Source: Sulfurospirillum deleyianum DSM 6946 (GTDB lineage Bacteria; Campylobacterota; Campylobacteria; Campylobacterales; Sulfurospirillaceae). From it: a DNA stretch of 64,000 nt. Position 1 is the stretch's first letter, and each line of letters starts with the position of its first letter. The translations under genes and the position numbers were made by a program. The notes under the pieces are model-generated. The model did not search any database, was not told where the DNA came from, and was given only the letters and a program-made list of their open reading frames with translations. This document shows, one piece after another, positions 1 through 64,000 of this stretch. Where the stretch lies: contig NC_013512.1 in assembly GCF_000024885.1 (NCBI RefSeq), forward strand, positions 868,001-932,000. Reading direction: 5' to 3'.

Positions 1-593
1 CTTTGATTAATGATAAAAAGTCTAAAAACTTATATTTCTTACCTGCGAGTCAAACCAAAGATAAAGATATACTCAATAAAGAGAAAGTCAAAGCCTTGAT
101 TGAGAGTCTTAAAGAGAGTTTTGACATTATTATGTTGGATTCTCCAGCGGGTATTGAAAGCGGTTTTGAACACTCTATCTTCTTGGCGGATCGAGCGCTC
201 ATTGTCTCTACGCCTGATGTCAGTTCTGTACGTGATGCGGACAGAGTTATTGGTATTATTGATGCAAAGAGTGAAAAAGCGAAAAATGGCTTGGAAGTTG
301 AAAAACATATTATTATCAATCGTATTAAACCTGAGATGGTTGAAGCAGGAAATATGCTCAGTGTTGAAGATGTCCTGAGTATCCTAGCCTTGCCTCTGAT
401 TGGTATTGTCCCTGATGATGAAGATATTATTACGTCAACCAATACAGGAACACCGATTGTGACGAAAGAAAAATCACTCTCTGCTGAGGCATATCGTAAT
501 ATTGCTCGCCGAATTTTGGGTGAAGAGGTTGAATTTTTAGATATTAAAGCTAAAAAAGGATTCCTTTCAGCGCTTAAAGGAATGTTCAAATGA
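1..593 (+). CDS. minD: MinD, septum site-determining ATPase (5' end outside window)
   Basis: This is the C-terminal 196 or so residues of MinD, the membrane-cycling ATPase that with MinC and MinE keeps the division septum at midcell. The reading frame is open to the left edge, so the Walker A region lies outside the window. The DSPAGIE motif typical of MinD is visible near the start, and the last residues ([10 protein letters not shown]) form the amphipathic membrane-targeting helix of the family. The stop overlaps the minE start by 4 nt, which supports both the identity and translational coupling. Confidence 0.95.
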
Positions 594-829
594 GTCTTTT
601 TGAAAGTCTGTTTGGGAAGAAAAAGAGCAGCGCTGATGTTGCCAAAAATCGTCTGACCATTATGCTCTCACATGAGAGAGCCAGTTGTAAATTACCCTAT
701 TTAGATGATTTACGTAATGATTTGATTAATGTGATTAAAAAGTACACAAAAGTTGAAGATGTCAAAATTACATCACACAATAATCAAAATCTTGAGTTAC
801 TTGAAGTAGAAGTTATTTTAGGAAAGTAG
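590..829 (+). CDS. minE: MinE, cell division topological specificity factor
   Basis: The product is 79 aa, close to the usual MinE length. MinE stimulates the MinD ATPase and drives pole-to-pole oscillation. The N-terminal part ([10 protein letters not shown], then [12 protein letters not shown]) matches the MinD-binding/anti-MinCD region, and the C-terminal part with [19 protein letters not shown] fits the topological specificity domain. Its ATG overlaps the minD stop, so the two are one transcription unit. Confidence 0.95.
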
Positions 830-841
830 TTTTTCGCATTT

Positions 842-1987
842 ATGGTAAAAAAGATGAAAAAAAAGCAAAGTAAGACAAATGATACTTTGCGACATAAAAA
901 AAGTAAAATCAGTTTCAAGCCTTTTTTGATAGGACTGGCTCTTTGTTTCATCGCTCTAGGTATAGGCATCGGTGGCTACTGGTATGTCAATCATTCTTTG
1001 CCGTTTTTAAAACATCAAAAAGCTGTTCCAACCAAAGAAGAATCTGTTTCGACGGATGCTTTGATGCTAAAAATGCAGCAAATGCTTGAAAGTGAAAAGT
1101 TGCGTCAAGCAACCCTTCCTCCACTTCCTGAGACAAATGTATCCAAACCAGCTCCTCTTGTGGAAAGTGCCATTGTGCCCTCCAAAGTAGAAGAGAATAG
1201 CAGTCTAGAGACGACTCAAAACAACGAGGCTTTGGTTCAAAAAGCACCTGAACTTTCAGAAGTACATGAGTATCAGCAAAGCCTTAAAGAGAGTAAATCT
1301 TCGCATAAGCCACATACGGTGGTTCGTAAAGAGTATCCTCAGGGCACAACGCCAAAACTAGCGATTATTATTGACGATGTCTCTTTCCCATGGCAAACAC
1401 GTTTGATGAAAGAGATTCCTTATAAAGTAACGCCTGCTTTTTTCCCTCCGACTAAAGGTCATCCTGAAACAGTACGACTCTCGCATGAATTTCCTTTTGC
1501 GATGGTGCATCTTCCCTTAGAAGCAAAGTATTACTCTCGTCCTGAAGAGGATACCTTAAATACAACAGATTCTTTGGATGTGATTGAGAAGAGAATCAAA
1601 CGTATTAAAGCGTGGTTCCCACATATTCATTATTACAACAATCATACCGGTGGATATTTTACGGCTGATTATGCCGCTATGGATCGTTTAATTAAAGTTA
1701 TGAAAGATCACAATCTTAGTTTTGTGGACAGTCGTACGGTCGGCAATTCAAAAGCGCCAGAAGTGATGAAAAAATATGGAATGTTTTTGTATTCACGGGA
1801 CGTTTTTTTAGATAACTCCTTGGAAAAAAGTGCGATTCGAAAACAGTTAAAAGAAGCTGTGTTTAAAGCAAAAAAATATGGTTATGCGATTGCCATTGGG
1901 CATCCTCATAAAAATACCCTCGAGGTTTTACGTGATTCACAAGTGCTTTTAGAGGGTGTAGAAATGGTTTATCTCAAAGAGTTATAA
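842..1987 (+). CDS. Divergent polysaccharide deacetylase family protein (membrane anchored)
   Basis: The 381-aa protein has a lysine-rich cytoplasmic N-terminus and one membrane segment at about residues 29-49. A low-complexity periplasmic linker follows, then from about residue 175 a domain beginning PKLAIIIDDVSF that resembles the divergent polysaccharide deacetylase family (YibQ-like, DUF610). The conserved DD near the start and HLPLEAKYY fit that family. Catalytic activity is not established for these proteins and the substrate is unknown. The gene follows minE by 12 nt and its stop overlaps dprA by 1 nt. A second in-frame ATG at 854 is also a possible start. Confidence 0.8.
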   Translation: MVKKMKKKQSKTNDTLRHKKSKISFKPFLIGLALCFIALGIGIGGYWYVNHSLPFLKHQKAVPTKEESVSTDALMLKMQQMLESEKLRQATLPPLPETNVSKPAPLVESAIVPSKVEENSSLETTQNNEALVQKAPELSEVHEYQQSLKESKSSHKPHTVVRKEYPQGTTPKLAIIIDDVSFPWQTRLMKEIPYKVTPAFFPPTKGHPETVRLSHEFPFAMVHLPLEAKYYSRPEEDTLNTTDSLDVIEKRIKRIKAWFPHIHYYNNHTGGYFTADYAAMDRLIKVMKDHNLSFVDSRTVGNSKAPEVMKKYGMFLYSRDVFLDNSLEKSAIRKQLKEAVFKAKKYGYAIAIGHPHKNTLEVLRDSQVLLEGVEMVYLKEL

Positions 1988-2757
1988 TGATTCAAACCAT
2001 AGATTTTCACATTCTAGCGTGTGAACAGATGAAAGTCTATCCGAGTCCTCTTTATTATCGTGGCAATGTAGCGCTCCTTCAACGCCCCAAAATTTCGATT
2101 GTAGGGACACGCCATCCTATCTTGTACACCAAAACAGTAACACAGCGTCTAGCGAGGCAACTTGCTATGTCAGGAGTTTGTCTTGTAAGCGGAGGAGCGC
2201 AGGGCGTGGATGGTTTGGTGCATAGTGCTGCTGGTTTTTCCAATACCATTATGGTCGCAGGTACAGGACTAGATAGACGCTATCCTGCAATCCATGCAAA
2301 GATGATTGAGGGGATTGAAAACGAGGGGTTGGTGCTGAGTCAGTTTGAGGCAGGACACCCTTCAACCAAATGGAACTTTCCTAAACGTAATGAGTTAGTG
2401 GTTGCGCTAGGCGATGCGCTAGTCGTGATGCAAGCAGATTTGAACAGTGGTAGTATGCACAGTGTCACGTTTGCACTCAAAATGAAGAAGCCTATCTATG
2501 TTTTACCCCATCGTTTAGGAGAGTCTGAGGGAACAGCGATGTTGCTTGAAAAAGGCTTGGCTAAACCGTTGTATAACATAGATGCGTTTGTTGCGCAATT
2601 TAGTCCTTTAGACGTTACATGTAACGATGATTTTTTGGTTTATGTTGATACCCATCCTTTGTATCATGAAGCTGTGGAAAAATTTCCAGAAAAAGTGTTT
2701 GAATATGAATGTTTGGGAACAATTAGTGTTGAAAATGGGCGCTTAAAGCGTACCTAG
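1987..2757 (+). CDS. dprA: DprA, DNA-processing protein
   Basis: The 256-aa protein is a compact DprA/Smf with the Rossmann-like core: GTRHPILYT near residue 37, SGGAQGVDGLVHSAA near 68, and the following AGTGLDRRYPAIH. DprA loads RecA on incoming single-stranded DNA during natural transformation. It lacks an obvious winged-helix C-terminal domain, as is usual for short epsilonproteobacterial versions. An exact TTACATGTAA palindrome lies inside the gene at 2615-2624. The start overlaps the previous stop by 1 nt. Confidence 0.9.
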   Translation: MIQTIDFHILACEQMKVYPSPLYYRGNVALLQRPKISIVGTRHPILYTKTVTQRLARQLAMSGVCLVSGGAQGVDGLVHSAAGFSNTIMVAGTGLDRRYPAIHAKMIEGIENEGLVLSQFEAGHPSTKWNFPKRNELVVALGDALVVMQADLNSGSMHSVTFALKMKKPIYVLPHRLGESEGTAMLLEKGLAKPLYNIDAFVAQFSPLDVTCNDDFLVYVDTHPLYHEAVEKFPEKVFEYECLGTISVENGRLKRT

Positions 2758-2765
2758 GAGGCGTT

Positions 2766-3569
2766 ATGGGCGTAGAGTGGGTCATCGCATTTTTAGTTTT
2801 GGGATGTGTGGTAGGATTTATGGCGGGGCTTCTTGGCATTGGTGGAGGAGGCATTATGGTGCCGGTGTTAACATCTATCTTTTTAGCACAAGGGATTCCT
2901 GTGGAACAAGTGGTGCATATGGCGCTTGGAACATCAATGGCTTCTATTGTGATTACCTCTTTTTCCAGTATGAGAGCCCATCATCAAAAAGGGGCGGTTT
3001 TATGGAATGTAGTAAAAATGATGGCGGGTGGTGTTGTCTTAGGAACGTTTGCCGCAACTTTTTTAGCCGCTTCTATGAAATCATCACATCTAGCGCTTTT
3101 CTTTGCTCTCTTTATGGCGTACGTTTCTATTCAGATGGCGCTTGATAAAAAGCCAAAACCCACACGTTCTCTCTCAACCCCTCCGTATCTGTTTGGTGCT
3201 GGTTCTTTCATTGGGATAATTTCAGCGTTGGTTTCTATTGGAGGAGGTTCTTTAACTGTGCCTTATTTGGTGTGGCAAAATGTGGATTTAAAAAAAGCGA
3301 TAGCGACTTCAGCTGCGATTGGTTTTCCTCTTTCGATTGCGGGGACGGTGGGGTACATCGTGAATGGAATGTTTCAAGGCTCTCATGGTGTAGAAATGAT
3401 GGCAGGGTTTGTCTATTTGCCTGCGGTGATATTAATCTCTCTTATGAGCTATTTTACCGCACCACTAGGCGCTAAAATGGCACATCGTTTACCTGTTGGC
3501 AAACTCAAAAAAATCTTTGCACTCTTGTTGATGATTCTTAGTTTTAAAATGCTAACATCTGTTCTTTAA
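2766..3569 (+). CDS. Sulfite exporter TauE/SafE family permease
   Basis: The 267-aa protein is strongly hydrophobic with about eight predicted membrane segments. It carries the duplicated glycine-rich motif of the TauE/SafE family (LLGIGGGGIMVPVL near residue 24 and VSIGGGSLTVPYLVW near 158). These permeases export sulfite, sulfoacetate or other organosulfur anions, but the substrate cannot be read from sequence. An excellent Shine-Dalgarno (AGGAGG, about 2757-2762) precedes the ATG. Confidence 0.88.
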   Translation: MGVEWVIAFLVLGCVVGFMAGLLGIGGGGIMVPVLTSIFLAQGIPVEQVVHMALGTSMASIVITSFSSMRAHHQKGAVLWNVVKMMAGGVVLGTFAATFLAASMKSSHLALFFALFMAYVSIQMALDKKPKPTRSLSTPPYLFGAGSFIGIISALVSIGGGSLTVPYLVWQNVDLKKAIATSAAIGFPLSIAGTVGYIVNGMFQGSHGVEMMAGFVYLPAVILISLMSYFTAPLGAKMAHRLPVGKLKKIFALLLMILSFKMLTSVL

Positions 3570-3591
3570 GTTTTACATGTAAAGAGTCAGA

Positions 3592-3999
3592 ATGAAAAAA
3601 ATAGCGAGTTTGGATGTGGGATTGAAGCGTATTGGTGTTGCGCTGTGCCTAGCCTCAGGTATTGTCACACCACAAGAGGCGATATTGCGTAAAAATCGTG
3701 ACCAAGCCGCACGAGAGGTCGATGCGTTTTTAACAGAGTGGGAGATTGAGCTTTTGGTGGTAGGGCTTCCTAAGGGCGGGAGTAGTGAAGAAGAAATGAA
3801 GCGTCGCATTACGCATTTTGTAAGCCTTCTTGCCTTCAGCGGTGAAGTGGTCTATCAAGATGAGTATGGCTCTAGTCTTGAAGCCAAAGAGATGATGCAA
3901 GGCATTATGCGTCAGAAACGAGATGGCAAGATAGACTCTATAGCGGCAAAAGTGATTTTAGAGCGTTATTTGGATACACAAAAGGCATCTTATGGTTGA
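3592..3999 (+). CDS. ruvX: RuvX/YqgF, putative pre-16S rRNA nuclease
   Basis: The 135-aa protein begins with MKKIASLDVGLKRIGVALC, the RNase H-like first strand with catalytic Asp typical of the YqgF/RuvX family. VVGLPKGGSSEE and VYQDEYGSSLEA match the second and third motifs, and a final Asp occurs in GKIDSIAAKVIL. The family processes the 5' end of 16S rRNA in E. coli and was earlier proposed as a Holliday junction resolvase. Its end overlaps the next gene by 8 nt. Confidence 0.9.
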   Translation: MKKIASLDVGLKRIGVALCLASGIVTPQEAILRKNRDQAAREVDAFLTEWEIELLVVGLPKGGSSEEEMKRRITHFVSLLAFSGEVVYQDEYGSSLEAKEMMQGIMRQKRDGKIDSIAAKVILERYLDTQKASYG

Positions 4000-4600
4000 A
4001 CTGATGGTGGCTGAAATTATAGGAACGGTAGCGTTTGCCCTCAGTGGTTTTTACGTGGCGATTAAAGAGAAGCTTGATTTATTGGGTATTTTTATTGCCT
4101 CGTTTTTAACAGCACTGGGAGGTGGTTTAGTGAGGGATACCCTAGCAGATAGAGTCCCGTATACTTTTACAAATCTGATGCCCACGCTTTTGGTTTTAGG
4201 GGTTGTTTTTTTTAGTATTTTATTGAAGTTACACCGTAAAAATGAGATTGAAAAAACGTTTTATTTTATTGTGAGTGATACCCTAGGGTTGGTTTCTTTT
4301 TCCATCTCAGGAGCTTTGATAGGCTTGCAAGCGGAGTTTAACTTTTTTGGTGTGGTATTGTTGGCTTTGATTACCGCCGTAGGTGGTGGTGTGGTGAGAG
4401 ACATTTTATTGAACCGTGTTCCTCTTCTTTTGACCAGTGAATTTTATGGCACAGTTTCACTTTTAGTGGGGGCGATTTTATACCTTTTTGCGCAATTTCA
4501 TATTAGTGGGTATATTCCCTTAATGGTACTCTTTGCGTTTGGTGTGGGGTTACGCTTGTTGGCGTATTATAAGCAGTGGAATTTACCTAAAATTGGGTAA
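3992..4600 (+). CDS. TRIC cation channel family membrane protein (UPF0126)
   Basis: The 202-aa protein has two repeats of three membrane helices with the paired signatures LGGGLVRDTLADRVPYTF near residue 42 and VGGGVVRDILLNRVPLLL near 128. This internal duplication with GGG-RD is diagnostic of UPF0126/YadS-type proteins, which are prokaryotic TRIC channels. They conduct monovalent cations in vitro, but the physiological role is unclear. It overlaps the ruvX stop, so it is likely co-transcribed. Confidence 0.88.
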   Translation: MVELMVAEIIGTVAFALSGFYVAIKEKLDLLGIFIASFLTALGGGLVRDTLADRVPYTFTNLMPTLLVLGVVFFSILLKLHRKNEIEKTFYFIVSDTLGLVSFSISGALIGLQAEFNFFGVVLLALITAVGGGVVRDILLNRVPLLLTSEFYGTVSLLVGAILYLFAQFHISGYIPLMVLFAFGVGLRLLAYYKQWNLPKIG

Positions 4601-4611
4601 TCTTTTTTCGC

Positions 4612-4617
4612 TATAAT
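4612..4617 (+). promoter_or_regulatory. Probable -10 box for argD
   Basis: TATAAT preceded by TCGC lies 24 bp upstream of the argD ATG, in the intergenic gap after the TRIC-like gene. A start of transcription near 4624 would leave a short leader with AAGGAG at about 4628-4633. Confidence 0.6.
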
Positions 4618-4640
4618 TGCATTTTTTGAAGGAGCAAGTT

Positions 4641-5828
4641 ATGGATTTTGAAACAATGGATAAAACATATGTGTTGCAGACGTATGCACGAAATTATGTC
4701 AATTTTAAACACGGTGTCAATGCAACACTTTTTGATGATAAAGGAAAAGATTATATTGATTTTACCAGTGGTATTGGGGTTGTTAGTGTTGGACATGGAA
4801 ATCAAAGACTGGCTGATGCGATTAGCGATCAAGCACGCCACTTGATTCATACGTCTAATATTTATTTGATTGAACCTCAAGCAAAATTAGCGAAAAAAAT
4901 TCATGAACTTACAGGTTTTGATGTAGCTGTTTTCTTTGGAAATTCAGGGGCTGAAGCGAATGAGGGTGCCATCAAACTTGCGCGAAAATACGGTGAAAAG
5001 AAGTTTGCAAAAAAACGTTACAAAGTGCTCACGCTTGAACACTCTTTTCATGGAAGAACCATCACAACGGTGAAAGCCACTGGACAAGAAAAATTCCAAC
5101 AAAGCGCATTTGCTCCTTATCCTGAGGGATTTTCGTATAAAAAAGCGATTGAAGATTTGTACCAAAGTATTGATGATGAAACCGTTGCGGTGATGATAGA
5201 GTTGGTGCAAGGAGAGGGTGGGGTTAAAGCATTCCCTAAAGAAGATATTCAAGCCTTAGCAAAATTTTTAAAAGAAAAAGAGATTTTATTGATTGTGGAT
5301 GAAGTACAAACGGGGATTTTTAGAAGCGGTGAATTTTTAGCGACCTCTTTGTATGAAATTGAACCTGATATTATTACCCTAGCTAAAGGTTTAGCTGGTG
5401 GTGTGCCTATTGGTGCGGTGGTAACTAAACACAAAGATATTTTTGAAGCGGGTGATCATGGCAGCACATTTGGAGGAAATTTTCTCTCAACTCGTGCAGG
5501 TTTAGAAGCATTGTCTATTTTGGATGAATACAAACAAAGTGGCATGTTAGATGAGGCTCTCATCTACTTTGATGGTAAATTAAAAGCTTTGGCATGTGCG
5601 TTCCCTGAACTCTTTACCACGGTAGAAGGGCTTGGAATGATGCGAGGTATTCGTTGCAAAAACGATGATATCTTAGCTTCGATTATCAAAAAGGGGTTTG
5701 AAAATGGTGTGTTGGTGCTTAAAGCAGGACAGAGCACCCTTCGTTTTTTACCACCGCTTACTATTTCTAAAGAAGAGATAGATGAAGGATTTAAGCGCTT
5801 AGAAAATGCGTGTCAAATGCTTGGATAA
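4641..5828 (+). CDS. argD: Acetylornithine / N-succinyldiaminopimelate aminotransferase
   Basis: The 395-aa class III PLP aminotransferase carries FTSGIGVVSVGHGN near the N-terminus, the cofactor-binding FGNSGAEANEGAIKLARKY, the conserved VDEVQTG and the Schiff-base lysine in TLAKGLAGGVPIGAV. It converts N-acetylornithine and 2-oxoglutarate in arginine synthesis and may also serve lysine synthesis. I chose the ATG at 4641 because AAGGAG sits 8 nt upstream. A longer in-frame extension would overlap the promoter. Confidence 0.92.
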   Translation: MDFETMDKTYVLQTYARNYVNFKHGVNATLFDDKGKDYIDFTSGIGVVSVGHGNQRLADAISDQARHLIHTSNIYLIEPQAKLAKKIHELTGFDVAVFFGNSGAEANEGAIKLARKYGEKKFAKKRYKVLTLEHSFHGRTITTVKATGQEKFQQSAFAPYPEGFSYKKAIEDLYQSIDDETVAVMIELVQGEGGVKAFPKEDIQALAKFLKEKEILLIVDEVQTGIFRSGEFLATSLYEIEPDIITLAKGLAGGVPIGAVVTKHKDIFEAGDHGSTFGGNFLSTRAGLEALSILDEYKQSGMLDEALIYFDGKLKALACAFPELFTTVEGLGMMRGIRCKNDDILASIIKKGFENGVLVLKAGQSTLRFLPPLTISKEEIDEGFKRLENACQMLG

Positions 5829-5831
5829 GCT

Positions 5832-6857
5832 TTGAGATTTAGTGATTATATGCATGAATGGCTCTATGGAAAAGAGGGCTATTACACGAAAGAGCGTACC
5901 ATCGGAAAAGAGGGCGATTTTTACACGGCGGTGAGTACGAGTATGTTCTTTGGTGGCAGTATCGCAAAGCGTCTGATTTCAACGATTGAAGAGGGCTTTT
6001 TAAGTCCCAACACCTATGTCGTTGAAATAGGCGCACACAAAGGTTATTTACTGGCTGATATGATTCAGTTTATCTATACCCTTCAGCCCACACTTCTTAA
6101 AAGTTTGACATTTGTCATTGTTGAGCCTTTTGCGGCGAATGCCATGATGCAAAAACGGTACTTTCAAGAATCTTTTGGTGAAGCTATCTCCCTTTTACAT
6201 GTAAAGAGTTTGGAAGAATTGTGTGTGGATGAAGCGTTTTTTGTTGCCAATGAAATTTTTGATGCATTCCCGTGTGAAGTCATTTATAATGATAAAATGC
6301 TTATGGTTGAAAATGAAAAAGTATCCTTTGAAACGATGGATACGTTTACATGTAAAAAGGCAGAAGCATATGGAGTGAGCAAGGGTGAACTCTGCTTAGA
6401 ATATGAAGCATTTGCCACATCTATGGCAAGAAGTGCGAAGCGTTTTGAGTTTATTAGTTTTGATTATGGAGACAAAGAAGCAAGGGGAGATTTTTCATTG
6501 CGGGTGTATGCGAATCATCAGGTCTATCCCTTTTTTGGACTGAGCGATTTGGTGGAAGACCCTTTGCGTGAGCAAAAAAGTTTTGTGGAATATTTTGCTA
6601 AGTCTGACATAACGTATGATGTCACCTTTAATCATCTTTTTAAAGCATTTGAAATGGCAGATATAAGGCTTCATGGCTATATGACACAGATGAAAGCTTT
6701 GGTTGATTTTGGGTTAATTGAGCTTTTAGAACTTTTTTCTAAACATGTTACTTCTGCCGTGTATGAAAAAGAGATGAATCGGATTAAGCCATTGATCGAT
6801 CCCTCTTTTATGGGAGAACGCTTTAAAATGGTATCGTTTCGCAAAGGAGAGAGATAA
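5832..6857 (+). CDS. SAM-dependent methyltransferase, MidA/NDUFAF7-like
   Basis: The 341-aa protein starts with TTG. The N-terminal MHEWLYGKEGYYTKE and GDFYTAVSTSMFFGG are typical of the SAM-dependent methyltransferase family that includes MidA/NDUFAF7, a complex I assembly factor in mitochondria. The SAM loop is VVEIGAHKGYLLADM near residue 59, and NEIFDAFPCEV is the family NE-DA-P motif. The bacterial substrate is unknown. Two TTACATGTAA palindromes lie in the gene (6195, 6346). The stop overlaps thiS by 1 nt. Confidence 0.85.
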   Translation: MRFSDYMHEWLYGKEGYYTKERTIGKEGDFYTAVSTSMFFGGSIAKRLISTIEEGFLSPNTYVVEIGAHKGYLLADMIQFIYTLQPTLLKSLTFVIVEPFAANAMMQKRYFQESFGEAISLLHVKSLEELCVDEAFFVANEIFDAFPCEVIYNDKMLMVENEKVSFETMDTFTCKKAEAYGVSKGELCLEYEAFATSMARSAKRFEFISFDYGDKEARGDFSLRVYANHQVYPFFGLSDLVEDPLREQKSFVEYFAKSDITYDVTFNHLFKAFEMADIRLHGYMTQMKALVDFGLIELLELFSKHVTSAVYEKEMNRIKPLIDPSFMGERFKMVSFRKGER

Positions 6858-7054
6858 TGCACTTTATGGTAAATGGTGAAAAAAAAGAGAGTGATGCAAA
6901 AACGATTCAAACTCTTTTAGATGAGTTGGGCATTGAGAGTAAAGTCATGGCAGCAGCGGTCAATATGAATGTTGTCAAAAAAGAGTTATGGGAGAGTTTT
7001 CAACTTAACGAAAACGATAAAATTGAGTTTTTGCAGTTTGTGGGTGGAGGTTAA
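6857..7054 (+). CDS. thiS: ThiS, sulfur carrier protein for thiazole synthesis
   Basis: The 65-aa ubiquitin-fold protein ends in VGGG, with the terminal Gly-Gly that is adenylated and converted to thiocarboxylate. It starts MHFMVNGEKKE and contains TLLDELGI as in ThiS proteins. No other thi genes are next to it. It overlaps the MidA-like gene upstream and is convergent with acpS, overlapping by 4 nt. Confidence 0.88.
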   Translation: MHFMVNGEKKESDAKTIQTLLDELGIESKVMAAAVNMNVVKKELWESFQLNENDKIEFLQFVGGG

Positions 7055-7425
7055 TGCCACAGTGGCTCTTGTTTTTTATGTCCCTCAATGATAGCAACCG
7101 CAATGGCAAAACCGTTGTCATGGGTAATAGAGAGGCTCATATCACGAATGCCATAAGCCTCGATGAGATGTTTTGAAAGGGTAAAAGAAGGTGCGTTTCT
7201 TTCATTTTTAGAGAGTCGAATATCCATAAAGCCACACTGCTCACTAATCCCAATTCCGAGTGCTTTTGAGATAGCCTCTTTAGCCGCATAAAATCCAGCT
7301 GCTGTTGTATCACTTTTAACAAGAGAAAACTCTTCAGGAGATAAAAATTTTAAGAGCGCTTTGTCTCCAAAACGCTCCCTAAGTTTAGAAATACGCTCAA
7401 TACTGACAAGATCAACGCCAATCAT
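7051..7425 (-). CDS. acpS: Holo-[acyl-carrier-protein] synthase
   Basis: The 124-aa protein begins MIGVDLVSIERI with the Mg-binding Asp and has FLSPEEFSL and FYAAKEAISKALG, which carries the conserved E and K of AcpS. It transfers 4'-phosphopantetheine from CoA to apo-ACP. Its ATG overlaps the fliL stop by 4 nt, so it is the last gene of the tlpA-ftsY-radA-fliL-acpS run. Confidence 0.93.
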   Translation of the reverse strand: MIGVDLVSIERISKLRERFGDKALLKFLSPEEFSLVKSDTTAAGFYAAKEAISKALGIGISEQCGFMDIRLSKNERNAPSFTLSKHLIEAYGIRDMSLSITHDNGFAIAVAIIEGHKKQEPLWH

Positions 7426-7961
7426 TGAACGACAAAGTCCGTAAAATAGATATTTTTAACATACCCATCTGAGAGATTTTCATTGATTTTTTCAAGCACT
7501 TCATCTTTGAGCTTATCTTTGCCTTTGATGGTGCTAATCTCCTCAAAGGTTTTCGAAGAGAAGGTACGAATGATAATATCACGAATCAACGATTTTTTAT
7601 GATCAATTTCAGGTTGTAATTTGGCATCACTGAGTTCTAAATCAATCGCTACTTTTAAAAAGCGATTGCCACTTTCGCTGAGTAAATTGACAACAAACTG
7701 AGCCAGTGGATACATAGGACCTACCACAAGATGATCCGTGGAGCGTTTCGGTGTTTTTTTCTTTTCTGTTTTCACGTCTTGTGTTTGAGGGGCAGATGTC
7801 GTTGCCTCTTCTTCGTGGCTGCCTCCTAGCATCAAAAATGCCGCAGCGCCTCCACCAATGAGTAAAACCACTAAAAGAACGATGACAATGATAAGAACCA
7901 TATTGCCTTTGGGTTTTTTTTCAACGGCACCATCGTTTTCTTCAGGTTTTTTACCAGCCAT
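7422..7961 (-). CDS. fliL: FliL, flagellar basal body-associated protein
   Basis: The 179-aa protein has a short cytoplasmic start, a single membrane helix at about residues 20-46 (VLIIVIVLLVVLLIGGGAAAFLML), a charged linker and a periplasmic FliL domain with FVVNLLSESGNRFLKVAIDLEL. FliL surrounds the stator units and modulates motor torque. A TTACATGTAA palindrome sits just upstream (7972-7981). Confidence 0.9.
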   Translation of the reverse strand: MAGKKPEENDGAVEKKPKGNMVLIIVIVLLVVLLIGGGAAAFLMLGGSHEEEATTSAPQTQDVKTEKKKTPKRSTDHLVVGPMYPLAQFVVNLLSESGNRFLKVAIDLELSDAKLQPEIDHKKSLIRDIIIRTFSSKTFEEISTIKGKDKLKDEVLEKINENLSDGYVKNIYFTDFVVQ

Positions 7962-8022
7962 TTTTTATCCTTTACATGTAAATAGTATATCTTAGGGTAT
8001 ATCGTTCAATGCGATGAAAAAT

Positions 8023-9375
8023 TTACATCCATTCGATTAATTTTGAGACTTCATCAATCGCATAGCATTTCAAATCATAAAGATTTTCAAGAGGTAAAGA
8101 GGGAATAACAGCTTTTTCAAACTGTTGTGATTTAGCTTCTTTGAGTCGCATATCAAGGTTATAAATATCACGTACATCCCCAATCAAAGAGACTTCACCA
8201 ATGAAAATCGTATCTTTGCTGATAGGACGGTTGCGATAGGAACTGATAATCGCAGCGATAATGGCTAAATCTGCCGATGTTTCGCTGATTTTTATTCCTC
8301 CTGCGATGTTAATAAAAACATCGTATTGGTTAAAAGGAAGGTCAAGTTTACGCTCCAATAGTGCTAAAAGCATGGTCAAGCGGTTAAGCTCATAACCCGT
8401 GGCACTGCGTTTAGGGTTGGGATAGCCACTATCGCTTACGAGTGCTTGTACTTCCAAAACAATGGGACGGCTGCCTTCCATCGTCACGGTAATCGCTGAA
8501 CCTGCTTGCGCTTTACCTCTGGTGAAGAATTTTTTAGAGATATCTTTGGCACTCACCAATCCTACTTTGGTCATCTCAAAAATACCTACTTCGCTGGTCG
8601 TTCCAAAACGGTTTTTAAAGCCACGAAGCAGACGAAGCTCCCTAGAAGAGTCTCCCTCAAAGTATAAGACGGTATCGACCATATGTTCAAGTACACGAGG
8701 TCCTGCGATAGACCCTTCTTTGGTAATGTGCCCAATAATAAACGTAGCAATATTTTTCTCTTTACCAAAACGCATCAGCTCAAAAGTTATCTCTCGCACC
8801 TGTGAGACACTGCCTGGGGCAGAGGAGATTTTTTCACTGTAAATGGTTTGAATAGAGTCAATAATCAAAACTTCAAAGGCATGTTTTTCAAGCTCTTTGA
8901 AGATAGTATCCAGCCTGATTTCAGAGAGAAGATAGAGGGTGGGATAATTGCTATCGACACGATTAGCTCGAAGTTTGATTTGGCTAGAAGACTCTTCCCC
9001 GCTGACATAGAGTACTTTTTTACCTTCACGGGCTAAGTTTCCCGCAATTTTAAGGAGCAGGGTTGATTTACCAACGCCTGGGCTTCCTCCAATCAGTGTG
9101 AGACTCCCTTGAACAATGCCCCCACCAAGTACTAAATCAAGTTCGCTATCGCCCGAGCTGTAACGCTCAATTTGCTCAAAACTCACTTCAGTGATAGGAA
9201 TGGCATTACCTTGAATGGAAGTTGGTTTGGAGTTGATCTCTTTTAAAACCTCGATTTGGTTTTGAGAGAGTTCTATATATTCATCCCATGCACCACAATT
9301 TGGACATTTTCCAAGCCATTTTGCACTCTGGTGCCCGCACGCTTGACACTCAAATAAAATCTGTTTTTTAGCCAT
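8023..9375 (-). CDS. radA: RadA, DNA repair / recombination ATPase
   Basis: The 450-aa protein has an N-terminal zinc finger (Cys10, 13, 24, 27), a RecA-like ATPase domain with Walker A GGSPGVGKST at about 96-105, and the RadA signature KNRFG. The C-terminal Lon-protease-like domain lacks a catalytic Ser-Lys pair, as expected. RadA is a helicase that extends D-loops in recombination and transformation. The start overlaps the ftsY stop by 8 nt. Confidence 0.95.
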   Translation of the reverse strand: MAKKQILFECQACGHQSAKWLGKCPNCGAWDEYIELSQNQIEVLKEINSKPTSIQGNAIPITEVSFEQIERYSSGDSELDLVLGGGIVQGSLTLIGGSPGVGKSTLLLKIAGNLAREGKKVLYVSGEESSSQIKLRANRVDSNYPTLYLLSEIRLDTIFKELEKHAFEVLIIDSIQTIYSEKISSAPGSVSQVREITFELMRFGKEKNIATFIIGHITKEGSIAGPRVLEHMVDTVLYFEGDSSRELRLLRGFKNRFGTTSEVGIFEMTKVGLVSAKDISKKFFTRGKAQAGSAITVTMEGSRPIVLEVQALVSDSGYPNPKRSATGYELNRLTMLLALLERKLDLPFNQYDVFINIAGGIKISETSADLAIIAAIISSYRNRPISKDTIFIGEVSLIGDVRDIYNLDMRLKEAKSQQFEKAVIPSLPLENLYDLKCYAIDEVSKLIEWM

Positions 9376-10252
9376 TTGTTGGAGTGAAAATAGAATCTAA
9401 AATAGTGTCAATGTAATCCGTAGGATTAAATGCAATTAAATCATCTCGTCCTTCACCCACACCCACGTATAAGATAGGCAGTTGTAATGCTTTGGCAATT
9501 CCAAAAAGTGAACCACCTTTTGCCGTCCCATCTAATTTGGTAATAATAATTCCATCAATGCTAATCATCTCATGGAAAGCTTTGGCTTGATTAATGGCAG
9601 AACTGCCCTGTGTACCGTCTAAAATTAAAATTTTACGATGGGGTGCACCTAAAAGAGCTTTGTCGCAAATACGGACAATTTTTTTAAGCTCATTGGAAAG
9701 ATTCACTTGATTGTGTAATCTTCCCGCCGTATCAATAATCACATGATCGATTTTTTTAGCCAGTGCGGAGCTGATAGTATCATAGGCAACAGCAGAGGGG
9801 TCATGCCCTTGTGCCGTGTAAACAATACCCACATCAATCTTCTCTGCCCAACTTTTTAGCTGCTCAATGGCTGCTGCTCTAAAGGTATCTGCAGCACCTA
9901 AAAGAGTACTTTGATTCTCTTTTTTGTAGATGTGTGCGAGTTTTGCGATGGTTGTAGTTTTTCCTGCACCATTGACACCAATGACCAATTCCACAAATGG
10001 TTTTGTTGGTGTATCCTTTTGCGTGTTTTCGTACATAAAATACGATTGAAGAACACGTTTTACATCTGCACGTGCAACCGTTTGAGAAGGAGGAAGGTAG
10101 TAAATAATTTCTTCCACAAGCTCATAAGGAATATCAGATTCGATGAGAATTTCTTCTAAAAGGGTTTTATCAATCTTCTCAACTTTTTCAGGCAAAATCT
10201 CTTTGATGGCTCCCAGGGTTTTATCGAGCCCTTTTTTAATAAAACTAAACAT
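9368..10252 (-). CDS. ftsY: FtsY, signal recognition particle receptor GTPase
   Basis: The 294-aa SRP-receptor GTPase has the NG domain but no long acidic A domain, as in many small-genome bacteria. Motifs are GVNGAGKTTTIAKLA (G1), DTFRAAA, DTAGR and TKLDGTAKGG. It docks SRP-bound ribosomes at the membrane. I chose the ATG at 10252, which overlaps the upstream TGA by 1 nt. A TTG codon sits one codon earlier. Confidence 0.95.
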   Translation of the reverse strand: MFSFIKKGLDKTLGAIKEILPEKVEKIDKTLLEEILIESDIPYELVEEIIYYLPPSQTVARADVKRVLQSYFMYENTQKDTPTKPFVELVIGVNGAGKTTTIAKLAHIYKKENQSTLLGAADTFRAAAIEQLKSWAEKIDVGIVYTAQGHDPSAVAYDTISSALAKKIDHVIIDTAGRLHNQVNLSNELKKIVRICDKALLGAPHRKILILDGTQGSSAINQAKAFHEMISIDGIIITKLDGTAKGGSLFGIAKALQLPILYVGVGEGRDDLIAFNPTDYIDTILDSIFTPTNG

Positions 10253-10803
10253 CAAAGTACTTTCTTAATGTCAGCGTCTATCATCTCTTCAGGGATGGCA
10301 CCAACATAATGGGTAGCGTAGTTCCCTGCTTTATCATAAAGGAACATGAGTGGAATATTTTTAACACCGCCCACACTTTGAGCTAAAGCAAAGTTTCCTG
10401 AACCATTGGTAATCGTATACTTAATAGCGTTAAACTTGATAAAACTTAGCAGTTCTTCATTGGATTTATTCTCTTCCAAAAGGACACTGATAATGACAAA
10501 ATTTTCTTTATATTTCTCTTGTAAGTTATTGAGATGAGGAATCTCAGCTTTACAAGGAGGACACCATGTTGTGAAAAAATTCAGTAAGACTACCTTGTTT
10601 TCAAAGCCTGAAAAGGTAAACCCTTTTTCGGTGGGTGTCGCTACAATAGCATTGCCATTGACATCTTGAAGTGTGACACTCTCTCTTATAACACTTTGAG
10701 AAGAACTGATATTTTTATCGTCTTCTTTTCTTTTCTTATCGGAAGAACATCCATGAAAAAATAGAATAGAACATGAAACAAAGAGGGTAAGCCAAAACTT
10801 CAT
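10252..10803 (-). CDS. TlpA-like thiol-disulfide oxidoreductase lipoprotein
   Basis: The 183-aa protein has a signal peptide ending in a lipobox (FHGC, Cys19) and a thioredoxin-like domain with TTWCPPC (Cys81, Cys84), followed later by a KNIPLMFLYD strand carrying the cis-Pro. It should be a periplasmic, membrane-anchored reductase, for example for cytochrome c or other exported thiol proteins. The partner is unknown. It is the first gene of the minus-strand operon and is divergent from the formyl-THF ligase gene. Confidence 0.88.
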   Translation of the reverse strand: MKFWLTLFVSCSILFFHGCSSDKKRKEDDKNISSSQSVIRESVTLQDVNGNAIVATPTEKGFTFSGFENKVVLLNFFTTWCPPCKAEIPHLNNLQEKYKENFVIISVLLEENKSNEELLSFIKFNAIKYTITNGSGNFALAQSVGGVKNIPLMFLYDKAGNYATHYVGAIPEEMIDADIKKVL

Positions 10804-10859
10804 TGCGATCCTTCGTTTTATAGTAAAATAGCTATGATTGTATTCAAAGAAGGCTTAAA

Positions 10860-11528
10860 ATGACAACAATGAAAAAAATTAAGTTTGAAACAAAAACAGA
10901 ATTTCGACGCTTTGCTAAAGAAAAATTGATACATGTTTCAAATACGTATCTTCGTGACAAAAAGATGCAAAAAACACTTTTGTCATTGATTTGTCACACA
11001 AATGTTCGCTCGCTTTTGCTCTATGTTTCTCTGCCCTTAGAGGTCAATACCGATGCGCTTATTACTACGTGTAGACGTAGAAAATGCAGGGTCTATGTTC
11101 CATTTATGGAAGGTATTAGTTTCAAGATGGTACAATGGAGATTGCCTTTAGAAAAGAAGACTTTTAATATCAAAGAGCCTAAAAACTCCTTTGCTGTTAA
11201 ACCAAAAATTAATTTAGCCATAGTGCCCGTCATCGGGGTTGATGGAGCACTTAAGAGAATTGGTTTTGGAAAAGGGATGTATGATCGTTTTTTTGCATCA
11301 CTGAAGCCAAAACCTCCAATAGCATTTGTTCAAAGGGAGTTTTGTATGACACCAGCTCTTCTATCCGAAGCACATGATATTGCAGCAGATATTTATTTAA
11401 CCCCATATAAAACTATTATTAAAAGAGGGAAAAATGGTACTAGAGTCATTAGCCGTTGGAGGAGCCGCCGTAGTGAGCGGCGTTGCGGGGTTTTTTATCG
11501 CCAAAAAGATGGAGTCTGCCAACTATGA
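10860..11528 (+). CDS. 5-formyltetrahydrofolate cyclo-ligase family protein
   Basis: The 222-aa protein has the family signature GALKRIGFGKGMYDRFF near residue 130 and begins with FRRFAKEKL. The enzyme converts 5-formyl-THF to 5,10-methenyl-THF using ATP. The family domain seems to end near LTPYKTIIK. The last 30 or so residues are arginine-rich and come from reading through the first 95 nt of rny in another frame, which is an unusually long overlap. GAAGG lies upstream of the ATG at 10860. A second ATG is at 10869. Confidence 0.87.
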   Translation: MTTMKKIKFETKTEFRRFAKEKLIHVSNTYLRDKKMQKTLLSLICHTNVRSLLLYVSLPLEVNTDALITTCRRRKCRVYVPFMEGISFKMVQWRLPLEKKTFNIKEPKNSFAVKPKINLAIVPVIGVDGALKRIGFGKGMYDRFFASLKPKPPIAFVQREFCMTPALLSEAHDIAADIYLTPYKTIIKRGKNGTRVISRWRSRRSERRCGVFYRQKDGVCQL

Positions 11529-12990
11529 GATTCATATTGCACAAGCAAGAGCGAAAGCGAAAGCCATTGAGCATGAAGCAGAGTTGGTTTTAAGTAACAG
11601 TAACATCAAAGTTAAAGAAGCTGAGCTTGAGGCAAAGCGCAAATATGAAGACCGTACAATTACGCTTAAAAAAGAGCATTCAGAGAAGATACTTGAACTT
11701 GAGAAAAAAGAGCGTGGTTACAAAGATGAATTGAAAAGAATTTCAAAGGAGAGAGAAGAGATTCAAACACTTCAAGAGAGTGCCACAGCACTGTTTGAAG
11801 AGAGTAAAAATCTCAAAGAGACGTATAAAGCAAAAGTAGATGAAGCTTTGTTGGTGTTGGAGCGCTCTTCAGGGCTGACACAACATGAAGCACGAGAGAT
11901 TGTTTTAGCTAAAGTGGAAGAACAATCACGTGCTGAAATTGCTCATACGGTAAGACGCCTTGAAGAAGAGGCAAAGCAAGATATTAAACGTCGTGTGAAT
12001 TACATCTTAGCCCAAGCAACCACCCGTTTTGCAGGCGAGTTTGCGGCAGAGCGTTTGATTAATGTGGTCAATATTAAAGATGATGAACTGAAAGGGCGCA
12101 TTATTGGTAAAGAGGGTCGAAACATTAAGACCTTAGAGATGCTTTTAGGAGTAGATATTATCATTGATGATACACCAAATGCGATTATTTTAAGTAGTTT
12201 TAACCTCTACCGTCGTGCGATTGCAACGAAAGTGATTGAGCTTTTGGTACAAGATGGACGTATCCAACCTGCACGCATTGAAGGTATTTATGAGAAAGTC
12301 AAAGAGGAGTTTGACCAAGGATTGATTGAAGAGGGTGAGAATATCATCATTGATTTAGGGCTTTCAAAAATGCATCCTGAATTAGTTAAGCTTATTGGAC
12401 GTTTGAAATTTCGTGCGAGTTATGGTCAAAATGCTTTGGGACACTCTCTTGAAGTGGCGCATCTAGCAGGTATTATTGCGGCTGAAACAGGTGGTGACGT
12501 CTTGTTGGCAAGACGTGCTGGTATCTTACATGACATTGGTAAAGCACTCACCCATGAAACTGCAGGAAGCCATGTGGATTTGGGTGCGGAGATTTGCCGT
12601 CGTTATAAAGAGCACGATGTAGTCATCAATGCTATTTTTGCGCATCACGGACACGAAGAGCCAACCTCGGTAGAATCTGCGGCTGTGTGTGCGGCTGACA
12701 CTCTCTCTGCTGCTCGTCCAGGTGCGCGTCGAGAAGTATTGGAAAGCTTCTTGAAACGGGTTCAAGACATAGAAGATATCGCCAAAAACAAACAAGGTAT
12801 TAAGCAGGTGTATGCGATTAATGCGGGTCGTGAGATTCGTGTTATTGCCAATGCGAAGCTGATTAATGATGATGAAGCGGTTCTTTTAGCTAAGGAAATT
12901 GCACAGGAAATTGAGAGTAAAGTGCAGTATCCTGGTGAGATTAAAGTGAATGTCATTCGAGAGCTTCGTGCGGTCGATTTTGCTCGCTAA
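11434..12990 (+). CDS. rny: RNase Y, membrane-anchored endoribonuclease
   Basis: The 518-aa protein has an N-terminal membrane helix (LAVGGAAVVSGVAGFFIA) and a long coiled coil from about residue 30 to 180. A KH domain follows with GRIIGKEGRNIK, then an HD domain with HDIGKALTHE. RNase Y initiates mRNA decay in many bacteria that lack RNase E. The start is set by AAGAGGG just upstream of the ATG, inside the 3' end of the preceding gene. A hairpin follows the stop. Confidence 0.95.
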   Translation: MVLESLAVGGAAVVSGVAGFFIAKKMESANYEIHIAQARAKAKAIEHEAELVLSNSNIKVKEAELEAKRKYEDRTITLKKEHSEKILELEKKERGYKDELKRISKEREEIQTLQESATALFEESKNLKETYKAKVDEALLVLERSSGLTQHEAREIVLAKVEEQSRAEIAHTVRRLEEEAKQDIKRRVNYILAQATTRFAGEFAAERLINVVNIKDDELKGRIIGKEGRNIKTLEMLLGVDIIIDDTPNAIILSSFNLYRRAIATKVIELLVQDGRIQPARIEGIYEKVKEEFDQGLIEEGENIIIDLGLSKMHPELVKLIGRLKFRASYGQNALGHSLEVAHLAGIIAAETGGDVLLARRAGILHDIGKALTHETAGSHVDLGAEICRRYKEHDVVINAIFAHHGHEEPTSVESAAVCAADTLSAARPGARREVLESFLKRVQDIEDIAKNKQGIKQVYAINAGREIRVIANAKLINDDEAVLLAKEIAQEIESKVQYPGEIKVNVIRELRAVDFAR

Positions 12991-12998
12991 ATCGTTTT

Positions 12999-13025
12999 AC
13001 ATGTAGAGATATTTTCTCTACATGT
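12999..13025 (+). terminator. Intergenic hairpin after rny built from a variant palindrome
   Basis: An 11-bp stem (12999-13009 with 13015-13025, ACATGTAGAGA against TCTCTACATGT) encloses a 5-nt loop. Each arm holds a half copy of the recurrent ACATGTA element. There is no strong T tract, so termination is only a guess. Confidence 0.45.
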
Positions 13026-13047
13026 TGCCTCTTTAAATGGAATAATC

Positions 13048-14820
13048 ATGCACAGACTCTACTCCTTTAAAACCCTTTTTGATGAGTTAACACAGTACAA
13101 AAAAGAGCTTTTACTTGCTAATGTGATTGCTTTTTTAGCGGTGGTGATTCACACTCCTGTGCCTTTGCTGATGCCAATGCTGGTTGATGAAGTTTTACTG
13201 GAGAAAAGAGGGTTTTTTACGCAAAGTGTGGATGGTATTTTAGGGTATGAAACTCCTGCGTATGTTTACATTCTCATTGCTTTAGTGATTGTTGTTTTTT
13301 TACGGTTTTTATTTTTTGTTTTGAACTATTGGCAAACAAAACTTTTTACGATTGTCTCGAAAAATATTGCTTTTAAAATGCGTGAGGATATTTTAAAACA
13401 CCTCAGTCACGTTGCGATGAATCAGTTTGAGTTTTTTGGTTCAGGTAAAGTAGCGTCTCTTATGGTAACAGATGTAGAAACAATCGATAATTTCTTAGGT
13501 GTTTTTGTCAGCCGTTTGATTATCTCTGTTTTAACGATTTTGGGTGTAGGTGCAGTTCTTCTGATGATTCATTGGCCGTTAGCCCTTTTTATTTTAATCC
13601 TCAATCCGATTGTGATTTTAATTACAACAAAAATGGCAAAAAAGGTTGCAAAACTTAAAAAAGAGCAAAACAGTGCGTTTGAGCTTTTTCAAGAATCTCT
13701 CTTAGAAGCCTTAGAGATGTTTGTTCAAATTCGTGCGACCAATAAAGAAAAACTTTTTTTTGATAGAGTACAAGAAAAAGCACTTGCAATTAAAGAGAGC
13801 TCGATTATTTTTGGCTATAAAAGTGATGGTGCCAATCGTCTCTCTTTCTTGATTTTCCTCTCAGGTTTTGAGCTTTTTAGGGCAGCGAGCATTTTTGTGG
13901 TGGCTTACAGTGATTTAAGTATTGGATTGATGTTGGCAATTTTTGGCTATCTTTGGGTGATGATGCCTCCGATTCAAGATATTTTAAACATTCAATATTC
14001 GTATCATAATGCCCAAAAAGCACTGGAGCGTATCAATCATATTTTAGAGCTTAAAAAAGAGGAGAGAGGATTACATGTAAAGAATCCTTTTTTAAATACA
14101 AGCACCAATGCGATAGATATCAAAGGGGTGAGTTTTAGTTACGATGGGCAAAAAAAGATTTTAGAATCGGTGGATATGTCGATTCCAAAAGGCTCAAAAA
14201 TTGCCATTATTGGAGCGAGTGGGAGTGGAAAGACGACACTAGCACATCTTCTAGTAGGACTCTATCCTCTTGAAGAGGGTGAGATTTTGGTGGATGGGAT
14301 TTCGAGCAAAGAGATTGGCTTGGATGTGATGCGTGAGCATGTTTTTTTAGTGCTTCAAAATCCTCAACTTTTTAATGCTTCTTTGGCTCAAAATTTGATG
14401 ATAGATGAAAAAACAGATAAAACGCTGATTCAAGAGGCGTTACGTATCGCTCAGCTCGAGAGTTTTGTGGATGAATTGCCCGAGGGGTTAAATACACAAA
14501 TAGGTAAACATGGCATTAAACTCTCAGGCGGACAGAGACAACGTTTGAGTATCGCACGGATGGTACTTCAAAACCCAAATGTCGTCGTTTTGGACGAATC
14601 CACATCGGCGTTAGATGTGCATACCGAAGCAAAGCTTTTTCATGAACTTGAGGCGTATTTGGAAGAGAAAACGACCATTATTATTGCGCATAGGCTTAGC
14701 ACCATAAAAAAAGCAGATTATATCTATGTGCTTGAAAAAGGGAAGATTTTAGAATCAGGTACACAAGAATCATTGATGCGTGAAGAGGGTGCTTTTTTTA
14801 CTTATAAACAGTTATCGTAA
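13048..14820 (+). CDS. ABC transporter, fused membrane and ATP-binding domains (exporter type)
   Basis: The 590-aa half-transporter has a six-helix membrane domain over about residues 20-320 and an ATPase domain with Walker A GASGSGKTTLAH, signature LSGGQRQRLSIARM, and Walker B VVVLDESTSALD followed by the H-loop IIIAHRLST. It would work as a homodimer exporting lipid, peptide or drug. The substrate is not evident. A TTACATGTAA palindrome lies in the linker between the domains (14071). Confidence 0.92.
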   Translation: MHRLYSFKTLFDELTQYKKELLLANVIAFLAVVIHTPVPLLMPMLVDEVLLEKRGFFTQSVDGILGYETPAYVYILIALVIVVFLRFLFFVLNYWQTKLFTIVSKNIAFKMREDILKHLSHVAMNQFEFFGSGKVASLMVTDVETIDNFLGVFVSRLIISVLTILGVGAVLLMIHWPLALFILILNPIVILITTKMAKKVAKLKKEQNSAFELFQESLLEALEMFVQIRATNKEKLFFDRVQEKALAIKESSIIFGYKSDGANRLSFLIFLSGFELFRAASIFVVAYSDLSIGLMLAIFGYLWVMMPPIQDILNIQYSYHNAQKALERINHILELKKEERGLHVKNPFLNTSTNAIDIKGVSFSYDGQKKILESVDMSIPKGSKIAIIGASGSGKTTLAHLLVGLYPLEEGEILVDGISSKEIGLDVMREHVFLVLQNPQLFNASLAQNLMIDEKTDKTLIQEALRIAQLESFVDELPEGLNTQIGKHGIKLSGGQRQRLSIARMVLQNPNVVVLDESTSALDVHTEAKLFHELEAYLEEKTTIIIAHRLSTIKKADYIYVLEKGKILESGTQESLMREEGAFFTYKQLS

Positions 14821-14833
14821 TGAAGGAGAGAAA

Positions 14834-15499
14834 ATGAAAAAATTTTGGATAAGTCTTTTGATGAGTTTTAGTCTATTAAGTAGCCTTTATGGTTCTGCGG
14901 AAGAGACCGTGTTGGATGCGTCGAATGTGATTAAAAATATGATGCGTGATTCGAAAATTAAAATTCCTCCACGTGTTTTAGCCAATACTCAAGCGATTGC
15001 GGTTTTTCCTGCGACGATTGAGATTAGTCTCTTTTTAGGTGGCAAAACAGGCAATGGGGTTATGGTGGTAAAACGCAGTGATGGAACATGGAGTTACCCA
15101 TTTTTTGTGAAGCTTGGTGGAGCAGGGCTTGGTTTTCAAGTTGGTGTTGAGAAAAAAGATATTTTAATGCTTTTCAAAAGCCGTGATATTGTTAAAAAAC
15201 TTGCCAATAATAAAATGACCCTTGGTGTTGATGCCTCCGTTGCCGCAGGCCCTGCGGGTGATAGCGCTGGAAGAGGCAGTGAAGTGGATTTTTCATCAGA
15301 AGTCTACACCTATACTAAAACACAAGGCGCTTTTGTAGGTGTTTCATTTGATGGTTCGGTGATGAATCATGACTATGATAAAAATATCGAGCTTTATGGT
15401 AACAACGTGATGCCAGAGCAAATTATTCAATCTGATGGGTTACTTGCTTCCTATGCGATTGACGAGTTTTTAAAAAGCATACAACAACTCAGTCATTAA
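14834..15499 (+). CDS. SYLF (Ysc84-type) lipid-binding domain protein, secreted
   Basis: The 221-aa protein starts with a signal peptide (MKKFWISLLMSFSLLSSLYGS). The rest is a SYLF/Ysc84 domain: ANTQAIAVFPATIEISLFLGG, then GNGVMVVKR and DGTWSYPFFVKLGGAGLGFQVG, ending with GVSFDGSVMNHD. SYLF domains bind phosphoinositides in eukaryotes, while bacterial members are periplasmic and poorly understood. AAGGAG 7 nt upstream favours the ATG at 14834. Confidence 0.85.
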   Translation: MKKFWISLLMSFSLLSSLYGSAEETVLDASNVIKNMMRDSKIKIPPRVLANTQAIAVFPATIEISLFLGGKTGNGVMVVKRSDGTWSYPFFVKLGGAGLGFQVGVEKKDILMLFKSRDIVKKLANNKMTLGVDASVAAGPAGDSAGRGSEVDFSSEVYTYTKTQGAFVGVSFDGSVMNHDYDKNIELYGNNVMPEQIIQSDGLLASYAIDEFLKSIQQLSH

Positions 15500-15507
15500 G
15501 GATTTTT

Positions 15508-16071
15508 GTGGAGGATATTTTAAGTTCGCTTACAACGTATGGGTATATTATTTTATTTCTTTACTCCTTTGGAGGAGGAATGATTGCGATTATTGCAGCA
15601 GGGGTTCTCTCTTACGCAGGGAAGATGGATTTGACAACGTCGATTTTAGTTGCTGCCACTGCCAATAGTGTTGGAAGTTCATTTTTATTTTATATGGGGC
15701 GTTACAATAAAAGAGCGTTTATGCCATATATTAAAGCACATCGTCGAAAATTAGCGTTGAGTCATATTTTGATGCGACGCTATGGCGATAAAATTATTTT
15801 TATTCAAAAGTTTATTTATGGATTGAAAACTTTGGTACCTATTACGATTGGTTTAACCAAATATCCACAGACAAAGTTTCATCTTTTAAATACCCTTTCT
15901 GCTATTGTGTGGGCCATTCTTTTAGGATGGGGAAGTTATGTCGCTGGGGAGCTTTTGATGCGTATTGCGGCGTATTTTTCAGACAACACTTTTATGGCAC
16001 CCGTGATTCTTTTCTCTATTTTAGGGCTTATTTGGTTTTACTTTCAAAAAGCTACAAAGAAGAAGCGCTAA
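15508..16071 (+). CDS. DedA family membrane protein
   Basis: The 187-aa protein starts with GTG and has several membrane helices. FGGGMIAIIAAGVLSYAG near the N-terminus and the DedA-type segment FIYGLKTLVPITIGLTKYPQTKFHLLN with its arginine-rich cytoplasmic loop (KAHRRKLALSHILMRRYGDK) support the DedA/VTT family. These proteins act as lipid scramblases or flippases, for example of undecaprenyl phosphate. Its 3' end overlaps a terminator hairpin. Confidence 0.83.
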   Translation: MEDILSSLTTYGYIILFLYSFGGGMIAIIAAGVLSYAGKMDLTTSILVAATANSVGSSFLFYMGRYNKRAFMPYIKAHRRKLALSHILMRRYGDKIIFIQKFIYGLKTLVPITIGLTKYPQTKFHLLNTLSAIVWAILLGWGSYVAGELLMRIAAYFSDNTFMAPVILFSILGLIWFYFQKATKKKR

Positions 16072-16085
16072 GGCGCTTCTTTACC
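16060..16085 (+). terminator. Rho-independent terminator of the dedA gene
   Basis: A 9-bp stem AAGAAGCGC / GCGCTTCTT (16060-16068 and 16073-16081) with a TAAG loop contains the stop codon of the DedA gene, and a short T run is formed by the 3' arm. Confidence 0.7.
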
Positions 16086-16101
16086 TTTGATACGTTTAGA
16101 T

Positions 16102-16206
16102 TTAAAAAATTTTATTGCTAATGATAAGCATCTTTTGCTCAAAACGACTCATTAATTCATCGTAGACTTTTTTGGTTTCACTTAGGGTACATATTAAACT
16201 TTTCAT
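16102..16206 (-). CDS. Possible 34-aa small protein divergent from the S24 regulator
   Basis: An ATG at 16206 (minus strand) is preceded by a good Shine-Dalgarno, AGAGGTG at 16211-16217. It opens a 34-codon frame ending at 16102 with product start MKSLICTLSETKKVYDELMS. The peptide is charged and helix-prone, with one Cys and no membrane segment. It sits between the dedA terminator and the divergently transcribed repressor-like gene. I recognise no family. Expression is inferred only from the SD and position. Confidence 0.4.
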   Translation of the reverse strand: MKSLICTLSETKKVYDELMSRFEQKMLIISNKIF

Positions 16207-16259
16207 CGCACACCTCTTTTTATAAATTTTCCATAGTGTAATGAAAATATTTTTTATGC

Positions 16260-16265
16260 TATAAT
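16260..16265 (+). promoter_or_regulatory. Probable -10 box of the S24 regulator gene
   Basis: TATAAT follows TATGC directly upstream of a perfect short palindrome and 33 bp before the start codon. Confidence 0.6.
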
Positions 16266-16268
16266 TTT

Positions 16269-16283
16269 ATTTCAAAATGAAAT
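16269..16283. promoter_or_regulatory. Candidate operator palindrome upstream of the S24 regulator
   Basis: ATTTCA-AAA-TGAAAT is a perfect 6+6 inverted repeat placed between the -10 box and the SD of the repressor-like gene. Position and symmetry fit autoregulation by the neighbouring HTH protein, but this is inference. Confidence 0.4.
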
Positions 16284-16297
16284 ATTAGGAGCGAAAA

Positions 16298-16957
16298 ATG
16301 CCAGATATTTTAAATGTTTTGCAAAAAATCAAAGATATTCTCTCTGAAGAGTTAGGTGAGAGAAAAGTGTTTGATAAAGATGTAGCCGAAGCTTTGGGAA
16401 TTAATCAACTCACCCTTGCTACGATGAAAAACCGCGCAAAACTTCCCTATAAAGAGATTTTAGAGTTTTGTGCAAAACGTAAAATTTCGATTAATTGGCT
16501 TTTGTTTGATCAATTTGTTGAGAGTTTACAAGCCCAAACCGATAAGTTTGCTAGAGTGCACTATTTTAGAGACATCTATGCCTCCGCAGGTGGAGGTGCC
16601 CTGAATGAAGAAGAAGAGGGCGAGATGATGTATTTGGATGAAGAGATTGTCCAAAAACTAGGCGGTCTTGGGATGATTAAACATATTCAAGCGATTAATG
16701 TTTTAGGCGATTCGATGGAGCCAACCCTTTTTAGTGGCGATGTTGTGTTTATTCATAAAGAGTATACCAATGCACGAAAAGCGGGTATTTATGTCGTTTC
16801 AACGCCTGCGGGGCTTTTTATTAAGCGGTTACATGTACACGCCAATGGTACGGTAGCGTTGGTCTCTGATAATGAAGCGTATGCCCCTGAAGTGATGCAA
16901 GCAGAAGATGTGAATGTGTTAGGAAAAGTGGTAGGAAAACTCTCAACCAATGTTTAA
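16298..16957 (+). CDS. HTH regulator with S24 (LexA/CI-like) peptidase domain
   Basis: The 219-aa protein resembles phage-type CI repressors. An N-terminal DNA-binding domain (about residues 20-70, DVAEALGINQLTLATMKNRAKLPYKEILEF) is followed by a C-terminal S24 domain with the catalytic serine in VLGDSMEPTLFSGDVVFI and a probable lysine in AGLFIKRLHV. Such proteins repress genes until RecA-stimulated self-cleavage. A glycine-rich linker (ASAGGGAL) lies where cleavage would occur. No phage genes surround it, so it may be a domesticated stress regulator. Confidence 0.85.
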   Translation: MPDILNVLQKIKDILSEELGERKVFDKDVAEALGINQLTLATMKNRAKLPYKEILEFCAKRKISINWLLFDQFVESLQAQTDKFARVHYFRDIYASAGGGALNEEEEGEMMYLDEEIVQKLGGLGMIKHIQAINVLGDSMEPTLFSGDVVFIHKEYTNARKAGIYVVSTPAGLFIKRLHVHANGTVALVSDNEAYAPEVMQAEDVNVLGKVVGKLSTNV

Positions 16958-16959
16958 AA

Positions 16960-16995
16960 CGGTGCATAAAATCTTATGCACCGCTTCGTTTTACT
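16960..16995. terminator. Bidirectional terminator between S24 regulator and symporter
   Basis: A 10-bp perfect stem CGGTGCATAA / TTATGCACCG (16960-16969 and 16974-16983) with loop AATC is flanked by T-rich sequence on the plus side and A-rich sequence on the left. It lies between the ends of two convergent genes. Confidence 0.8.
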
Positions 16996-17902
16996 CTTTT
17001 TTTTCGTGTGCCCAATACCCAGCAAGCAGTGCGCCTGAGATATTGTGCCAGACACTAAAGAGGGCGCCTGCAAGCGCACTAAGAGGCGTGAAATATTTCA
17101 TTGCAAGAGCAACGGCAAGACCTGAGTTTTGCATCCCGACTTCAATGGCAATGGTTTTACAAATCTTGTGAGAATACCCCAACTTTTTTGAAATGAGATA
17201 ACCGCTTAAAAGTCCTGTGCTATTGTGTAAGATAACCGCTAGAATACTTAAAAAGCCAATCGTTGCGATGCGCTCTTGGTTTAAAGAGACAACAATCGCA
17301 ATAATCATGACAATAGCAAACATCGAAAAAGTCGCCAAAAATGCTTCATAACGTTCAATAAGCTTTTGTAAAAAGCGATTGACAACAACGCCTAAAACAA
17401 CAGGAATAATCACCATCCATAGAATGCTTAAGAGCATATCAGAAGTGGGGACAGGAACGCTTTGCCCCACATACATCCATGTTAAAAAAGGCGTTGCCAC
17501 CACAGACAGCAGTGTTGAAGAGAGTGTCATTGTAATGGAAAGTGCGACATCTCCTTTGGCTAAATAGGTAATAACATTTGAAGCTGTTCCCCCAGATACG
17601 GCTCCAACTAGCACCATACCCACAAGCATAGGCGTTGAGAAACCAAAGAGTTTAGCAATGAAAAAAGCACTCAAAGGCATGATGAAAAATTGAAGCGCTA
17701 TGGTGAGTAGAATAGGTTTTGGCGTTTTAAAAACCCGTGCAAAATCTTCCAAACGCAAGGTGACGCCCATAAAAAACATAATTGCAACGAGTAAGGGAGT
17801 GATATTGCTTTTCATGGGTGTAAAGATATGCGGTTGAAAGTAAGCAGCAAGGGAAAATAAAATCGCCCATAAAGGGAAAAGTGCGTTAATACGTGCAATC
17901 AT
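16991..17902 (-). CDS. Bile acid:sodium symporter (BASS) family transporter
   Basis: The 303-aa hydrophobic protein has about nine to ten membrane helices. VLVGAVSGGTASNVITYLAKGDVALSITMT near residue 105 and IAIEVGMQNSGLAVALAMKYF near residue 250 are the two conserved regions (TASN and E-QN) of the BASS/SBF fold. It probably uses Na+ to move an organic anion, for example pantoate or a 2-oxoacid. The substrate cannot be deduced. Confidence 0.88.
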   Translation of the reverse strand: MIARINALFPLWAILFSLAAYFQPHIFTPMKSNITPLLVAIMFFMGVTLRLEDFARVFKTPKPILLTIALQFFIMPLSAFFIAKLFGFSTPMLVGMVLVGAVSGGTASNVITYLAKGDVALSITMTLSSTLLSVVATPFLTWMYVGQSVPVPTSDMLLSILWMVIIPVVLGVVVNRFLQKLIERYEAFLATFSMFAIVMIIAIVVSLNQERIATIGFLSILAVILHNSTGLLSGYLISKKLGYSHKICKTIAIEVGMQNSGLAVALAMKYFTPLSALAGALFSVWHNISGALLAGYWAHEKKE

Positions 17903-17933
17903 ATATCAAAGTTCCTTTTGAAAGATACGTTAG

Positions 17934-17976
17934 GAAAAAACGTTACATGTAAAGTATGAAAACTTTACATGTAAAC
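17934..17976 (-). terminator. Terminator made of two TTACATGTAA copies, after the cyclophilin gene
   Basis: Two exact palindromes (17943-17952 and 17965-17974) are arranged so that TTACATGTAAAGT pairs with its complement, giving a 13-bp stem and 6-nt loop. On the minus strand the hairpin is followed by a run of six T. This fits a rho-independent terminator for the cyclophilin gene and separates it from the symporter gene. Confidence 0.65.
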
Positions 17977-17980
17977 AAAA

Positions 17981-18475
17981 TTAAAGTGTATGTTTGATTT
18001 CGATGGTAAGCATTTTATCGTTTTGAGTGATGCTATCAAGGACTTTAAAGCTCTCTTTATCGTCTTTGTCAATCGCTCCAAAAACGGTGTGAACGCCATC
18101 TAGGTGAGGGCAGTCTACAAAGCAGATAAAGAACTGACTTCCACCTGTGTTTGGACCAGCGTGTGCCATAGAGAGGCTTCCTCGTTTGTGTTTGCTTTTT
18201 TGACCATGGCATTCGCATGCGATATTCCAACCTGGTCCTCCAGTACCTCTACCACTTGGACATCCACCTTGTGCCATAAAGTTTTTAATCACACGGTGAA
18301 AAATAAGACCATCGTAGAATTTATCATTGGCAAGGGTTGCAAAGTTTGCTACGGCAATAGGGGTCTCTTCAGGATTGAGTTTAATGACAATGTCACCCTT
18401 TTCAGTTTTGATGATGGCATATTGAAACGCTAAGAGTTGCTCTTGCGTATAGTCGTATGTTTTGAGTTTGCTCAT
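17981..18475 (-). CDS. Cyclophilin-type peptidyl-prolyl cis-trans isomerase
   Basis: The 164-aa cytoplasmic cyclophilin contains IFHRVIKNFMAQGGCPSGRGTGGPGW, SMAHAGPNTGGSQFFI and LDGVHTVFGAI, the core active-site segments. It lacks a signal peptide. It catalyses proline isomerisation in protein folding. Confidence 0.92.
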   Translation of the reverse strand: MSKLKTYDYTQEQLLAFQYAIIKTEKGDIVIKLNPEETPIAVANFATLANDKFYDGLIFHRVIKNFMAQGGCPSGRGTGGPGWNIACECHGQKSKHKRGSLSMAHAGPNTGGSQFFICFVDCPHLDGVHTVFGAIDKDDKESFKVLDSITQNDKMLTIEIKHTL

Positions 18476-18553
18476 GGGTTGAAACCTTTTTAATTAAGTT
18501 AAAAAATGATTATAACAAGCCGTTCCTTTGTATTGGTTTTAGACGCTTTTTGC

Positions 18554-18559
18554 TATACT
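18554..18559 (+). promoter_or_regulatory. Probable -10 box of the OmpR-type regulator gene
   Basis: TATACT after TTTTTGC lies 30 bp upstream of the GTG start in the divergent region between the cyclophilin and response regulator genes. Confidence 0.5.
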
Positions 18560-18588
18560 TTTTCCAAAAGCATTGATAAGGAAATGAT

Positions 18589-19290
18589 GTGCATCCTGTC
18601 CTAACATTATTGCTCGTAGAAGATGACCATAGCTTAAGAGAAGAGTTGGTGACGTTTTTATCAGATTTTTTTGATGAGATTGAAGCGTATGATTGTGCGG
18701 AAAAAGCGTATGAAAATTATCAAAAAAAGAGCTTTGATTTGGTGATGACCGATATCGAACTACCGCATCAAAATGGGCTCTCTTTGGTTGAAAAAATCAA
18801 GAAGCAACATCCCTCTCAAATGGTCATTGTCATCTCTGCGTATAAAGAAGTGGATTATTTTCTCAAAAGTATTGATTTAGGGATTTTTTGTTTTTTAACC
18901 AAACCTTTTGATTCTCAGTTGCTTATCAATACCCTTTTTAAGGTAACCGCACTCTTAAAACAGCAAAAAGAGGGGGAAGTACGACCTATTGAAAAAAAGG
19001 TTATTTTGCATCAAGATGTTCTCTTTGATATGGAAGAGTATACGTTACATGTAAAAGGTATTGTGCAAGAATTGACTGCAAAAGAAGAGAAACTTCTTTT
19101 TATTTTAGTGAAGCATCGGAATCATTTTGTGAGAAATGAACAGCTTTCAGAGGAAATTTGGGGGATGGAAGATGTCAATAGCTCAACCCTTCGAGCACTC
19201 GTTAAACGGGTTCGGGATAAGTTAGGTTATGAAGATAGCATTGTGAATTTAAAAAACAGAGGCTATAAACTTAACGTTGTCACGATTTAA
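18589..19290 (+). CDS. OmpR/PhoB-family response regulator
   Basis: The 233-aa protein has a receiver domain (acidic pair in LVEDDH, phosphoacceptor Asp in VMTDIELP, Lys in FLTKPFD) and a C-terminal winged-helix domain with ELTAKEEKLLFILVKHRNHFV and SSTLRALVKRVRDKLG. It starts with GTG, with AAGGA 7 nt upstream. It converges with and overlaps by 4 nt the REC-GGDEF-EAL gene, whose operon also encodes a histidine kinase that may be its partner. Target genes are unknown. Confidence 0.88.
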   Translation: MHPVLTLLLVEDDHSLREELVTFLSDFFDEIEAYDCAEKAYENYQKKSFDLVMTDIELPHQNGLSLVEKIKKQHPSQMVIVISAYKEVDYFLKSIDLGIFCFLTKPFDSQLLINTLFKVTALLKQQKEGEVRPIEKKVILHQDVLFDMEEYTLHVKGIVQELTAKEEKLLFILVKHRNHFVRNEQLSEEIWGMEDVNSSTLRALVKRVRDKLGYEDSIVNLKNRGYKLNVVTI

Positions 19291-20987
19291 TGTACGATAG
19301 CTCTAGGCATACCTATAAAATAGCCTTGCGCATAATCCACACCTAAATGTTTAACCATCTCAAACTCAGCTTGAGTAGAGACAAATTCTGCAACGACTTT
19401 GATGTTCATATTGTGCGCCATTTTGGTGATGGAATGGACAATATTTTGATTGTTGCTGTTATGATCAATCCCCAAAATAAATTGCCCATCAATCTTTAAA
19501 AAATCTATTCCTAAAGCGTTGAGACGGCTAAAGTTAGAGCGTTCACTCCCAAAATCATCCAATGCAAGAGAGTAGCCCATTTCTTTTAAGCGGTGTAAGG
19601 TGTTCATCGCTTTGGTATCTGTTTCTAAAAGGATAATATTTTCTAAAATTTCAAACGTGACACAGCTTGGATGAATCGCATAGAGTTCTTGTTTGGCACG
19701 AAGAAAATCAATAAAAGAGTCAGAAAGAATGTCCTCATGGGTGAGGTTCAGTGAAAAATGCATCGGTGTTCGCGCAAAGGTTTTAAAAACTTTATGCAGC
19801 ATCATACGGGTCATATTTTCCATCAGTCCACTACGGCGAGCTGCTTCCAAAAAACGAGCAGGTGCGATAATCTCTTCGTATTCTTCAATGCGTGCGAGGC
19901 ATTCGTATTTTTCAAGCTGTTGGGTTTTCGTATCGACAATAGGTTGAAAATAGGGAATTAAACGGTCTTCTTCTAAGGCAATACGCAACTTTTGAATCCA
20001 TTGGTTATCGGTTTCAGATTTTTTCAGAGCACTGTTTTCGGTATTGTAGATGCTAAACTGGTTAGGAACGCCTTTGAGGCGAGTTTCTCTCAGGGCTGTT
20101 CTAGCATTAGAGAGCAGTACCGTAGCATCGCTTGAGGTTGCAATTCCGCATGAGAGTGTGAGATAAATGGGTTTATCGTTGTATTCACAAAGAGGCGTTT
20201 CTCTGAAAAAAGCTTGAAGCTGAATGGCAAAAGCCTCTGGAGTGTTAAGTTGTGGGTCAAACACTATGACAAATTCATCCGAATTATAGCGATACAAATA
20301 AGCATCCTCAGGGAGGTTAAAGTGGAGGTATTCTCCCACTTTTTTGAGAATCTCATCGGCAAATTCACTGCCGTACATTTGGTTAATCAAGCTAAAATCA
20401 TCAATGTTGTAGAGCATGAGCGTGAGAGGATGGGGTTTGGTGTAATGCGCTAAGGATTCATAGAGAACAGAAGCATTCTCCAGTTGTGTAATCGGATCGA
20501 TACTTAAAAATTCTTGTATAATTTGGTGTTGTTTAAAGAGTTTTTGATCCAATTGTGCTTGTTGTAAGCGCTCTTTTTTATGCTCTTCGACTAAAAGGGC
20601 TGTACTATAAAGTGTGTCGATGAGTTGTTCAAAGTCGATGGGTTTTAGGAGATAGCCATTGACATTGTTGCGAATACTTTCTAAAAAATATTCGGTTTCA
20701 TTGTGTGCAGAGACGACAATAATCACCTGCTTAGGCTGAATAGCTTTAATATACTTAATCAGCTCAATACCATTCATATGAGGCATATTGAGGTCGGTAA
20801 TGAGAATGTCATAGCTAGAAGGTGAGGCTTTGTATCGCTCAAGCGCTTCTATTCCGTTATTGGCTTCATGGACGGTGGCGAAAAAATCTTTTAAAAGAGC
20901 AACGGTGTTTTCACGCAATGTCAGATCGTCTTCGACATATAAAACATTCAAAGAAGCCGTATGTTTAATCAATTCAGCGAGATTCAT
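19287..20987 (-). CDS. Response regulator with REC, degenerate GGDEF and EAL domains
   Basis: The roughly 566-aa protein carries a receiver (LYVEDD, ILITDLNMP, YLLKPID) over about residues 15-130, a GGDEF-like domain and a C-terminal EAL domain. The GGDEF signature reads NSDEF, so cyclase activity is doubtful. The EAL motif reads ECLAR, but the metal-binding residues in NLTHED, FEILEN, LDDFGSERSN, FLKIDG and VVAEFV are present, so c-di-GMP hydrolysis is plausible. I chose the ATG at 20987, which overlaps the kinase gene end by 14 nt. Earlier starts at 21005 and 21041 are possible. Confidence 0.85.
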   Translation of the reverse strand: MNLAELIKHTASLNVLYVEDDLTLRENTVALLKDFFATVHEANNGIEALERYKASPSSYDILITDLNMPHMNGIELIKYIKAIQPKQVIIVVSAHNETEYFLESIRNNVNGYLLKPIDFEQLIDTLYSTALLVEEHKKERLQQAQLDQKLFKQHQIIQEFLSIDPITQLENASVLYESLAHYTKPHPLTLMLYNIDDFSLINQMYGSEFADEILKKVGEYLHFNLPEDAYLYRYNSDEFVIVFDPQLNTPEAFAIQLQAFFRETPLCEYNDKPIYLTLSCGIATSSDATVLLSNARTALRETRLKGVPNQFSIYNTENSALKKSETDNQWIQKLRIALEEDRLIPYFQPIVDTKTQQLEKYECLARIEEYEEIIAPARFLEAARRSGLMENMTRMMLHKVFKTFARTPMHFSLNLTHEDILSDSFIDFLRAKQELYAIHPSCVTFEILENIILLETDTKAMNTLHRLKEMGYSLALDDFGSERSNFSRLNALGIDFLKIDGQFILGIDHNSNNQNIVHSITKMAHNMNIKVVAEFVSTQAEFEMVKHLGVDYAQGYFIGMPRAIVH

Positions 20988-22209
20988 CGGGGTGTGATGC
21001 TCCATGAAGTTTGATGATAAATTGTGCTCCCATCGTACCATTTTTTACCAGTATTTCTCCTTTGCAATGCTCCTCTATAATAATCTTTGACATGTAAAGA
21101 CCGAGTCCTGAACCATTCTTTTCACTTTTAGTTGAAAAATAGGGTTCAAAAATATGCTCCAAAATTTCAGGCGAAATGCCCCCTGCGTTATCCTCAATGA
21201 GAATGGTTTCCCACTCTTCCTCTTTTTGGATACGAATATCAATGTGAGGTTCTTCAATTTTTCGCTCTTTAAGCACATCTTCGGCATTTTTTAGAATATT
21301 TAAAATGACTTGGGTCACTTCGTTGGTATAGGTAAAAACAGGCTCATTTTCATAGGTTTGGACGTTGAGAGTGATGCCATTAATCTCTAAAGCTTTACCG
21401 ATAATTTCAAGGGTTTTAGAGATGAGTTGCGGAAGAGTGACGCTCTCTTTTTGTTTGTTAGGTTTGAAAAAGTTACGAAAATCATCAATGGTATGCGTGA
21501 GAAACTTCACATACGATTCAATGCGCTCCATGGAGTCTTCTAAAAAGAGGGTGCTTCTTGTTCGCTCCTCCTCCGTATTCCACTCTAAACGGTTCAGTGC
21601 GATTTTAAGGCGGATAGATGCGGCAATCGTTGAGATGGAACCTAAAGGCTGTCTCCATTGATGGGCTATCATACTAATCATCTCTCCCATCTGCGCAAGG
21701 CGTGATTGGTGGAGGATATGTTTATCTTTTTCCCTGTTTTTATGCACCTCTTCTTCGACCCGTTTTTCAAGTGTTTGATTGATGGTGATAAGTTCAAGGT
21801 GGTTTTTACACGCACGGATGGCATTTTCAAGTTTGGCATTAAAGGAGGTAATAATCGCTTTGACAAGCTCTATCTCCTCTTTAGGCGCATCAAATAAAAA
21901 AACAATCCAGTCCTCCGCAATCTTTACATGTAAAAGATGTTTTTTGTTATGGGGCACATCAAGAATGGTTCCATCTTTCATTTTTAAAGAGGGATGTGGA
22001 AAAAGTGGCACAAAAGCTTTTTTACCATAAAAACAGCCATTTTTATAGCTTTCTTTTCCTTCAGCTTTCCAGTAAATAGCTGCTAAAGCGCCTGTTTTTC
22101 GTGAAAAGACTTTTAAAAAATGTGCCATCATCTCCTCAAGCTGCAAAGAGATACCAATGGCACTGACACACTCATACGCAATGAGCAGTTGTTGGTTTAA
22201 ATGGGTCAT
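20974..22209 (-). CDS. Cytoplasmic sensor histidine kinase
   Basis: The 411-aa kinase has no membrane helix. It has an N-terminal GAF-like sensor region, a coiled coil around residues 125-165, a HisKA box with the phosphorylated His in MIAHQWRQPLGS, and a HATPase domain with VILNILKNAEDVL (N box), EDNAGGI and GSGLGLYMSKI. It overlaps the FIST gene (4 nt) and the REC-GGDEF-EAL gene, which suggests one signalling operon, with FIST sensing a small molecule and the kinase relaying it. Confidence 0.88.
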   Translation of the reverse strand: MTHLNQQLLIAYECVSAIGISLQLEEMMAHFLKVFSRKTGALAAIYWKAEGKESYKNGCFYGKKAFVPLFPHPSLKMKDGTILDVPHNKKHLLHVKIAEDWIVFLFDAPKEEIELVKAIITSFNAKLENAIRACKNHLELITINQTLEKRVEEEVHKNREKDKHILHQSRLAQMGEMISMIAHQWRQPLGSISTIAASIRLKIALNRLEWNTEEERTRSTLFLEDSMERIESYVKFLTHTIDDFRNFFKPNKQKESVTLPQLISKTLEIIGKALEINGITLNVQTYENEPVFTYTNEVTQVILNILKNAEDVLKERKIEEPHIDIRIQKEEEWETILIEDNAGGISPEILEHIFEPYFSTKSEKNGSGLGLYMSKIIIEEHCKGEILVKNGTMGAQFIIKLHGASHPDESR

Positions 22210-23258
22210 GGTAAAACTCCAACGACACAGGTATTGTTGTAAAAGGCGATGCCTTCTTGATTGTCATTGGCAAGTTCCCCTAAACTTAACATGCCCCAGA
22301 AAGGAATGTGGGGTGGATAGAGGGATGCGATGGCTTTCATCTCGGTTTCAAAGGCATCTTCTAAAAAGAGAAAACGAGAGTAACAACTAATCAACAAAAC
22401 AGAAGAGGGCGTTTCGCCTTGAAAGTGATTGAGCGCAATTTGTGCGGCTTCTTCTCCTGCCTCGATGAGTTCATCTTTGTTCCCTTCAAGAATATTTAAA
22501 ACTGAATTTTCATCTAAACTTCCAGCTAAGGTCAGGCTCTGACCATCTGTTTTGAGTGGTTCTCGTACAATAAAATCTTTATGATAACGCACAATGCCTA
22601 AGGGGTGTTGTTGGGCGATTTTGGCAAAATCCATCTCTTTAAAGCGCAAAAGTGTATTTTTTTCGATGGCGTTTTTATAAACAGGGTAGGCATCTTGAAA
22701 ATTGATTTTTTCGACGATATTTCCTTGACAGCGTGTAGCAATAAAAGGAGAGATAAGTGCTTTCCAGCCGTGTTTAACACCTAGTCCAATAGGCAAATGA
22801 GAAGAGAGAATAATCGCTTTATCTGACTGACAATAAGCGGTTGTACAGATTTGCGTGTCGTGCATAAAGAGGTTTTTCCCTGCCGCACCAATGAGTTTCG
22901 CCTTTTCGGGGAGTAAGGAATAAAGTGTCTCTAAGAAAAGATCAGTATGCGTTGAATTACTCTCAATTAAGGTTAAAACAGAATGGCTTTGTGGGGGTAA
23001 AATGCTTTTTTCTAAATGTTCCATACAAACAACATGGATGTTGGTATGCAAAGAAAGCTTTGCAGCGATGATGCCTTCTGCATAAGCGTGTTCCCCATAT
23101 AAAATGTAAGGAAAAGCAGCACCGACACAGCGTCTATTTTTATCAAAAAAATCTGAAGGAAGTACTGTTTTTTCAGCAACCAGAAGAAGATACGAGCCTG
23201 ATTGAAGCGTTACATGTAAATCTTCCACGCTTTGAAAAAAAGCCACCTCTTCGAACAT
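22206..23258 (-). CDS. FIST-domain sensory protein
   Basis: The 350-aa protein matches the FIST N and C domains: GAAGKNLFMHDTQICTTAYCQSDKAIILSSHLPIGLGVKHGW, and a C-terminal half with VLLISCYSRFLFL and PHIPFWGMLSLGELANDNQEG. FIST domains are thought to bind small ligands such as amino acids and often accompany kinases. I chose the ATG at 23258 because GGGAG lies 7 nt upstream. The first gene of a three-gene signalling operon. Confidence 0.83.
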   Translation of the reverse strand: MFEEVAFFQSVEDLHVTLQSGSYLLLVAEKTVLPSDFFDKNRRCVGAAFPYILYGEHAYAEGIIAAKLSLHTNIHVVCMEHLEKSILPPQSHSVLTLIESNSTHTDLFLETLYSLLPEKAKLIGAAGKNLFMHDTQICTTAYCQSDKAIILSSHLPIGLGVKHGWKALISPFIATRCQGNIVEKINFQDAYPVYKNAIEKNTLLRFKEMDFAKIAQQHPLGIVRYHKDFIVREPLKTDGQSLTLAGSLDENSVLNILEGNKDELIEAGEEAAQIALNHFQGETPSSVLLISCYSRFLFLEDAFETEMKAIASLYPPHIPFWGMLSLGELANDNQEGIAFYNNTCVVGVLP

Positions 23259-23323
23259 TGAGTACTCCCAATATAGATAAATGTATTGTAACAAACAAAC
23301 GTGATAAATGCGTTGTATACGCT

Positions 23324-23800
23324 TTATTTTACGAGTGGTTCACAGATGGCGTGGGTCGCTTTTATAAGCACAGAAGGGGAGAGGTTGAGTTGTACTCCTC
23401 GAAGCCCTGCACTGACATAGATTTTTTCATGCGCTAAGACGGATGCGTCGATGAAGGTTGGGTAGTGTTTTTTCATCGCTAAGGGTGAACAACCACCCCT
23501 GATGTATCCTGTAAGCGCTAAAAGCTCCTTGACCGCCACCAACTCACACCGTTTGGCATTGGCAACACGAGCTAAGGCTTTAAGGTCTATCTCTTCAATA
23601 GCTGGAATACATGCGACTAAAATTCGCTTTGCCTCATCTCGTGCCACCAACGTCTTAAAAACACATTCCGGTGCCACACCAAGTGATTGTGCCGCATGCA
23701 CCGCACTCAAATCTTCTTCGTCCACTTCGTACGAACTCATCTCATAGGGTAGTTTCAAGGTATCTAAAAACCGCGCCGCATTGGTTTTTTTAAGGCTCAT
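23324..23800 (-). CDS. YbaK/EbsC-type aminoacyl-tRNA deacylase
   Basis: The 158-aa protein belongs to the YbaK family, which hydrolyses mischarged Cys-tRNA(Pro) or similar. Visible motifs are LPYEMSSYEVDEED, VFKTLVARDEAKRILVACIP with the conserved lysine, and TGYIRGGCSPLAMKK. It starts MSLKKTNAARFL at 23800. A longer frame upstream lacks conservation. Confidence 0.85.
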   Translation of the reverse strand: MSLKKTNAARFLDTLKLPYEMSSYEVDEEDLSAVHAAQSLGVAPECVFKTLVARDEAKRILVACIPAIEEIDLKALARVANAKRCELVAVKELLALTGYIRGGCSPLAMKKHYPTFIDASVLAHEKIYVSAGLRGVQLNLSPSVLIKATHAICEPLVK

Positions 23801-23913
23801 ATTTTTCTCTTTAGTTTTTAAGAATAGTAGCAAAAAAATCTTTCGATTTGAAATATTTCATCACATAATAATAAATTTGTAGTAAGATTATTTAATCTTA
23901 AAAATAAGGATGA

Positions 23914-24639
<726 letters not shown>

Positions 24640-24713
24640 AAAAAGGAGCAACAAATCCGAGACTCTATAAAATAACGTTTAAATACACTATGTGTGTCGA
24701 CTTTGATGTGGAT

Positions 24714-24762
24714 ATTGTTGCTAAATGTAATTGTAGCAAAAAGAAAAAAATATAGCAACAAT
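24714..24762. repeat. 10-bp inverted repeat upstream of the effector operon
   Basis: ATTGTTGCTA (24714-24723) pairs with TAGCAACAAT (24753-24762) across a 29-nt loop. It sits just before a TATAAT box at 24768-24773 in the gap between cas6 and cas8b, so it could be an operator or RNA hairpin. Confidence 0.4.
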
Positions 24763-24767
24763 TACTT

Positions 24768-24807
24768 TATAATATAACTGGTGTTTTTTTGAAAAAAGTG
24801 TTATACT
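24768..24807 (+). promoter_or_regulatory. Probable promoter(s) of the cas effector operon
   Basis: Two -10 like boxes are visible: TATAAT at 24768-24773 and TATACT at 24802-24807. The second lies 27 bp before a small ORF with a good SD. No clear -35 is present, which is usual in Campylobacterota. Confidence 0.45.
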
Positions 24808-24833
24808 TTCCAAAAAATAAAATTGGAGAGCAT

Positions 24834-24929
24834 ATGAAGCAGCATTTTAGATTCATAATGGAGATGTTGAAAAATATTTTAGCTATGCTTTATTTTACGA
24901 TAAAGCTTTTTAAAGAATTGTATCATTGA
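24834..24929 (+). CDS. Possible 31-aa leader peptide upstream of cas8b
   Basis: An ATG with a strong SD (TTGGAGAG, ending 4 nt upstream) opens 31 codons and ends 31 bp before cas8b. The peptide (MKQHFRFIMEMLKNILAMLY...) is hydrophobic and basic and could form an amphipathic or membrane helix. No family is recognised. It could be a leader peptide, a toxin-like peptide or chance. The strong SD and promoter context are the only support. Confidence 0.4.
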   Translation: MKQHFRFIMEMLKNILAMLYFTIKLFKELYH

Positions 24930-24960
24930 GCGATCATAATTATAACTTTAAGGATTAATC

Positions 24961-26664
24961 ATGAAGGAACAAAATTTATTTAGTTCTAACAATACAGGAA
25001 TTATAAAAATCTTTACATATAAGGATTTTTTCTACAATAACGGGATCGTGAATCTGTACCAGTTTCTCCAAAACAAAGATTTTGATATAACTTTTTCATT
25101 ACATCAAAATGAATTAACCTTAGAATTTGATGCGCAAAAAGAAGATCAAGTTTATACTCAAATCCTTAATTCGTTTTTAAAAGACAATAAAATAGTTTAT
25201 CAAACAGATAATGATCGGTGGTATTTTGATGAAACTAAAATGGATTTTATTGTAGATAAAAAGTTTGACACCAAAGGTGGTCAGAAAAATGATTTACGAA
25301 ATGGTGTTTATTTGTACAAAAAAATATCAGAGTTAGGATTAAGTCGAGAAGAGGTTGAAAAACTTTATCTTGATTTCTGCGAAAGAACGAAGTTAAAGCC
25401 AGAAACAGAGTCAAATGGTACTTTAAAAGTTCCCAATAAAAACAATGAAGTGATTGTTGCTATCGCATTAGATACGGCGATTGAGCGATTTAGCCAGTAC
25501 TTTGCCAGTACTGATATTTTATCGATTGATTCAAAAATTCACTCTTTTGAAGATGGACAAGACTATTTTCACGACATGCTTAAACAGCCACAAACGTACA
25601 AAATAGACAAATGGAATGCTTTAATGTATTGGTTTGGTGGACGAGTACAAAGATTTTATAATTATTCGTATTTTATTTATCCTAATTCATCTAACTTGGA
25701 AGCACTCAATACCTTTAAAAAGTTTTTACAAATCAATGACAATAGACAAGAGTATAGAAATGATGATGGCAAAGTTGTGACTACGTCTTCAAATATAGAT
25801 TTCTTTAACATTCTAAGAAAAGATGAAATTGTCAATAAATACTTTTATATTTCCAAAAGTGCCGAAGAGTTTGAAGTGAAGTTTTTTATGTATCTTTTTT
25901 CGGTAATTTATCATATTGAAAGTGAATATGAGAGTTTACAAGATGAAGATTTGGCAGTGTTGTTTGACGACGATACCCTTGAGAATTCAAAAATATTGTT
26001 TGAGCTTTTACAATACATGAGTTTTGTTATTTATACCGATGATGGAACCTTTAAAACTTCGTTGAGTGAATATACTAAAGCGTATCGACTTATTCAGTTC
26101 TTTATGAAATTAAAAGAAGAATCGCTTTTTAAATATTTAGGGCATGTGTTTCAGGTTTTTTCTTTATCGCAAAGCAAAGATGAAGTTAATTTAAATTTAC
26201 AACATTGGTGTCAAAAAATACTTTCATTTAACAATGTGCGAAAAGAGTATTTTGCGGCGAGTTTTTCTATTTTAAAAAATAATTCACAAGGTTTTGGAAA
26301 AGAGTTATATGCGTTTGAACAGAGTTATTTAAAAAATATTTTAGGAGGAAGTGAAATGGGTATTCATGAAAATGCTAAGAAAATTGGCGATGGTGTTGGC
26401 TTCTTTTGTGCGGAGCTTGGTGATAAAGACTTATTATTTAAGCTAAGAAGCGTTAAAAACTATAAACAGTTGGTGTCATATTTTAAAGATTTGAAATTTT
26501 CAAGTCTTAAAAATGCAGACAAAGCACGATTTTCTAATGAGTTTAATGAATCACTGGAAAATCTTTTAGTCAATGTTGAACAAAATTGGGAAATTGCAAG
26601 AGATTATATAGCAATCTATGCAATCGATAAATTTAAAACAGTTAGTTTTGCAAAAACAAAATAA
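24961..26664 (+). CDS. cas8b: Cas8b-like large subunit of type I-B Cascade
   Basis: The 567-aa protein occupies the large-subunit position directly before cas7 and cas5. The sequence is divergent. The start (TYKDFFYNNGIVNLYQFL), the central YWFGGRVQRFYNYSYFIYP and the C-terminal KIGDGVGFFCAELGDKDLLFKLRSVKNYKQLVSYF resemble Cst1/Cas8b1-type proteins, although the CXXC pairs of some members are absent. The role is PAM recognition and recruitment of Cas3. AAGGA precedes the ATG. The gene is distinctly AT-rich. Family assignment rests largely on position. Confidence 0.75.
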   Translation: MKEQNLFSSNNTGIIKIFTYKDFFYNNGIVNLYQFLQNKDFDITFSLHQNELTLEFDAQKEDQVYTQILNSFLKDNKIVYQTDNDRWYFDETKMDFIVDKKFDTKGGQKNDLRNGVYLYKKISELGLSREEVEKLYLDFCERTKLKPETESNGTLKVPNKNNEVIVAIALDTAIERFSQYFASTDILSIDSKIHSFEDGQDYFHDMLKQPQTYKIDKWNALMYWFGGRVQRFYNYSYFIYPNSSNLEALNTFKKFLQINDNRQEYRNDDGKVVTTSSNIDFFNILRKDEIVNKYFYISKSAEEFEVKFFMYLFSVIYHIESEYESLQDEDLAVLFDDDTLENSKILFELLQYMSFVIYTDDGTFKTSLSEYTKAYRLIQFFMKLKEESLFKYLGHVFQVFSLSQSKDEVNLNLQHWCQKILSFNNVRKEYFAASFSILKNNSQGFGKELYAFEQSYLKNILGGSEMGIHENAKKIGDGVGFFCAELGDKDLLFKLRSVKNYKQLVSYFKDLKFSSLKNADKARFSNEFNESLENLLVNVEQNWEIARDYIAIYAIDKFKTVSFAKTK

Positions 26665-26676
26665 AAAGGAGAAAAA

Positions 26677-27597
26677 ATGTTTTTAAATATTGCGTATATT
26701 ACAAAAGTAAATGTGGCTTCACTTAATGGTGGCGAAGGTTCTGGTGGTAATGTTACGGTCATGAAGAAAATCTCCAATGCAAACGGCGATGAATTTGCGT
26801 ATGTGTCAGGGCAAGCGTTACGTAGATACATGAAAGAAACTTTGATGCAACTTGGAGAAAAAATCAGTAGTGTTGATGAAGATGGCAATCCAACGGTTGA
26901 AGAAAATGGTAAGTATCCATCGCTCAATGCAAAAATAGACGACAAACAACGAGAAAAAATTTTTAAATCCGTATGTGATTTGGATTTGTTTGGATTTATG
27001 TTGCCCAAAGGTGGTCGAAGATGGTCTCCTATCAAAGTGAGTCCAATGGTTTCTATATTTCCCTATAAAGGCGAATATGACTATTTGACACGCAAGCAAA
27101 AAACAGAAGATGAGAGTAAAAAAAGCGGCAATATCGTACAAGTAGAAATTGATACTTTGAATTTTATGAGAGGAAATATTATGATAAATCTTTCTCATAT
27201 CGGTAATGAAATTAACGAATATACCTATGAAGTCAAATCAATTTTAAGTGATGAAGAGAAAAAACAACGTTTAAATGTATTTCTTGATGCTATTAAATCC
27301 TTTAATGGCGGTGCAAAACAAGCTCGCAATCTTGAAGATATTGCTCCAAAATTTGTTATTGTCGCAAAGCAAAAAACAGGAAATCCCTTTTTATTAAATG
27401 CTTTAAGCGTGGATTCTGATGGGAGCATTGACATAGAAACAATCCAAGAAGCTTTAAAAGATAATAAACCTGAGTCATATACCATCGGAATTACTAAAGG
27501 AATTTTTACAAATGAGGCAGAAATAAGAAGCTCTTTTGATAATGTTGTGAGCGTTGCACAAGCTCTTGAAGAGTACAAAAATAATTTAGGAGCTTAA
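26677..27597 (+). CDS. cas7: Cas7 backbone subunit (Cst2/DevR type)
   Basis: The 306-aa protein begins FLNIAYITKVNVASLNGGEGSGGNVTVMKKI, which fits the DevR/Cst2 branch of Cas7 (RAMP fold), and continues with EFAYVSGQALRRYMKETL. Multiple Cas7 copies coat the crRNA. It lies 12 nt after cas8b with AAAGGAG as SD. Confidence 0.9.
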   Translation: MFLNIAYITKVNVASLNGGEGSGGNVTVMKKISNANGDEFAYVSGQALRRYMKETLMQLGEKISSVDEDGNPTVEENGKYPSLNAKIDDKQREKIFKSVCDLDLFGFMLPKGGRRWSPIKVSPMVSIFPYKGEYDYLTRKQKTEDESKKSGNIVQVEIDTLNFMRGNIMINLSHIGNEINEYTYEVKSILSDEEKKQRLNVFLDAIKSFNGGAKQARNLEDIAPKFVIVAKQKTGNPFLLNALSVDSDGSIDIETIQEALKDNKPESYTIGITKGIFTNEAEIRSSFDNVVSVAQALEEYKNNLGA

Positions 27598-27598
27598 A

Positions 27599-28312
27599 AT
27601 GGAAGCCATCCGTTTTGAGGTTGAGGGACTTTTGAATTCGTTTAGAGTCCCTTTTTTTAGAACCTACCATAAAACGTTTTTAGCTCCACCGAAAACTACG
27701 ATTATTGGGCTTTTGTGTAATATTGCATTAAAATCTCAAAAAGAATTTTTTGAGATTTTAAATCAAGAGTTGATAGATGTATCTGTCATTATTGATGAAA
27801 TCAATGGAAAAACAAAAGATTTATGGAGTTATAAAACATTAGAAAAAGGGAATATGGGAAAAAGCGTTATAAGAAGAGATAAGCTCTTTTTATCAAAATA
27901 TACGATTTATCTAAGTATCAAAAATAAAACACTTTTTGATGAAATATACAGTGCTTTAAAAAATCCAAAAAATACTCCTGCTTTAGGCTTAGATGATGAG
28001 TTAATTATTATCAAAAATGTCACAATGATTGACGATTTGCCTTTAAATCAATCGGGGAGAATTAATTCTGTATTTTTGAATAAAGCATATCACTATAAAG
28101 CATTTATCAAAGATCTCAATCAACCTTTGGAGTTACCAACACCTAATTTAACACCGATTAAATTCAATGCTTTTGATAAAAAAGGTAATAGAATTTCAAA
28201 AGAAGTTTTATTGGAATATCCACAAGTAGAGTTTATTAATTGTGAAATACAGTTAGACGATGTCGTAAGTTATATAGATACAGAAAAAGAGAATAAAATG
28301 GTGTTTTATTGA
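27599..28312 (+). CDS. cas5: Cas5 subunit of type I-B Cascade
   Basis: The 237-aa protein begins AIRFEVEGLLNSFRVPFFRTYHKTFLAPPKTTIIGLL, the typical Cas5 N-terminus with the RAMP strand and the PPKTT(I/V)xGLL segment. Cas5 caps the 5' handle of the crRNA. It starts 1 nt after the cas7 stop and its TGA overlaps the cas3 ATG. Confidence 0.92.
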   Translation: MEAIRFEVEGLLNSFRVPFFRTYHKTFLAPPKTTIIGLLCNIALKSQKEFFEILNQELIDVSVIIDEINGKTKDLWSYKTLEKGNMGKSVIRRDKLFLSKYTIYLSIKNKTLFDEIYSALKNPKNTPALGLDDELIIIKNVTMIDDLPLNQSGRINSVFLNKAYHYKAFIKDLNQPLELPTPNLTPIKFNAFDKKGNRISKEVLLEYPQVEFINCEIQLDDVVSYIDTEKENKMVFY

Positions 28313-30525
28313 TGGAAATAGTTGCTAAAAAGTCAAATGAAAGGTACCAAACGCTTGAAGAGCATACACAGTGGGTCGTAGAAGAAGCGCTCAATCAAAT
28401 TGACCCACAAATACTTCATAAAGTTTCTACATGTACGGGTTGGAGTGAGCAAAAAATTCGTGATTTGATATTTTTTAGTGCCTATTTTCATGATATTGGA
28501 AAAGCAACGGTAGAGTTTCAAGAAACAATAAATAATGGAAAGAAATCATACCATCCATTGTATGGAGCTTCTTTATTGTTACATATCAAAGATTTTGTTT
28601 ATAAAGATATTGGAGAAAATAATCTATTATTTTCTATTGTTTTATCACATCATTCGTTATTTCCAAAGCAATATGATAGTGCAAATTATAATTTTACATT
28701 TTTACCTCAATATTCAGTGTTGTTAAAAAATTACTCATCATTGTATGAAAAAACTTTCAATGAAGTATGCCCCTATCTTTTTGAGTTTAAAGAAATCAAG
28801 AGAGAGTTGTATCAAAAATATGTTGATATTTCGGAAAAACGATTAGCAGATATACAAAGTTGTTTTAAATTTAGAGTTCTATACTCTTATGTATCAGGCA
28901 TTTTAAATCTAGCTGATTGGTTAGCAAGTGCAAGATTTACGCAAACAAAACCAACGACGACCTTTTTAACATTACCAACAAAAGAAAATTTTGTAACACA
29001 TTTAACGTTTGATGAATTAAGACCTTTTCAAGAAGAATTATCATCTTTAGATAAAAGTGTACTTGTTGAAATCCCAACAGGCGAAGGTAAAACCGAAGGT
29101 TCTTTACTTTGGGCAATTTACAATCTTTATAATCAAAATACCAAAATCATCTATACGCTTCCTACTCAAACAACTTCCAATAAATTATATGATCGAATCC
29201 AGAATTTTTTTGATAAAGAAGAGTGCGGATTGATTCACTCTACGGCTAAAATATTTCTCGAAAAAGCTTATGAGAAAGAAAATGGCATTGTCGATGATGT
29301 TTTTCAAAGCGATTTTCTCATTAGTAAAAGTTTCAATAAGCCTATCACTGTATCGACCATTGATTCGTTATTGAAGTATTTTATTAACATAGGAAGATTC
29401 AATATTGCAACAAAAAACTTTTTAAATTCTGTCATTATCATTGATGAAGTTCACGCTTATGATTTTAAGTTGATGGGATTTCTAAAACGATTTTTAGAGT
29501 TATGCCAAGAATACGATGTGAGAGTTTGTTTGATGAGTGCATCCATCCCCAATCAACTTAAAAAACTGTTAGGAATAGATACTTATCCTCTTGTGACTCA
29601 GAAAGATTTATTTGCAAAAAAAGCCAATGAAATTATCAAAAAAGAGATGTTTTTAGATGATGATTTAGAGTCAATGATGCAAAAGTTTCATGAGAAAAAA
29701 AATGTTTTAATCATCAGAAATACAGTTAAAAGCGCATTTCAGATTTACAATGAACTACAAACATTGGGTATAAAAAGTGACGATATGATTCTTTATCATT
29801 CTACTTTTAAAAAAAGAGATAGAGCAACGAAAGAAGACTTAATTTTTGAAAAACTTAATTCAAAAAAACCTTTTATTTTGATAGCTACTCAAATAGTAGA
29901 AATTTCACTTGATATAGATTTTGATGTTATGTTTACCGATAACGCACCTATTGATGCTCTTATTCAAAGGTTTGGAAGGGTTAATCGTAAAAAATCTATT
30001 GAGCGAAAAGGTGAAATCTTTATCTATCAAAACAAAAATATCAGACCATATACAAATGAATCATTGTTGGACTTAACGTTTCAAACAATTCAAAACGGAT
30101 ATTATGAACTCGGTCAATATGTAGAATGGCTCAACATTGTATATGATAAATTATTTGAAGATGATACACAATTAAAAAATGTCAAAATAAGACTTTTTGA
30201 TCCTGCTTGTTTAAAATATGATGCAACAATTAAACAATTACATGGTATAGAAAAATCATCGGATAATTATGATTTAAGAGATATTGAGCAGCCTAAAAAC
30301 GATTATTTGCTTTATGATGATTATATGAATGAAGAGATAAAAGCGAAGGATTATTTTGAATACAGCATATCTTTGCCTTTATATTATGAGGGCAAAAATA
30401 AAGAAAATATACATCCAATAGATGATGAAAAATTGTACTACAAAGTCTTAAAGCTTGACTATACACTTGATGAGGGGATAACGTTGGATGTGGATAATCA
30501 AGGCATGAAAGAACTTGGAGCATAA
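28312..30525 (+). CDS. cas3: Cas3, HD nuclease-helicase
   Basis: The 737-aa protein joins an N-terminal HD nuclease (HD at residues 60-61 in YFHDIGKATVEF, LSHHS later) to a superfamily 2 helicase. The helicase has Walker A VEIPTGEGKTEG near residue 250, the DEVH box in IIDEVHAYD near 377, the SAS motif in LMSASIPN and QRFGRVNRK near 551. Cas3 degrades DNA marked by Cascade. I chose ATG at 28312, overlapping the cas5 TGA (TGATG). A TTG one codon upstream is possible. It is AT-rich like cas8b-cas5. Confidence 0.95.
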   Translation: MEIVAKKSNERYQTLEEHTQWVVEEALNQIDPQILHKVSTCTGWSEQKIRDLIFFSAYFHDIGKATVEFQETINNGKKSYHPLYGASLLLHIKDFVYKDIGENNLLFSIVLSHHSLFPKQYDSANYNFTFLPQYSVLLKNYSSLYEKTFNEVCPYLFEFKEIKRELYQKYVDISEKRLADIQSCFKFRVLYSYVSGILNLADWLASARFTQTKPTTTFLTLPTKENFVTHLTFDELRPFQEELSSLDKSVLVEIPTGEGKTEGSLLWAIYNLYNQNTKIIYTLPTQTTSNKLYDRIQNFFDKEECGLIHSTAKIFLEKAYEKENGIVDDVFQSDFLISKSFNKPITVSTIDSLLKYFINIGRFNIATKNFLNSVIIIDEVHAYDFKLMGFLKRFLELCQEYDVRVCLMSASIPNQLKKLLGIDTYPLVTQKDLFAKKANEIIKKEMFLDDDLESMMQKFHEKKNVLIIRNTVKSAFQIYNELQTLGIKSDDMILYHSTFKKRDRATKEDLIFEKLNSKKPFILIATQIVEISLDIDFDVMFTDNAPIDALIQRFGRVNRKKSIERKGEIFIYQNKNIRPYTNESLLDLTFQTIQNGYYELGQYVEWLNIVYDKLFEDDTQLKNVKIRLFDPACLKYDATIKQLHGIEKSSDNYDLRDIEQPKNDYLLYDDYMNEEIKAKDYFEYSISLPLYYEGKNKENIHPIDDEKLYYKVLKLDYTLDEGITLDVDNQGMKELGA

Positions 30526-30529
30526 ATAA

Positions 30530-31021
30530 ATGCAAATTAACGGCACTCTCATTTCCTATTATTTCATCTGTAAAACAAAACTTTGGCTTCACGCCAATCG
30601 CCTCAATCTTGAAGATAACAGCGAAGATGTGCGCATCGGGAAAGTGTTGCATGAGATCAGCGAAGAGAAAGCACAAAAAGCCGAAGTGAAGATAGACAAT
30701 GTCAAGATCGACAAGATTACCAAAGAGTACCTTGTGGAGCTGAAAAAGTCCGACTCCGACCCTGAAGCGGTGAAGTGGCAGGTGTTGCTTTATCTGTATA
30801 AACTCAAAGGTAAAGGCATCGAGCGCAAAGGCAAAGTCGAGTACCATGAGAAAAATCATAACACCAAAAGCGAGATACTCGAATTAACCGAGCAAAACGA
30901 ACACGAGCTTTTGCGTGTTTTAGAGGCAATTACACAGCTTATCAATGCCGAAGTTCCGCCACCGCCTAAGTTTGAGAACAAATGCAAAAAATGCGCTTAT
31001 TTTGATTACTGTTTTATATGA
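30530..31021 (+). CDS. cas4: Cas4, Fe-S cluster exonuclease for spacer acquisition
   Basis: The 163-aa protein has the Cas4 layout: MQINGTLISYYFICKTKLWLHANRL with the first cluster Cys at 14, a nuclease core with ELKKSD and KWQVLLYLY, and a C-terminal CKKCAYFDYC with three more cysteines. Cas4 trims prespacers and selects the PAM. From here on the codon use shifts to C-ending codons, unlike cas3 only 4 nt upstream. Confidence 0.93.
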   Translation: MQINGTLISYYFICKTKLWLHANRLNLEDNSEDVRIGKVLHEISEEKAQKAEVKIDNVKIDKITKEYLVELKKSDSDPEAVKWQVLLYLYKLKGKGIERKGKVEYHEKNHNTKSEILELTEQNEHELLRVLEAITQLINAEVPPPPKFENKCKKCAYFDYCFI

Positions 31022-31027
31022 GGTAAC

Positions 31028-32340
<1,313 letters not shown>

Positions 32341-32504
32341 TTTTCCAACCACAGTTTAGTCTTTTTTAGGCGAAAAGTTGCTAAAATACGGCGTTAAATC
32401 GCCTTTTTGATCTTTAACAATTCATTGTTAATTTTAATTGGAAAAAACGACACAAATGGCTATTTTATGGGATTTTGTATTTTAGAAAGCACCATAATCT
32501 AGCC
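32341..32504 (+). promoter_or_regulatory. CRISPR leader
   Basis: The 164-bp AT-rich non-coding stretch between cas2 and the first repeat is the leader. It contains a terminator-like hairpin (32390-32408) and a perfect 8+8 palindrome TTAACAAT-TC-ATTGTTAA (32414-32431). T-rich blocks before the first repeat contain -10-like TATTTT/GTATTTT. The array promoter and the Cas1-Cas2 docking site should be here. The degenerate repeat at the far end confirms this is the leader side. Confidence 0.7.
32390..32408 (+). terminator. Terminator of the cas operon
   Basis: GGCG-TTAAAT-CGCC followed by TTTTT. The stem is only 4 bp, extended little by flanking bases, so strength is uncertain. Confidence 0.45.
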
Positions 32505-34035
32505 CTCGAACCGACACAAGATTTGTATTTAAACCGTTTAATCAATCTCAAAAGACACTTAAAAAATATACTCGAACCGACACAAGATTTGTATTTAAAC
32601 TTTTTTGGCACTTCTTGGCTCTCTTTTGGCTTTTCTCGAACCGACACAAGATTTGTATTTAAACAATTTAGAAAGTTCAATGTTTTTTACTGCAACTGCC
32701 TCGAACCGACACAAGATTTGTATTTAAACTAAGAGCTTTATCTCTTTTTTCTTTAGTTGTAGGCTCGAACCGACACAAGATTTGTATTTAAACAGATATG
32801 CAACCGATGGCGCAAGTGCTTTTGATCTCTCGAACCGACACAAGATTTGTATTTAAACTGAAATGAAATTTGACCGCCCAACTTATGTGCCTGTCTCGAA
32901 CCGACACAAGATTTGTATTTAAACCCTATTCACAATGGGACTTAACAGTAAATAGCACACTCGAACCGACACAAGATTTGTATTTAAACCGCCCAAAAGC
33001 TAATTGATACTTAGACGCTTTCTTCTCGAACCGACACAAGATTTGTATTTAAACATCCTAAAAAAAGCATTTATGCTAAAGGGTGGCGCACTCGAACCGA
33101 CACAAGATTTGTATTTAAACAACGACAAACACAAAATTCATCTACTAGGCGGAAAGCTCGAACCGACACAAGATTTGTATTTAAACCTCTTCGAGCTTGA
33201 CCCGTGAGCTTATCGTCTCCTCGAACCGACACAAGATTTGTATTTAAACACGGAAGCAAAAGCGTTTCCACGCTTTTGTGTTTCTCGAACCGACACAAGA
33301 TTTGTATTTAAACTGTCGTAGCTTGCTCCGCTTGTCAATGGAATTTCCTCGAACCGACACAAGATTTGTATTTAAACAAAAATGAGAACGGTTGAGAGTA
33401 TAATAAATGATAACTCGAACCGACACAAGATTTGTATTTAAACCACAGAAGAGTATAAAAAGCCTATAAAATTATTATTCTCGAACCGACACAAGATTTG
33501 TATTTAAACTATCAGGGAACTCTTTTTCTTTTTTAGAAAAACATACTCGAACCGACACAAGATTTGTATTTAAACTGTAACAATAATTATGCATTGTACT
33601 GTGTGTGAAATTCTCGAACCGACACAAGATTTGTATTTAAACAACAGTAGGCGTTATTATAGGCTATTTAATCGTTTACTCGAACCGACACAAGATTTGT
33701 ATTTAAACCATAAAGACAAAAAGGGGATAAGATGGAAGAGATTCTCGAACCGACACAAGATTTGTATTTAAACTACCTAAACTAGGTGTTGAAAAAACCA
33801 ACAGCTAACTCGAACCGACACAAGATTTGTATTTAAACAAAATAGTTTGAAATTTCTCCAAGCTAGTGTTCTCTCGAACCGACACAAGATTTGTATTTAA
33901 ACTGACCCACCAAAGTTTTTTAATGATGGCACAAAGCACTCGAACCGACACAAGATTTGTATTTAAACTGCTATAAAACTCTTCAACACCTTTAGCGATT
34001 GACTGCTCGAACCGACACAAGATTTGTATTTAAAC

Positions 34036-34133
34036 CGGTGGAGAGCTTGCAGATGTTAGGAGGCAATCACTCGAACCGACACAAGATTTGTATTTAAACC
34101 GGTGGAGAGCTTGCAGATGTTAGGAGGCAATCA
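34036..34133 (+). repeat. Tandemly duplicated spacer-repeat unit 1
   Basis: Spacers 34036-34069 and 34100-34133 are identical 34-mers separated by one repeat, which indicates local duplication of a unit. Confidence 0.95.
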
Positions 34134-37043
34134 CTCGAACCGACACAAGATTTGTATTTAAACATGATTTGTGTCTCTTTTTCTGTCTCAAATTGTGAAC
34201 TCGAACCGACACAAGATTTGTATTTAAACCGGGTGCAAAAGCTCTTTTGACGTTGACGTGGTTTTCTCGAACCGACACAAGATTTGTATTTAAACTTGCT
34301 TCTTTTGTCATCTCTACCCCTTTAAAATTTCTCGAACCGACACAAGATTTGTATTTAAACTGATAAGGTAACAGAAATCGTACGTCCTCACTTTCTCGAA
34401 CCGACACAAGATTTGTATTTAAACAGCATTTGTAAGAAGTAGGTAAGCACTTGGCGGTCGCTCGAACCGACACAAGATTTGTATTTAAACCCGATAGAAT
34501 TATTATGATTAGTGAAGATGGAACTATCTCGAACCGACACAAGATTTGTATTTAAACCTTTAAAGATTTTATAAGCCCGTTTTTATAGTTCCTCGAACCG
34601 ACACAAGATTTGTATTTAAACAAACAATGGAGCACTATAAAGTTAAAATAAGTGTTTCTCGAACCGACACAAGATTTGTATTTAAACTTGATTGAGAAAA
34701 ACTAACTTCCAACCGTCCAAAGCTCGAACCGACACAAGATTTGTATTTAAACTATCCTGAGCCAAACGATAATTTAAAATCAATCTGCTCGAACCGACAC
34801 AAGATTTGTATTTAAACCAAAATAGTCTCCTTTTCTTTAAAATTGATAATGAAACTCGAACCGACACAAGATTTGTATTTAAACCTAGATGCGTTACATG
34901 TAAACGAAACAGAGAATGGCTCGAACCGACACAAGATTTGTATTTAAACAAGGATGAAGAAGTTAAAGAAGTCATGCTTGTTAGGCTCGAACCGACACAA
35001 GATTTGTATTTAAACTCAGATACCTTAATGGTTTCGTCCGAAATTTGCATCCTCGAACCGACACAAGATTTGTATTTAAACCATCAAGCACTGTTTCGCT
35101 TGATGATATAGATATCTCGAACCGACACAAGATTTGTATTTAAACACTCATAAAGCTCTTTTGGTAAATCATCTCTCATTCCTCGAACCGACACAAGATT
35201 TGTATTTAAACCAGAAGGGGATAATGTCGTCCGTGATGTCAATATCCTCGAACCGACACAAGATTTGTATTTAAACGATGGATAGATACAAAGCAAACAG
35301 TACAACACATCTCGAACCGACACAAGATTTGTATTTAAACCAGTACAGCACCGAAGGAAGCAGTGCGTTTGACCTGCTCGAACCGACACAAGATTTGTAT
35401 TTAAACAGTTTCATGCCTTGGTATGGTGACATTCTTACTACCTCGAACCGACACAAGATTTGTATTTAAACAAAAAAGCCAAAAAAGAGCCAAAAAGTGC
35501 CAAAAACTCGAACCGACACAAGATTTGTATTTAAACAGGCAAAACACGGTCTTAACGCCTCGCCCCACCCTTCTCGAACCGACACAAGATTTGTATTTAA
35601 ACAAAAAGGAACTGACAATGCAAATGGTGCAAAAACTACTCGAACCGACACAAGATTTGTATTTAAACATTTTAATGGATGATGATAAGCTCTTATACTA
35701 TTTTCTCGAACCGACACAAGATTTGTATTTAAACCATAGACGAAAAGTCTCTAAAACTAAGATGAGAAATCTCGAACCGACACAAGATTTGTATTTAAAC
35801 AAAAAAGAAACCTAGCACAAGAACAGACCAGACCCCTCGAACCGACACAAGATTTGTATTTAAACCAGTTCGAGTATTTAGAAAGTGTGGAAAAAATTAT
35901 TCTCGAACCGACACAAGATTTGTATTTAAACATTTTGATGGATGATGATAAGCTCTTATACTATTTTCTCGAACCGACACAAGATTTGTATTTAAACTCA
36001 GCTAATAGTATTCAGGTTATGTATATTATCGAACTCGAACCGACACAAGATTTGTATTTAAACTTAGTAGATGGAAGAATAGAAAATACATTAGAAGCTC
36101 GAACCGACACAAGATTTGTATTTAAACAAAAAAGAAACCTAGTACAAGAACAGACCAGACCGCTCGAACCGACACAAGATTTGTATTTAAACTATATGGG
36201 AAGCAAAAGAAAATTATCTTCTAAAATTCTCGAACCGACACAAGATTTGTATTTAAACCCACAATAGGATAAAAAATGGATTTATACGTAAAACTCGAAC
36301 CGACACAAGATTTGTATTTAAACAATATCCTCTGTTTTCCAGTCGTAAATTGGGTAAACTCGAACCGACACAAGATTTGTATTTAAACTATATCAGTAAT
36401 AGGTACTACAATGGCATCAGTTGGCTCGAACCGACACAAGATTTGTATTTAAACTAAGTTCAATATGACATAAGTCTTCAGCATACTTTGCTCGAACCGA
36501 CACAAGATTTGTATTTAAACTTTAGCCCTCATTTAAGGGCTTTATCTTTTCAAACTCGAACCGACACAAGATTTGTATTTAAACTATTGCTGAAATATTA
36601 GTTAAAGCAAATGAAGAAGACTCGAACCGACACAAGATTTGTATTTAAACATGGAAAACGCAGGTAGAAAAAAAAATAAAATGACACTCGAACCGACACA
36701 AGATTTGTATTTAAACTTATTTAGAAGATACGATTAGAGATTTACATCAAGCTCGAACCGACACAAGATTTGTATTTAAACAGCGACCCGACTCTTGTTA
36801 CAATATCTGCGATATCTCGAACCGACACAAGATTTGTATTTAAACCTGTTGATAATGCAATATCAGCCTGCGAATAGGTAACTCGAACCGACACAAGATT
36901 TGTATTTAAACTACATCAGGATTTGACATATACTTGATACCCTCTGTCTCGAACCGACACAAGATTTGTATTTAAACATTAATGGGTGTGCTGCAATCCA
37001 TTTCACGGAGTTTCTCGAACCGACACAAGATTTGTATTTAAAC

Positions 37044-37147
37044 CTGGTAGCGTTCAACTACACACACACAAATAGCAATTCTCGAACCGACACAAGATTT
37101 GTATTTAAACCTGGTAGCGTTCAACTACACACACACAAATAGCAATT
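37044..37147 (+). repeat. Tandemly duplicated spacer-repeat unit 2
   Basis: Spacers 37044-37080 and 37111-37147 are identical 37-mers with one repeat between them. Confidence 0.95.
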
Positions 37148-39729
37148 CTCGAACCGACACAAGATTTGTATTTAAACTTGAGCTTTTTTAATCTATGAAA
37201 TTCAGGAGGACATCTCGAACCGACACAAGATTTGTATTTAAACCAACACCAAAAATGGCACTTATACGTTTCCTAATGCTCGAACCGACACAAGATTTGT
37301 ATTTAAACATGCTTTCAATGTCAAGCTTCATTTTAAGCTACTTCTCGAACCGACACAAGATTTGTATTTAAACAGTATATCGCTTTTGGTCGTTTGCATC
37401 CCGATTGAACTCGAACCGACACAAGATTTGTATTTAAACATACGTCAAAGAGCCTTATCAAAACATCGAATCTCACTCGAACCGACACAAGATTTGTATT
37501 TAAACCAACAACCCCCTAAAGTTTCTTAACTTTCTTCAAATCCTCGAACCGACACAAGATTTGTATTTAAACTGACATAAACGCCATCTTGCAATGCTTT
37601 TTTAATAGACTCGAACCGACACAAGATTTGTATTTAAACAAGGTACTTTCGCCTCTTCTTGAGGCGCTTGAGGCGCTCGAACCGACACAAGATTTGTATT
37701 TAAACGTTAAAAACCATCTTCCCATTATTATTAAATTTTGGCTCGAACCGACACAAGATTTGTATTTAAACAAGTAATTTACGCATAGTAACTAAGTAGT
37801 CAGGTATCTTCTCGAACCGACACAAGATTTGTATTTAAACGTCTATAATAACAATCGCTCCGCTAGTGGCTTTTGCTCGAACCGACACAAGATTTGTATT
37901 TAAACTGTGGACAGAGCGTTTTGCAGTCGAAGGCATAAAGGTCTCGAACCGACACAAGATTTGTATTTAAACAGTTCACTTTCAACATCAATGCTAAAAG
38001 AAGCGTTTCTCGAACCGACACAAGATTTGTATTTAAACTACTTTTCAGGTGTATCGATGTAAAGGATACGTACTCGAACCGACACAAGATTTGTATTTAA
38101 ACATCTTTAGAGATGGGCGCTACTTACATGTTAAAACTCGAACCGACACAAGATTTGTATTTAAACAACGCTGGGGGCTTCTCTATGGAAGATTTTAACC
38201 GAACTCGAACCGACACAAGATTTGTATTTAAACCGGCAAGAGTGGGATGTGATAATCTCTAACCCACCCTCGAACCGACACAAGATTTGTATTTAAACCG
38301 CAAATATTCTTCTACATGTAAAGAAAAATGGATCCTCGAACCGACACAAGATTTGTATTTAAACCACTATGATTCTTCAAAAGAGGTTTTTAGAATAGAG
38401 CTCGAACCGACACAAGATTTGTATTTAAACCCTATTGATGACTTCCTTTACCATCCCCTTTTTACTCGAACCGACACAAGATTTGTATTTAAACAATGAT
38501 GCGAAAATAGTTCTGATGACAATAGACACACTCGAACCGACACAAGATTTGTATTTAAACAATTAATTAAAGGTTCACACCCAAACAAATCAATACTCGA
38601 ACCGACACAAGATTTGTATTTAAACGTTGGAAGCGTGACAGGTAATTGGAGAATAATTTCCTCGAACCGACACAAGATTTGTATTTAAACATGCTTTTAG
38701 CTTCTTTTTATGTAGGCAAATACACTCGAACCGACACAAGATTTGTATTTAAACTGTCAAAATCAAATCATCTTTATCAAAATAATTTTGCTCGAACCGA
38801 CACAAGATTTGTATTTAAACCGCCAACACGTCAGGGAATTATGCCCACGCCAACACTCGAACCGACACAAGATTTGTATTTAAACTGTCCGTACCCGAAC
38901 CATTAGAATCTTTAATAGCGTTCTCGAACCGACACAAGATTTGTATTTAAACGACGAAGACACGGTAAAGGTTTTGCGATTCGATGTTCTCGAACCGACA
39001 CAAGATTTGTATTTAAACCTCTCAACCACCGTCACAGGGATTTTTTTACCGTTAACTCGAACCGACACAAGATTTGTATTTAAACTTTGGAATAATTGGC
39101 TTAATCCACCCATGACCTGCTCGAACCGACACAAGATTTGTATTTAAACTTGTTTAAAAGCTTAGCCCCATTGCTGAGGCTTAACCTCGAACCGACACAA
39201 GATTTGTATTTAAACCTTGGAAGCGATAGGACTTAAAAATAAAATGCGCCTCTCGAACCGACACAAGATTTGTATTTAAACAAGAACGGTAAGCCTAGAA
39301 CGCTTATGATGTTGACTCGAACCGACACAAGATTTGTATTTAAACAAAAATGGCTATTTCCTTACATGTAAGGCTTCTGCTCGAACCGACACAAGATTTG
39401 TATTTAAACAACAATAGAGCGAGAGACATTTTTGTCATTCTCTTCTCGAACCGACACAAGATTTGTATTTAAACATTATTTTATTAACCTTTACATGTAG
39501 ATGGTTCGCACTCGAACCGACACAAGATTTGTATTTAAACGAAATTGATGATGGTGATGAAGTTATATGTGATCCACACTCGAACCGACACAAGATTTGT
39601 ATTTAAACCTTTGGAAATACTACGGAGGCGGTAAGAAAATAAAACTCGAACCGACACAAGATTTGTATTTAAACAGGTTTCTGCTTTTACTTATTAGGTT
39701 TTTTAGGATTCTCAAATCGACACAAGATT

Positions 39730-39967
39730 ACATCATACTTCGGCATAGAAAGCTACTATCAAACCACCTGAAGGTTTTGGCATGAATGAGTATATAGAGT
39801 TCACAAATATTCTAAAAACGATCAAAGGAAGGTTCGTACTACTGTACAATGATTGTGAGGTTATTAAGGACATGTACAAGGATTACGAAATTATTGAGGT
39901 GTCCACACGTTATAGTTTACGTGGAGCGAATCAAAAGATAGCTAAGGAAGTTATCATCAAAGGGTAG
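39730..39967 (+). pseudogene. Remnant of a D12-class DNA adenine methylase
   Basis: A 61-codon frame from 39782 encodes MNEYIEFTNILKTIKGRFVL and then LYNDCEVIKDMYKDYEIIEVSTRYSL, which resembles the C-terminal region of D12-class (Dam-like) adenine methylases. Just upstream, in another frame from about 39733, SYFGIESYYQTT fits the YFG-E-YY segment that precedes it in the family. Together they indicate a truncated and frameshifted gene. The N-terminal part, including the DPPY motif, is lost at the junction with the degenerate last CRISPR repeat. Confidence 0.65.
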
Positions 39968-40298
39968 GCGCTGAGGCGCTTACTCAATTATTGTATGTTT
40001 ATTGAGTTAATGTCATTATTTGGCATAATTGTTTTTTTTGTTTTACATGTAAGGTTTTTAAAGTTTAGATTTTGTATTTGAAATGTCATCTAATTTGGGG
40101 AAAATGGTTTCCAAAATAGTATTGCTAACATTTTAAAAACGGTTGTACAGTTTTTGAGAATAAAATTTGAATTTAATATGATATTTTGTTCCTTTGTCAC
40201 AGTTTGACACAGTTTGACACAGTTTGATACACATTGATTTTTAGAAAACTTAAACGCTTGAAAAAACTGTTGTAAATGCCTAAAATAGGGAGTTTAAA
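39968..40298. other. Non-coding stretch between methylase remnant and tRNA genes
   Basis: No plausible gene is visible. The stretch contains one TTACATGTAA (40043-40052), T-rich DNA and a short tandem repeat at 40198-40227. Confidence 0.6.
40198..40227. repeat. Three tandem copies of CACAGTTTGA
   Basis: Three perfect 10-bp units are followed by a degenerate one (TACACATTGA, 40228-40237). Three identical 10-bp iterations could be protein binding sites on one helix face, but no function is known. Confidence 0.7.
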
Positions 40299-40374
<76 letters not shown>

Positions 40375-40392
40375 ATGGAAGAAGTTAAAAGG

Positions 40393-40467
40393 TGGATGGG
40401 GTAAAGGGATTCGAACCCCTGAATGACTGGACCAAAACCAGTTGCCTTACCGCTTGGCTATACCCCA
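40393..40467 (-). tRNA. tRNA-Gln (anticodon TTG)
   Basis: The minus strand folds with acceptor TGGGGTA / TACCCCA, an anticodon loop TTTTGGT giving TTG, a TTCGAAT T-loop and encoded CCA. It lies 18 bp upstream of the initiator tRNA on the same strand, so the two are probably co-transcribed. Confidence 0.93.
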
Positions 40468-40526
40468 ATGCCTTTAACGAGGTGAAATTATAGTGATTTT
40501 TAATTTGTTTGTCAAGGGGAAATGAC

Positions 40527-40532
40527 TATAAT
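40527..40532 (+). promoter_or_regulatory. Probable -10 box of ribBA
   Basis: TATAAT in the sequence GACTATAATTTTT lies 40 bp before the ribBA start. Confidence 0.55.
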
Positions 40533-40571
40533 TTTTAAAAGCGTTTAAAATAAAGCAAAGTGGGAGCAACC

Positions 40572-41594
40572 ATGCCAATCCAAAGAGTCAAACAAGCGAT
40601 AGAAGATATCAAACATGGCAAGATGGTCATGATGGTGGATGATGAAGACAGAGAAAACGAGGGAGACCTTGTGTATGCGGCAACCTTTTCAACACCTGAA
40701 AAGGTCAATTTTATGGCTTCTGAAGCTAAAGGGTTGATTTGTGTCTCTTTAAAAGAAGAGGTTGCCAAACGTCTTGCTTTAACACCGATGGTTACCAACA
40801 ATGATTCACAGCATGAAACAGCGTTTACCGTTTCGGTGGATGCTCGTATTTGTTCCACAGGTATTTCGGCGTATGAGCGAGATGTTACCATTAAGATTTT
40901 AGCCGATTCGATGAGTACGCCTAAAGAGTTGGTGCGTCCAGGGCATATTTTTCCGCTTATCGCTCGTAAGGGTGGAGTATTGGTTCGCACAGGACATACG
41001 GAAGGTTCTGTGGATTTATGTCGTTTAGCAGGTGTTTCAGAAGTTGCGGTTATTTGTGAAGTGATGAAAGAAGATGGTCATATGGCCAGACGTGATGATT
41101 TGGATCTGTTTTGTAAAAAACATGGTATTAACATTGTTTATATTTCAGATATCGTGGCGTACCGCATGCAATCAGAATCATTGGTAAGAGAAGTGGCTTC
41201 AGCCAATGTGGAATTTTTTGGTGCACACACACGTAAAATTGATATGGTAGATCATGAGGGAAATCATCATATTGTGTATGCCTTTGGAGAGATTGGCAAA
41301 ACCAGTGCGGTTAAATTTCATCATATTATCCCAGATAATGAGCTTTTTGCGAATGAAAAGAAGTATCAAGGTGTGTTAAAAGCGATTGAGTATTTAAAAA
41401 AGCACCATGGACTTTTTATTTTTATTGATAGCGAATATACTTCTAACCCAGAATTGCGTGAGTTTGGCATTGGGGCGCAAATCGTGAAAAAACTGGGTAT
41501 TGAAAATATCAATCTTCTCTCAACCACAAAACGTAAGGATTATGTTGGGTTGTGTGGATTTGGGTTAAATATTCATCAAGAGATTGTTCTCTAA
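40572..41594 (+). CDS. ribBA: 3,4-dihydroxy-2-butanone 4-phosphate synthase with degenerate GTP cyclohydrolase II domain
   Basis: The 340-aa protein has an intact RibB domain (VDDEDRENEGDL near residue 22, GHIFPLIARKGGVLVRTGHTEG near 127), which makes the four-carbon precursor of riboflavin. The C-terminal 140 residues resemble RibA (GIGAQIVKKLGIENINLLSTTKRK, GLNIHQEI). However, the zinc-binding Cys-rich ECLTGD...RCDCG segment and the QEGRG-like loop are missing, so cyclohydrolase II activity is unlikely. GGGAG before the ATG at 40572 sets the start. Confidence 0.88.
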   Translation: MPIQRVKQAIEDIKHGKMVMMVDDEDRENEGDLVYAATFSTPEKVNFMASEAKGLICVSLKEEVAKRLALTPMVTNNDSQHETAFTVSVDARICSTGISAYERDVTIKILADSMSTPKELVRPGHIFPLIARKGGVLVRTGHTEGSVDLCRLAGVSEVAVICEVMKEDGHMARRDDLDLFCKKHGINIVYISDIVAYRMQSESLVREVASANVEFFGAHTRKIDMVDHEGNHHIVYAFGEIGKTSAVKFHHIIPDNELFANEKKYQGVLKAIEYLKKHHGLFIFIDSEYTSNPELREFGIGAQIVKKLGIENINLLSTTKRKDYVGLCGFGLNIHQEIVL

Positions 41595-41625
41595 GCGTTA
41601 CATGTAACTTTAAAAAGGGGTATGA

Positions 41626-43317
41626 ATGGACTTGTTCCTTCTTTCAGTACTGGTACTTTTAGCGGTAACTTCCATTATGGTAACGATCTCAAGACATATT
41701 GGGCTTGGTTCTATTTTGGGATTATTGATTGCAGGAATTATTGTGGGTCCGCATACAGGTGGCTTTACCGTAACGAGTCAGGTGGAGGCATTGCGCCATT
41801 TTACTGAATTTGGTGTGGTGCTTTTACTTTTCATTATTGGGCTTGAGATGCAGCCTTCAAAGCTTTGGTCGATGCGCAAAGAGGTTTTTGGTTTGGGTTC
41901 TTTGCAGGTTATTGCCTCAGGTGTGGTACTGGGTTTTTACATGCATTTTTTTGTAGAGGATTTAGGTGTTGCGATGCTGATAGGCTTTACGTTAGCGCTT
42001 TCCTCTACGGCTCTTGTCATGCAACTCTTACAAGAAAAAGGGAAAATGAACACCGAGCATGGTAAAAGTGCGTTTGCGATTTTACTCCTTCAAGATTTAG
42101 CCGTTGTACCTCTTTTAGCTATTTTGCCTTTGCTTTCTACGCAACAACAGGTGCAAACCCCATGGTGGGAATCGTTAGCGACGGTGGTGGTGATGTTTAT
42201 TCTTTTGGTCGCATTTGGGCAGTATATTATTCCTAATGCGCTGGATAAAGTCGCTAAACAGCGTAATAAAGATGCTTTTCTTCTCTTAACCATGCTCAGT
42301 GTTGTGCTCTCAGCGTATTTGATGGATCATGCGGGGCTTTCTATGGCTTTGGGGGCTTTTTTGATGGGTATGTTTCTCTCAACATCACGGTACAATTTTC
42401 AGATTGAAGCCACATTGGAGCCTTTTAAAGGTATTTTGATGAGCCTCTTTTTTATTGCGGTGGGCATGTCCATTGATTTCAATGCGATTTTAGAGAATCC
42501 TTTGGTTTTTAGTGGGCATATTATCGTGATTTTAGTGCTCAAAGCTTTGGTGGTTTTTGGTCTGGTTTTAGCCTTTGGAGGCAATAAAAGTGGTGCGATT
42601 AAATTAGCGTTTTTGCTCAATCAAAGTGGTGAGTTTGGCTTTGTTCTCTTTGGTTCAGCCAAAGCACTTAATGTCATTGATGATACGCTGTTTGTCGTGG
42701 GCATTGGTGTGATTTCTATTAGTATGCTTGTTACCCCAGTGCTTTATAGTTTTGGATGTTCCCTTGCTAATAAATTGGCAAATTTATCGCAATTCTCCTA
42801 TTTTAATACAGAAAATGCCGCAATGGAGCAAAAGGTCGTTGTAGCGGGTTATGGAAGTACCGGTAAAGTCATTTCGAAGATGCTCAAAAGCAGTGGCATT
42901 CCTTTTATAGTGTTTGATGTCAATGCACAAGAAGTCTCACTGGGGCGTAAAAATGGCATGCCTGTCTTTTTTGGAGACATTACGGATATGAGGCTTTTAA
43001 ATACCATTAAAATTGATCAAGCGTCGATGCTTATTGTCTCCATTGACCACAGTATCAGTGCGATTAAAATTGTCAAACATATTAAAGAGAGTTATCCGCA
43101 TATTAAGATTTTAGCCAGAGCTTTGGATATTAAAGTGATGGATAAATTACTGCTTGCGGGTGCGAATTGGGTGATTGCTGAAACTTTAGAGAGTAGTATA
43201 CGAACAGGTGAAGAAGCGCTCGCTCAAATGGGTGTTCCCAATGATGAGGTCTTAGCATTGATGGAGTTACTCCGTAAAAACGAGTACGAAGCGATTCGCG
43301 AAATCACCAAAGAATAA
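41626..43317 (+). CDS. Cation:proton antiporter, Kef-type, with TrkA-N domain
   Basis: The 563-aa protein has about 12 membrane helices of the CPA2 family (LGLIAGIIVGPHTGGF-like segment near residue 35, LLLFIIGLEMQPSKLW, LLLQDLAVVPLLA). A cytoplasmic RCK/TrkA-N domain from about residue 400 begins VVVAGYGSTGKVISKML. It resembles KefB/KefC-type K+/H+ antiporters. The ion and regulation (for example by glutathione adducts) are unproven. A TTACATGTAA lies in the short upstream gap (41598). Confidence 0.9.
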   Translation: MDLFLLSVLVLLAVTSIMVTISRHIGLGSILGLLIAGIIVGPHTGGFTVTSQVEALRHFTEFGVVLLLFIIGLEMQPSKLWSMRKEVFGLGSLQVIASGVVLGFYMHFFVEDLGVAMLIGFTLALSSTALVMQLLQEKGKMNTEHGKSAFAILLLQDLAVVPLLAILPLLSTQQQVQTPWWESLATVVVMFILLVAFGQYIIPNALDKVAKQRNKDAFLLLTMLSVVLSAYLMDHAGLSMALGAFLMGMFLSTSRYNFQIEATLEPFKGILMSLFFIAVGMSIDFNAILENPLVFSGHIIVILVLKALVVFGLVLAFGGNKSGAIKLAFLLNQSGEFGFVLFGSAKALNVIDDTLFVVGIGVISISMLVTPVLYSFGCSLANKLANLSQFSYFNTENAAMEQKVVVAGYGSTGKVISKMLKSSGIPFIVFDVNAQEVSLGRKNGMPVFFGDITDMRLLNTIKIDQASMLIVSIDHSISAIKIVKHIKESYPHIKILARALDIKVMDKLLLAGANWVIAETLESSIRTGEEALAQMGVPNDEVLALMELLRKNEYEAIREITKE

Positions 43318-43374
43318 TCTTTACATGTAAAGATGTAAAAGGGCGTTTTTGAACTTTTTTAGAAAGCAGATTGT

Positions 43375-44253
43375 ATGAAAATTATTTTACTCGATACTGA
43401 AACAACCGGTATTTATGAGAAAGACCGCATTTGCCAGTTGGCTTTTTTGGTTCTCAATGAAGAGCTAGAAGTGGAGGAGATTCACAACGATTTGTGTCAA
43501 CCGCCTGTGATGATTTCCTATGAAGCAATGGCGGTACATCATATTACCCCTGAGCGGGTGGCACATGAGGTTTCTTGTATTCAAACACGTGCGTATCAGC
43601 GATTATTGGAGCTCAATACCCCTTACAATCTTTTAGTGATTCACAACGCCTCGTTTGATCTTACCATGCTTGAAAAAGAGGGGTTTGTGTCACAGATGAA
43701 CCTTGTGGATACGTTTCGTATTTTACGAGCGTACTATCCTAATGAGGGTTCTTTTAGCCTTCAATACAAACGTTACCAATGGGGTTTGTACCATCAAGAA
43801 GCAACGTTTCAAAAAAAACACACTGTGAGCATAGAAGCGCATGATGCACTAGGTGATGTGGTCGTTCTGAAGCATCTTTTTGAGAAGCTTTGTGAGGAGC
43901 ACTCTTTGCCACAGATGATGCTTTTATGTCAAGCGCCTATTCTTTTAAGCCACATTCCTTATGGTAAACATAAGGGGAAGAAGTTTGTAGAGGTCGCACA
44001 GAGCGCTCGTCAAGATTTGCACTATATGTTAGGTGCTACTGGTGTTGATGAGGATGTTAAAGCCTCTATTCTTCATGCGCTTGATGCGACAAAAACAGAG
44101 CTTGAGTTGAAAATAGGCTTTGGCAAATATGCCACTAAAACGCCTCAGGAAGTCTTTGAGTTAGACCCAAACTATTTACGGTGGATGCTTGAGAAGATGG
44201 ACAATCTCAATGCGGAACTTAAAGAGGCGATTGAGAAGATTTTAAACACCTAA
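43375..44253 (+). CDS. DnaQ-like 3'-5' exonuclease with C-terminal DUF3820
   Basis: The 292-aa protein starts with an exonuclease domain: ExoI LLDTETTGIYEKDRICQLAF, ExoII HNASFDLTMLEKEG and ExoIII AHDALGDVVVLKHLF (HDA...D). In the C-terminal half, IPYGKHKGKKFVEVAQ and GFGKYATKTPQEVFELDPNYLRWML fit DUF3820-type modules, apparently twice. It may act in DNA repair or RNA processing. A second copy with 246 aa is at 63176-63916. TTACATGTAA copies flank the gene (43321, 44257). Confidence 0.85.
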   Translation: MKIILLDTETTGIYEKDRICQLAFLVLNEELEVEEIHNDLCQPPVMISYEAMAVHHITPERVAHEVSCIQTRAYQRLLELNTPYNLLVIHNASFDLTMLEKEGFVSQMNLVDTFRILRAYYPNEGSFSLQYKRYQWGLYHQEATFQKKHTVSIEAHDALGDVVVLKHLFEKLCEEHSLPQMMLLCQAPILLSHIPYGKHKGKKFVEVAQSARQDLHYMLGATGVDEDVKASILHALDATKTELELKIGFGKYATKTPQEVFELDPNYLRWMLEKMDNLNAELKEAIEKILNT

Positions 44254-44271
44254 TCTTTACATGTAAGGATT
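44252..44271. terminator. Palindromic hairpin in a convergent gap
   Basis: AATCTTTACA / TGTAAGGATT is a 20-bp palindrome centred on an exact TTACATGTAA copy between two convergent genes. It may terminate transcription in both directions, although no clear T tract follows. Confidence 0.4.
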
Positions 44272-44728
44272 ATTTCACCCGTTTATAGATGGTTTTGAAA
44301 CCACCCGCTTCGGAAGCAATCGTGTTTTCATCGATGATTTTATAAGTACTGCCTACTTTAATGCGCTCATCCATTACCACAACACTCCCTTTGGAAATCT
44401 CATAGCTGATGGGATTTTTACTGCCAAAGGAGGAAAAAGTGTCTCTTTCAAACTCAATTTCAATAATTCCCAAGGTCGTTTGCGCTCTCCATTTTCCCAG
44501 CAAAGGGTTGGCATAAAAGGTTTGATCAATCGCAAATTTAATGCCAAAGCCAAAAAAGAGCATGACCACAGCTAAAGCGAGTACTTTAAGGATCAAAGAG
44601 GGGCGTTTATAAGCAGGAGAAAGTGTCTCTTTTTTTGTTTTAGAGGTGCGTGTTTTAGGTGTAGAGCGTGAAGCAGAAGCTTTGCGTTGTGTACGTGGTT
44701 TTGAGCTTTTTTTCTCATCATTTGGCAT
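44270..44728 (-). CDS. Small single-pass membrane protein, lipocalin-like C-terminus, unknown
   Basis: The 152-aa protein has a Lys/Ser/Thr-rich cytoplasmic start, one membrane helix (about residues 48-70) and a periplasmic domain with NPLLGKWRAQTTLGIIEIEFERD and a final TIASEAGGFKTIYKRVK. It is a paralogue of the divergent gene at 44858-45466, sharing NPLLGKW and the ending T-YK. Function is unknown. Confidence 0.7.
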   Translation of the reverse strand: MPNDEKKSSKPRTQRKASASRSTPKTRTSKTKKETLSPAYKRPSLILKVLALAVVMLFFGFGIKFAIDQTFYANPLLGKWRAQTTLGIIEIEFERDTFSSFGSKNPISYEISKGSVVVMDERIKVGSTYKIIDENTIASEAGGFKTIYKRVK

Positions 44729-44857
44729 CAGTTGGAACCTTGTTGATTATCTTTGTGTAGCGCATTATAGCAGTTCCTTTTTAGGTTTACATGTAAAGCA
44801 GTTTAAACCTTTACTTTGCTATACTTTTTCATCAAACTTTCGATATTAAGGGTGTTG

Positions 44858-45466
44858 ATGCTTTCAAAAATTACGAATCTTTTTAAAGTTAAAGAGGATG
44901 AAACCCTCCAATATATGGATCCAGAGAAACTCATTAATCCTAACAAAGAGAGGGTGTATGACCCTTTGGAAGATGACGAAGAGGCTTTTTTTAGGGAATT
45001 AGAAGAGAATTCACGTCCAAGTGAAGCGTCTTTAAGGCAAACACGGCAAGAGGCACCTCAACAACAATCTCCCCGTGAGTCTGTCTTAAAAAAAATGGCA
45101 CACTGCATGAAAGAAAGAGAGTGGCATCCCAAACGCAATCCTAAGCCGTTTATCGCACTTTTTGTGATAGTTCTCATTGCGGTTTTCATCTCTTTGGCAC
45201 TACACGAAACGCCAAATCCTTTACTCGGTAAGTGGCAACCGCAAAAAAAGAGCAATATTTTTATTCCTACGGGAGATGTTGAGTTTCGCAAAGAGCATGT
45301 TTTAGCCAATGGTGTTCATACGGAAGTCTCTTATATCATAGAAGAATCGTATGTGGAGGTGGTGGATAAACAGATGCAAACACGCCTTCGTTTTGAGCTA
45401 AAAGACGATAAAACGATTGAACTTAATCTTTTAGGTGTCAAAACCAGCTATAAAAAAATACACTAG
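44858..45466 (+). CDS. Single-pass membrane protein paralogous to 44270-44728
   Basis: The 202-aa protein has an acidic, proline-poor cytoplasmic region of about 110 residues and one membrane helix (PFIALFVIVLIAVFISLAL). A short periplasmic domain follows, starting NPLLGKWQPQKKSNIF and ending NLLGVKTSYKKIH. I chose the ATG at 44858, preceded by AAGG. The in-frame extension from 44816 includes a promoter-like region. Function is unknown. Confidence 0.68.
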   Translation: MLSKITNLFKVKEDETLQYMDPEKLINPNKERVYDPLEDDEEAFFRELEENSRPSEASLRQTRQEAPQQQSPRESVLKKMAHCMKEREWHPKRNPKPFIALFVIVLIAVFISLALHETPNPLLGKWQPQKKSNIFIPTGDVEFRKEHVLANGVHTEVSYIIEESYVEVVDKQMQTRLRFELKDDKTIELNLLGVKTSYKKIH

Positions 45467-45481
45467 TCCAACACAAGGAGG

Positions 45482-45781
45482 CTAGTTGGCTTCCTTTGTT
45501 GGTTTGAGATTTTTTGCAGGTTGGGCGATAATTTCTATGTAGCACTCCTGCCATTTTTGAGCATATGCATTGTCCAAAGCGGCGATGAGGTCTTGCACGT
45601 ACACCAAAGAGGTTTCTTCTGCACTCTGTCCAAAGCGACACTCAAAAATCCAAAACGGTGAACCCTCTGGGAGTTTTTTATTGCGTTCACGTTTGAGGTA
45701 TTTTCGTATTTCATGTTTGAGTGCGTCGATGACTCTGTCACTGTTTTTATTCTCTTGTTCGAGTGGAAATATCTTTTTCAA
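45482..45781 (-). CDS. DUF6172-like small protein
   Basis: The 99-aa protein begins with TTG (AGAGG about 7 nt upstream). The RVIDALKHEIRKYLKRERNKKLPEGSPFWIFECRFG segment and CYIEIIAQPA resemble the DUF6172 family of conserved short proteins. No function is known. It is soluble and has no signal peptide. Confidence 0.65.
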   Translation of the reverse strand: MKKIFPLEQENKNSDRVIDALKHEIRKYLKRERNKKLPEGSPFWIFECRFGQSAEETSLVYVQDLIAALDNAYAQKWQECYIEIIAQPAKNLKPTKEAN

Positions 45782-45914
45782 AGTAAGCCTCTTTATTTTT
45801 TTGTGAATTGTAGTCTATTTTGCCTTTGATTTTAACGTATTCCTTCTTTACATGTAAAAATAAAGAACCAATCAAAATCTGTTGATAAAAACCGCAAAGT
45901 GTCTTTTTGAATGT

Positions 45915-45920
45915 TATAAT
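45915..45920 (+). promoter_or_regulatory. Probable -10 box of the HD-GYP/hybrid kinase operon
   Basis: TATAAT lies 29 bp before the chosen GTG start of the response regulator. Its location argues against a TTG start at 45907. Confidence 0.6.
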
Positions 45921-45948
45921 AAACCATCTTGACACAAAGGTAACTAAG

Positions 45949-47064
45949 GTGAGTGCAGAAATTTTAGTACCCGAGAAAGCGACGATTTTTATCGTCGATG
46001 ATACCCCCGAAAATTTAACACTGGTTTCAACTCTTTTGAAACCATTTTATCGTGTTAAAGTTGCTACTTCAGGTGAAAAAGCGCTTGTCTATTTTGCGCA
46101 ACATGAAGCGGTGCCAGATTTGATTTTACTTGATATTGTCATGCCAGGACTTTCAGGTTTTGATGTGATTGTTGAGCTTAAAAAAAATTCAAAGATACGA
46201 GATATTCCTGTCATTTTTCTTACGGCGATGAGTCGTGTGGAGGATGAAAAAAAAGGGTTGGAATTGGGGGCTGTGGATTATATTACCAAACCTATTTCTC
46301 CGTCTGTGGTGTTAGCACGTATTAAAACGCATTTGCAAAATAAGGCTGTTGCGGATTTTTTACGGGATAAAAATGAGTATCTTGAAGCAGAAATCGCTAA
46401 ACGAACCGAAGAAATTTCAGCCATTCAGTATGTCACCATTTTTGCTTTAACCTCCCTTGCTGAAACCAGAGATTCAGATACGGGCAATCATATTCGAAGA
46501 ACCCAGCATTATGTTAAAGCTTTAGCTAAAGCTTTGCAAACACACCCTCGTTTTGCACCCTATCTTAGTGATACCATGATAGAAACTCTGTTTAAATCTG
46601 CTCCTTTACATGATATTGGGAAAGTAGGTATTCCTGATGCCATTTTGCTAAAACCTGCCAAATTGACTCCTGAAGAGTTTGAAATTATGAAAAGCCATAC
46701 GACGCTTGGCAAAAAAGCGATTGAACATGCAGAAGAGCAGTTAGGGATGAGTGTGGCATTTTTGGAAGTTGCCAAAGAGATTGCGTATTCGCACCATGAA
46801 AAATGGGATGGAAGCGGTTATCCTTTAGGATTAAAAGGGGATGAAATCCCTATTTGTGGGCGTTTGATGGCAGTTGCCGATGTCTATGATGCCTTGATTA
46901 CGAAACGGGTCTATAAAGAGGGGTTTAGCCATGAAAAGGCAGTAGCGATTATTTTAGAAGGAAGAGGAACGCATTTTGACCCTGATGTTACGGATGCTTT
47001 TCGTGCGTTACAAGAGACTTTCCATGAAATAGCGATGCGTTTTTCAGATTCACAAAGACTTTAA
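45949..47064 (+). CDS. Response regulator with HD-GYP phosphodiesterase domain
   Basis: The 371-aa protein has an N-terminal receiver (IFIVDDTPEN, LILLDIVMPG, YITKPIS), a short coiled coil and a complete HD-GYP domain with HDIGKVGIPDAIL and HHEKWDGSGYPLGLKGDEIP. It should hydrolyse c-di-GMP on phosphorylation. The GTG start at 45949 is preceded by AAAGG with 8-nt spacing. It lies 15 nt before the giant hybrid kinase, its likely phosphodonor. Confidence 0.9.
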   Translation: MSAEILVPEKATIFIVDDTPENLTLVSTLLKPFYRVKVATSGEKALVYFAQHEAVPDLILLDIVMPGLSGFDVIVELKKNSKIRDIPVIFLTAMSRVEDEKKGLELGAVDYITKPISPSVVLARIKTHLQNKAVADFLRDKNEYLEAEIAKRTEEISAIQYVTIFALTSLAETRDSDTGNHIRRTQHYVKALAKALQTHPRFAPYLSDTMIETLFKSAPLHDIGKVGIPDAILLKPAKLTPEEFEIMKSHTTLGKKAIEHAEEQLGMSVAFLEVAKEIAYSHHEKWDGSGYPLGLKGDEIPICGRLMAVADVYDALITKRVYKEGFSHEKAVAIILEGRGTHFDPDVTDAFRALQETFHEIAMRFSDSQRL

Positions 47065-47079
47065 GCCTAAGGATAGAGC

Positions 47080-50000
47080 ATGAAATGGTTATGGATAGTG
47101 CTTTGTGTTCCATTTTTCCTTTTTGGACAAGAAGCGTTGGTGCTAAGCCATCAAGAAAAAGTGTGGCTTAATGGACAAAAAGAGATTTATATTGGGGCGA
47201 TGGATGACTGGGCGCCTATTAATTTTGTCGATTACCATGGAAAGGCTTCAGGTATTGGCTCTGAAATTGTTGCGGAATTAAATAAGCTGTTAAAAGGGAA
47301 ACTTAAAATTGTCTCTGGCAGTTGGGAAGAGATTTATACCCAAGCTAAAGAGGGAAAGATTGATGCGATTATGGATATTACGAAAAAGCCTGAACGTGAG
47401 GCTTTTTTTTATTTTACCAAAGCGTATTTGAACATTCCTCATGTCATTGTTTCTAGGCAAGATACTCCCTCTTTTGGCTCATTGGAGTCGTTGTACGGTA
47501 AAAAAGTGGCATTGGAGAAAAATGTAGGTACGATTGGGTATTTGCGTACGAATTTTCCTTTTATTGAGATTCAAACGTATGATACAACCTCGATGGCACT
47601 CCATGCATTAGCGATGAAAGAGGTGGATGCGTATATCGGAAATCGTGCGGTGATGAGCTATAAAATTGAACAAGAATTTTTAAACAGTTTAAAAATAGAC
47701 GCACTTGAACGTAGCCGAAAAAGTGTACCGCTCTCGTTGGGTGTTCCAAGGAGCAATCCAATGCTTTTTTCTATTTTGGAGAAGAGTATGGAGGCGATTC
47801 CTCGTGAGACATGGGTCAAAATTCTCTCAAAATGGTCCAATGAAAAACCTTTAAGTTTAGATTTGACTTCTGAGGAGAGAGCGTATTTAAAGATGAAAAA
47901 GGAGCTTCGTTTTGTGGCGGGCAATGAAGAATGGAAACCTTTTTCATTTTTAGATAAAAATGGACAGATGCAAGGTTTGGAGAAGGATTTTTTAAAACTC
48001 TTAGAGTCCTATCTTTCCGTCCCTATTTACGTGACACATCTTCCATGGGAAGATGCACTCAAACAGGCAAAATCACACCATTTTGATGGCATTATCTCAG
48101 CTTCTCCGACGCCTGATCGATTAGAAAAACTCTCTTTTTCACATGCGTATTATATTTCACCTTTAGCTGTTGTCACACGTCATGATAATGTACGTGATAT
48201 CAATGAAAATTTTGCTCAAAAACGTATTGCGGTGATGGAGGGTAGTGCGGTTGTTTTACATGTAAAAGAGCATTTTCCTGAGGCAAAAATTGTCTATACT
48301 AAAGAGGGTACACAAGGGCTTATCACGATGCTCTTAAAGCGTGAGGCTGAAGGAGCGATTGATACGATGCTTTCGCTTGAGTATCTTTTAAAGGAGAAAT
48401 CCTTAGATGCGCAGGTGGAGATAGGATATTCGTTTTACTCTGAAGCTTTAAGTAGTTTTCAGTACGCCTTACGAAAGGATGAGCCTTTGTTACTGAGTAT
48501 CATTAACAAAGCTATTGATGCGTATAGTTTGGATGAGCGTAAAAACATTAAGGAGCGTTGGGAAAGTAAAAATGGCAATGGTATGAAAACGGTGTCGTTA
48601 AAAGGTGAGCAAAAGCCTTTGACAACGCTGAGTAAAGAAGAGATTCAGTGGATTAAAGAGCATCCCATTATCAAAGTTTCAAATGAGCCTGATTTTCCAC
48701 CTTTTGACTTTATGAAAGAGGGAAGAGCTGTTGGTTTGGGTGTGGATTATATGAACTTTGTGGCACAAAAAGTAGGGTTACATGTAAGCTATGTTCAATC
48801 AACATGGGAGGATTTACTCAAGCAGTTTGAAGCAGGGAAAATGGATGTTTTACAAAGTGTTTATCTCACAAAAAAACGTCAAGAGTATGCTTATTTTACC
48901 ACGCCATTTTTTACCAATTATCCTGCTATGGCAGTACGTAAAGGAAGTTCAATTAAATCTTTAGCTGAGCTAAAAGGGAAAAAAGTTGCTCTAATGCGTG
49001 GGTATGGGACAAGTGAAAAATTGCTGAGGGATATTCCTGAAATTAAGCCGATTATGTGTACAAATGTTTATGAAGCCTTACATTTGGTCAGTTTTGGCGA
49101 AGCCGATGTGGCTTTTGATAGTGTGGGAACGATGAGTTATGCGATTATGGAGCAGATGCTCACCAATCTGAGCATTCATAAAATTGATGTGAGCGATAAA
49201 GAACTTTCCAGTGATGTCCATTTTGCGGTGAAAAAAGAGAAAGCAATTTTGTATAGTATTTTACAAAAAGCCTTAGATGCGATGACGCCAGAAGAGCATA
49301 TCGCATTGCGTAGTAAATGGGTTTTTAGCAATGAGACCAATTTTCAAGCGGAGCAAAAATCGCATTTTCAACTGAGTTCTCAAGAAAAAGCGTGGCTCAA
49401 AGAGCACCCTATCCTTCTCTTTACGGGAGATCCTCGTTATTTACCCTATGAAGCATTTAATAAAGAGGGTAAATACATAGGGATTGTGGCTGATTTGCTG
49501 CAAAAGATGGAAAAAGAACTAGGGATTCATATAGAAAAAGTTCCAAGTTTGACGTGGCAAGATGCCCTTTTAAAGGCAAAAAACAAAGAGGTCGATATGA
49601 TCTCGGCGTATGAAAACGATAAAATCCTTAGTGAAACACATCTTTCCACAAAGCCTTATGTCAGCAGTCCTTTGGTCATTGTGACACGTAAAGACAAACA
49701 CAAGTATTTTCTCAATTCTCTCCTAGAGCTTGAAAATCAAAAAATCGCCATTATAAAAGATTACAGTTATATTCAAGGGCTCAAAGCGGCGTATCCAAAA
49801 TTGCATTACATGGAAGTTGAAAATGCGAAAAAAGGGTTTGAAGGTGTTGCCTCAGGGGAATACGATGCCATGGTTGTTTCATTGCGGTTAGCAACCTATG
49901 CACTTCATACGATGGGACTGCATAATTTGCATGTCATTGGAAAAACCGATATGAATATGCATTTGGCGTTCAATGTCAAAAAAGAGTGGGAGCCATTGGT

Positions 50001-53000
50001 GGGTATTTTAAACAAAGCCATCGCTGCTATACCACCTGAGGAGCTTCAGCAAATCCTCAAACGCTGGGGACCTGAAGATATCGACACTCCTTTTGATATG
50101 ACGCTTTTTTTAGAGGTTGTTTCTTTTGCGCTCTTAGCGCTTATAGCCCTTTTTTATTGGAACTATTTACTTAAACGTCAAGTGGCGAGTAAAACGGCTG
50201 AACTCTCCTCTTTGCTGAAATCATTTGATGCCCATGTCATTGCTTCTAAGACGGATTTGAAAGGGGTTATTACCTATGTTTCGGATGCGTTTTGTCAGAT
50301 TAGCGGTTATAAGCGTGAAGAGCTGATGGGTAAAAATCATCGTATTAGCAGACATCCTGATAACGATGCGAAAATTTATGAAGAGATGTGGGCTGTCATT
50401 ACGCATGGGGGAGCGTGGAAAGGGCGTATTAAAAATAAGACGAAAGAGGGTGGATATTATTGGGTAGATAGTGTGATTGAGCAAGAGCTTGATGCTTCAG
50501 GAAAGGTGGTGGGTTACGCTGCGATTCGTCATGATGTAACCGCTCATGTTGAGTTAGAAGAGCTTAGTGAAAAGCTTGAGAGTATCGTAGAGAAACGAAC
50601 GCAAGATTTGGCGTTTTTAAACAAAGAACAACAAGCTATTTTTGACTCGACGAGCGTAGGTATTGTTCTTTTAAAAGAGCGTTTGATTGTGCAGTGCAAT
50701 AAGCGCATTGATGAGATGTTAGGCTATAAAATAGGAGAACAACTTAACCAAAGTACGGATATTTGGTACCGTGAAATACCTGATTATCAATCCGTTTATG
50801 AACAGGTGTGGCATGGTGAAGTGGTTCGTTTTGAACATCGCTTAATGCGTAAAGATGGAACACTGTTTTGGGCAAGGCTATCGGGTCGAGCGATTGATTA
50901 TTTGGATAAAGAAAAAGGTGTGGTGGTAGTGGTTGAAGATATTAGCACGGAGAAAGAAGCACTCGAAGCCATTCAAAGAGCCAAATCTCTTGCAGAAGAA
51001 GCGACACAGGTTAAAAGTGCGTTTTTAGCCAATATGAGTCATGAAATTCGTACTCCTATGAATGCGATTATTGGAATGGCGCATTTGGCATTGCAGACAG
51101 AACTTTCCAATCAACAGCGCAATTATCTTGTAAAAATTGACAGTGCTTCCAAACATCTTTTAGGCATCATCAATGATATTTTGGATTTTTCAAAAATCGA
51201 AGCAGGTAAGATGCGTTTCGAGTCGATTGATTTTTATTTGGAAGATGTGATGGAGCATTTAGCAGATCTTTCTGTGATGAAAGCGCAAGAAAAAGGTTTG
51301 GAGCTTTTATTTGATATTGAGACCAACATCCCAACAGCCCTCAGAGGTGATCCCCTGCGTTTGGGACAAATTTTGATTAATCTGGTTAATAACGCTATAA
51401 AGTTTACCGCACAAGGAGAGATACGGCTTTTTGTAAAGCTACTGGCACAAGAAGCAAAACAGGTACATCTTTTATTTGAAGTACACGATACGGGCATTGG
51501 CATTGATGAAGCACAGCAGGCAAAATTGTTTGAGGCATTTTCTCAAGCAGATTTATCGACAACAAGAGAGTTTGGTGGTTCAGGGTTAGGACTTGCGATT
51601 TGTAAGCATTTGGTTGAAATGATGCAGGGAAAAATTTGGGTTAAAAGCACCCTAGGTGAAGGCAGTACTTTTTCCTTTAGCGCTCAGTTTGAATTGCAAG
51701 AGGAGCAGAAAAAACCACAATTTAATGATGAGGATGTTCGCAATCTGCGTATTTTGATTGTGGATGATAATGCTAGTGCGAGAGAGATTTTAGAAAATAT
51801 CTTACGTTCGTTTCACTTTAATGTTCACAGTGTCTGCGATGGGCATCATGCGTTGAGTCTTTTAAAAGAGGCGCAAAAAGAGCCTCAGCCGTATAATTTA
51901 GTCTTAATTGATTGGATGATGCCACAACTCAATGGGATTGAGACGATTCGGAAAATTCGTGAAGAGATTGTGAGCGATCAGCCTTTAATGTTTATTATGA
52001 TTACAGCGTACAGTAAAGAGGAGCTTCAAAAAGAGCTTGAAGAGCTTTTTGTGGATGGCATTTTGATTAAGCCTATTAGTCCTTCAACGCTTTTAAATAC
52101 CATTTTAAATGTTCTTGGAAAAGAGGTGATGCGCCTTTCTCGCAAGGAAGATAAACAAGCGCTTTATCGTGAATCCATCCATGCCCTTCGTGGTGCGAAA
52201 GTTTTACTGGTTGAAGATAACATCATCAATCAAGAAATAGCCAAAGAGATTTTAGAACGTGAAGGAATGGATATTGTCGTGGCAAACCACGGTAAGGAAG
52301 CATTGGAATGGATAGAAAAAGAGTCTTTTGATGGTGTTTTAATGGATTGTCAAATGCCTGTTATGGATGGGTTTGAAGCGACCCGTTTGATGCGAGAAGG
52401 GGGTCATACGCTTCCCATTTTAGCCATGACTGCCAATGCAATGGAGGGAGATAAAGAGCGTTGTTTGGCATGTGGGATGAATGACCATATCAGTAAACCG
52501 ATTGATATGGCAAAACTTTTTATAACCATGGCAAAATGGATTGTTCCATCCAATCCACGCCCTTTGAAGATAATACAAAAAGAGGAGAGAGCAGATAGAC
52601 CACTCTTAAATGTTGAAGGTTTGGATATCGAAAAAGCACTCTTACATGTCAATAACAATCACGCACTTTTAGAAACCCTGTGGCGTCGTTTTGTGGAAAC
52701 ACAAGCAGAGTGTGCTGAACGTATTGAAGAGGCACTGCGTATAGGTGATACAGAAAAAGCGATGCGAGAAGCACATACCCTTAAAGGTTTATCGGGCAAT
52801 ATCGGTGCGAGGGAACTTTTTGAATCTTCTAAAAATTTAGAGCATAGTTTAAAAGAGTCTTCAAGCGATATTCCTCTGTTTTTATGTCAAACAAAACAGG
52901 ATCTTGAAACGGTCATAGCGCATTTAAAAGAGGCGTTTTTAGATGAAGCAACCCATAAAGAAGTTTTGGACTTTGAGGCAATTTTAACTCAAGAGGCATT

Positions 53001-53187
53001 GCATGAAAAATTAAATGACCTTGGGTATCTTTTGAAAGAACTGGACTCTGAAGCGATTGATGTCTTAGCGAATATTCGAGCTTCATTGTTTCATTTAGGG
53101 TATAAAAAAGAAGTTGAAGAGATGGAAAAAGCACTTGCTTCATTCGATTTTGAAAAAGCCTATGCACTACTTAAGGAGATAAAATAG
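47080..53187 (+). CDS. Giant hybrid histidine kinase with four tandem SBP-3 sensor domains
   Basis: The 2035-aa protein has a signal peptide (MKWLWIVLCVPFFLFG), then four tandem solute-binding (SBP_bac_3-like) domains at about 27-260, 261-510, 515-760 and 764-1005. Each begins with a similar linker such as LSHQEKVWL, LSKEEIQWI or LSSQEKAWL. A membrane helix follows at about 1006-1028, then two PAS domains (about 1046-1165, 1181-1300), HisKA (His1321), HATPase (N box NLVNNAIKF, G box GSGLGLAICKHL), two receivers (Asp1611, Asp1756) and a C-terminal HPt domain (His1899 in AHTLKGLSGN). This resembles an extended BvgS/EvgS-type phosphorelay. Confidence 0.92.
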   Translation: MKWLWIVLCVPFFLFGQEALVLSHQEKVWLNGQKEIYIGAMDDWAPINFVDYHGKASGIGSEIVAELNKLLKGKLKIVSGSWEEIYTQAKEGKIDAIMDITKKPEREAFFYFTKAYLNIPHVIVSRQDTPSFGSLESLYGKKVALEKNVGTIGYLRTNFPFIEIQTYDTTSMALHALAMKEVDAYIGNRAVMSYKIEQEFLNSLKIDALERSRKSVPLSLGVPRSNPMLFSILEKSMEAIPRETWVKILSKWSNEKPLSLDLTSEERAYLKMKKELRFVAGNEEWKPFSFLDKNGQMQGLEKDFLKLLESYLSVPIYVTHLPWEDALKQAKSHHFDGIISASPTPDRLEKLSFSHAYYISPLAVVTRHDNVRDINENFAQKRIAVMEGSAVVLHVKEHFPEAKIVYTKEGTQGLITMLLKREAEGAIDTMLSLEYLLKEKSLDAQVEIGYSFYSEALSSFQYALRKDEPLLLSIINKAIDAYSLDERKNIKERWESKNGNGMKTVSLKGEQKPLTTLSKEEIQWIKEHPIIKVSNEPDFPPFDFMKEGRAVGLGVDYMNFVAQKVGLHVSYVQSTWEDLLKQFEAGKMDVLQSVYLTKKRQEYAYFTTPFFTNYPAMAVRKGSSIKSLAELKGKKVALMRGYGTSEKLLRDIPEIKPIMCTNVYEALHLVSFGEADVAFDSVGTMSYAIMEQMLTNLSIHKIDVSDKELSSDVHFAVKKEKAILYSILQKALDAMTPEEHIALRSKWVFSNETNFQAEQKSHFQLSSQEKAWLKEHPILLFTGDPRYLPYEAFNKEGKYIGIVADLLQKMEKELGIHIEKVPSLTWQDALLKAKNKEVDMISAYENDKILSETHLSTKPYVSSPLVIVTRKDKHKYFLNSLLELENQKIAIIKDYSYIQGLKAAYPKLHYMEVENAKKGFEGVASGEYDAMVVSLRLATYALHTMGLHNLHVIGKTDMNMHLAFNVKKEWEPLVGILNKAIAAIPPEELQQILKRWGPEDIDTPFDMTLFLEVVSFALLALIALFYWNYLLKRQVASKTAELSSLLKSFDAHVIASKTDLKGVITYVSDAFCQISGYKREELMGKNHRISRHPDNDAKIYEEMWAVITHGGAWKGRIKNKTKEGGYYWVDSVIEQELDASGKVVGYAAIRHDVTAHVELEELSEKLESIVEKRTQDLAFLNKEQQAIFDSTSVGIVLLKERLIVQCNKRIDEMLGYKIGEQLNQSTDIWYREIPDYQSVYEQVWHGEVVRFEHRLMRKDGTLFWARLSGRAIDYLDKEKGVVVVVEDISTEKEALEAIQRAKSLAEEATQVKSAFLANMSHEIRTPMNAIIGMAHLALQTELSNQQRNYLVKIDSASKHLLGIINDILDFSKIEAGKMRFESIDFYLEDVMEHLADLSVMKAQEKGLELLFDIETNIPTALRGDPLRLGQILINLVNNAIKFTAQGEIRLFVKLLAQEAKQVHLLFEVHDTGIGIDEAQQAKLFEAFSQADLSTTREFGGSGLGLAICKHLVEMMQGKIWVKSTLGEGSTFSFSAQFELQEEQKKPQFNDEDVRNLRILIVDDNASAREILENILRSFHFNVHSVCDGHHALSLLKEAQKEPQPYNLVLIDWMMPQLNGIETIRKIREEIVSDQPLMFIMITAYSKEELQKELEELFVDGILIKPISPSTLLNTILNVLGKEVMRLSRKEDKQALYRESIHALRGAKVLLVEDNIINQEIAKEILEREGMDIVVANHGKEALEWIEKESFDGVLMDCQMPVMDGFEATRLMREGGHTLPILAMTANAMEGDKERCLACGMNDHISKPIDMAKLFITMAKWIVPSNPRPLKIIQKEERADRPLLNVEGLDIEKALLHVNNNHALLETLWRRFVETQAECAERIEEALRIGDTEKAMREAHTLKGLSGNIGARELFESSKNLEHSLKESSSDIPLFLCQTKQDLETVIAHLKEAFLDEATHKEVLDFEAILTQEALHEKLNDLGYLLKELDSEAIDVLANIRASLFHLGYKKEVEEMEKALASFDFEKAYALLKEIK

Positions 53188-53448
53188 GCAGATATACTTG
53201 AAAAATCTTTTTACATGTAAGAATATTTGGTGTGATAGTAATAGCGAAGATAATAAAGAAGGGATAGAATGAAAACACGGGTTTATTATGATGATATTTA
53301 TTTTCTATAATATCTAAAAAACATCCATAAAATAGGCTCTTTATCCAATAAGTTTTCAAGAAAAAATATTGCAAACTAGAAAAAATAGTCAAGAAAATAG
53401 TCAAGAATTTTAATTATTAGAGCATTTACCTCATAAGCTGGATAAAGC
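53188..53448. other. Gap before the accessory region
   Basis: 261 bp with no supported gene. It carries the last TTACATGTAA of the window (53211-53220) and short direct repeats of AAAATAGTCAAGAA near 53381-53407. The composition becomes AT-rich here. Confidence 0.5.
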
Positions 53449-53799
53449 TTATATCTGTCCAAAAATATTATTGATTTCTCCATTTTTTTTCATCTGCGTA
53501 GCAACAATGATCCTTAACTTTTGTTCAAGTGCATTAGTAATAACTTTTTGAATAAGCTCTTTATCAAAGAGTTCTAAATAATCAATACAGAGTATTTTAT
53601 AAGTAGATAGATCAACATTCTCAAAATTATTATGATACGTAATTTCTTTACTCAACCCTCTATTGATAAGTGTTTCTTGGGTTGATTCGTTTGATATAAA
53701 GAGAGTTGTTTTGGGATAGAGATTTGCATATGCTATCAACATTTCAGTTTTACCACTTCCTGGTCTTCCCGCCAGTAAAATAATATTGTTAAAATTCAT
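53449..53799 (-). CDS. Small P-loop NTPase
   Basis: The 116-aa protein has Walker A (LLAGRPGSGKTEMLIAYA) and a Walker B-like CIDYLELFD, with IVATQMKKNG after it as in RecA/DnaB-type folds. It seems a minimal ATPase or a shortened RecA-like domain. It lies 56 bp after the PcfJ-like gene on the same strand and may be its partner. Function is unknown. Confidence 0.65.
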   Translation of the reverse strand: MNFNNIILLAGRPGSGKTEMLIAYANLYPKTTLFISNESTQETLINRGLSKEITYHNNFENVDLSTYKILCIDYLELFDKELIQKVITNALEQKLRIIVATQMKKNGEINNIFGQI

Positions 53800-53855
53800 T
53801 TAATATTTTCACCTCATGGATTTTAAGTTTCTACACTTATAACAATTATTTTAAA

Positions 53856-55361
53856 TTATTTATTGTTCACTTTGAAAAATTGTTCAAACCAACTGTTAAG
53901 GAAGTCTTTTTCTACGGAAAGTAGTTCCGTGTTGTATTTTGATTTTGCTTGAACAATTTTACGCTCTTGTATCTCAATAGCAAATACCAGTTCATCTTCT
54001 TTAAAAAAACCATAGATCAGTTTATTTTTTGACAAAATGGCTCTGTCGTACCCTGCTAAACAGTTATGCATCTTTTCTCCCCACTCAAAAAGTTCTAATC
54101 CTGTATAGGGCACATGTACACTATATGTTGCAGTTCGAATACACGGAGTTAACTCTTTTGGTGTATAGGTAAATGTTTGATGAGTAAGTGTTTGTCTATA
54201 TAGAGAAGAGTGCATATGCACGACATAATCATGAACCTCTTTATAGTTTGCACGTAAAGGATTGTTTGCTTGGTAATGTATGTTCTTATGGTTTTCATCA
54301 TAACTAACTTCGCTCAAAAGCTCCATTGTATCGACCAGCCAATAATCTTCTTCTTGTGCAAATTGTTTTAAAAGATGTGCAATACGTTTTTCATCAAAAT
54401 GAGATGTTAAAAATGTAAAAAACAGCTCCCATGAGCCGCTACTATCTCCACTGATATCTAAAGGGAGATGAAGAATTTGGATAATAATGTTTGGGTCTTT
54501 GATATGGTGTAGCAATGCATATATATAGTGGAAAGCAAAAGGCTTTTTATGCTGAATTTGTTGTTTATAGTGCTGAAAGAGGACTTTTTTAATTGATTTT
54601 TCTTTACGAATATTAATGAAATTTAGAGCATCTAGCACTGTTAAAGAATGATGTTTTGGCAAAAATTCTATCGACTTCCAATAGATAAATTCATAGGACT
54701 TTAGATATGGGTATTTTATAAAAAAAGCAATATCATTCATAGAAGTACATTCATCGGGTATCTCTAAATTATGGGTGGTTTTAGTGTTTTTAATCATAGC
54801 AACTATTTTTCTTTTATACAGTGTCAATAGCGTGCAATTATCTATGATAGATTCTTTTAACAAGTCATCTTCAAAATCATATACGTCTTTGTCATAACCA
54901 TAAAAATCAAAATTGACATTTAACAGTTGACTTATTTTCCCTTGATTATCAATGGAAAGCTCTAAAAGTTGGTGCTCTTTATACATAATTGTATTGCGTA
55001 AAAGATTTATTGTATAAGGTATTTTAAGATTGACATGAGAGGTTAATTTATATTGTCCTTGTCCATAAATAATGGTTGGTTCAAGTGCGTAAAGTATTTC
55101 TTTTGGGAAAAGCTTCTCAATTGGGTCATACCATGAGAACGGTTTTAAAAAATAATTTGCGTTTAGAAAAGTTTCATTGGCACAGATAGGACATCGGTAG
55201 GGTTGATGATTTGCCAATGTTTTATTTTCCAAATACGTGTATTGATGAGAGCAAGAGCATAAATATGTAATGGCTTGATAGGGAAGTGTTTCACCATGAA
55301 AAAGCGTTGGTAGTGTATTGAAGTCACATTTGATTTTCCATGGTATAGCACTCGTTTGCAT
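53856..55361 (-). CDS. PcfJ-domain protein
   Basis: The 501-aa protein has an N-terminal zinc-ribbon-like segment (CSCSHQYTYL with CPICANETF later) and a C-terminal region resembling PcfJ: CIRTATYSVHVPYTGLELFEWGEKMHNCLAGYDRAIL, then FAIEIQERKIVQAKSKYN. PcfJ proteins occur on conjugative plasmids and mobile elements. Their molecular role is unknown. The gene starts 145 bp from the nuclease gene and is AT-rich, consistent with acquisition. Confidence 0.7.
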   Translation of the reverse strand: MQTSAIPWKIKCDFNTLPTLFHGETLPYQAITYLCSCSHQYTYLENKTLANHQPYRCPICANETFLNANYFLKPFSWYDPIEKLFPKEILYALEPTIIYGQGQYKLTSHVNLKIPYTINLLRNTIMYKEHQLLELSIDNQGKISQLLNVNFDFYGYDKDVYDFEDDLLKESIIDNCTLLTLYKRKIVAMIKNTKTTHNLEIPDECTSMNDIAFFIKYPYLKSYEFIYWKSIEFLPKHHSLTVLDALNFINIRKEKSIKKVLFQHYKQQIQHKKPFAFHYIYALLHHIKDPNIIIQILHLPLDISGDSSGSWELFFTFLTSHFDEKRIAHLLKQFAQEEDYWLVDTMELLSEVSYDENHKNIHYQANNPLRANYKEVHDYVVHMHSSLYRQTLTHQTFTYTPKELTPCIRTATYSVHVPYTGLELFEWGEKMHNCLAGYDRAILSKNKLIYGFFKEDELVFAIEIQERKIVQAKSKYNTELLSVEKDFLNSWFEQFFKVNNK

Positions 55362-55505
55362 CCAAATTCTCTCTTGTTTTTATACAAATAGTATAAAGAG
55401 TTTTTTGGACAAAACATTGTCTTTATATGAAATAGAATTATCTATTGTCGTATACGATTTCCAATGCATAAATAAAGATGTATCTCAATCGATGGAAATA
55501 CATCT

Positions 55506-56774
55506 TTATGAAACAGAAATTTTTTCCAATATATCATTAACATCCCTATGAATTAGATTTGCAAATTCTGTGATTTGCTCTTCATTGGTTAAACGCAAGA
55601 TTGTTTCAGAGGTAAAACTATTAATATTGTCAGCTTTCATCTTGGAGAACCACCTAAGTGATGGCCAGTTTCTTTCTTCCCATGGTTTTTCAATCTTATC
55701 ACGAAGTTTTTTTTCAAGATCTATATTTTCTGTTATTAGTCCATAATGCAATGCAGATGTAGCAACTTCTACGTGAATAAAAATATTAGGATTTTTTGTT
55801 TTTAGAAAAAATCCTTTACATTCCCACTTATTTTCTTTATCTCCACGCTTAAACCAGTTTTGACAAGCTTCTAGATTATATTCTAGATTTGTGTATTTTT
55901 GTGGATAACATTCTTGAATATGATCTGTGATTAATTTGTCTTTTAATTTATCAAAGAAGTCATATAAAATTTTTCCGCGCAGTTCTGGAGAATTGAAGGC
56001 TTGTGATATTTTGAGTGCAATAGTTAAATCGTTAGGATTTTTAATTAAATGTTCTTGAATTTGTTCTCTCTCATTGGCCGACATCGTATCTCCTGTGATT
56101 TTTTTTACTAGATTAAGATAATGTGTTATTCCTGCATGAATATTTGGTAATTCTTGAGAGGCTTCTCGACATTGCTCAAGCCAAGTTCGAATAGTCTCTC
56201 TATAAGAAATTAATTTTAGTTCAACTCCGTCGTCACCACATTTGTATTTTGGCTGATCATTTTGATCATTCCCATTTCTTTCAATTGGTGGTACTTTTTC
56301 AAAATTTTCAAATGCCTTCATACTAGGTTCAGTTCCATAGCGATTTAGATAAAAAATATTGTAATTCAAATTTTTCTTTTTTGCGTGTGAATAGTAGCGG
56401 GTTATTTGACTTTCTTGGTCAAGCGCATTAATTTTATTTTCGATAATGACATAAAAATCTTCAAAGATCAGTTCAATGTCTAAACGTCCATTATCAAAGG
56501 ATGTTTCAACAGTAACTTTAATTTTCTCACTAAACGTAGGGTTGATTCTCACGACATCACAAAAAAGCTTTAAGTATTTATCCCCTTGCGCATGTGAACC
56601 TTTTGGATTCAAAAGTTCAGCAATCATTTTTGAGTGAGTTTTGACTTCATCAGTTTCTATGTCTGCAATTGAATAAATATTAAATCTACGACCTGTGACT
56701 CGGTCTTCATTGTCATATTTTTCAGAAATTTTTTGTATTTTTTCTAATAAAATTTTAAAATTTGGTTGTTCCAA
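55506..56774 (-). CDS. PD-(D/E)XK nuclease family protein (PDDEXK_4-like)
   Basis: The 422-aa protein begins with a region resembling PDDEXK_4 proteins: KTHSKMIAELLNPKGSHAQGDKYLKLF near residue 37, then GRLDIELIFEDFYVIIENKINALDQESQITRYY near 107, where the Asp and the E-N-K give the D...(D/E)XK core. The rest is a helical domain of unknown function. Such proteins are common in defence islands and could be restriction-like nucleases, but no target is known. Confidence 0.7.
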   Translation of the reverse strand: MEQPNFKILLEKIQKISEKYDNEDRVTGRRFNIYSIADIETDEVKTHSKMIAELLNPKGSHAQGDKYLKLFCDVVRINPTFSEKIKVTVETSFDNGRLDIELIFEDFYVIIENKINALDQESQITRYYSHAKKKNLNYNIFYLNRYGTEPSMKAFENFEKVPPIERNGNDQNDQPKYKCGDDGVELKLISYRETIRTWLEQCREASQELPNIHAGITHYLNLVKKITGDTMSANEREQIQEHLIKNPNDLTIALKISQAFNSPELRGKILYDFFDKLKDKLITDHIQECYPQKYTNLEYNLEACQNWFKRGDKENKWECKGFFLKTKNPNIFIHVEVATSALHYGLITENIDLEKKLRDKIEKPWEERNWPSLRWFSKMKADNINSFTSETILRLTNEEQITEFANLIHRDVNDILEKISVS

Positions 56775-56913
56775 AAATCATCCTTACTTATTTTTATACA
56801 GAAGCATACCTCAAAATATGAAATATAACCTCTTTATTGCTGTCATCCTAATCTAACCTAAATGCCATGTCAAGATATTGGATTATCTCGATTAACATAT
56901 AGGTATTAATACT

Positions 56914-57219
56914 TCACCATAACATAACCTTTATTTCACAAAAAGTCTTTTGCGTGATTTTGAAGTTAAATTGACACTCTATGGTCTCACCAAAATTGCT
57001 TTGCAGTTCTTGCAAAAAAATTAATAGCCCCTTTATAGAGACATGGTGAGAAATTGACATGTACAAATCTAACTTCAAATGGGTATCCAAAGCGTAAAAT
57101 TTTGACAACAGTGTTTTTAATTCTTCAATACTTATAAGATTGTGACTTTTTATCAGCATACATTTTTTTAAAGCATGATTTGACGGTACCTGAATACACT
57201 CAATGATGTTTTCTGTCAT
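56914..57219 (-). CDS. Hypothetical protein, 101 aa
   Basis: I recognise no family. The protein begins MTENIIECIQVPSNHALKKC, has a helical, leucine-rich middle and ends with FNFKITQKTFCEIKVMLW. It is transcribed away from the WYL regulator gene and shares its 105-bp divergent promoter region. Confidence 0.5.
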   Translation of the reverse strand: MTENIIECIQVPSNHALKKCMLIKSHNLISIEELKTLLSKFYALDTHLKLDLYMSISHHVSIKGLLIFLQELQSNFGETIECQFNFKITQKTFCEIKVMLW

Positions 57220-57294
57220 TTTTTCCCTTTCTAGTGTGTATCATAATCATCAAAGTGGACAAAAAAATGACCGTTATTAAAAGATCTCTTGCGC

Positions 57295-57300
57295 TATAAT
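57295..57300 (+). promoter_or_regulatory. Probable -10 box of the WYL regulator gene
   Basis: TATAAT after TTGCGC, 25 bp before the ATG pair. A TGGACA element lies about 40 bp upstream at 57256-57261. Confidence 0.55.
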
Positions 57301-57324
57301 GGCCTATCACTTGATTAAGGATAC

Positions 57325-58251
57325 ATGATGCCAAAAGTCGAACGACCTTCAAATAACTCAAAATGGGAACGTATCAATACTATTTACGAACTTTTAAAAC
57401 AATCATGCGATGGTATGAGCATTCAAGATCTCTCAAAACAAATGGATGTCAGTACAAAGACCATTCAGCGTGATTTGTATGAGGTTTTAGGCGAGTATGG
57501 AGCTGTTAAACAAGGGCGAATGTGGAAACTTGATAGCAAAAAAGCCGAAGACAACCTTAATTCCAATGAGCGCATTATTCTTGGTATTTTAGATGAGATG
57601 GCAAAAAATGCTGGCAGTAGTTTTTACGGCAAAGCCCATTCACTCCTTAAACAAATCTCTCAACAATTAGAACATCCTATTTTTGCGAATGTCGAGAGTG
57701 AATCCTTGGATGAAAGCCATATAGAGCTTTTTTCTTTGTTGGAAAAAGCGATTAAAACAAAGCATACGGTTAGTTTTACCTATAAAAAACATCTTTTTGA
57801 CGTTCAACCCCTTAAACTAGCATTTTTTGACAGTTTTTGGTACCTATTAGCACTTGATATACAAGATGACAATAAATTTAAAAAGTTTTATCTCAAATCC
57901 ATCAATGATCTCACAATCCAAGATAACACATTTTCGATCAATACGACATTGGAAGAACGTTTAAAAAAAGCAAATTCCATTTGGTTTGATTTGGATAAAG
58001 AACTTTTTGATGTGCATTTGCTCATTGACAAAGAAGTTATGACCTATTTTGAGCGTAAACCTCTTAAAGGACAAACGATTATCGGCAAAGATGCTGATGG
58101 TTCAGTAGAGATTATTGTGCCTATCACGCATGAAATGGAAATCGTACCTTTAATCTTTTGGTATGTCCCTTACCTCAAGGTCTTAGAGCCTCAATGGATT
58201 GCCGACATCGTGAAAGAAAAAATACAAGCGTATCATCAAAGTCTTCAATAA
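57325..58251 (+). CDS. WYL-domain transcriptional regulator
   Basis: The 308-aa protein has an N-terminal helix-turn-helix (MSIQDLSKQMDVSTKTIQRDLYEVL, residues about 33-58) and a WYL domain from about 145 with FDVQPLKLAFFDSFWYLLALDIQDD and KFYLKSINDL. A C-terminal extension is typical of the family. WYL regulators sense nucleic acid or nucleotides and frequently control defence genes. The Sir2 gene follows 79 nt later, making it a likely target. Confidence 0.85.
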   Translation: MMPKVERPSNNSKWERINTIYELLKQSCDGMSIQDLSKQMDVSTKTIQRDLYEVLGEYGAVKQGRMWKLDSKKAEDNLNSNERIILGILDEMAKNAGSSFYGKAHSLLKQISQQLEHPIFANVESESLDESHIELFSLLEKAIKTKHTVSFTYKKHLFDVQPLKLAFFDSFWYLLALDIQDDNKFKKFYLKSINDLTIQDNTFSINTTLEERLKKANSIWFDLDKELFDVHLLIDKEVMTYFERKPLKGQTIIGKDADGSVEIIVPITHEMEIVPLIFWYVPYLKVLEPQWIADIVKEKIQAYHQSLQ

Positions 58252-58261
58252 AAAAGACATC

Positions 58262-58321
58262 TTTATGTCCATAAAATGAGATAAAGTTCTGCTAATGCAG
58301 ACTCATAGCAATGGACATAAA
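58262..58321. repeat. 11-bp perfect inverted repeat before the Sir2 gene
   Basis: TTTATGTCCAT (58262-58272) and ATGGACATAAA (58311-58321) are exact reverse complements separated by 38 nt. The right arm overlaps the start of the SD (AAAGG) for sir2. It could be a regulator operator or an RNA hairpin that hides the SD. Confidence 0.6.
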
Positions 58322-58330
58322 GGATACAAA

Positions 58331-59182
58331 GTGCAACTTGAAGAAACAATAGACATCGCAAAGCGACTGATTGAAGATGCCGAAGCGATTCTCATCACGG
58401 CAGGTGCTGGCATGGGTGTCGATAGTGGCTTACCCGATTTTAGAGGAGAGGAGGGCTTTTGGAGGGCTTATCCACTTCTAAAAGATCAAGGACTTCACTT
58501 TGAAGATATGGCTACGCCAAAACTTTTCAAAACAGATCCCTCTCTTGCCTGGGCTTTTTATGGTCAAAGACTCAATTTATACCGTGCTACTACGCCTCAT
58601 GAAGGCTTTGATGCTTTAAAAGAGCTTGTTTATTCAAAAAACAACAATTACTTCATCTATACCTCCAATGTTGATGGGCACTTTCAAAAAGTAGGATTTG
58701 ATGAAGAGAAAATCGTTGAAGTTCATGGAAGTATTCATCATTTGCAGTGCTTAAATCAATGTTCAAAACAGATATGGAGTGCAAACGATACGTTCGTTAA
58801 TGTCAATTTAGACACATTTCTTGCTCTTAATATACCCAAATGTTCTTACTGTAACGCTATCGCTCGTCCGAATATATTGATGTTTGGCGACTGGTCTTCG
58901 TGGAATGACAAACGTTATAACCAACAAAAAGCACGATACAACAAATGGCTCAAGCAAAATAAAACAGCCTGTATCGTTGTTATAGAAATTGGTGCTGGAA
59001 CAGCGATTCCAACCATACGTTATGAAAGTGAAAAAGTTACCAAGCAATTCTTAAATGCACATTTGATCCGAATTAACCCTCATGATGATTTTATCGATAA
59101 AAGTGTCAAAAGAGGGCTAAGTATTCCCTTGGGTGGTCTTGAGGGCATAAAAAAGCTCATCAATCATGTAACTATTTTATAG
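58331..59182 (+). CDS. Sir2-family NAD-dependent protein deacylase
   Basis: The roughly 283-aa protein carries the NAD-binding GAGMGVDSGLPDFRG motif, YTSNVDGHF, the catalytic His in EVHGSIHHLQC, and zinc cysteines in LQCLNQC and PKCSYC. It is a complete single-domain sirtuin that should deacylate proteins or consume NAD+. I chose the GTG at 58331 because AAAGG lies 8 nt upstream. An ATG at 58295 gives 12 more residues but has no SD. It directly follows the WYL regulator. Confidence 0.85.
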   Translation: MQLEETIDIAKRLIEDAEAILITAGAGMGVDSGLPDFRGEEGFWRAYPLLKDQGLHFEDMATPKLFKTDPSLAWAFYGQRLNLYRATTPHEGFDALKELVYSKNNNYFIYTSNVDGHFQKVGFDEEKIVEVHGSIHHLQCLNQCSKQIWSANDTFVNVNLDTFLALNIPKCSYCNAIARPNILMFGDWSSWNDKRYNQQKARYNKWLKQNKTACIVVIEIGAGTAIPTIRYESEKVTKQFLNAHLIRINPHDDFIDKSVKRGLSIPLGGLEGIKKLINHVTIL

Positions 59183-59266
59183 AGTTAAACATAAAACTGT
59201 CTTATTGTGATAGTAATATCCAAGATGAACGTTTTGAAAAAAAAATTAAAGGAAGGAAAATATAAA

Positions 59267-59842
59267 ATGAGTATGTTTATGGAAAAGGGCAATATAAAAT
59301 ATAATTTTAGTGATCCACTAGAAGACTTAAAACGTATTCGAAAAACAAAAGAATTAAAAAAAATCAAGAGTATCCATAATATTTGGTTATTAACTGATGA
59401 AGAAATTCATAAAATTCGGTTACTCAATGTTTTTTTAACTGGCTTTGAAAAAGAATTAAAAACCAATGTTGTGCAAGTAATGCAAAATAGTAAAGAGTAT
59501 TGTCATATACATAAAGACCTTATATTTGATGAAGTGGAAGTTACTATAGGATTTTATCTTGATAAAAATGATCCCGAATATTTAGAAGATATGGACAATG
59601 TTATTTTAGAAATACATGATTATTTTTATGATGAAACATGGGACTATGGTATCGTAGATAATAACTGCCATAATGTGCTAGTAAATAAAGAAGGTCATGT
59701 TATGGAACAAGACAAACATTGCAGATTGATGCATGTATTGTATGATGATACAAATCTTTCATGGGATGAGATACTACGTATTGGAGCCATTACCATGGAG
59801 TATCAAGTTCTGTATAAAACACAATTTACAAAAATTTTCTAA
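59267..59842 (+). CDS. Hypothetical protein, about 191 aa
   Basis: I recognise no family. The protein is acidic, rich in Asp, Glu and aromatic residues, and has no membrane segment. AAGGAAGG upstream favours ATG 59267. A longer start at 59225 is possible. It follows sir2 by 84 bp on the same strand, so they may be co-expressed. Confidence 0.55.
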   Translation: MSMFMEKGNIKYNFSDPLEDLKRIRKTKELKKIKSIHNIWLLTDEEIHKIRLLNVFLTGFEKELKTNVVQVMQNSKEYCHIHKDLIFDEVEVTIGFYLDKNDPEYLEDMDNVILEIHDYFYDETWDYGIVDNNCHNVLVNKEGHVMEQDKHCRLMHVLYDDTNLSWDEILRIGAITMEYQVLYKTQFTKIF

Positions 59843-59908
59843 GGGAGCGTTCAAAAGCCTATGGTTCATTTTTCTTCTTATATCAAAGAAATCAAAAGCA
59901 AACTAAAT

Positions 59909-60100
59909 CTATGTGATTATAGGGAGTTCAAACCAGATATAATGATTCAATCCCTCTTTTTTTAACGTTAACGCCTCCTTTAATGCCACGTTTAACACTA
60001 CTGCTTTTTCAACAATCGCTTTTTCAATCTGCATCAAATAAGCATTTAAATTTCGAATTGCGGTGATCGTTTCATGGGTTACATTATCGTTTTTGTGCAC
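59909..60100 (-). CDS. Small hypothetical protein downstream of the IS-split gene
   Basis: A 63-codon frame starts with GTG at 60100 (AAAAGG upstream; alternative GTG at 60109) and encodes a helical protein VHKNDNVTHETITAI..., ending FELPIIT. Its start overlaps the 3' end of the interrupted gene (60084-60203), indicating an old two-gene operon with translational coupling. No family is recognised. Confidence 0.4.
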   Translation of the reverse strand: MHKNDNVTHETITAIRNLNAYLMQIEKAIVEKAVVLNVALKEALTLKKEGLNHYIWFELPIIT

Positions 60101-60203
60101 CGTTGACACCTTTTAATTGATAAAAAAATATACTCAGATAAATTTCATCAAGGCTCAATGTTTCATTGGTTTGAGTATCAAAAGTAAGATCATACTCATC
60201 GGC
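60084..60203 (-). pseudogene. 3' fragment of the gene interrupted by the IS21 element
   Basis: The minus strand from 60203 reads ADEYDLTFDTQTNETLSL and continues with DEIYLSIFFYQLKGVNGAQKR to a TAA. It begins exactly at the element's left end and is in frame with the fragment at 62306-62617 if the element is removed. Function is unknown. Confidence 0.7.
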
Positions 60204-60222
60204 TGTCAAGGGCGGAGTTAAA
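60204..60222. repeat. Left terminal inverted repeat of the IS21 element
   Basis: TGTCAAGGGCGGAGTTAAA, perfect complement of the right end. Confidence 0.93.
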
Positions 60223-60328
60223 ATGGGCAGTATAAAAAGCTGCTAAAAAGTAGTTTTTACAACCAAAAGCTTAAATGAGCAGATTAGTTCTGCTAAAGTC
60301 TTTTTTCAAATATATTGAAAGGAGACAG

Positions 60329-62247
<1,919 letters not shown>

Positions 62248-62286
62248 GGTTACGTTTCGTAATTTTTTTACGAAAAAACTGCTGAA

Positions 62287-62305
62287 TTTAACTCCGCCCT
62301 TGACA
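62287..62305. repeat. Right terminal inverted repeat of the IS21 element
   Basis: Perfect 19-bp complement of the left end. Confidence 0.93.
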
Positions 62306-62617
62306 TATAAAATACTCTTTTGTGTTGTACCCCACCACAAAGTCTCCATCAAAACCCAGTGATCCAATGTCTCCAATATGTTGAATGATCAATTGATATG
62401 CCAAAGAAGCTTCAGATGCAAGGATAAAAAAGCCATCCCTGACATTTGTGAGATGATGATTCAAAGTATGGAATCTTTCGATATGTTCATATTGTGCATG
62501 TGGTAAATACGCATCTAAAAAACGTTTTACAAATAAGGTTTGTTCTTTTTCGATTGCTCCAATAAAGAACAAAGACGTAGAAGAAGGTAAGGAAGATAAA
62601 AAAGTTAAATGTGGCAT
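62306..62617 (-). pseudogene. 5' fragment of the gene interrupted by the IS21 element
   Basis: From the ATG at 62617, 104 codons (MPHLTFLSSLPSSTSLFF... to VVGYNTKEYFI) run to the IS end, where the frame continues only five codons into the terminal repeat. With the fragment at 60084-60203 it would make a protein of about 143 aa of unknown family. Confidence 0.7.
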
Positions 62618-62636
62618 GATAAACCTTTAAAGAGTA

Positions 62637-62774
62637 ATGTTTGAACAACGAAATTCTAAAGTTTTATGTGGACATATTCATGTCGCATTAAAAAACGAAG
62701 ATGATATGCAACACCAAATTATCTTAGAAAGTGTTGTGGGTGAGTTTAGGAGATTGATGAAAAAAGCTGTTTAA
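62637..62774 (+). CDS. Possible 45-aa small protein
   Basis: ATG at 62637 opens MFEQRNSKVLCGHIHVALKN and ends in MKKAV. A weak SD (AAAGAG) is present. It is divergent from the interrupted gene with only 19 bp between them. No family recognised. Confidence 0.25.
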   Translation: MFEQRNSKVLCGHIHVALKNEDDMQHQIILESVVGEFRRLMKKAV

Positions 62775-62887
62775 AATTTACTATTGATTAACAAAGAGTT
62801 TGAAAACTATTTAATCTGTTATCTTATACTTTCACTACCAAGACAAAAACCTCCTTTTTGTGAATAATCTAACACTTTTTTATAACC

Positions 62888-62919
62888 AACGCTCGAATTG
62901 CCCGGTTCGAGCGTTTCTT
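62888..62919. terminator. Strong rho-independent terminator
   Basis: A 10-bp perfect stem AACGCTCGAA / TTCGAGCGTT (62888-62897 and 62906-62915) with an 8-nt loop is followed by TCTTTCTTTC. Confidence 0.75.
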
Positions 62920-62985
62920 TCTTTCAAAGTCTCAAATACACTTCATTTTAATCATAAATTAACTTAGGTTCATAATATTATTGGC

Positions 62986-62991
62986 TATAAT
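62986..62991 (+). promoter_or_regulatory. Probable -10 box
   Basis: TATAAT after TTGGC, about 185 bp upstream of the second DnaQ-like gene and 28 bp upstream of the 40-codon frame at 63019. Confidence 0.5.
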
Positions 62992-63060
62992 CGAATGAAT
63001 TAATCATAAAGAAGTATCGTGAGACTGATTCATTTTTCGGACACGTGTCAGACGAAGTAC

Positions 63061-63087
63061 AATTCTATACATATAGAATTTTTTTTA
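63061..63087 (+). terminator. AT-rich hairpin with T run
   Basis: AATTCTATA-CA-TATAGAATT (63061-63080) is followed by seven T. The stem has only one G-C pair per arm, so its strength is doubtful. With the promoter at 62986 it would delimit a short transcript. Confidence 0.4.
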
Positions 63088-63175
63088 AAAGCTTCTTGCA
63101 GATTTAGTAAACATGAAGATATAAGTTTGCCTCTAATATAAGGCGTTGACACTAAAATTAAAAGGAATATGCAGC

Positions 63176-63916
63176 ATGGCAAAATACATCTTGTTTGATA
63201 CCGAAACCACAGGAAATAACGAAGAAGATAGAATCATACAAATTGGTGCGATGATTGTTGATGCCAAAGGCCAAGTAGAAGTATTTGATGAGTTGTGTAG
63301 CACCGTGTTACCTATTAAAGTAGAGGCTATGGCTGTCCATGGAATTACTCCCAATTTAATTGAAGGCAAAGGCCTTTTTACTGATACCAATTTTTATAAA
63401 ACATTGCTTTCTCTCAATAATCAAGAAAATTACCTCATAGCGCATAATATGCCTTTTGATATGGGTATGTTGCAAAAAGAGGGATTTATTCCAGACCTTA
63501 AAATCATCGATACGCTTAGAGTTGCAAAGCATCTAATCCCAAATTCTCCATCAAAAGCACTTCAGTATCTTAGATATGATCTTGAACTCTACAAAAATGA
63601 ACAAGCTGAAGCAGATAAATACAATATAACGATAAAAGCACACGATGCGATTGGTGATGTTCTTGTTATGAAATTACTCTTGTCCAAGCTTGTAGTCCTT
63701 GTAAAAGAGAACTATCCAGATGTTAATCCAATGATAAAGATGGAAGAGCTTACTAGCACACCAATTTTTATAGAGACTTTTACTTTTGGTAAATACAAAG
63801 ATCGTAAAATTGCTGAAGTTTGCAATGAAGATATGGGTTATATAAATTGGATGAAGAAGAATATGGATTTAGATGAAGACATGAAATATACGCTTGATAA
63901 GATTATAAAGGGATAG
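63176..63916 (+). CDS. DnaQ-like 3'-5' exonuclease with DUF3820-like end (second copy)
   Basis: The 246-aa protein has ExoI FDTETTGNNEEDRIIQIGA, ExoII HNMPFDMGMLQKEG and ExoIII AHDAIGDVLVMKLLL, and a C-terminal FTFGKYKDRKIAEVCNEDMGYINWM typical of DUF3820. It is a paralogue of 43375-44253 with only one clear DUF3820 unit. AAGGAAT precedes the ATG at 63176. An earlier in-frame start at 63146 has no SD. No TTACATGTAA lies nearby, unlike the first copy. Confidence 0.85.
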   Translation: MAKYILFDTETTGNNEEDRIIQIGAMIVDAKGQVEVFDELCSTVLPIKVEAMAVHGITPNLIEGKGLFTDTNFYKTLLSLNNQENYLIAHNMPFDMGMLQKEGFIPDLKIIDTLRVAKHLIPNSPSKALQYLRYDLELYKNEQAEADKYNITIKAHDAIGDVLVMKLLLSKLVVLVKENYPDVNPMIKMEELTSTPIFIETFTFGKYKDRKIAEVCNEDMGYINWMKKNMDLDEDMKYTLDKIIKG

Positions 63917-64000
63917 TTAGTTGATCGAAGTACTGGTAGCTCCAAACCTTCAAACACAAAGATTTTAGAAACTATTGGCGTCTAACACAGGTTTATAAAC

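What the first reader, a model, noticed from the sequence alone, without database searches (positions are those of the whole stretch)
35669..36162. Repeat acquisition of the same protospacers with point mutations
Spacers 35669-35704 and 35932-35967 are the same 36-mer except one A/G change. Spacers 35801-35835 and 36128-36162 are the same 35-mer except two changes. Both pairs interleave within 500 bp and keep the same boundaries. This looks like a second encounter with a mutated relative of one invader, possibly an escape variant, and not a simple array duplication.
Basis: partly seen in the sequence, partly recalled or inferred. Interest (0 to 1): 0.65.

Follow-up and report, generated by a model that had tools for sequence, protein, structure and literature searches.

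The report
CRISPR array re-sampled drifting phage sites
A bacterium's CRISPR memory holds two pairs of almost identical entries that were most likely recorded separately, from related phages that had drifted by harmless mutations, and not made by copying within the array; this is a clear natural example of a known process and there is no sign of phage escape.

Summary
In a 110-repeat, 109-spacer type I-B array of Sulfurospirillum deleyianum DSM 6946, spacers 49/53 differ at position 6 and spacers 51/56 at positions 16 and 35. Array duplication fits badly: no neighbouring spacer is shared, all 110 repeats are identical (0 changes in 3300 nt against 3 in 71 nt of the pairs), and true duplications in related arrays are exact ordered blocks. 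Independent re-acquisition fits well. The 49/53 peptide ILMDDDKLLYYF matches, at 29/36 nt, the rep gene of a filamentous prophage in a congener. Three other spacers of this array hit the same prophage, and the A/G change is a silent Leu codon change. Spacers 2/46 of the same array form a third such pair, from opposite strands, with two silent changes. A congener's array has one with seven silent changes. The escape idea is not supported: position 6 is the seed position that does not pair in two studied type I-B systems, and positions 16 and 35 lie outside the seed. The protospacer of 51/56 was not found, so 'one invader' is unproven. Known phenomenon; a well-resolved natural example; modest interest.

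The parts
23917..32340 (+). Type I-B cas operon: cas6, a 567-aa ORF in the large-subunit (cas8b-like) slot, cas7, cas5, cas3, cas4, cas1, cas2
   Evidence: Pfam and NCBIfam: Cas6 TIGR01877, Cas7 TIGR02585, Cas3 core TIGR01587, Cas4 TIGR00372, Cas1b TIGR03641, Cas2 TIGR01573; the 567-aa ORF has no family hit, its role is inferred from position
32341..32504 (+). Leader: the side where new spacers enter
   Evidence: between cas2 and the first repeat; shares blocks (TTAATTGGAAAAAAC, GGCTATTTTATGGG) with the leader of the related pSulSP array
32505..39674 (+). CRISPR array, 110 identical 30-nt repeats, 109 spacers, youngest at the left
   Evidence: a degenerate repeat-like sequence follows at about 39705, marking the old end
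35669..35704 (+). Spacer 49, pair A, younger copy (ATTTTA...)
   Evidence: 29/36 match to a filamentous prophage rep gene, L048:17105
35932..35967 (+). Spacer 53, pair A', older copy (ATTTTG...), one difference at position 6
   Evidence: same protospacer homologue, silent Leu TTA/TTG
35801..35835 (+). Spacer 51, pair B, younger copy
   Evidence: target not found
36128..36162 (+). Spacer 56, pair B', older copy, differences at positions 16 and 35
   Evidence: the position 16 change is silent in two of the four open frames
32601..32634 (+). Spacer 2, third near-identical pair C with spacer 46, opposite strand
   Evidence: two differences, both silent in frame KSQKRAKKCQK
35472..35506 (+). Spacer 46, partner of spacer 2 in reverse complement
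34036..34133 (+). Spacers 24/25, exact tandem pair
37044..37147 (+). Spacers 70/71, exact tandem pair
37440..37542 (+). Spacers 76 and 77, also target the same filamentous prophage (3-4 mismatches)
38953..38988 (+). Spacer 99, also targets the same filamentous prophage (3 mismatches)

Best explanation
The two pairs are independent acquisitions of homologous protospacers from diverged relatives of the same phages. The type I-B adaptation module (Cas1-Cas2-Cas4) selects protospacers by a CCA-type motif, which fixes the left edge, so the same favoured site is cut at the same boundary each time a related phage is met. The older copies (56, then 53) came first; later, phages carrying drifted versions of the same genes were sampled again (51, then 49). 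For pair A the target is the 3' end of the replication-initiator gene of a filamentous (inovirus-like) phage, and the difference is a silent codon change. Shown: the pairs, their order relative to the leader, the lack of shared neighbours, the unmutated repeats, the inovirus rep homology and the silent change. Inferred: that both members of each pair were taken in by this lineage, and that existing partial immunity helped (interference-driven acquisition).
For: Neighbours 48, 50, 52, 54, 55, 57 and 58 show no block similarity. 110/110 repeats are identical, so 3 changes in 71 nt of the pairs against 0/3300 in repeats gives Fisher p=7e-5; against exact block and tandem duplicates (0/467) p=0.002. 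Duplications in related arrays are exact ordered blocks: pSulSP 2-4=15-17, G006 127-135=136-143. Same-site diverged pairs recur: pSulSP 29/44 and G022 3/50 also differ in length, a mark of separate acquisition; window 2/46 and G015 4/110 are on opposite strands with 2 and 7 changes, all silent in one frame. Pair A peptide scores 59 against a null maximum of 40, on a prophage also hit by spacers 76, 77 and 99. Among 2.9 million viral contigs only that prophage encodes LMDDD(K/Q)LLYYF. PAM CCA in 14 of 23 protospacers.
Against: No exact protospacer exists in the searched collections for either pair, and none at all for pair B, so allele history is not observed directly. By base rate most duplicate-spacer candidates are duplications (86%) and few are re-acquisitions (1%) in a large reconstruction (PMC11472070). 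Repeats may be kept identical by selection or gene conversion, which would weaken the mutation-rate argument. The two changes of pair B do not share a codon phase.
Confidence: 0.85

Rival explanations
1. Escape variant: the phage mutated the targeted site to evade the older spacer, and the host re-acquired the mutated site.
For: Same sites, point differences, later acquisition nearer the leader. Primed acquisition from escapees is a known process (PMC5059440).
Against: Pair A differs only at position 6, where a mismatch did not affect binding in Thermotoga I-B (PMC13199841) and pairing is not required in Haloferax I-B (PMC4390866). Pair B differs at positions 16 and 35, outside the seed. The pair A change is silent.
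Confidence: 0.06
2. Array duplication followed by point mutation and loss or replacement of neighbours.
For: Duplications are common in CRISPR arrays generally (PMC11472070) and occur in this genus; the two pairs lie close together.
Against: The offsets differ (4 and 5 units) and nothing between is shared. No repeat is mutated. Known duplicates show 0 changes in 467 nt. Explaining the data needs a duplication, an internal insertion, replaced spacers and three substitutions confined to two spacers.
Confidence: 0.07
3. Recombination between arrays of two strains, each of which had separately acquired an allele of the same site.
For: Identical repeats give ample homology for crossing over. It explains diverged copies equally well.
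Against: It should bring runs of shared older spacers in order; none is seen. The cited reconstruction, relying on earlier work, treats recombination between arrays as rare (PMC11472070).
Confidence: 0.08
4. Sequencing or assembly artefact in a long repeat array.
For: Arrays of 7 kb with identical repeats can be misassembled.
Against: Closed reference genome whose length matches the published one (PMC3035281). The same pattern occurs in several other genomes. Errors would not favour silent positions.
Confidence: 0.02

Closest known systems
Independent acquisition of the same protospacer (Legionella type I-C, PMC5071653)
   Same: the same protospacer captured more than once, with the position set by the PAM
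   Different: there an identical plasmid site in laboratory cultures; here two alleles within one natural array
Interference-driven (targeted) acquisition, type I-F (PMC5059440)
   Same: an existing matching spacer would promote further acquisition from the same invader
   Different: there new spacers are described close to the targeted site on the displaced strand; here the same sites recur and the activity was not tested
Spacer duplications and reacquisitions in SpacerPlacer (PMC11472070)
   Same: classifies repeated spacers as duplication, rearrangement or reacquisition
   Different: needs related arrays; here the distinction rests on sequence divergence and codon pattern inside one array
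CRISPR spacers against inoviruses (PMC6813254)
   Same: host spacers directed at filamentous phages
   Different: the passages read there do not deal with paired alleles of one site; here the rep gene of a Sulfurospirillum inovirus was sampled twice

Membership tests
[quoted passage not shown]
   Cas5 matches Cas5t (type I-B) below its curated cut-off but passes the general Cas5 domain cut-off
[quoted passage not shown]
   567-aa ORF in the right place with no Pfam or NCBIfam hit
[quoted passage not shown]
   14 of 23 protospacers with at most 4 mismatches have CCA, 2 have CCG
Segmental duplication of an array | neighbouring spacers copied in the same order | tested here: not met
   no similarity among flanking spacers
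Segmental duplication of an array | copies identical or mutated at the same rate as the repeats | tested here: not met
   3/71 against 0/3300, p=7e-5
Re-acquisition of a protospacer | same PAM-side boundary and diverged sequence without copied context | tested here: met
Re-acquisition of a protospacer | both alleles present in real phages at that site | tested here: inconclusive
   only a third, more distant allele of site A found; site B not found
CRISPR escape variant | change in PAM or seed that blocks interference | tested here: not met
   changes at positions 6, 16 and 35; position 6 dispensable in I-B (PMC4390866, PMC13199841); PAM of the true target unknown
Inovirus target | replication initiator, Zot-like assembly protein, secretin and small coat protein | tested here: met
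   Pfam REP_ORF2-G2P, Zot and Secretin pass their cut-offs; Phage_Coat_B is below its cut-off; PHROG pIV and Zot

The most novel reading that the evidence does not exclude
In this genus the I-B adaptation machinery repeatedly refreshes memory against phages it should already recognise, re-sampling fixed hot-spot sites as the phages drift silently, so one array holds time-ordered allele pairs of the same phage sites and can be read as a record of phage molecular evolution.
Probability: 0.3. Interest if true: 0.5.

Novelty: new member of a known kind. Interest (0 to 1): 0.3.

Why it matters
It shows how duplication and re-acquisition can be told apart inside a single array, from silent-codon divergence set against unmutated repeats, without related strains. 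It ties pair A to a filamentous phage, and suggests that repeat sampling of the same site may be under-counted when near-identical spacers are merged as duplicates. For the finding itself, it replaces an escape story with ordinary phage drift.

Tried and rejected
Exact and degenerate searches for A and B in 2.9 million viral contigs: only the G002-type filamentous prophage for A, nothing for B. Mismatch-tolerant searches in 24 genus genomes for A and B, and a degenerate one for B in 299 order genomes: only the array itself. BLAST of the whole array against phage and plasmid collections: no match to A or B among the listed rows. Peptide search of all spacers against inovirus relatives: B does not match any. 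A genome-contig scan with Rep found no relative. The other Sulfurospirillum Rep proteins have a different C-terminus at the A site, so they could not supply alleles. Escape and duplication were considered and rejected as above.

Full report
Setting. The window lies in a closed chromosome of 2,306,351 bases, the published length of Sulfurospirillum deleyianum DSM 6946 (PMC3035281). A type I-B cas operon (cas6, a 567-aa ORF in the cas8 position, cas7, cas5, cas3, cas4, cas1, cas2) is followed by 110 identical 30-nt repeats with 109 spacers at 32505-39674. No other copy of the repeat, with up to 3 mismatches, exists in the genome. The stretch before the first repeat shares sequence blocks with the leader of a related plasmid array, and a degenerate repeat-like sequence follows the last repeat. 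Spacer 1 is therefore the youngest.

The observation. Spacers 49/53 (one difference, position 6) and 51/56 (two differences, positions 16 and 35) are real and exactly placed. From old to young the order is 56 (B'), 55, 54, 53 (A'), 52, 51 (B), 50, 49 (A). Lengths match within each pair (36/36 and 35/35), which has a chance of about 0.29 per pair and so says little.

Duplication or separate acquisition. A copied block should carry neighbours in order. None of the spacers 47-59 outside the pairs shows more than a weak, isolated resemblance to another: scores at most 12 against 34 and 32 for the pairs, with background mean 5.8 and 95th percentile 8. The A copies are 4 units apart and the B copies 5 units apart. 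All 110 repeats are identical, so the array has accumulated no visible change in 3300 nt of repeats, yet the pairs differ at 3 of 71 positions (Fisher p=7e-5; with an upper-bound rate of 3/3300 the chance of 3 or more changes is 3e-4). A caveat is that repeats could be kept alike by selection or gene conversion.

Comparison with sister arrays. Thirteen arrays of the same repeat type, about 750 spacers, were parsed. True duplications there are exact ordered blocks: pSulSP spacers 2-4 equal 15-17, and G006 spacers 127-130 and 132-135 equal 136-143. Together with the window's tandem pairs these are 467 nt without a change (p=0.002 against the A/B pairs). Isolated exact repeats also occur there (for example G015 69/78, G006 42/56), and these cannot be assigned to copying or re-acquisition. 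Isolated diverged pairs with the same PAM-side boundary occur elsewhere: pSulSP 29/44 (36 and 35 nt, seven differences) and G022 3/50 (36 and 37 nt, one difference). Unequal lengths point to separate capture. Two opposite-strand pairs were also seen. Window 2/46 has two differences, both silent in the frame KSQKRAKKCQK. G015 4/110 has seven differences, all at third codon positions, leaving YASYQEYSQNI unchanged. These differences look like phage genes drifting under purifying selection, not decay inside an array.

Target of pair A. At up to 8 mismatches the genus gave protospacers for many spacers; of those with at most 4 mismatches, 14 of 23 have CCA directly 5' of the protospacer and two have CCG. 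Site A matches 29 of 36 bases, PAM CCT, at L048:17105 in a prophage of genome G002. That genome is probably S. barnesii SES-3; this name rests on genome length from memory, not on a tool result. The site encodes VLMDDDQLLYYF near the C-terminus of a 446-aa replication initiator (Pfam REP_ORF2-G2P). The spacers encode ILMDDDKLLYYF, and five of the seven base differences to the prophage are silent. The A/G difference between the two spacers is the third base of a Leu codon. The prophage carries a Zot-like assembly protein, a secretin of the pIV type, a coat-like small protein and an integrase, so it is a filamentous phage. Spacers 76, 77 and 99 also hit it with 3-4 mismatches. The peptide score for A is 59, against a maximum of 40 for reversed spacers. 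A degenerate search of 2.9 million viral contigs found this peptide only in that prophage's own record. The exact source phage is not in the collections.

Target of pair B. Nothing was found in viral contigs, with exact or degenerate patterns in three frames, in 24 genus genomes or in 299 genomes of the order. The position 16 change is silent in two of the four open frames (KKKPSTRTDQT and VWSVLVLGFFF), so it is compatible with coding drift but not proof. Whether A and B lie on one element cannot be told.

Escape. With the PAM on the 5' side, the seed is the 5' end of the spacer. In Thermotoga type I-B a mismatch at position 6 had no effect on binding, and a mismatch at position 9 or 33 bound like a full match (PMC13199841). 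In Haloferax type I-B the first ten bases must pair except position 6 (PMC4390866). The pair A difference therefore sits on the one seed position that is free to vary, and the pair B differences lie outside the seed. By these rules, which were not tested in this species, the older spacers should still have recognised the younger phages. That fits interference-driven acquisition, shown for type I-F (PMC5059440), better than escape; the step is inferred.

Prior knowledge. Two independently acquired spacers for one protospacer have been seen in Legionella (PMC5071653). In a large reconstruction 86% of duplicate-spacer candidates were duplications and 1% reacquisitions (PMC11472070), so this case is in the minority class. 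Inoviruses are commonly targeted by CRISPR (PMC6813254). I found no paper describing this kind of allele pair inside one array in the open-access library; that is a limited search.

Verdict. Observation confirmed. Re-acquisition from drifted relatives is well supported, escape is not supported, and a common source for A and B is not shown. Ordinary in kind, with an informative natural record.

Noticed in passing
window 32601-32634 and 35472-35506: Spacers 2 and 46 are reverse complements with two silent differences: a third re-sampled site, taken from both strands.
   Followed up: yes
window 24961-26664: 567-aa ORF in the cas8 slot of a type I-B operon with no Pfam or NCBIfam hit: a divergent large subunit.
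   Followed up: no
L048 4456-19156: In G002 a filamentous prophage sits directly beside that genome's own CRISPR array, apparently flanked by a repeated stretch; it carries a PAPS-reductase-like gene.
   Followed up: partly
L114 spacers 4 and 110: Opposite-strand spacers covering the same 36 nt, with seven differences, all at silent third codon positions.
   Followed up: yes
L121 (G006) spacers 54, 55, 67, 68: The same spacer present four times, once one base shorter, plus an overlapping reverse-strand spacer 63: a strong acquisition hot spot.
   Followed up: partly
L114 spacer 55: A spacer of G015 matches the filamentous phages L093 and L047 perfectly with PAM CCA: a link between congeners and this phage group.
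   Followed up: no
window 36324-36358: Spacer 59 matches at about 91% identity a PAPS-reductase-like (IbrA) gene in Streptococcus thermophilus phages; possibly a conserved coding motif.
   Followed up: no
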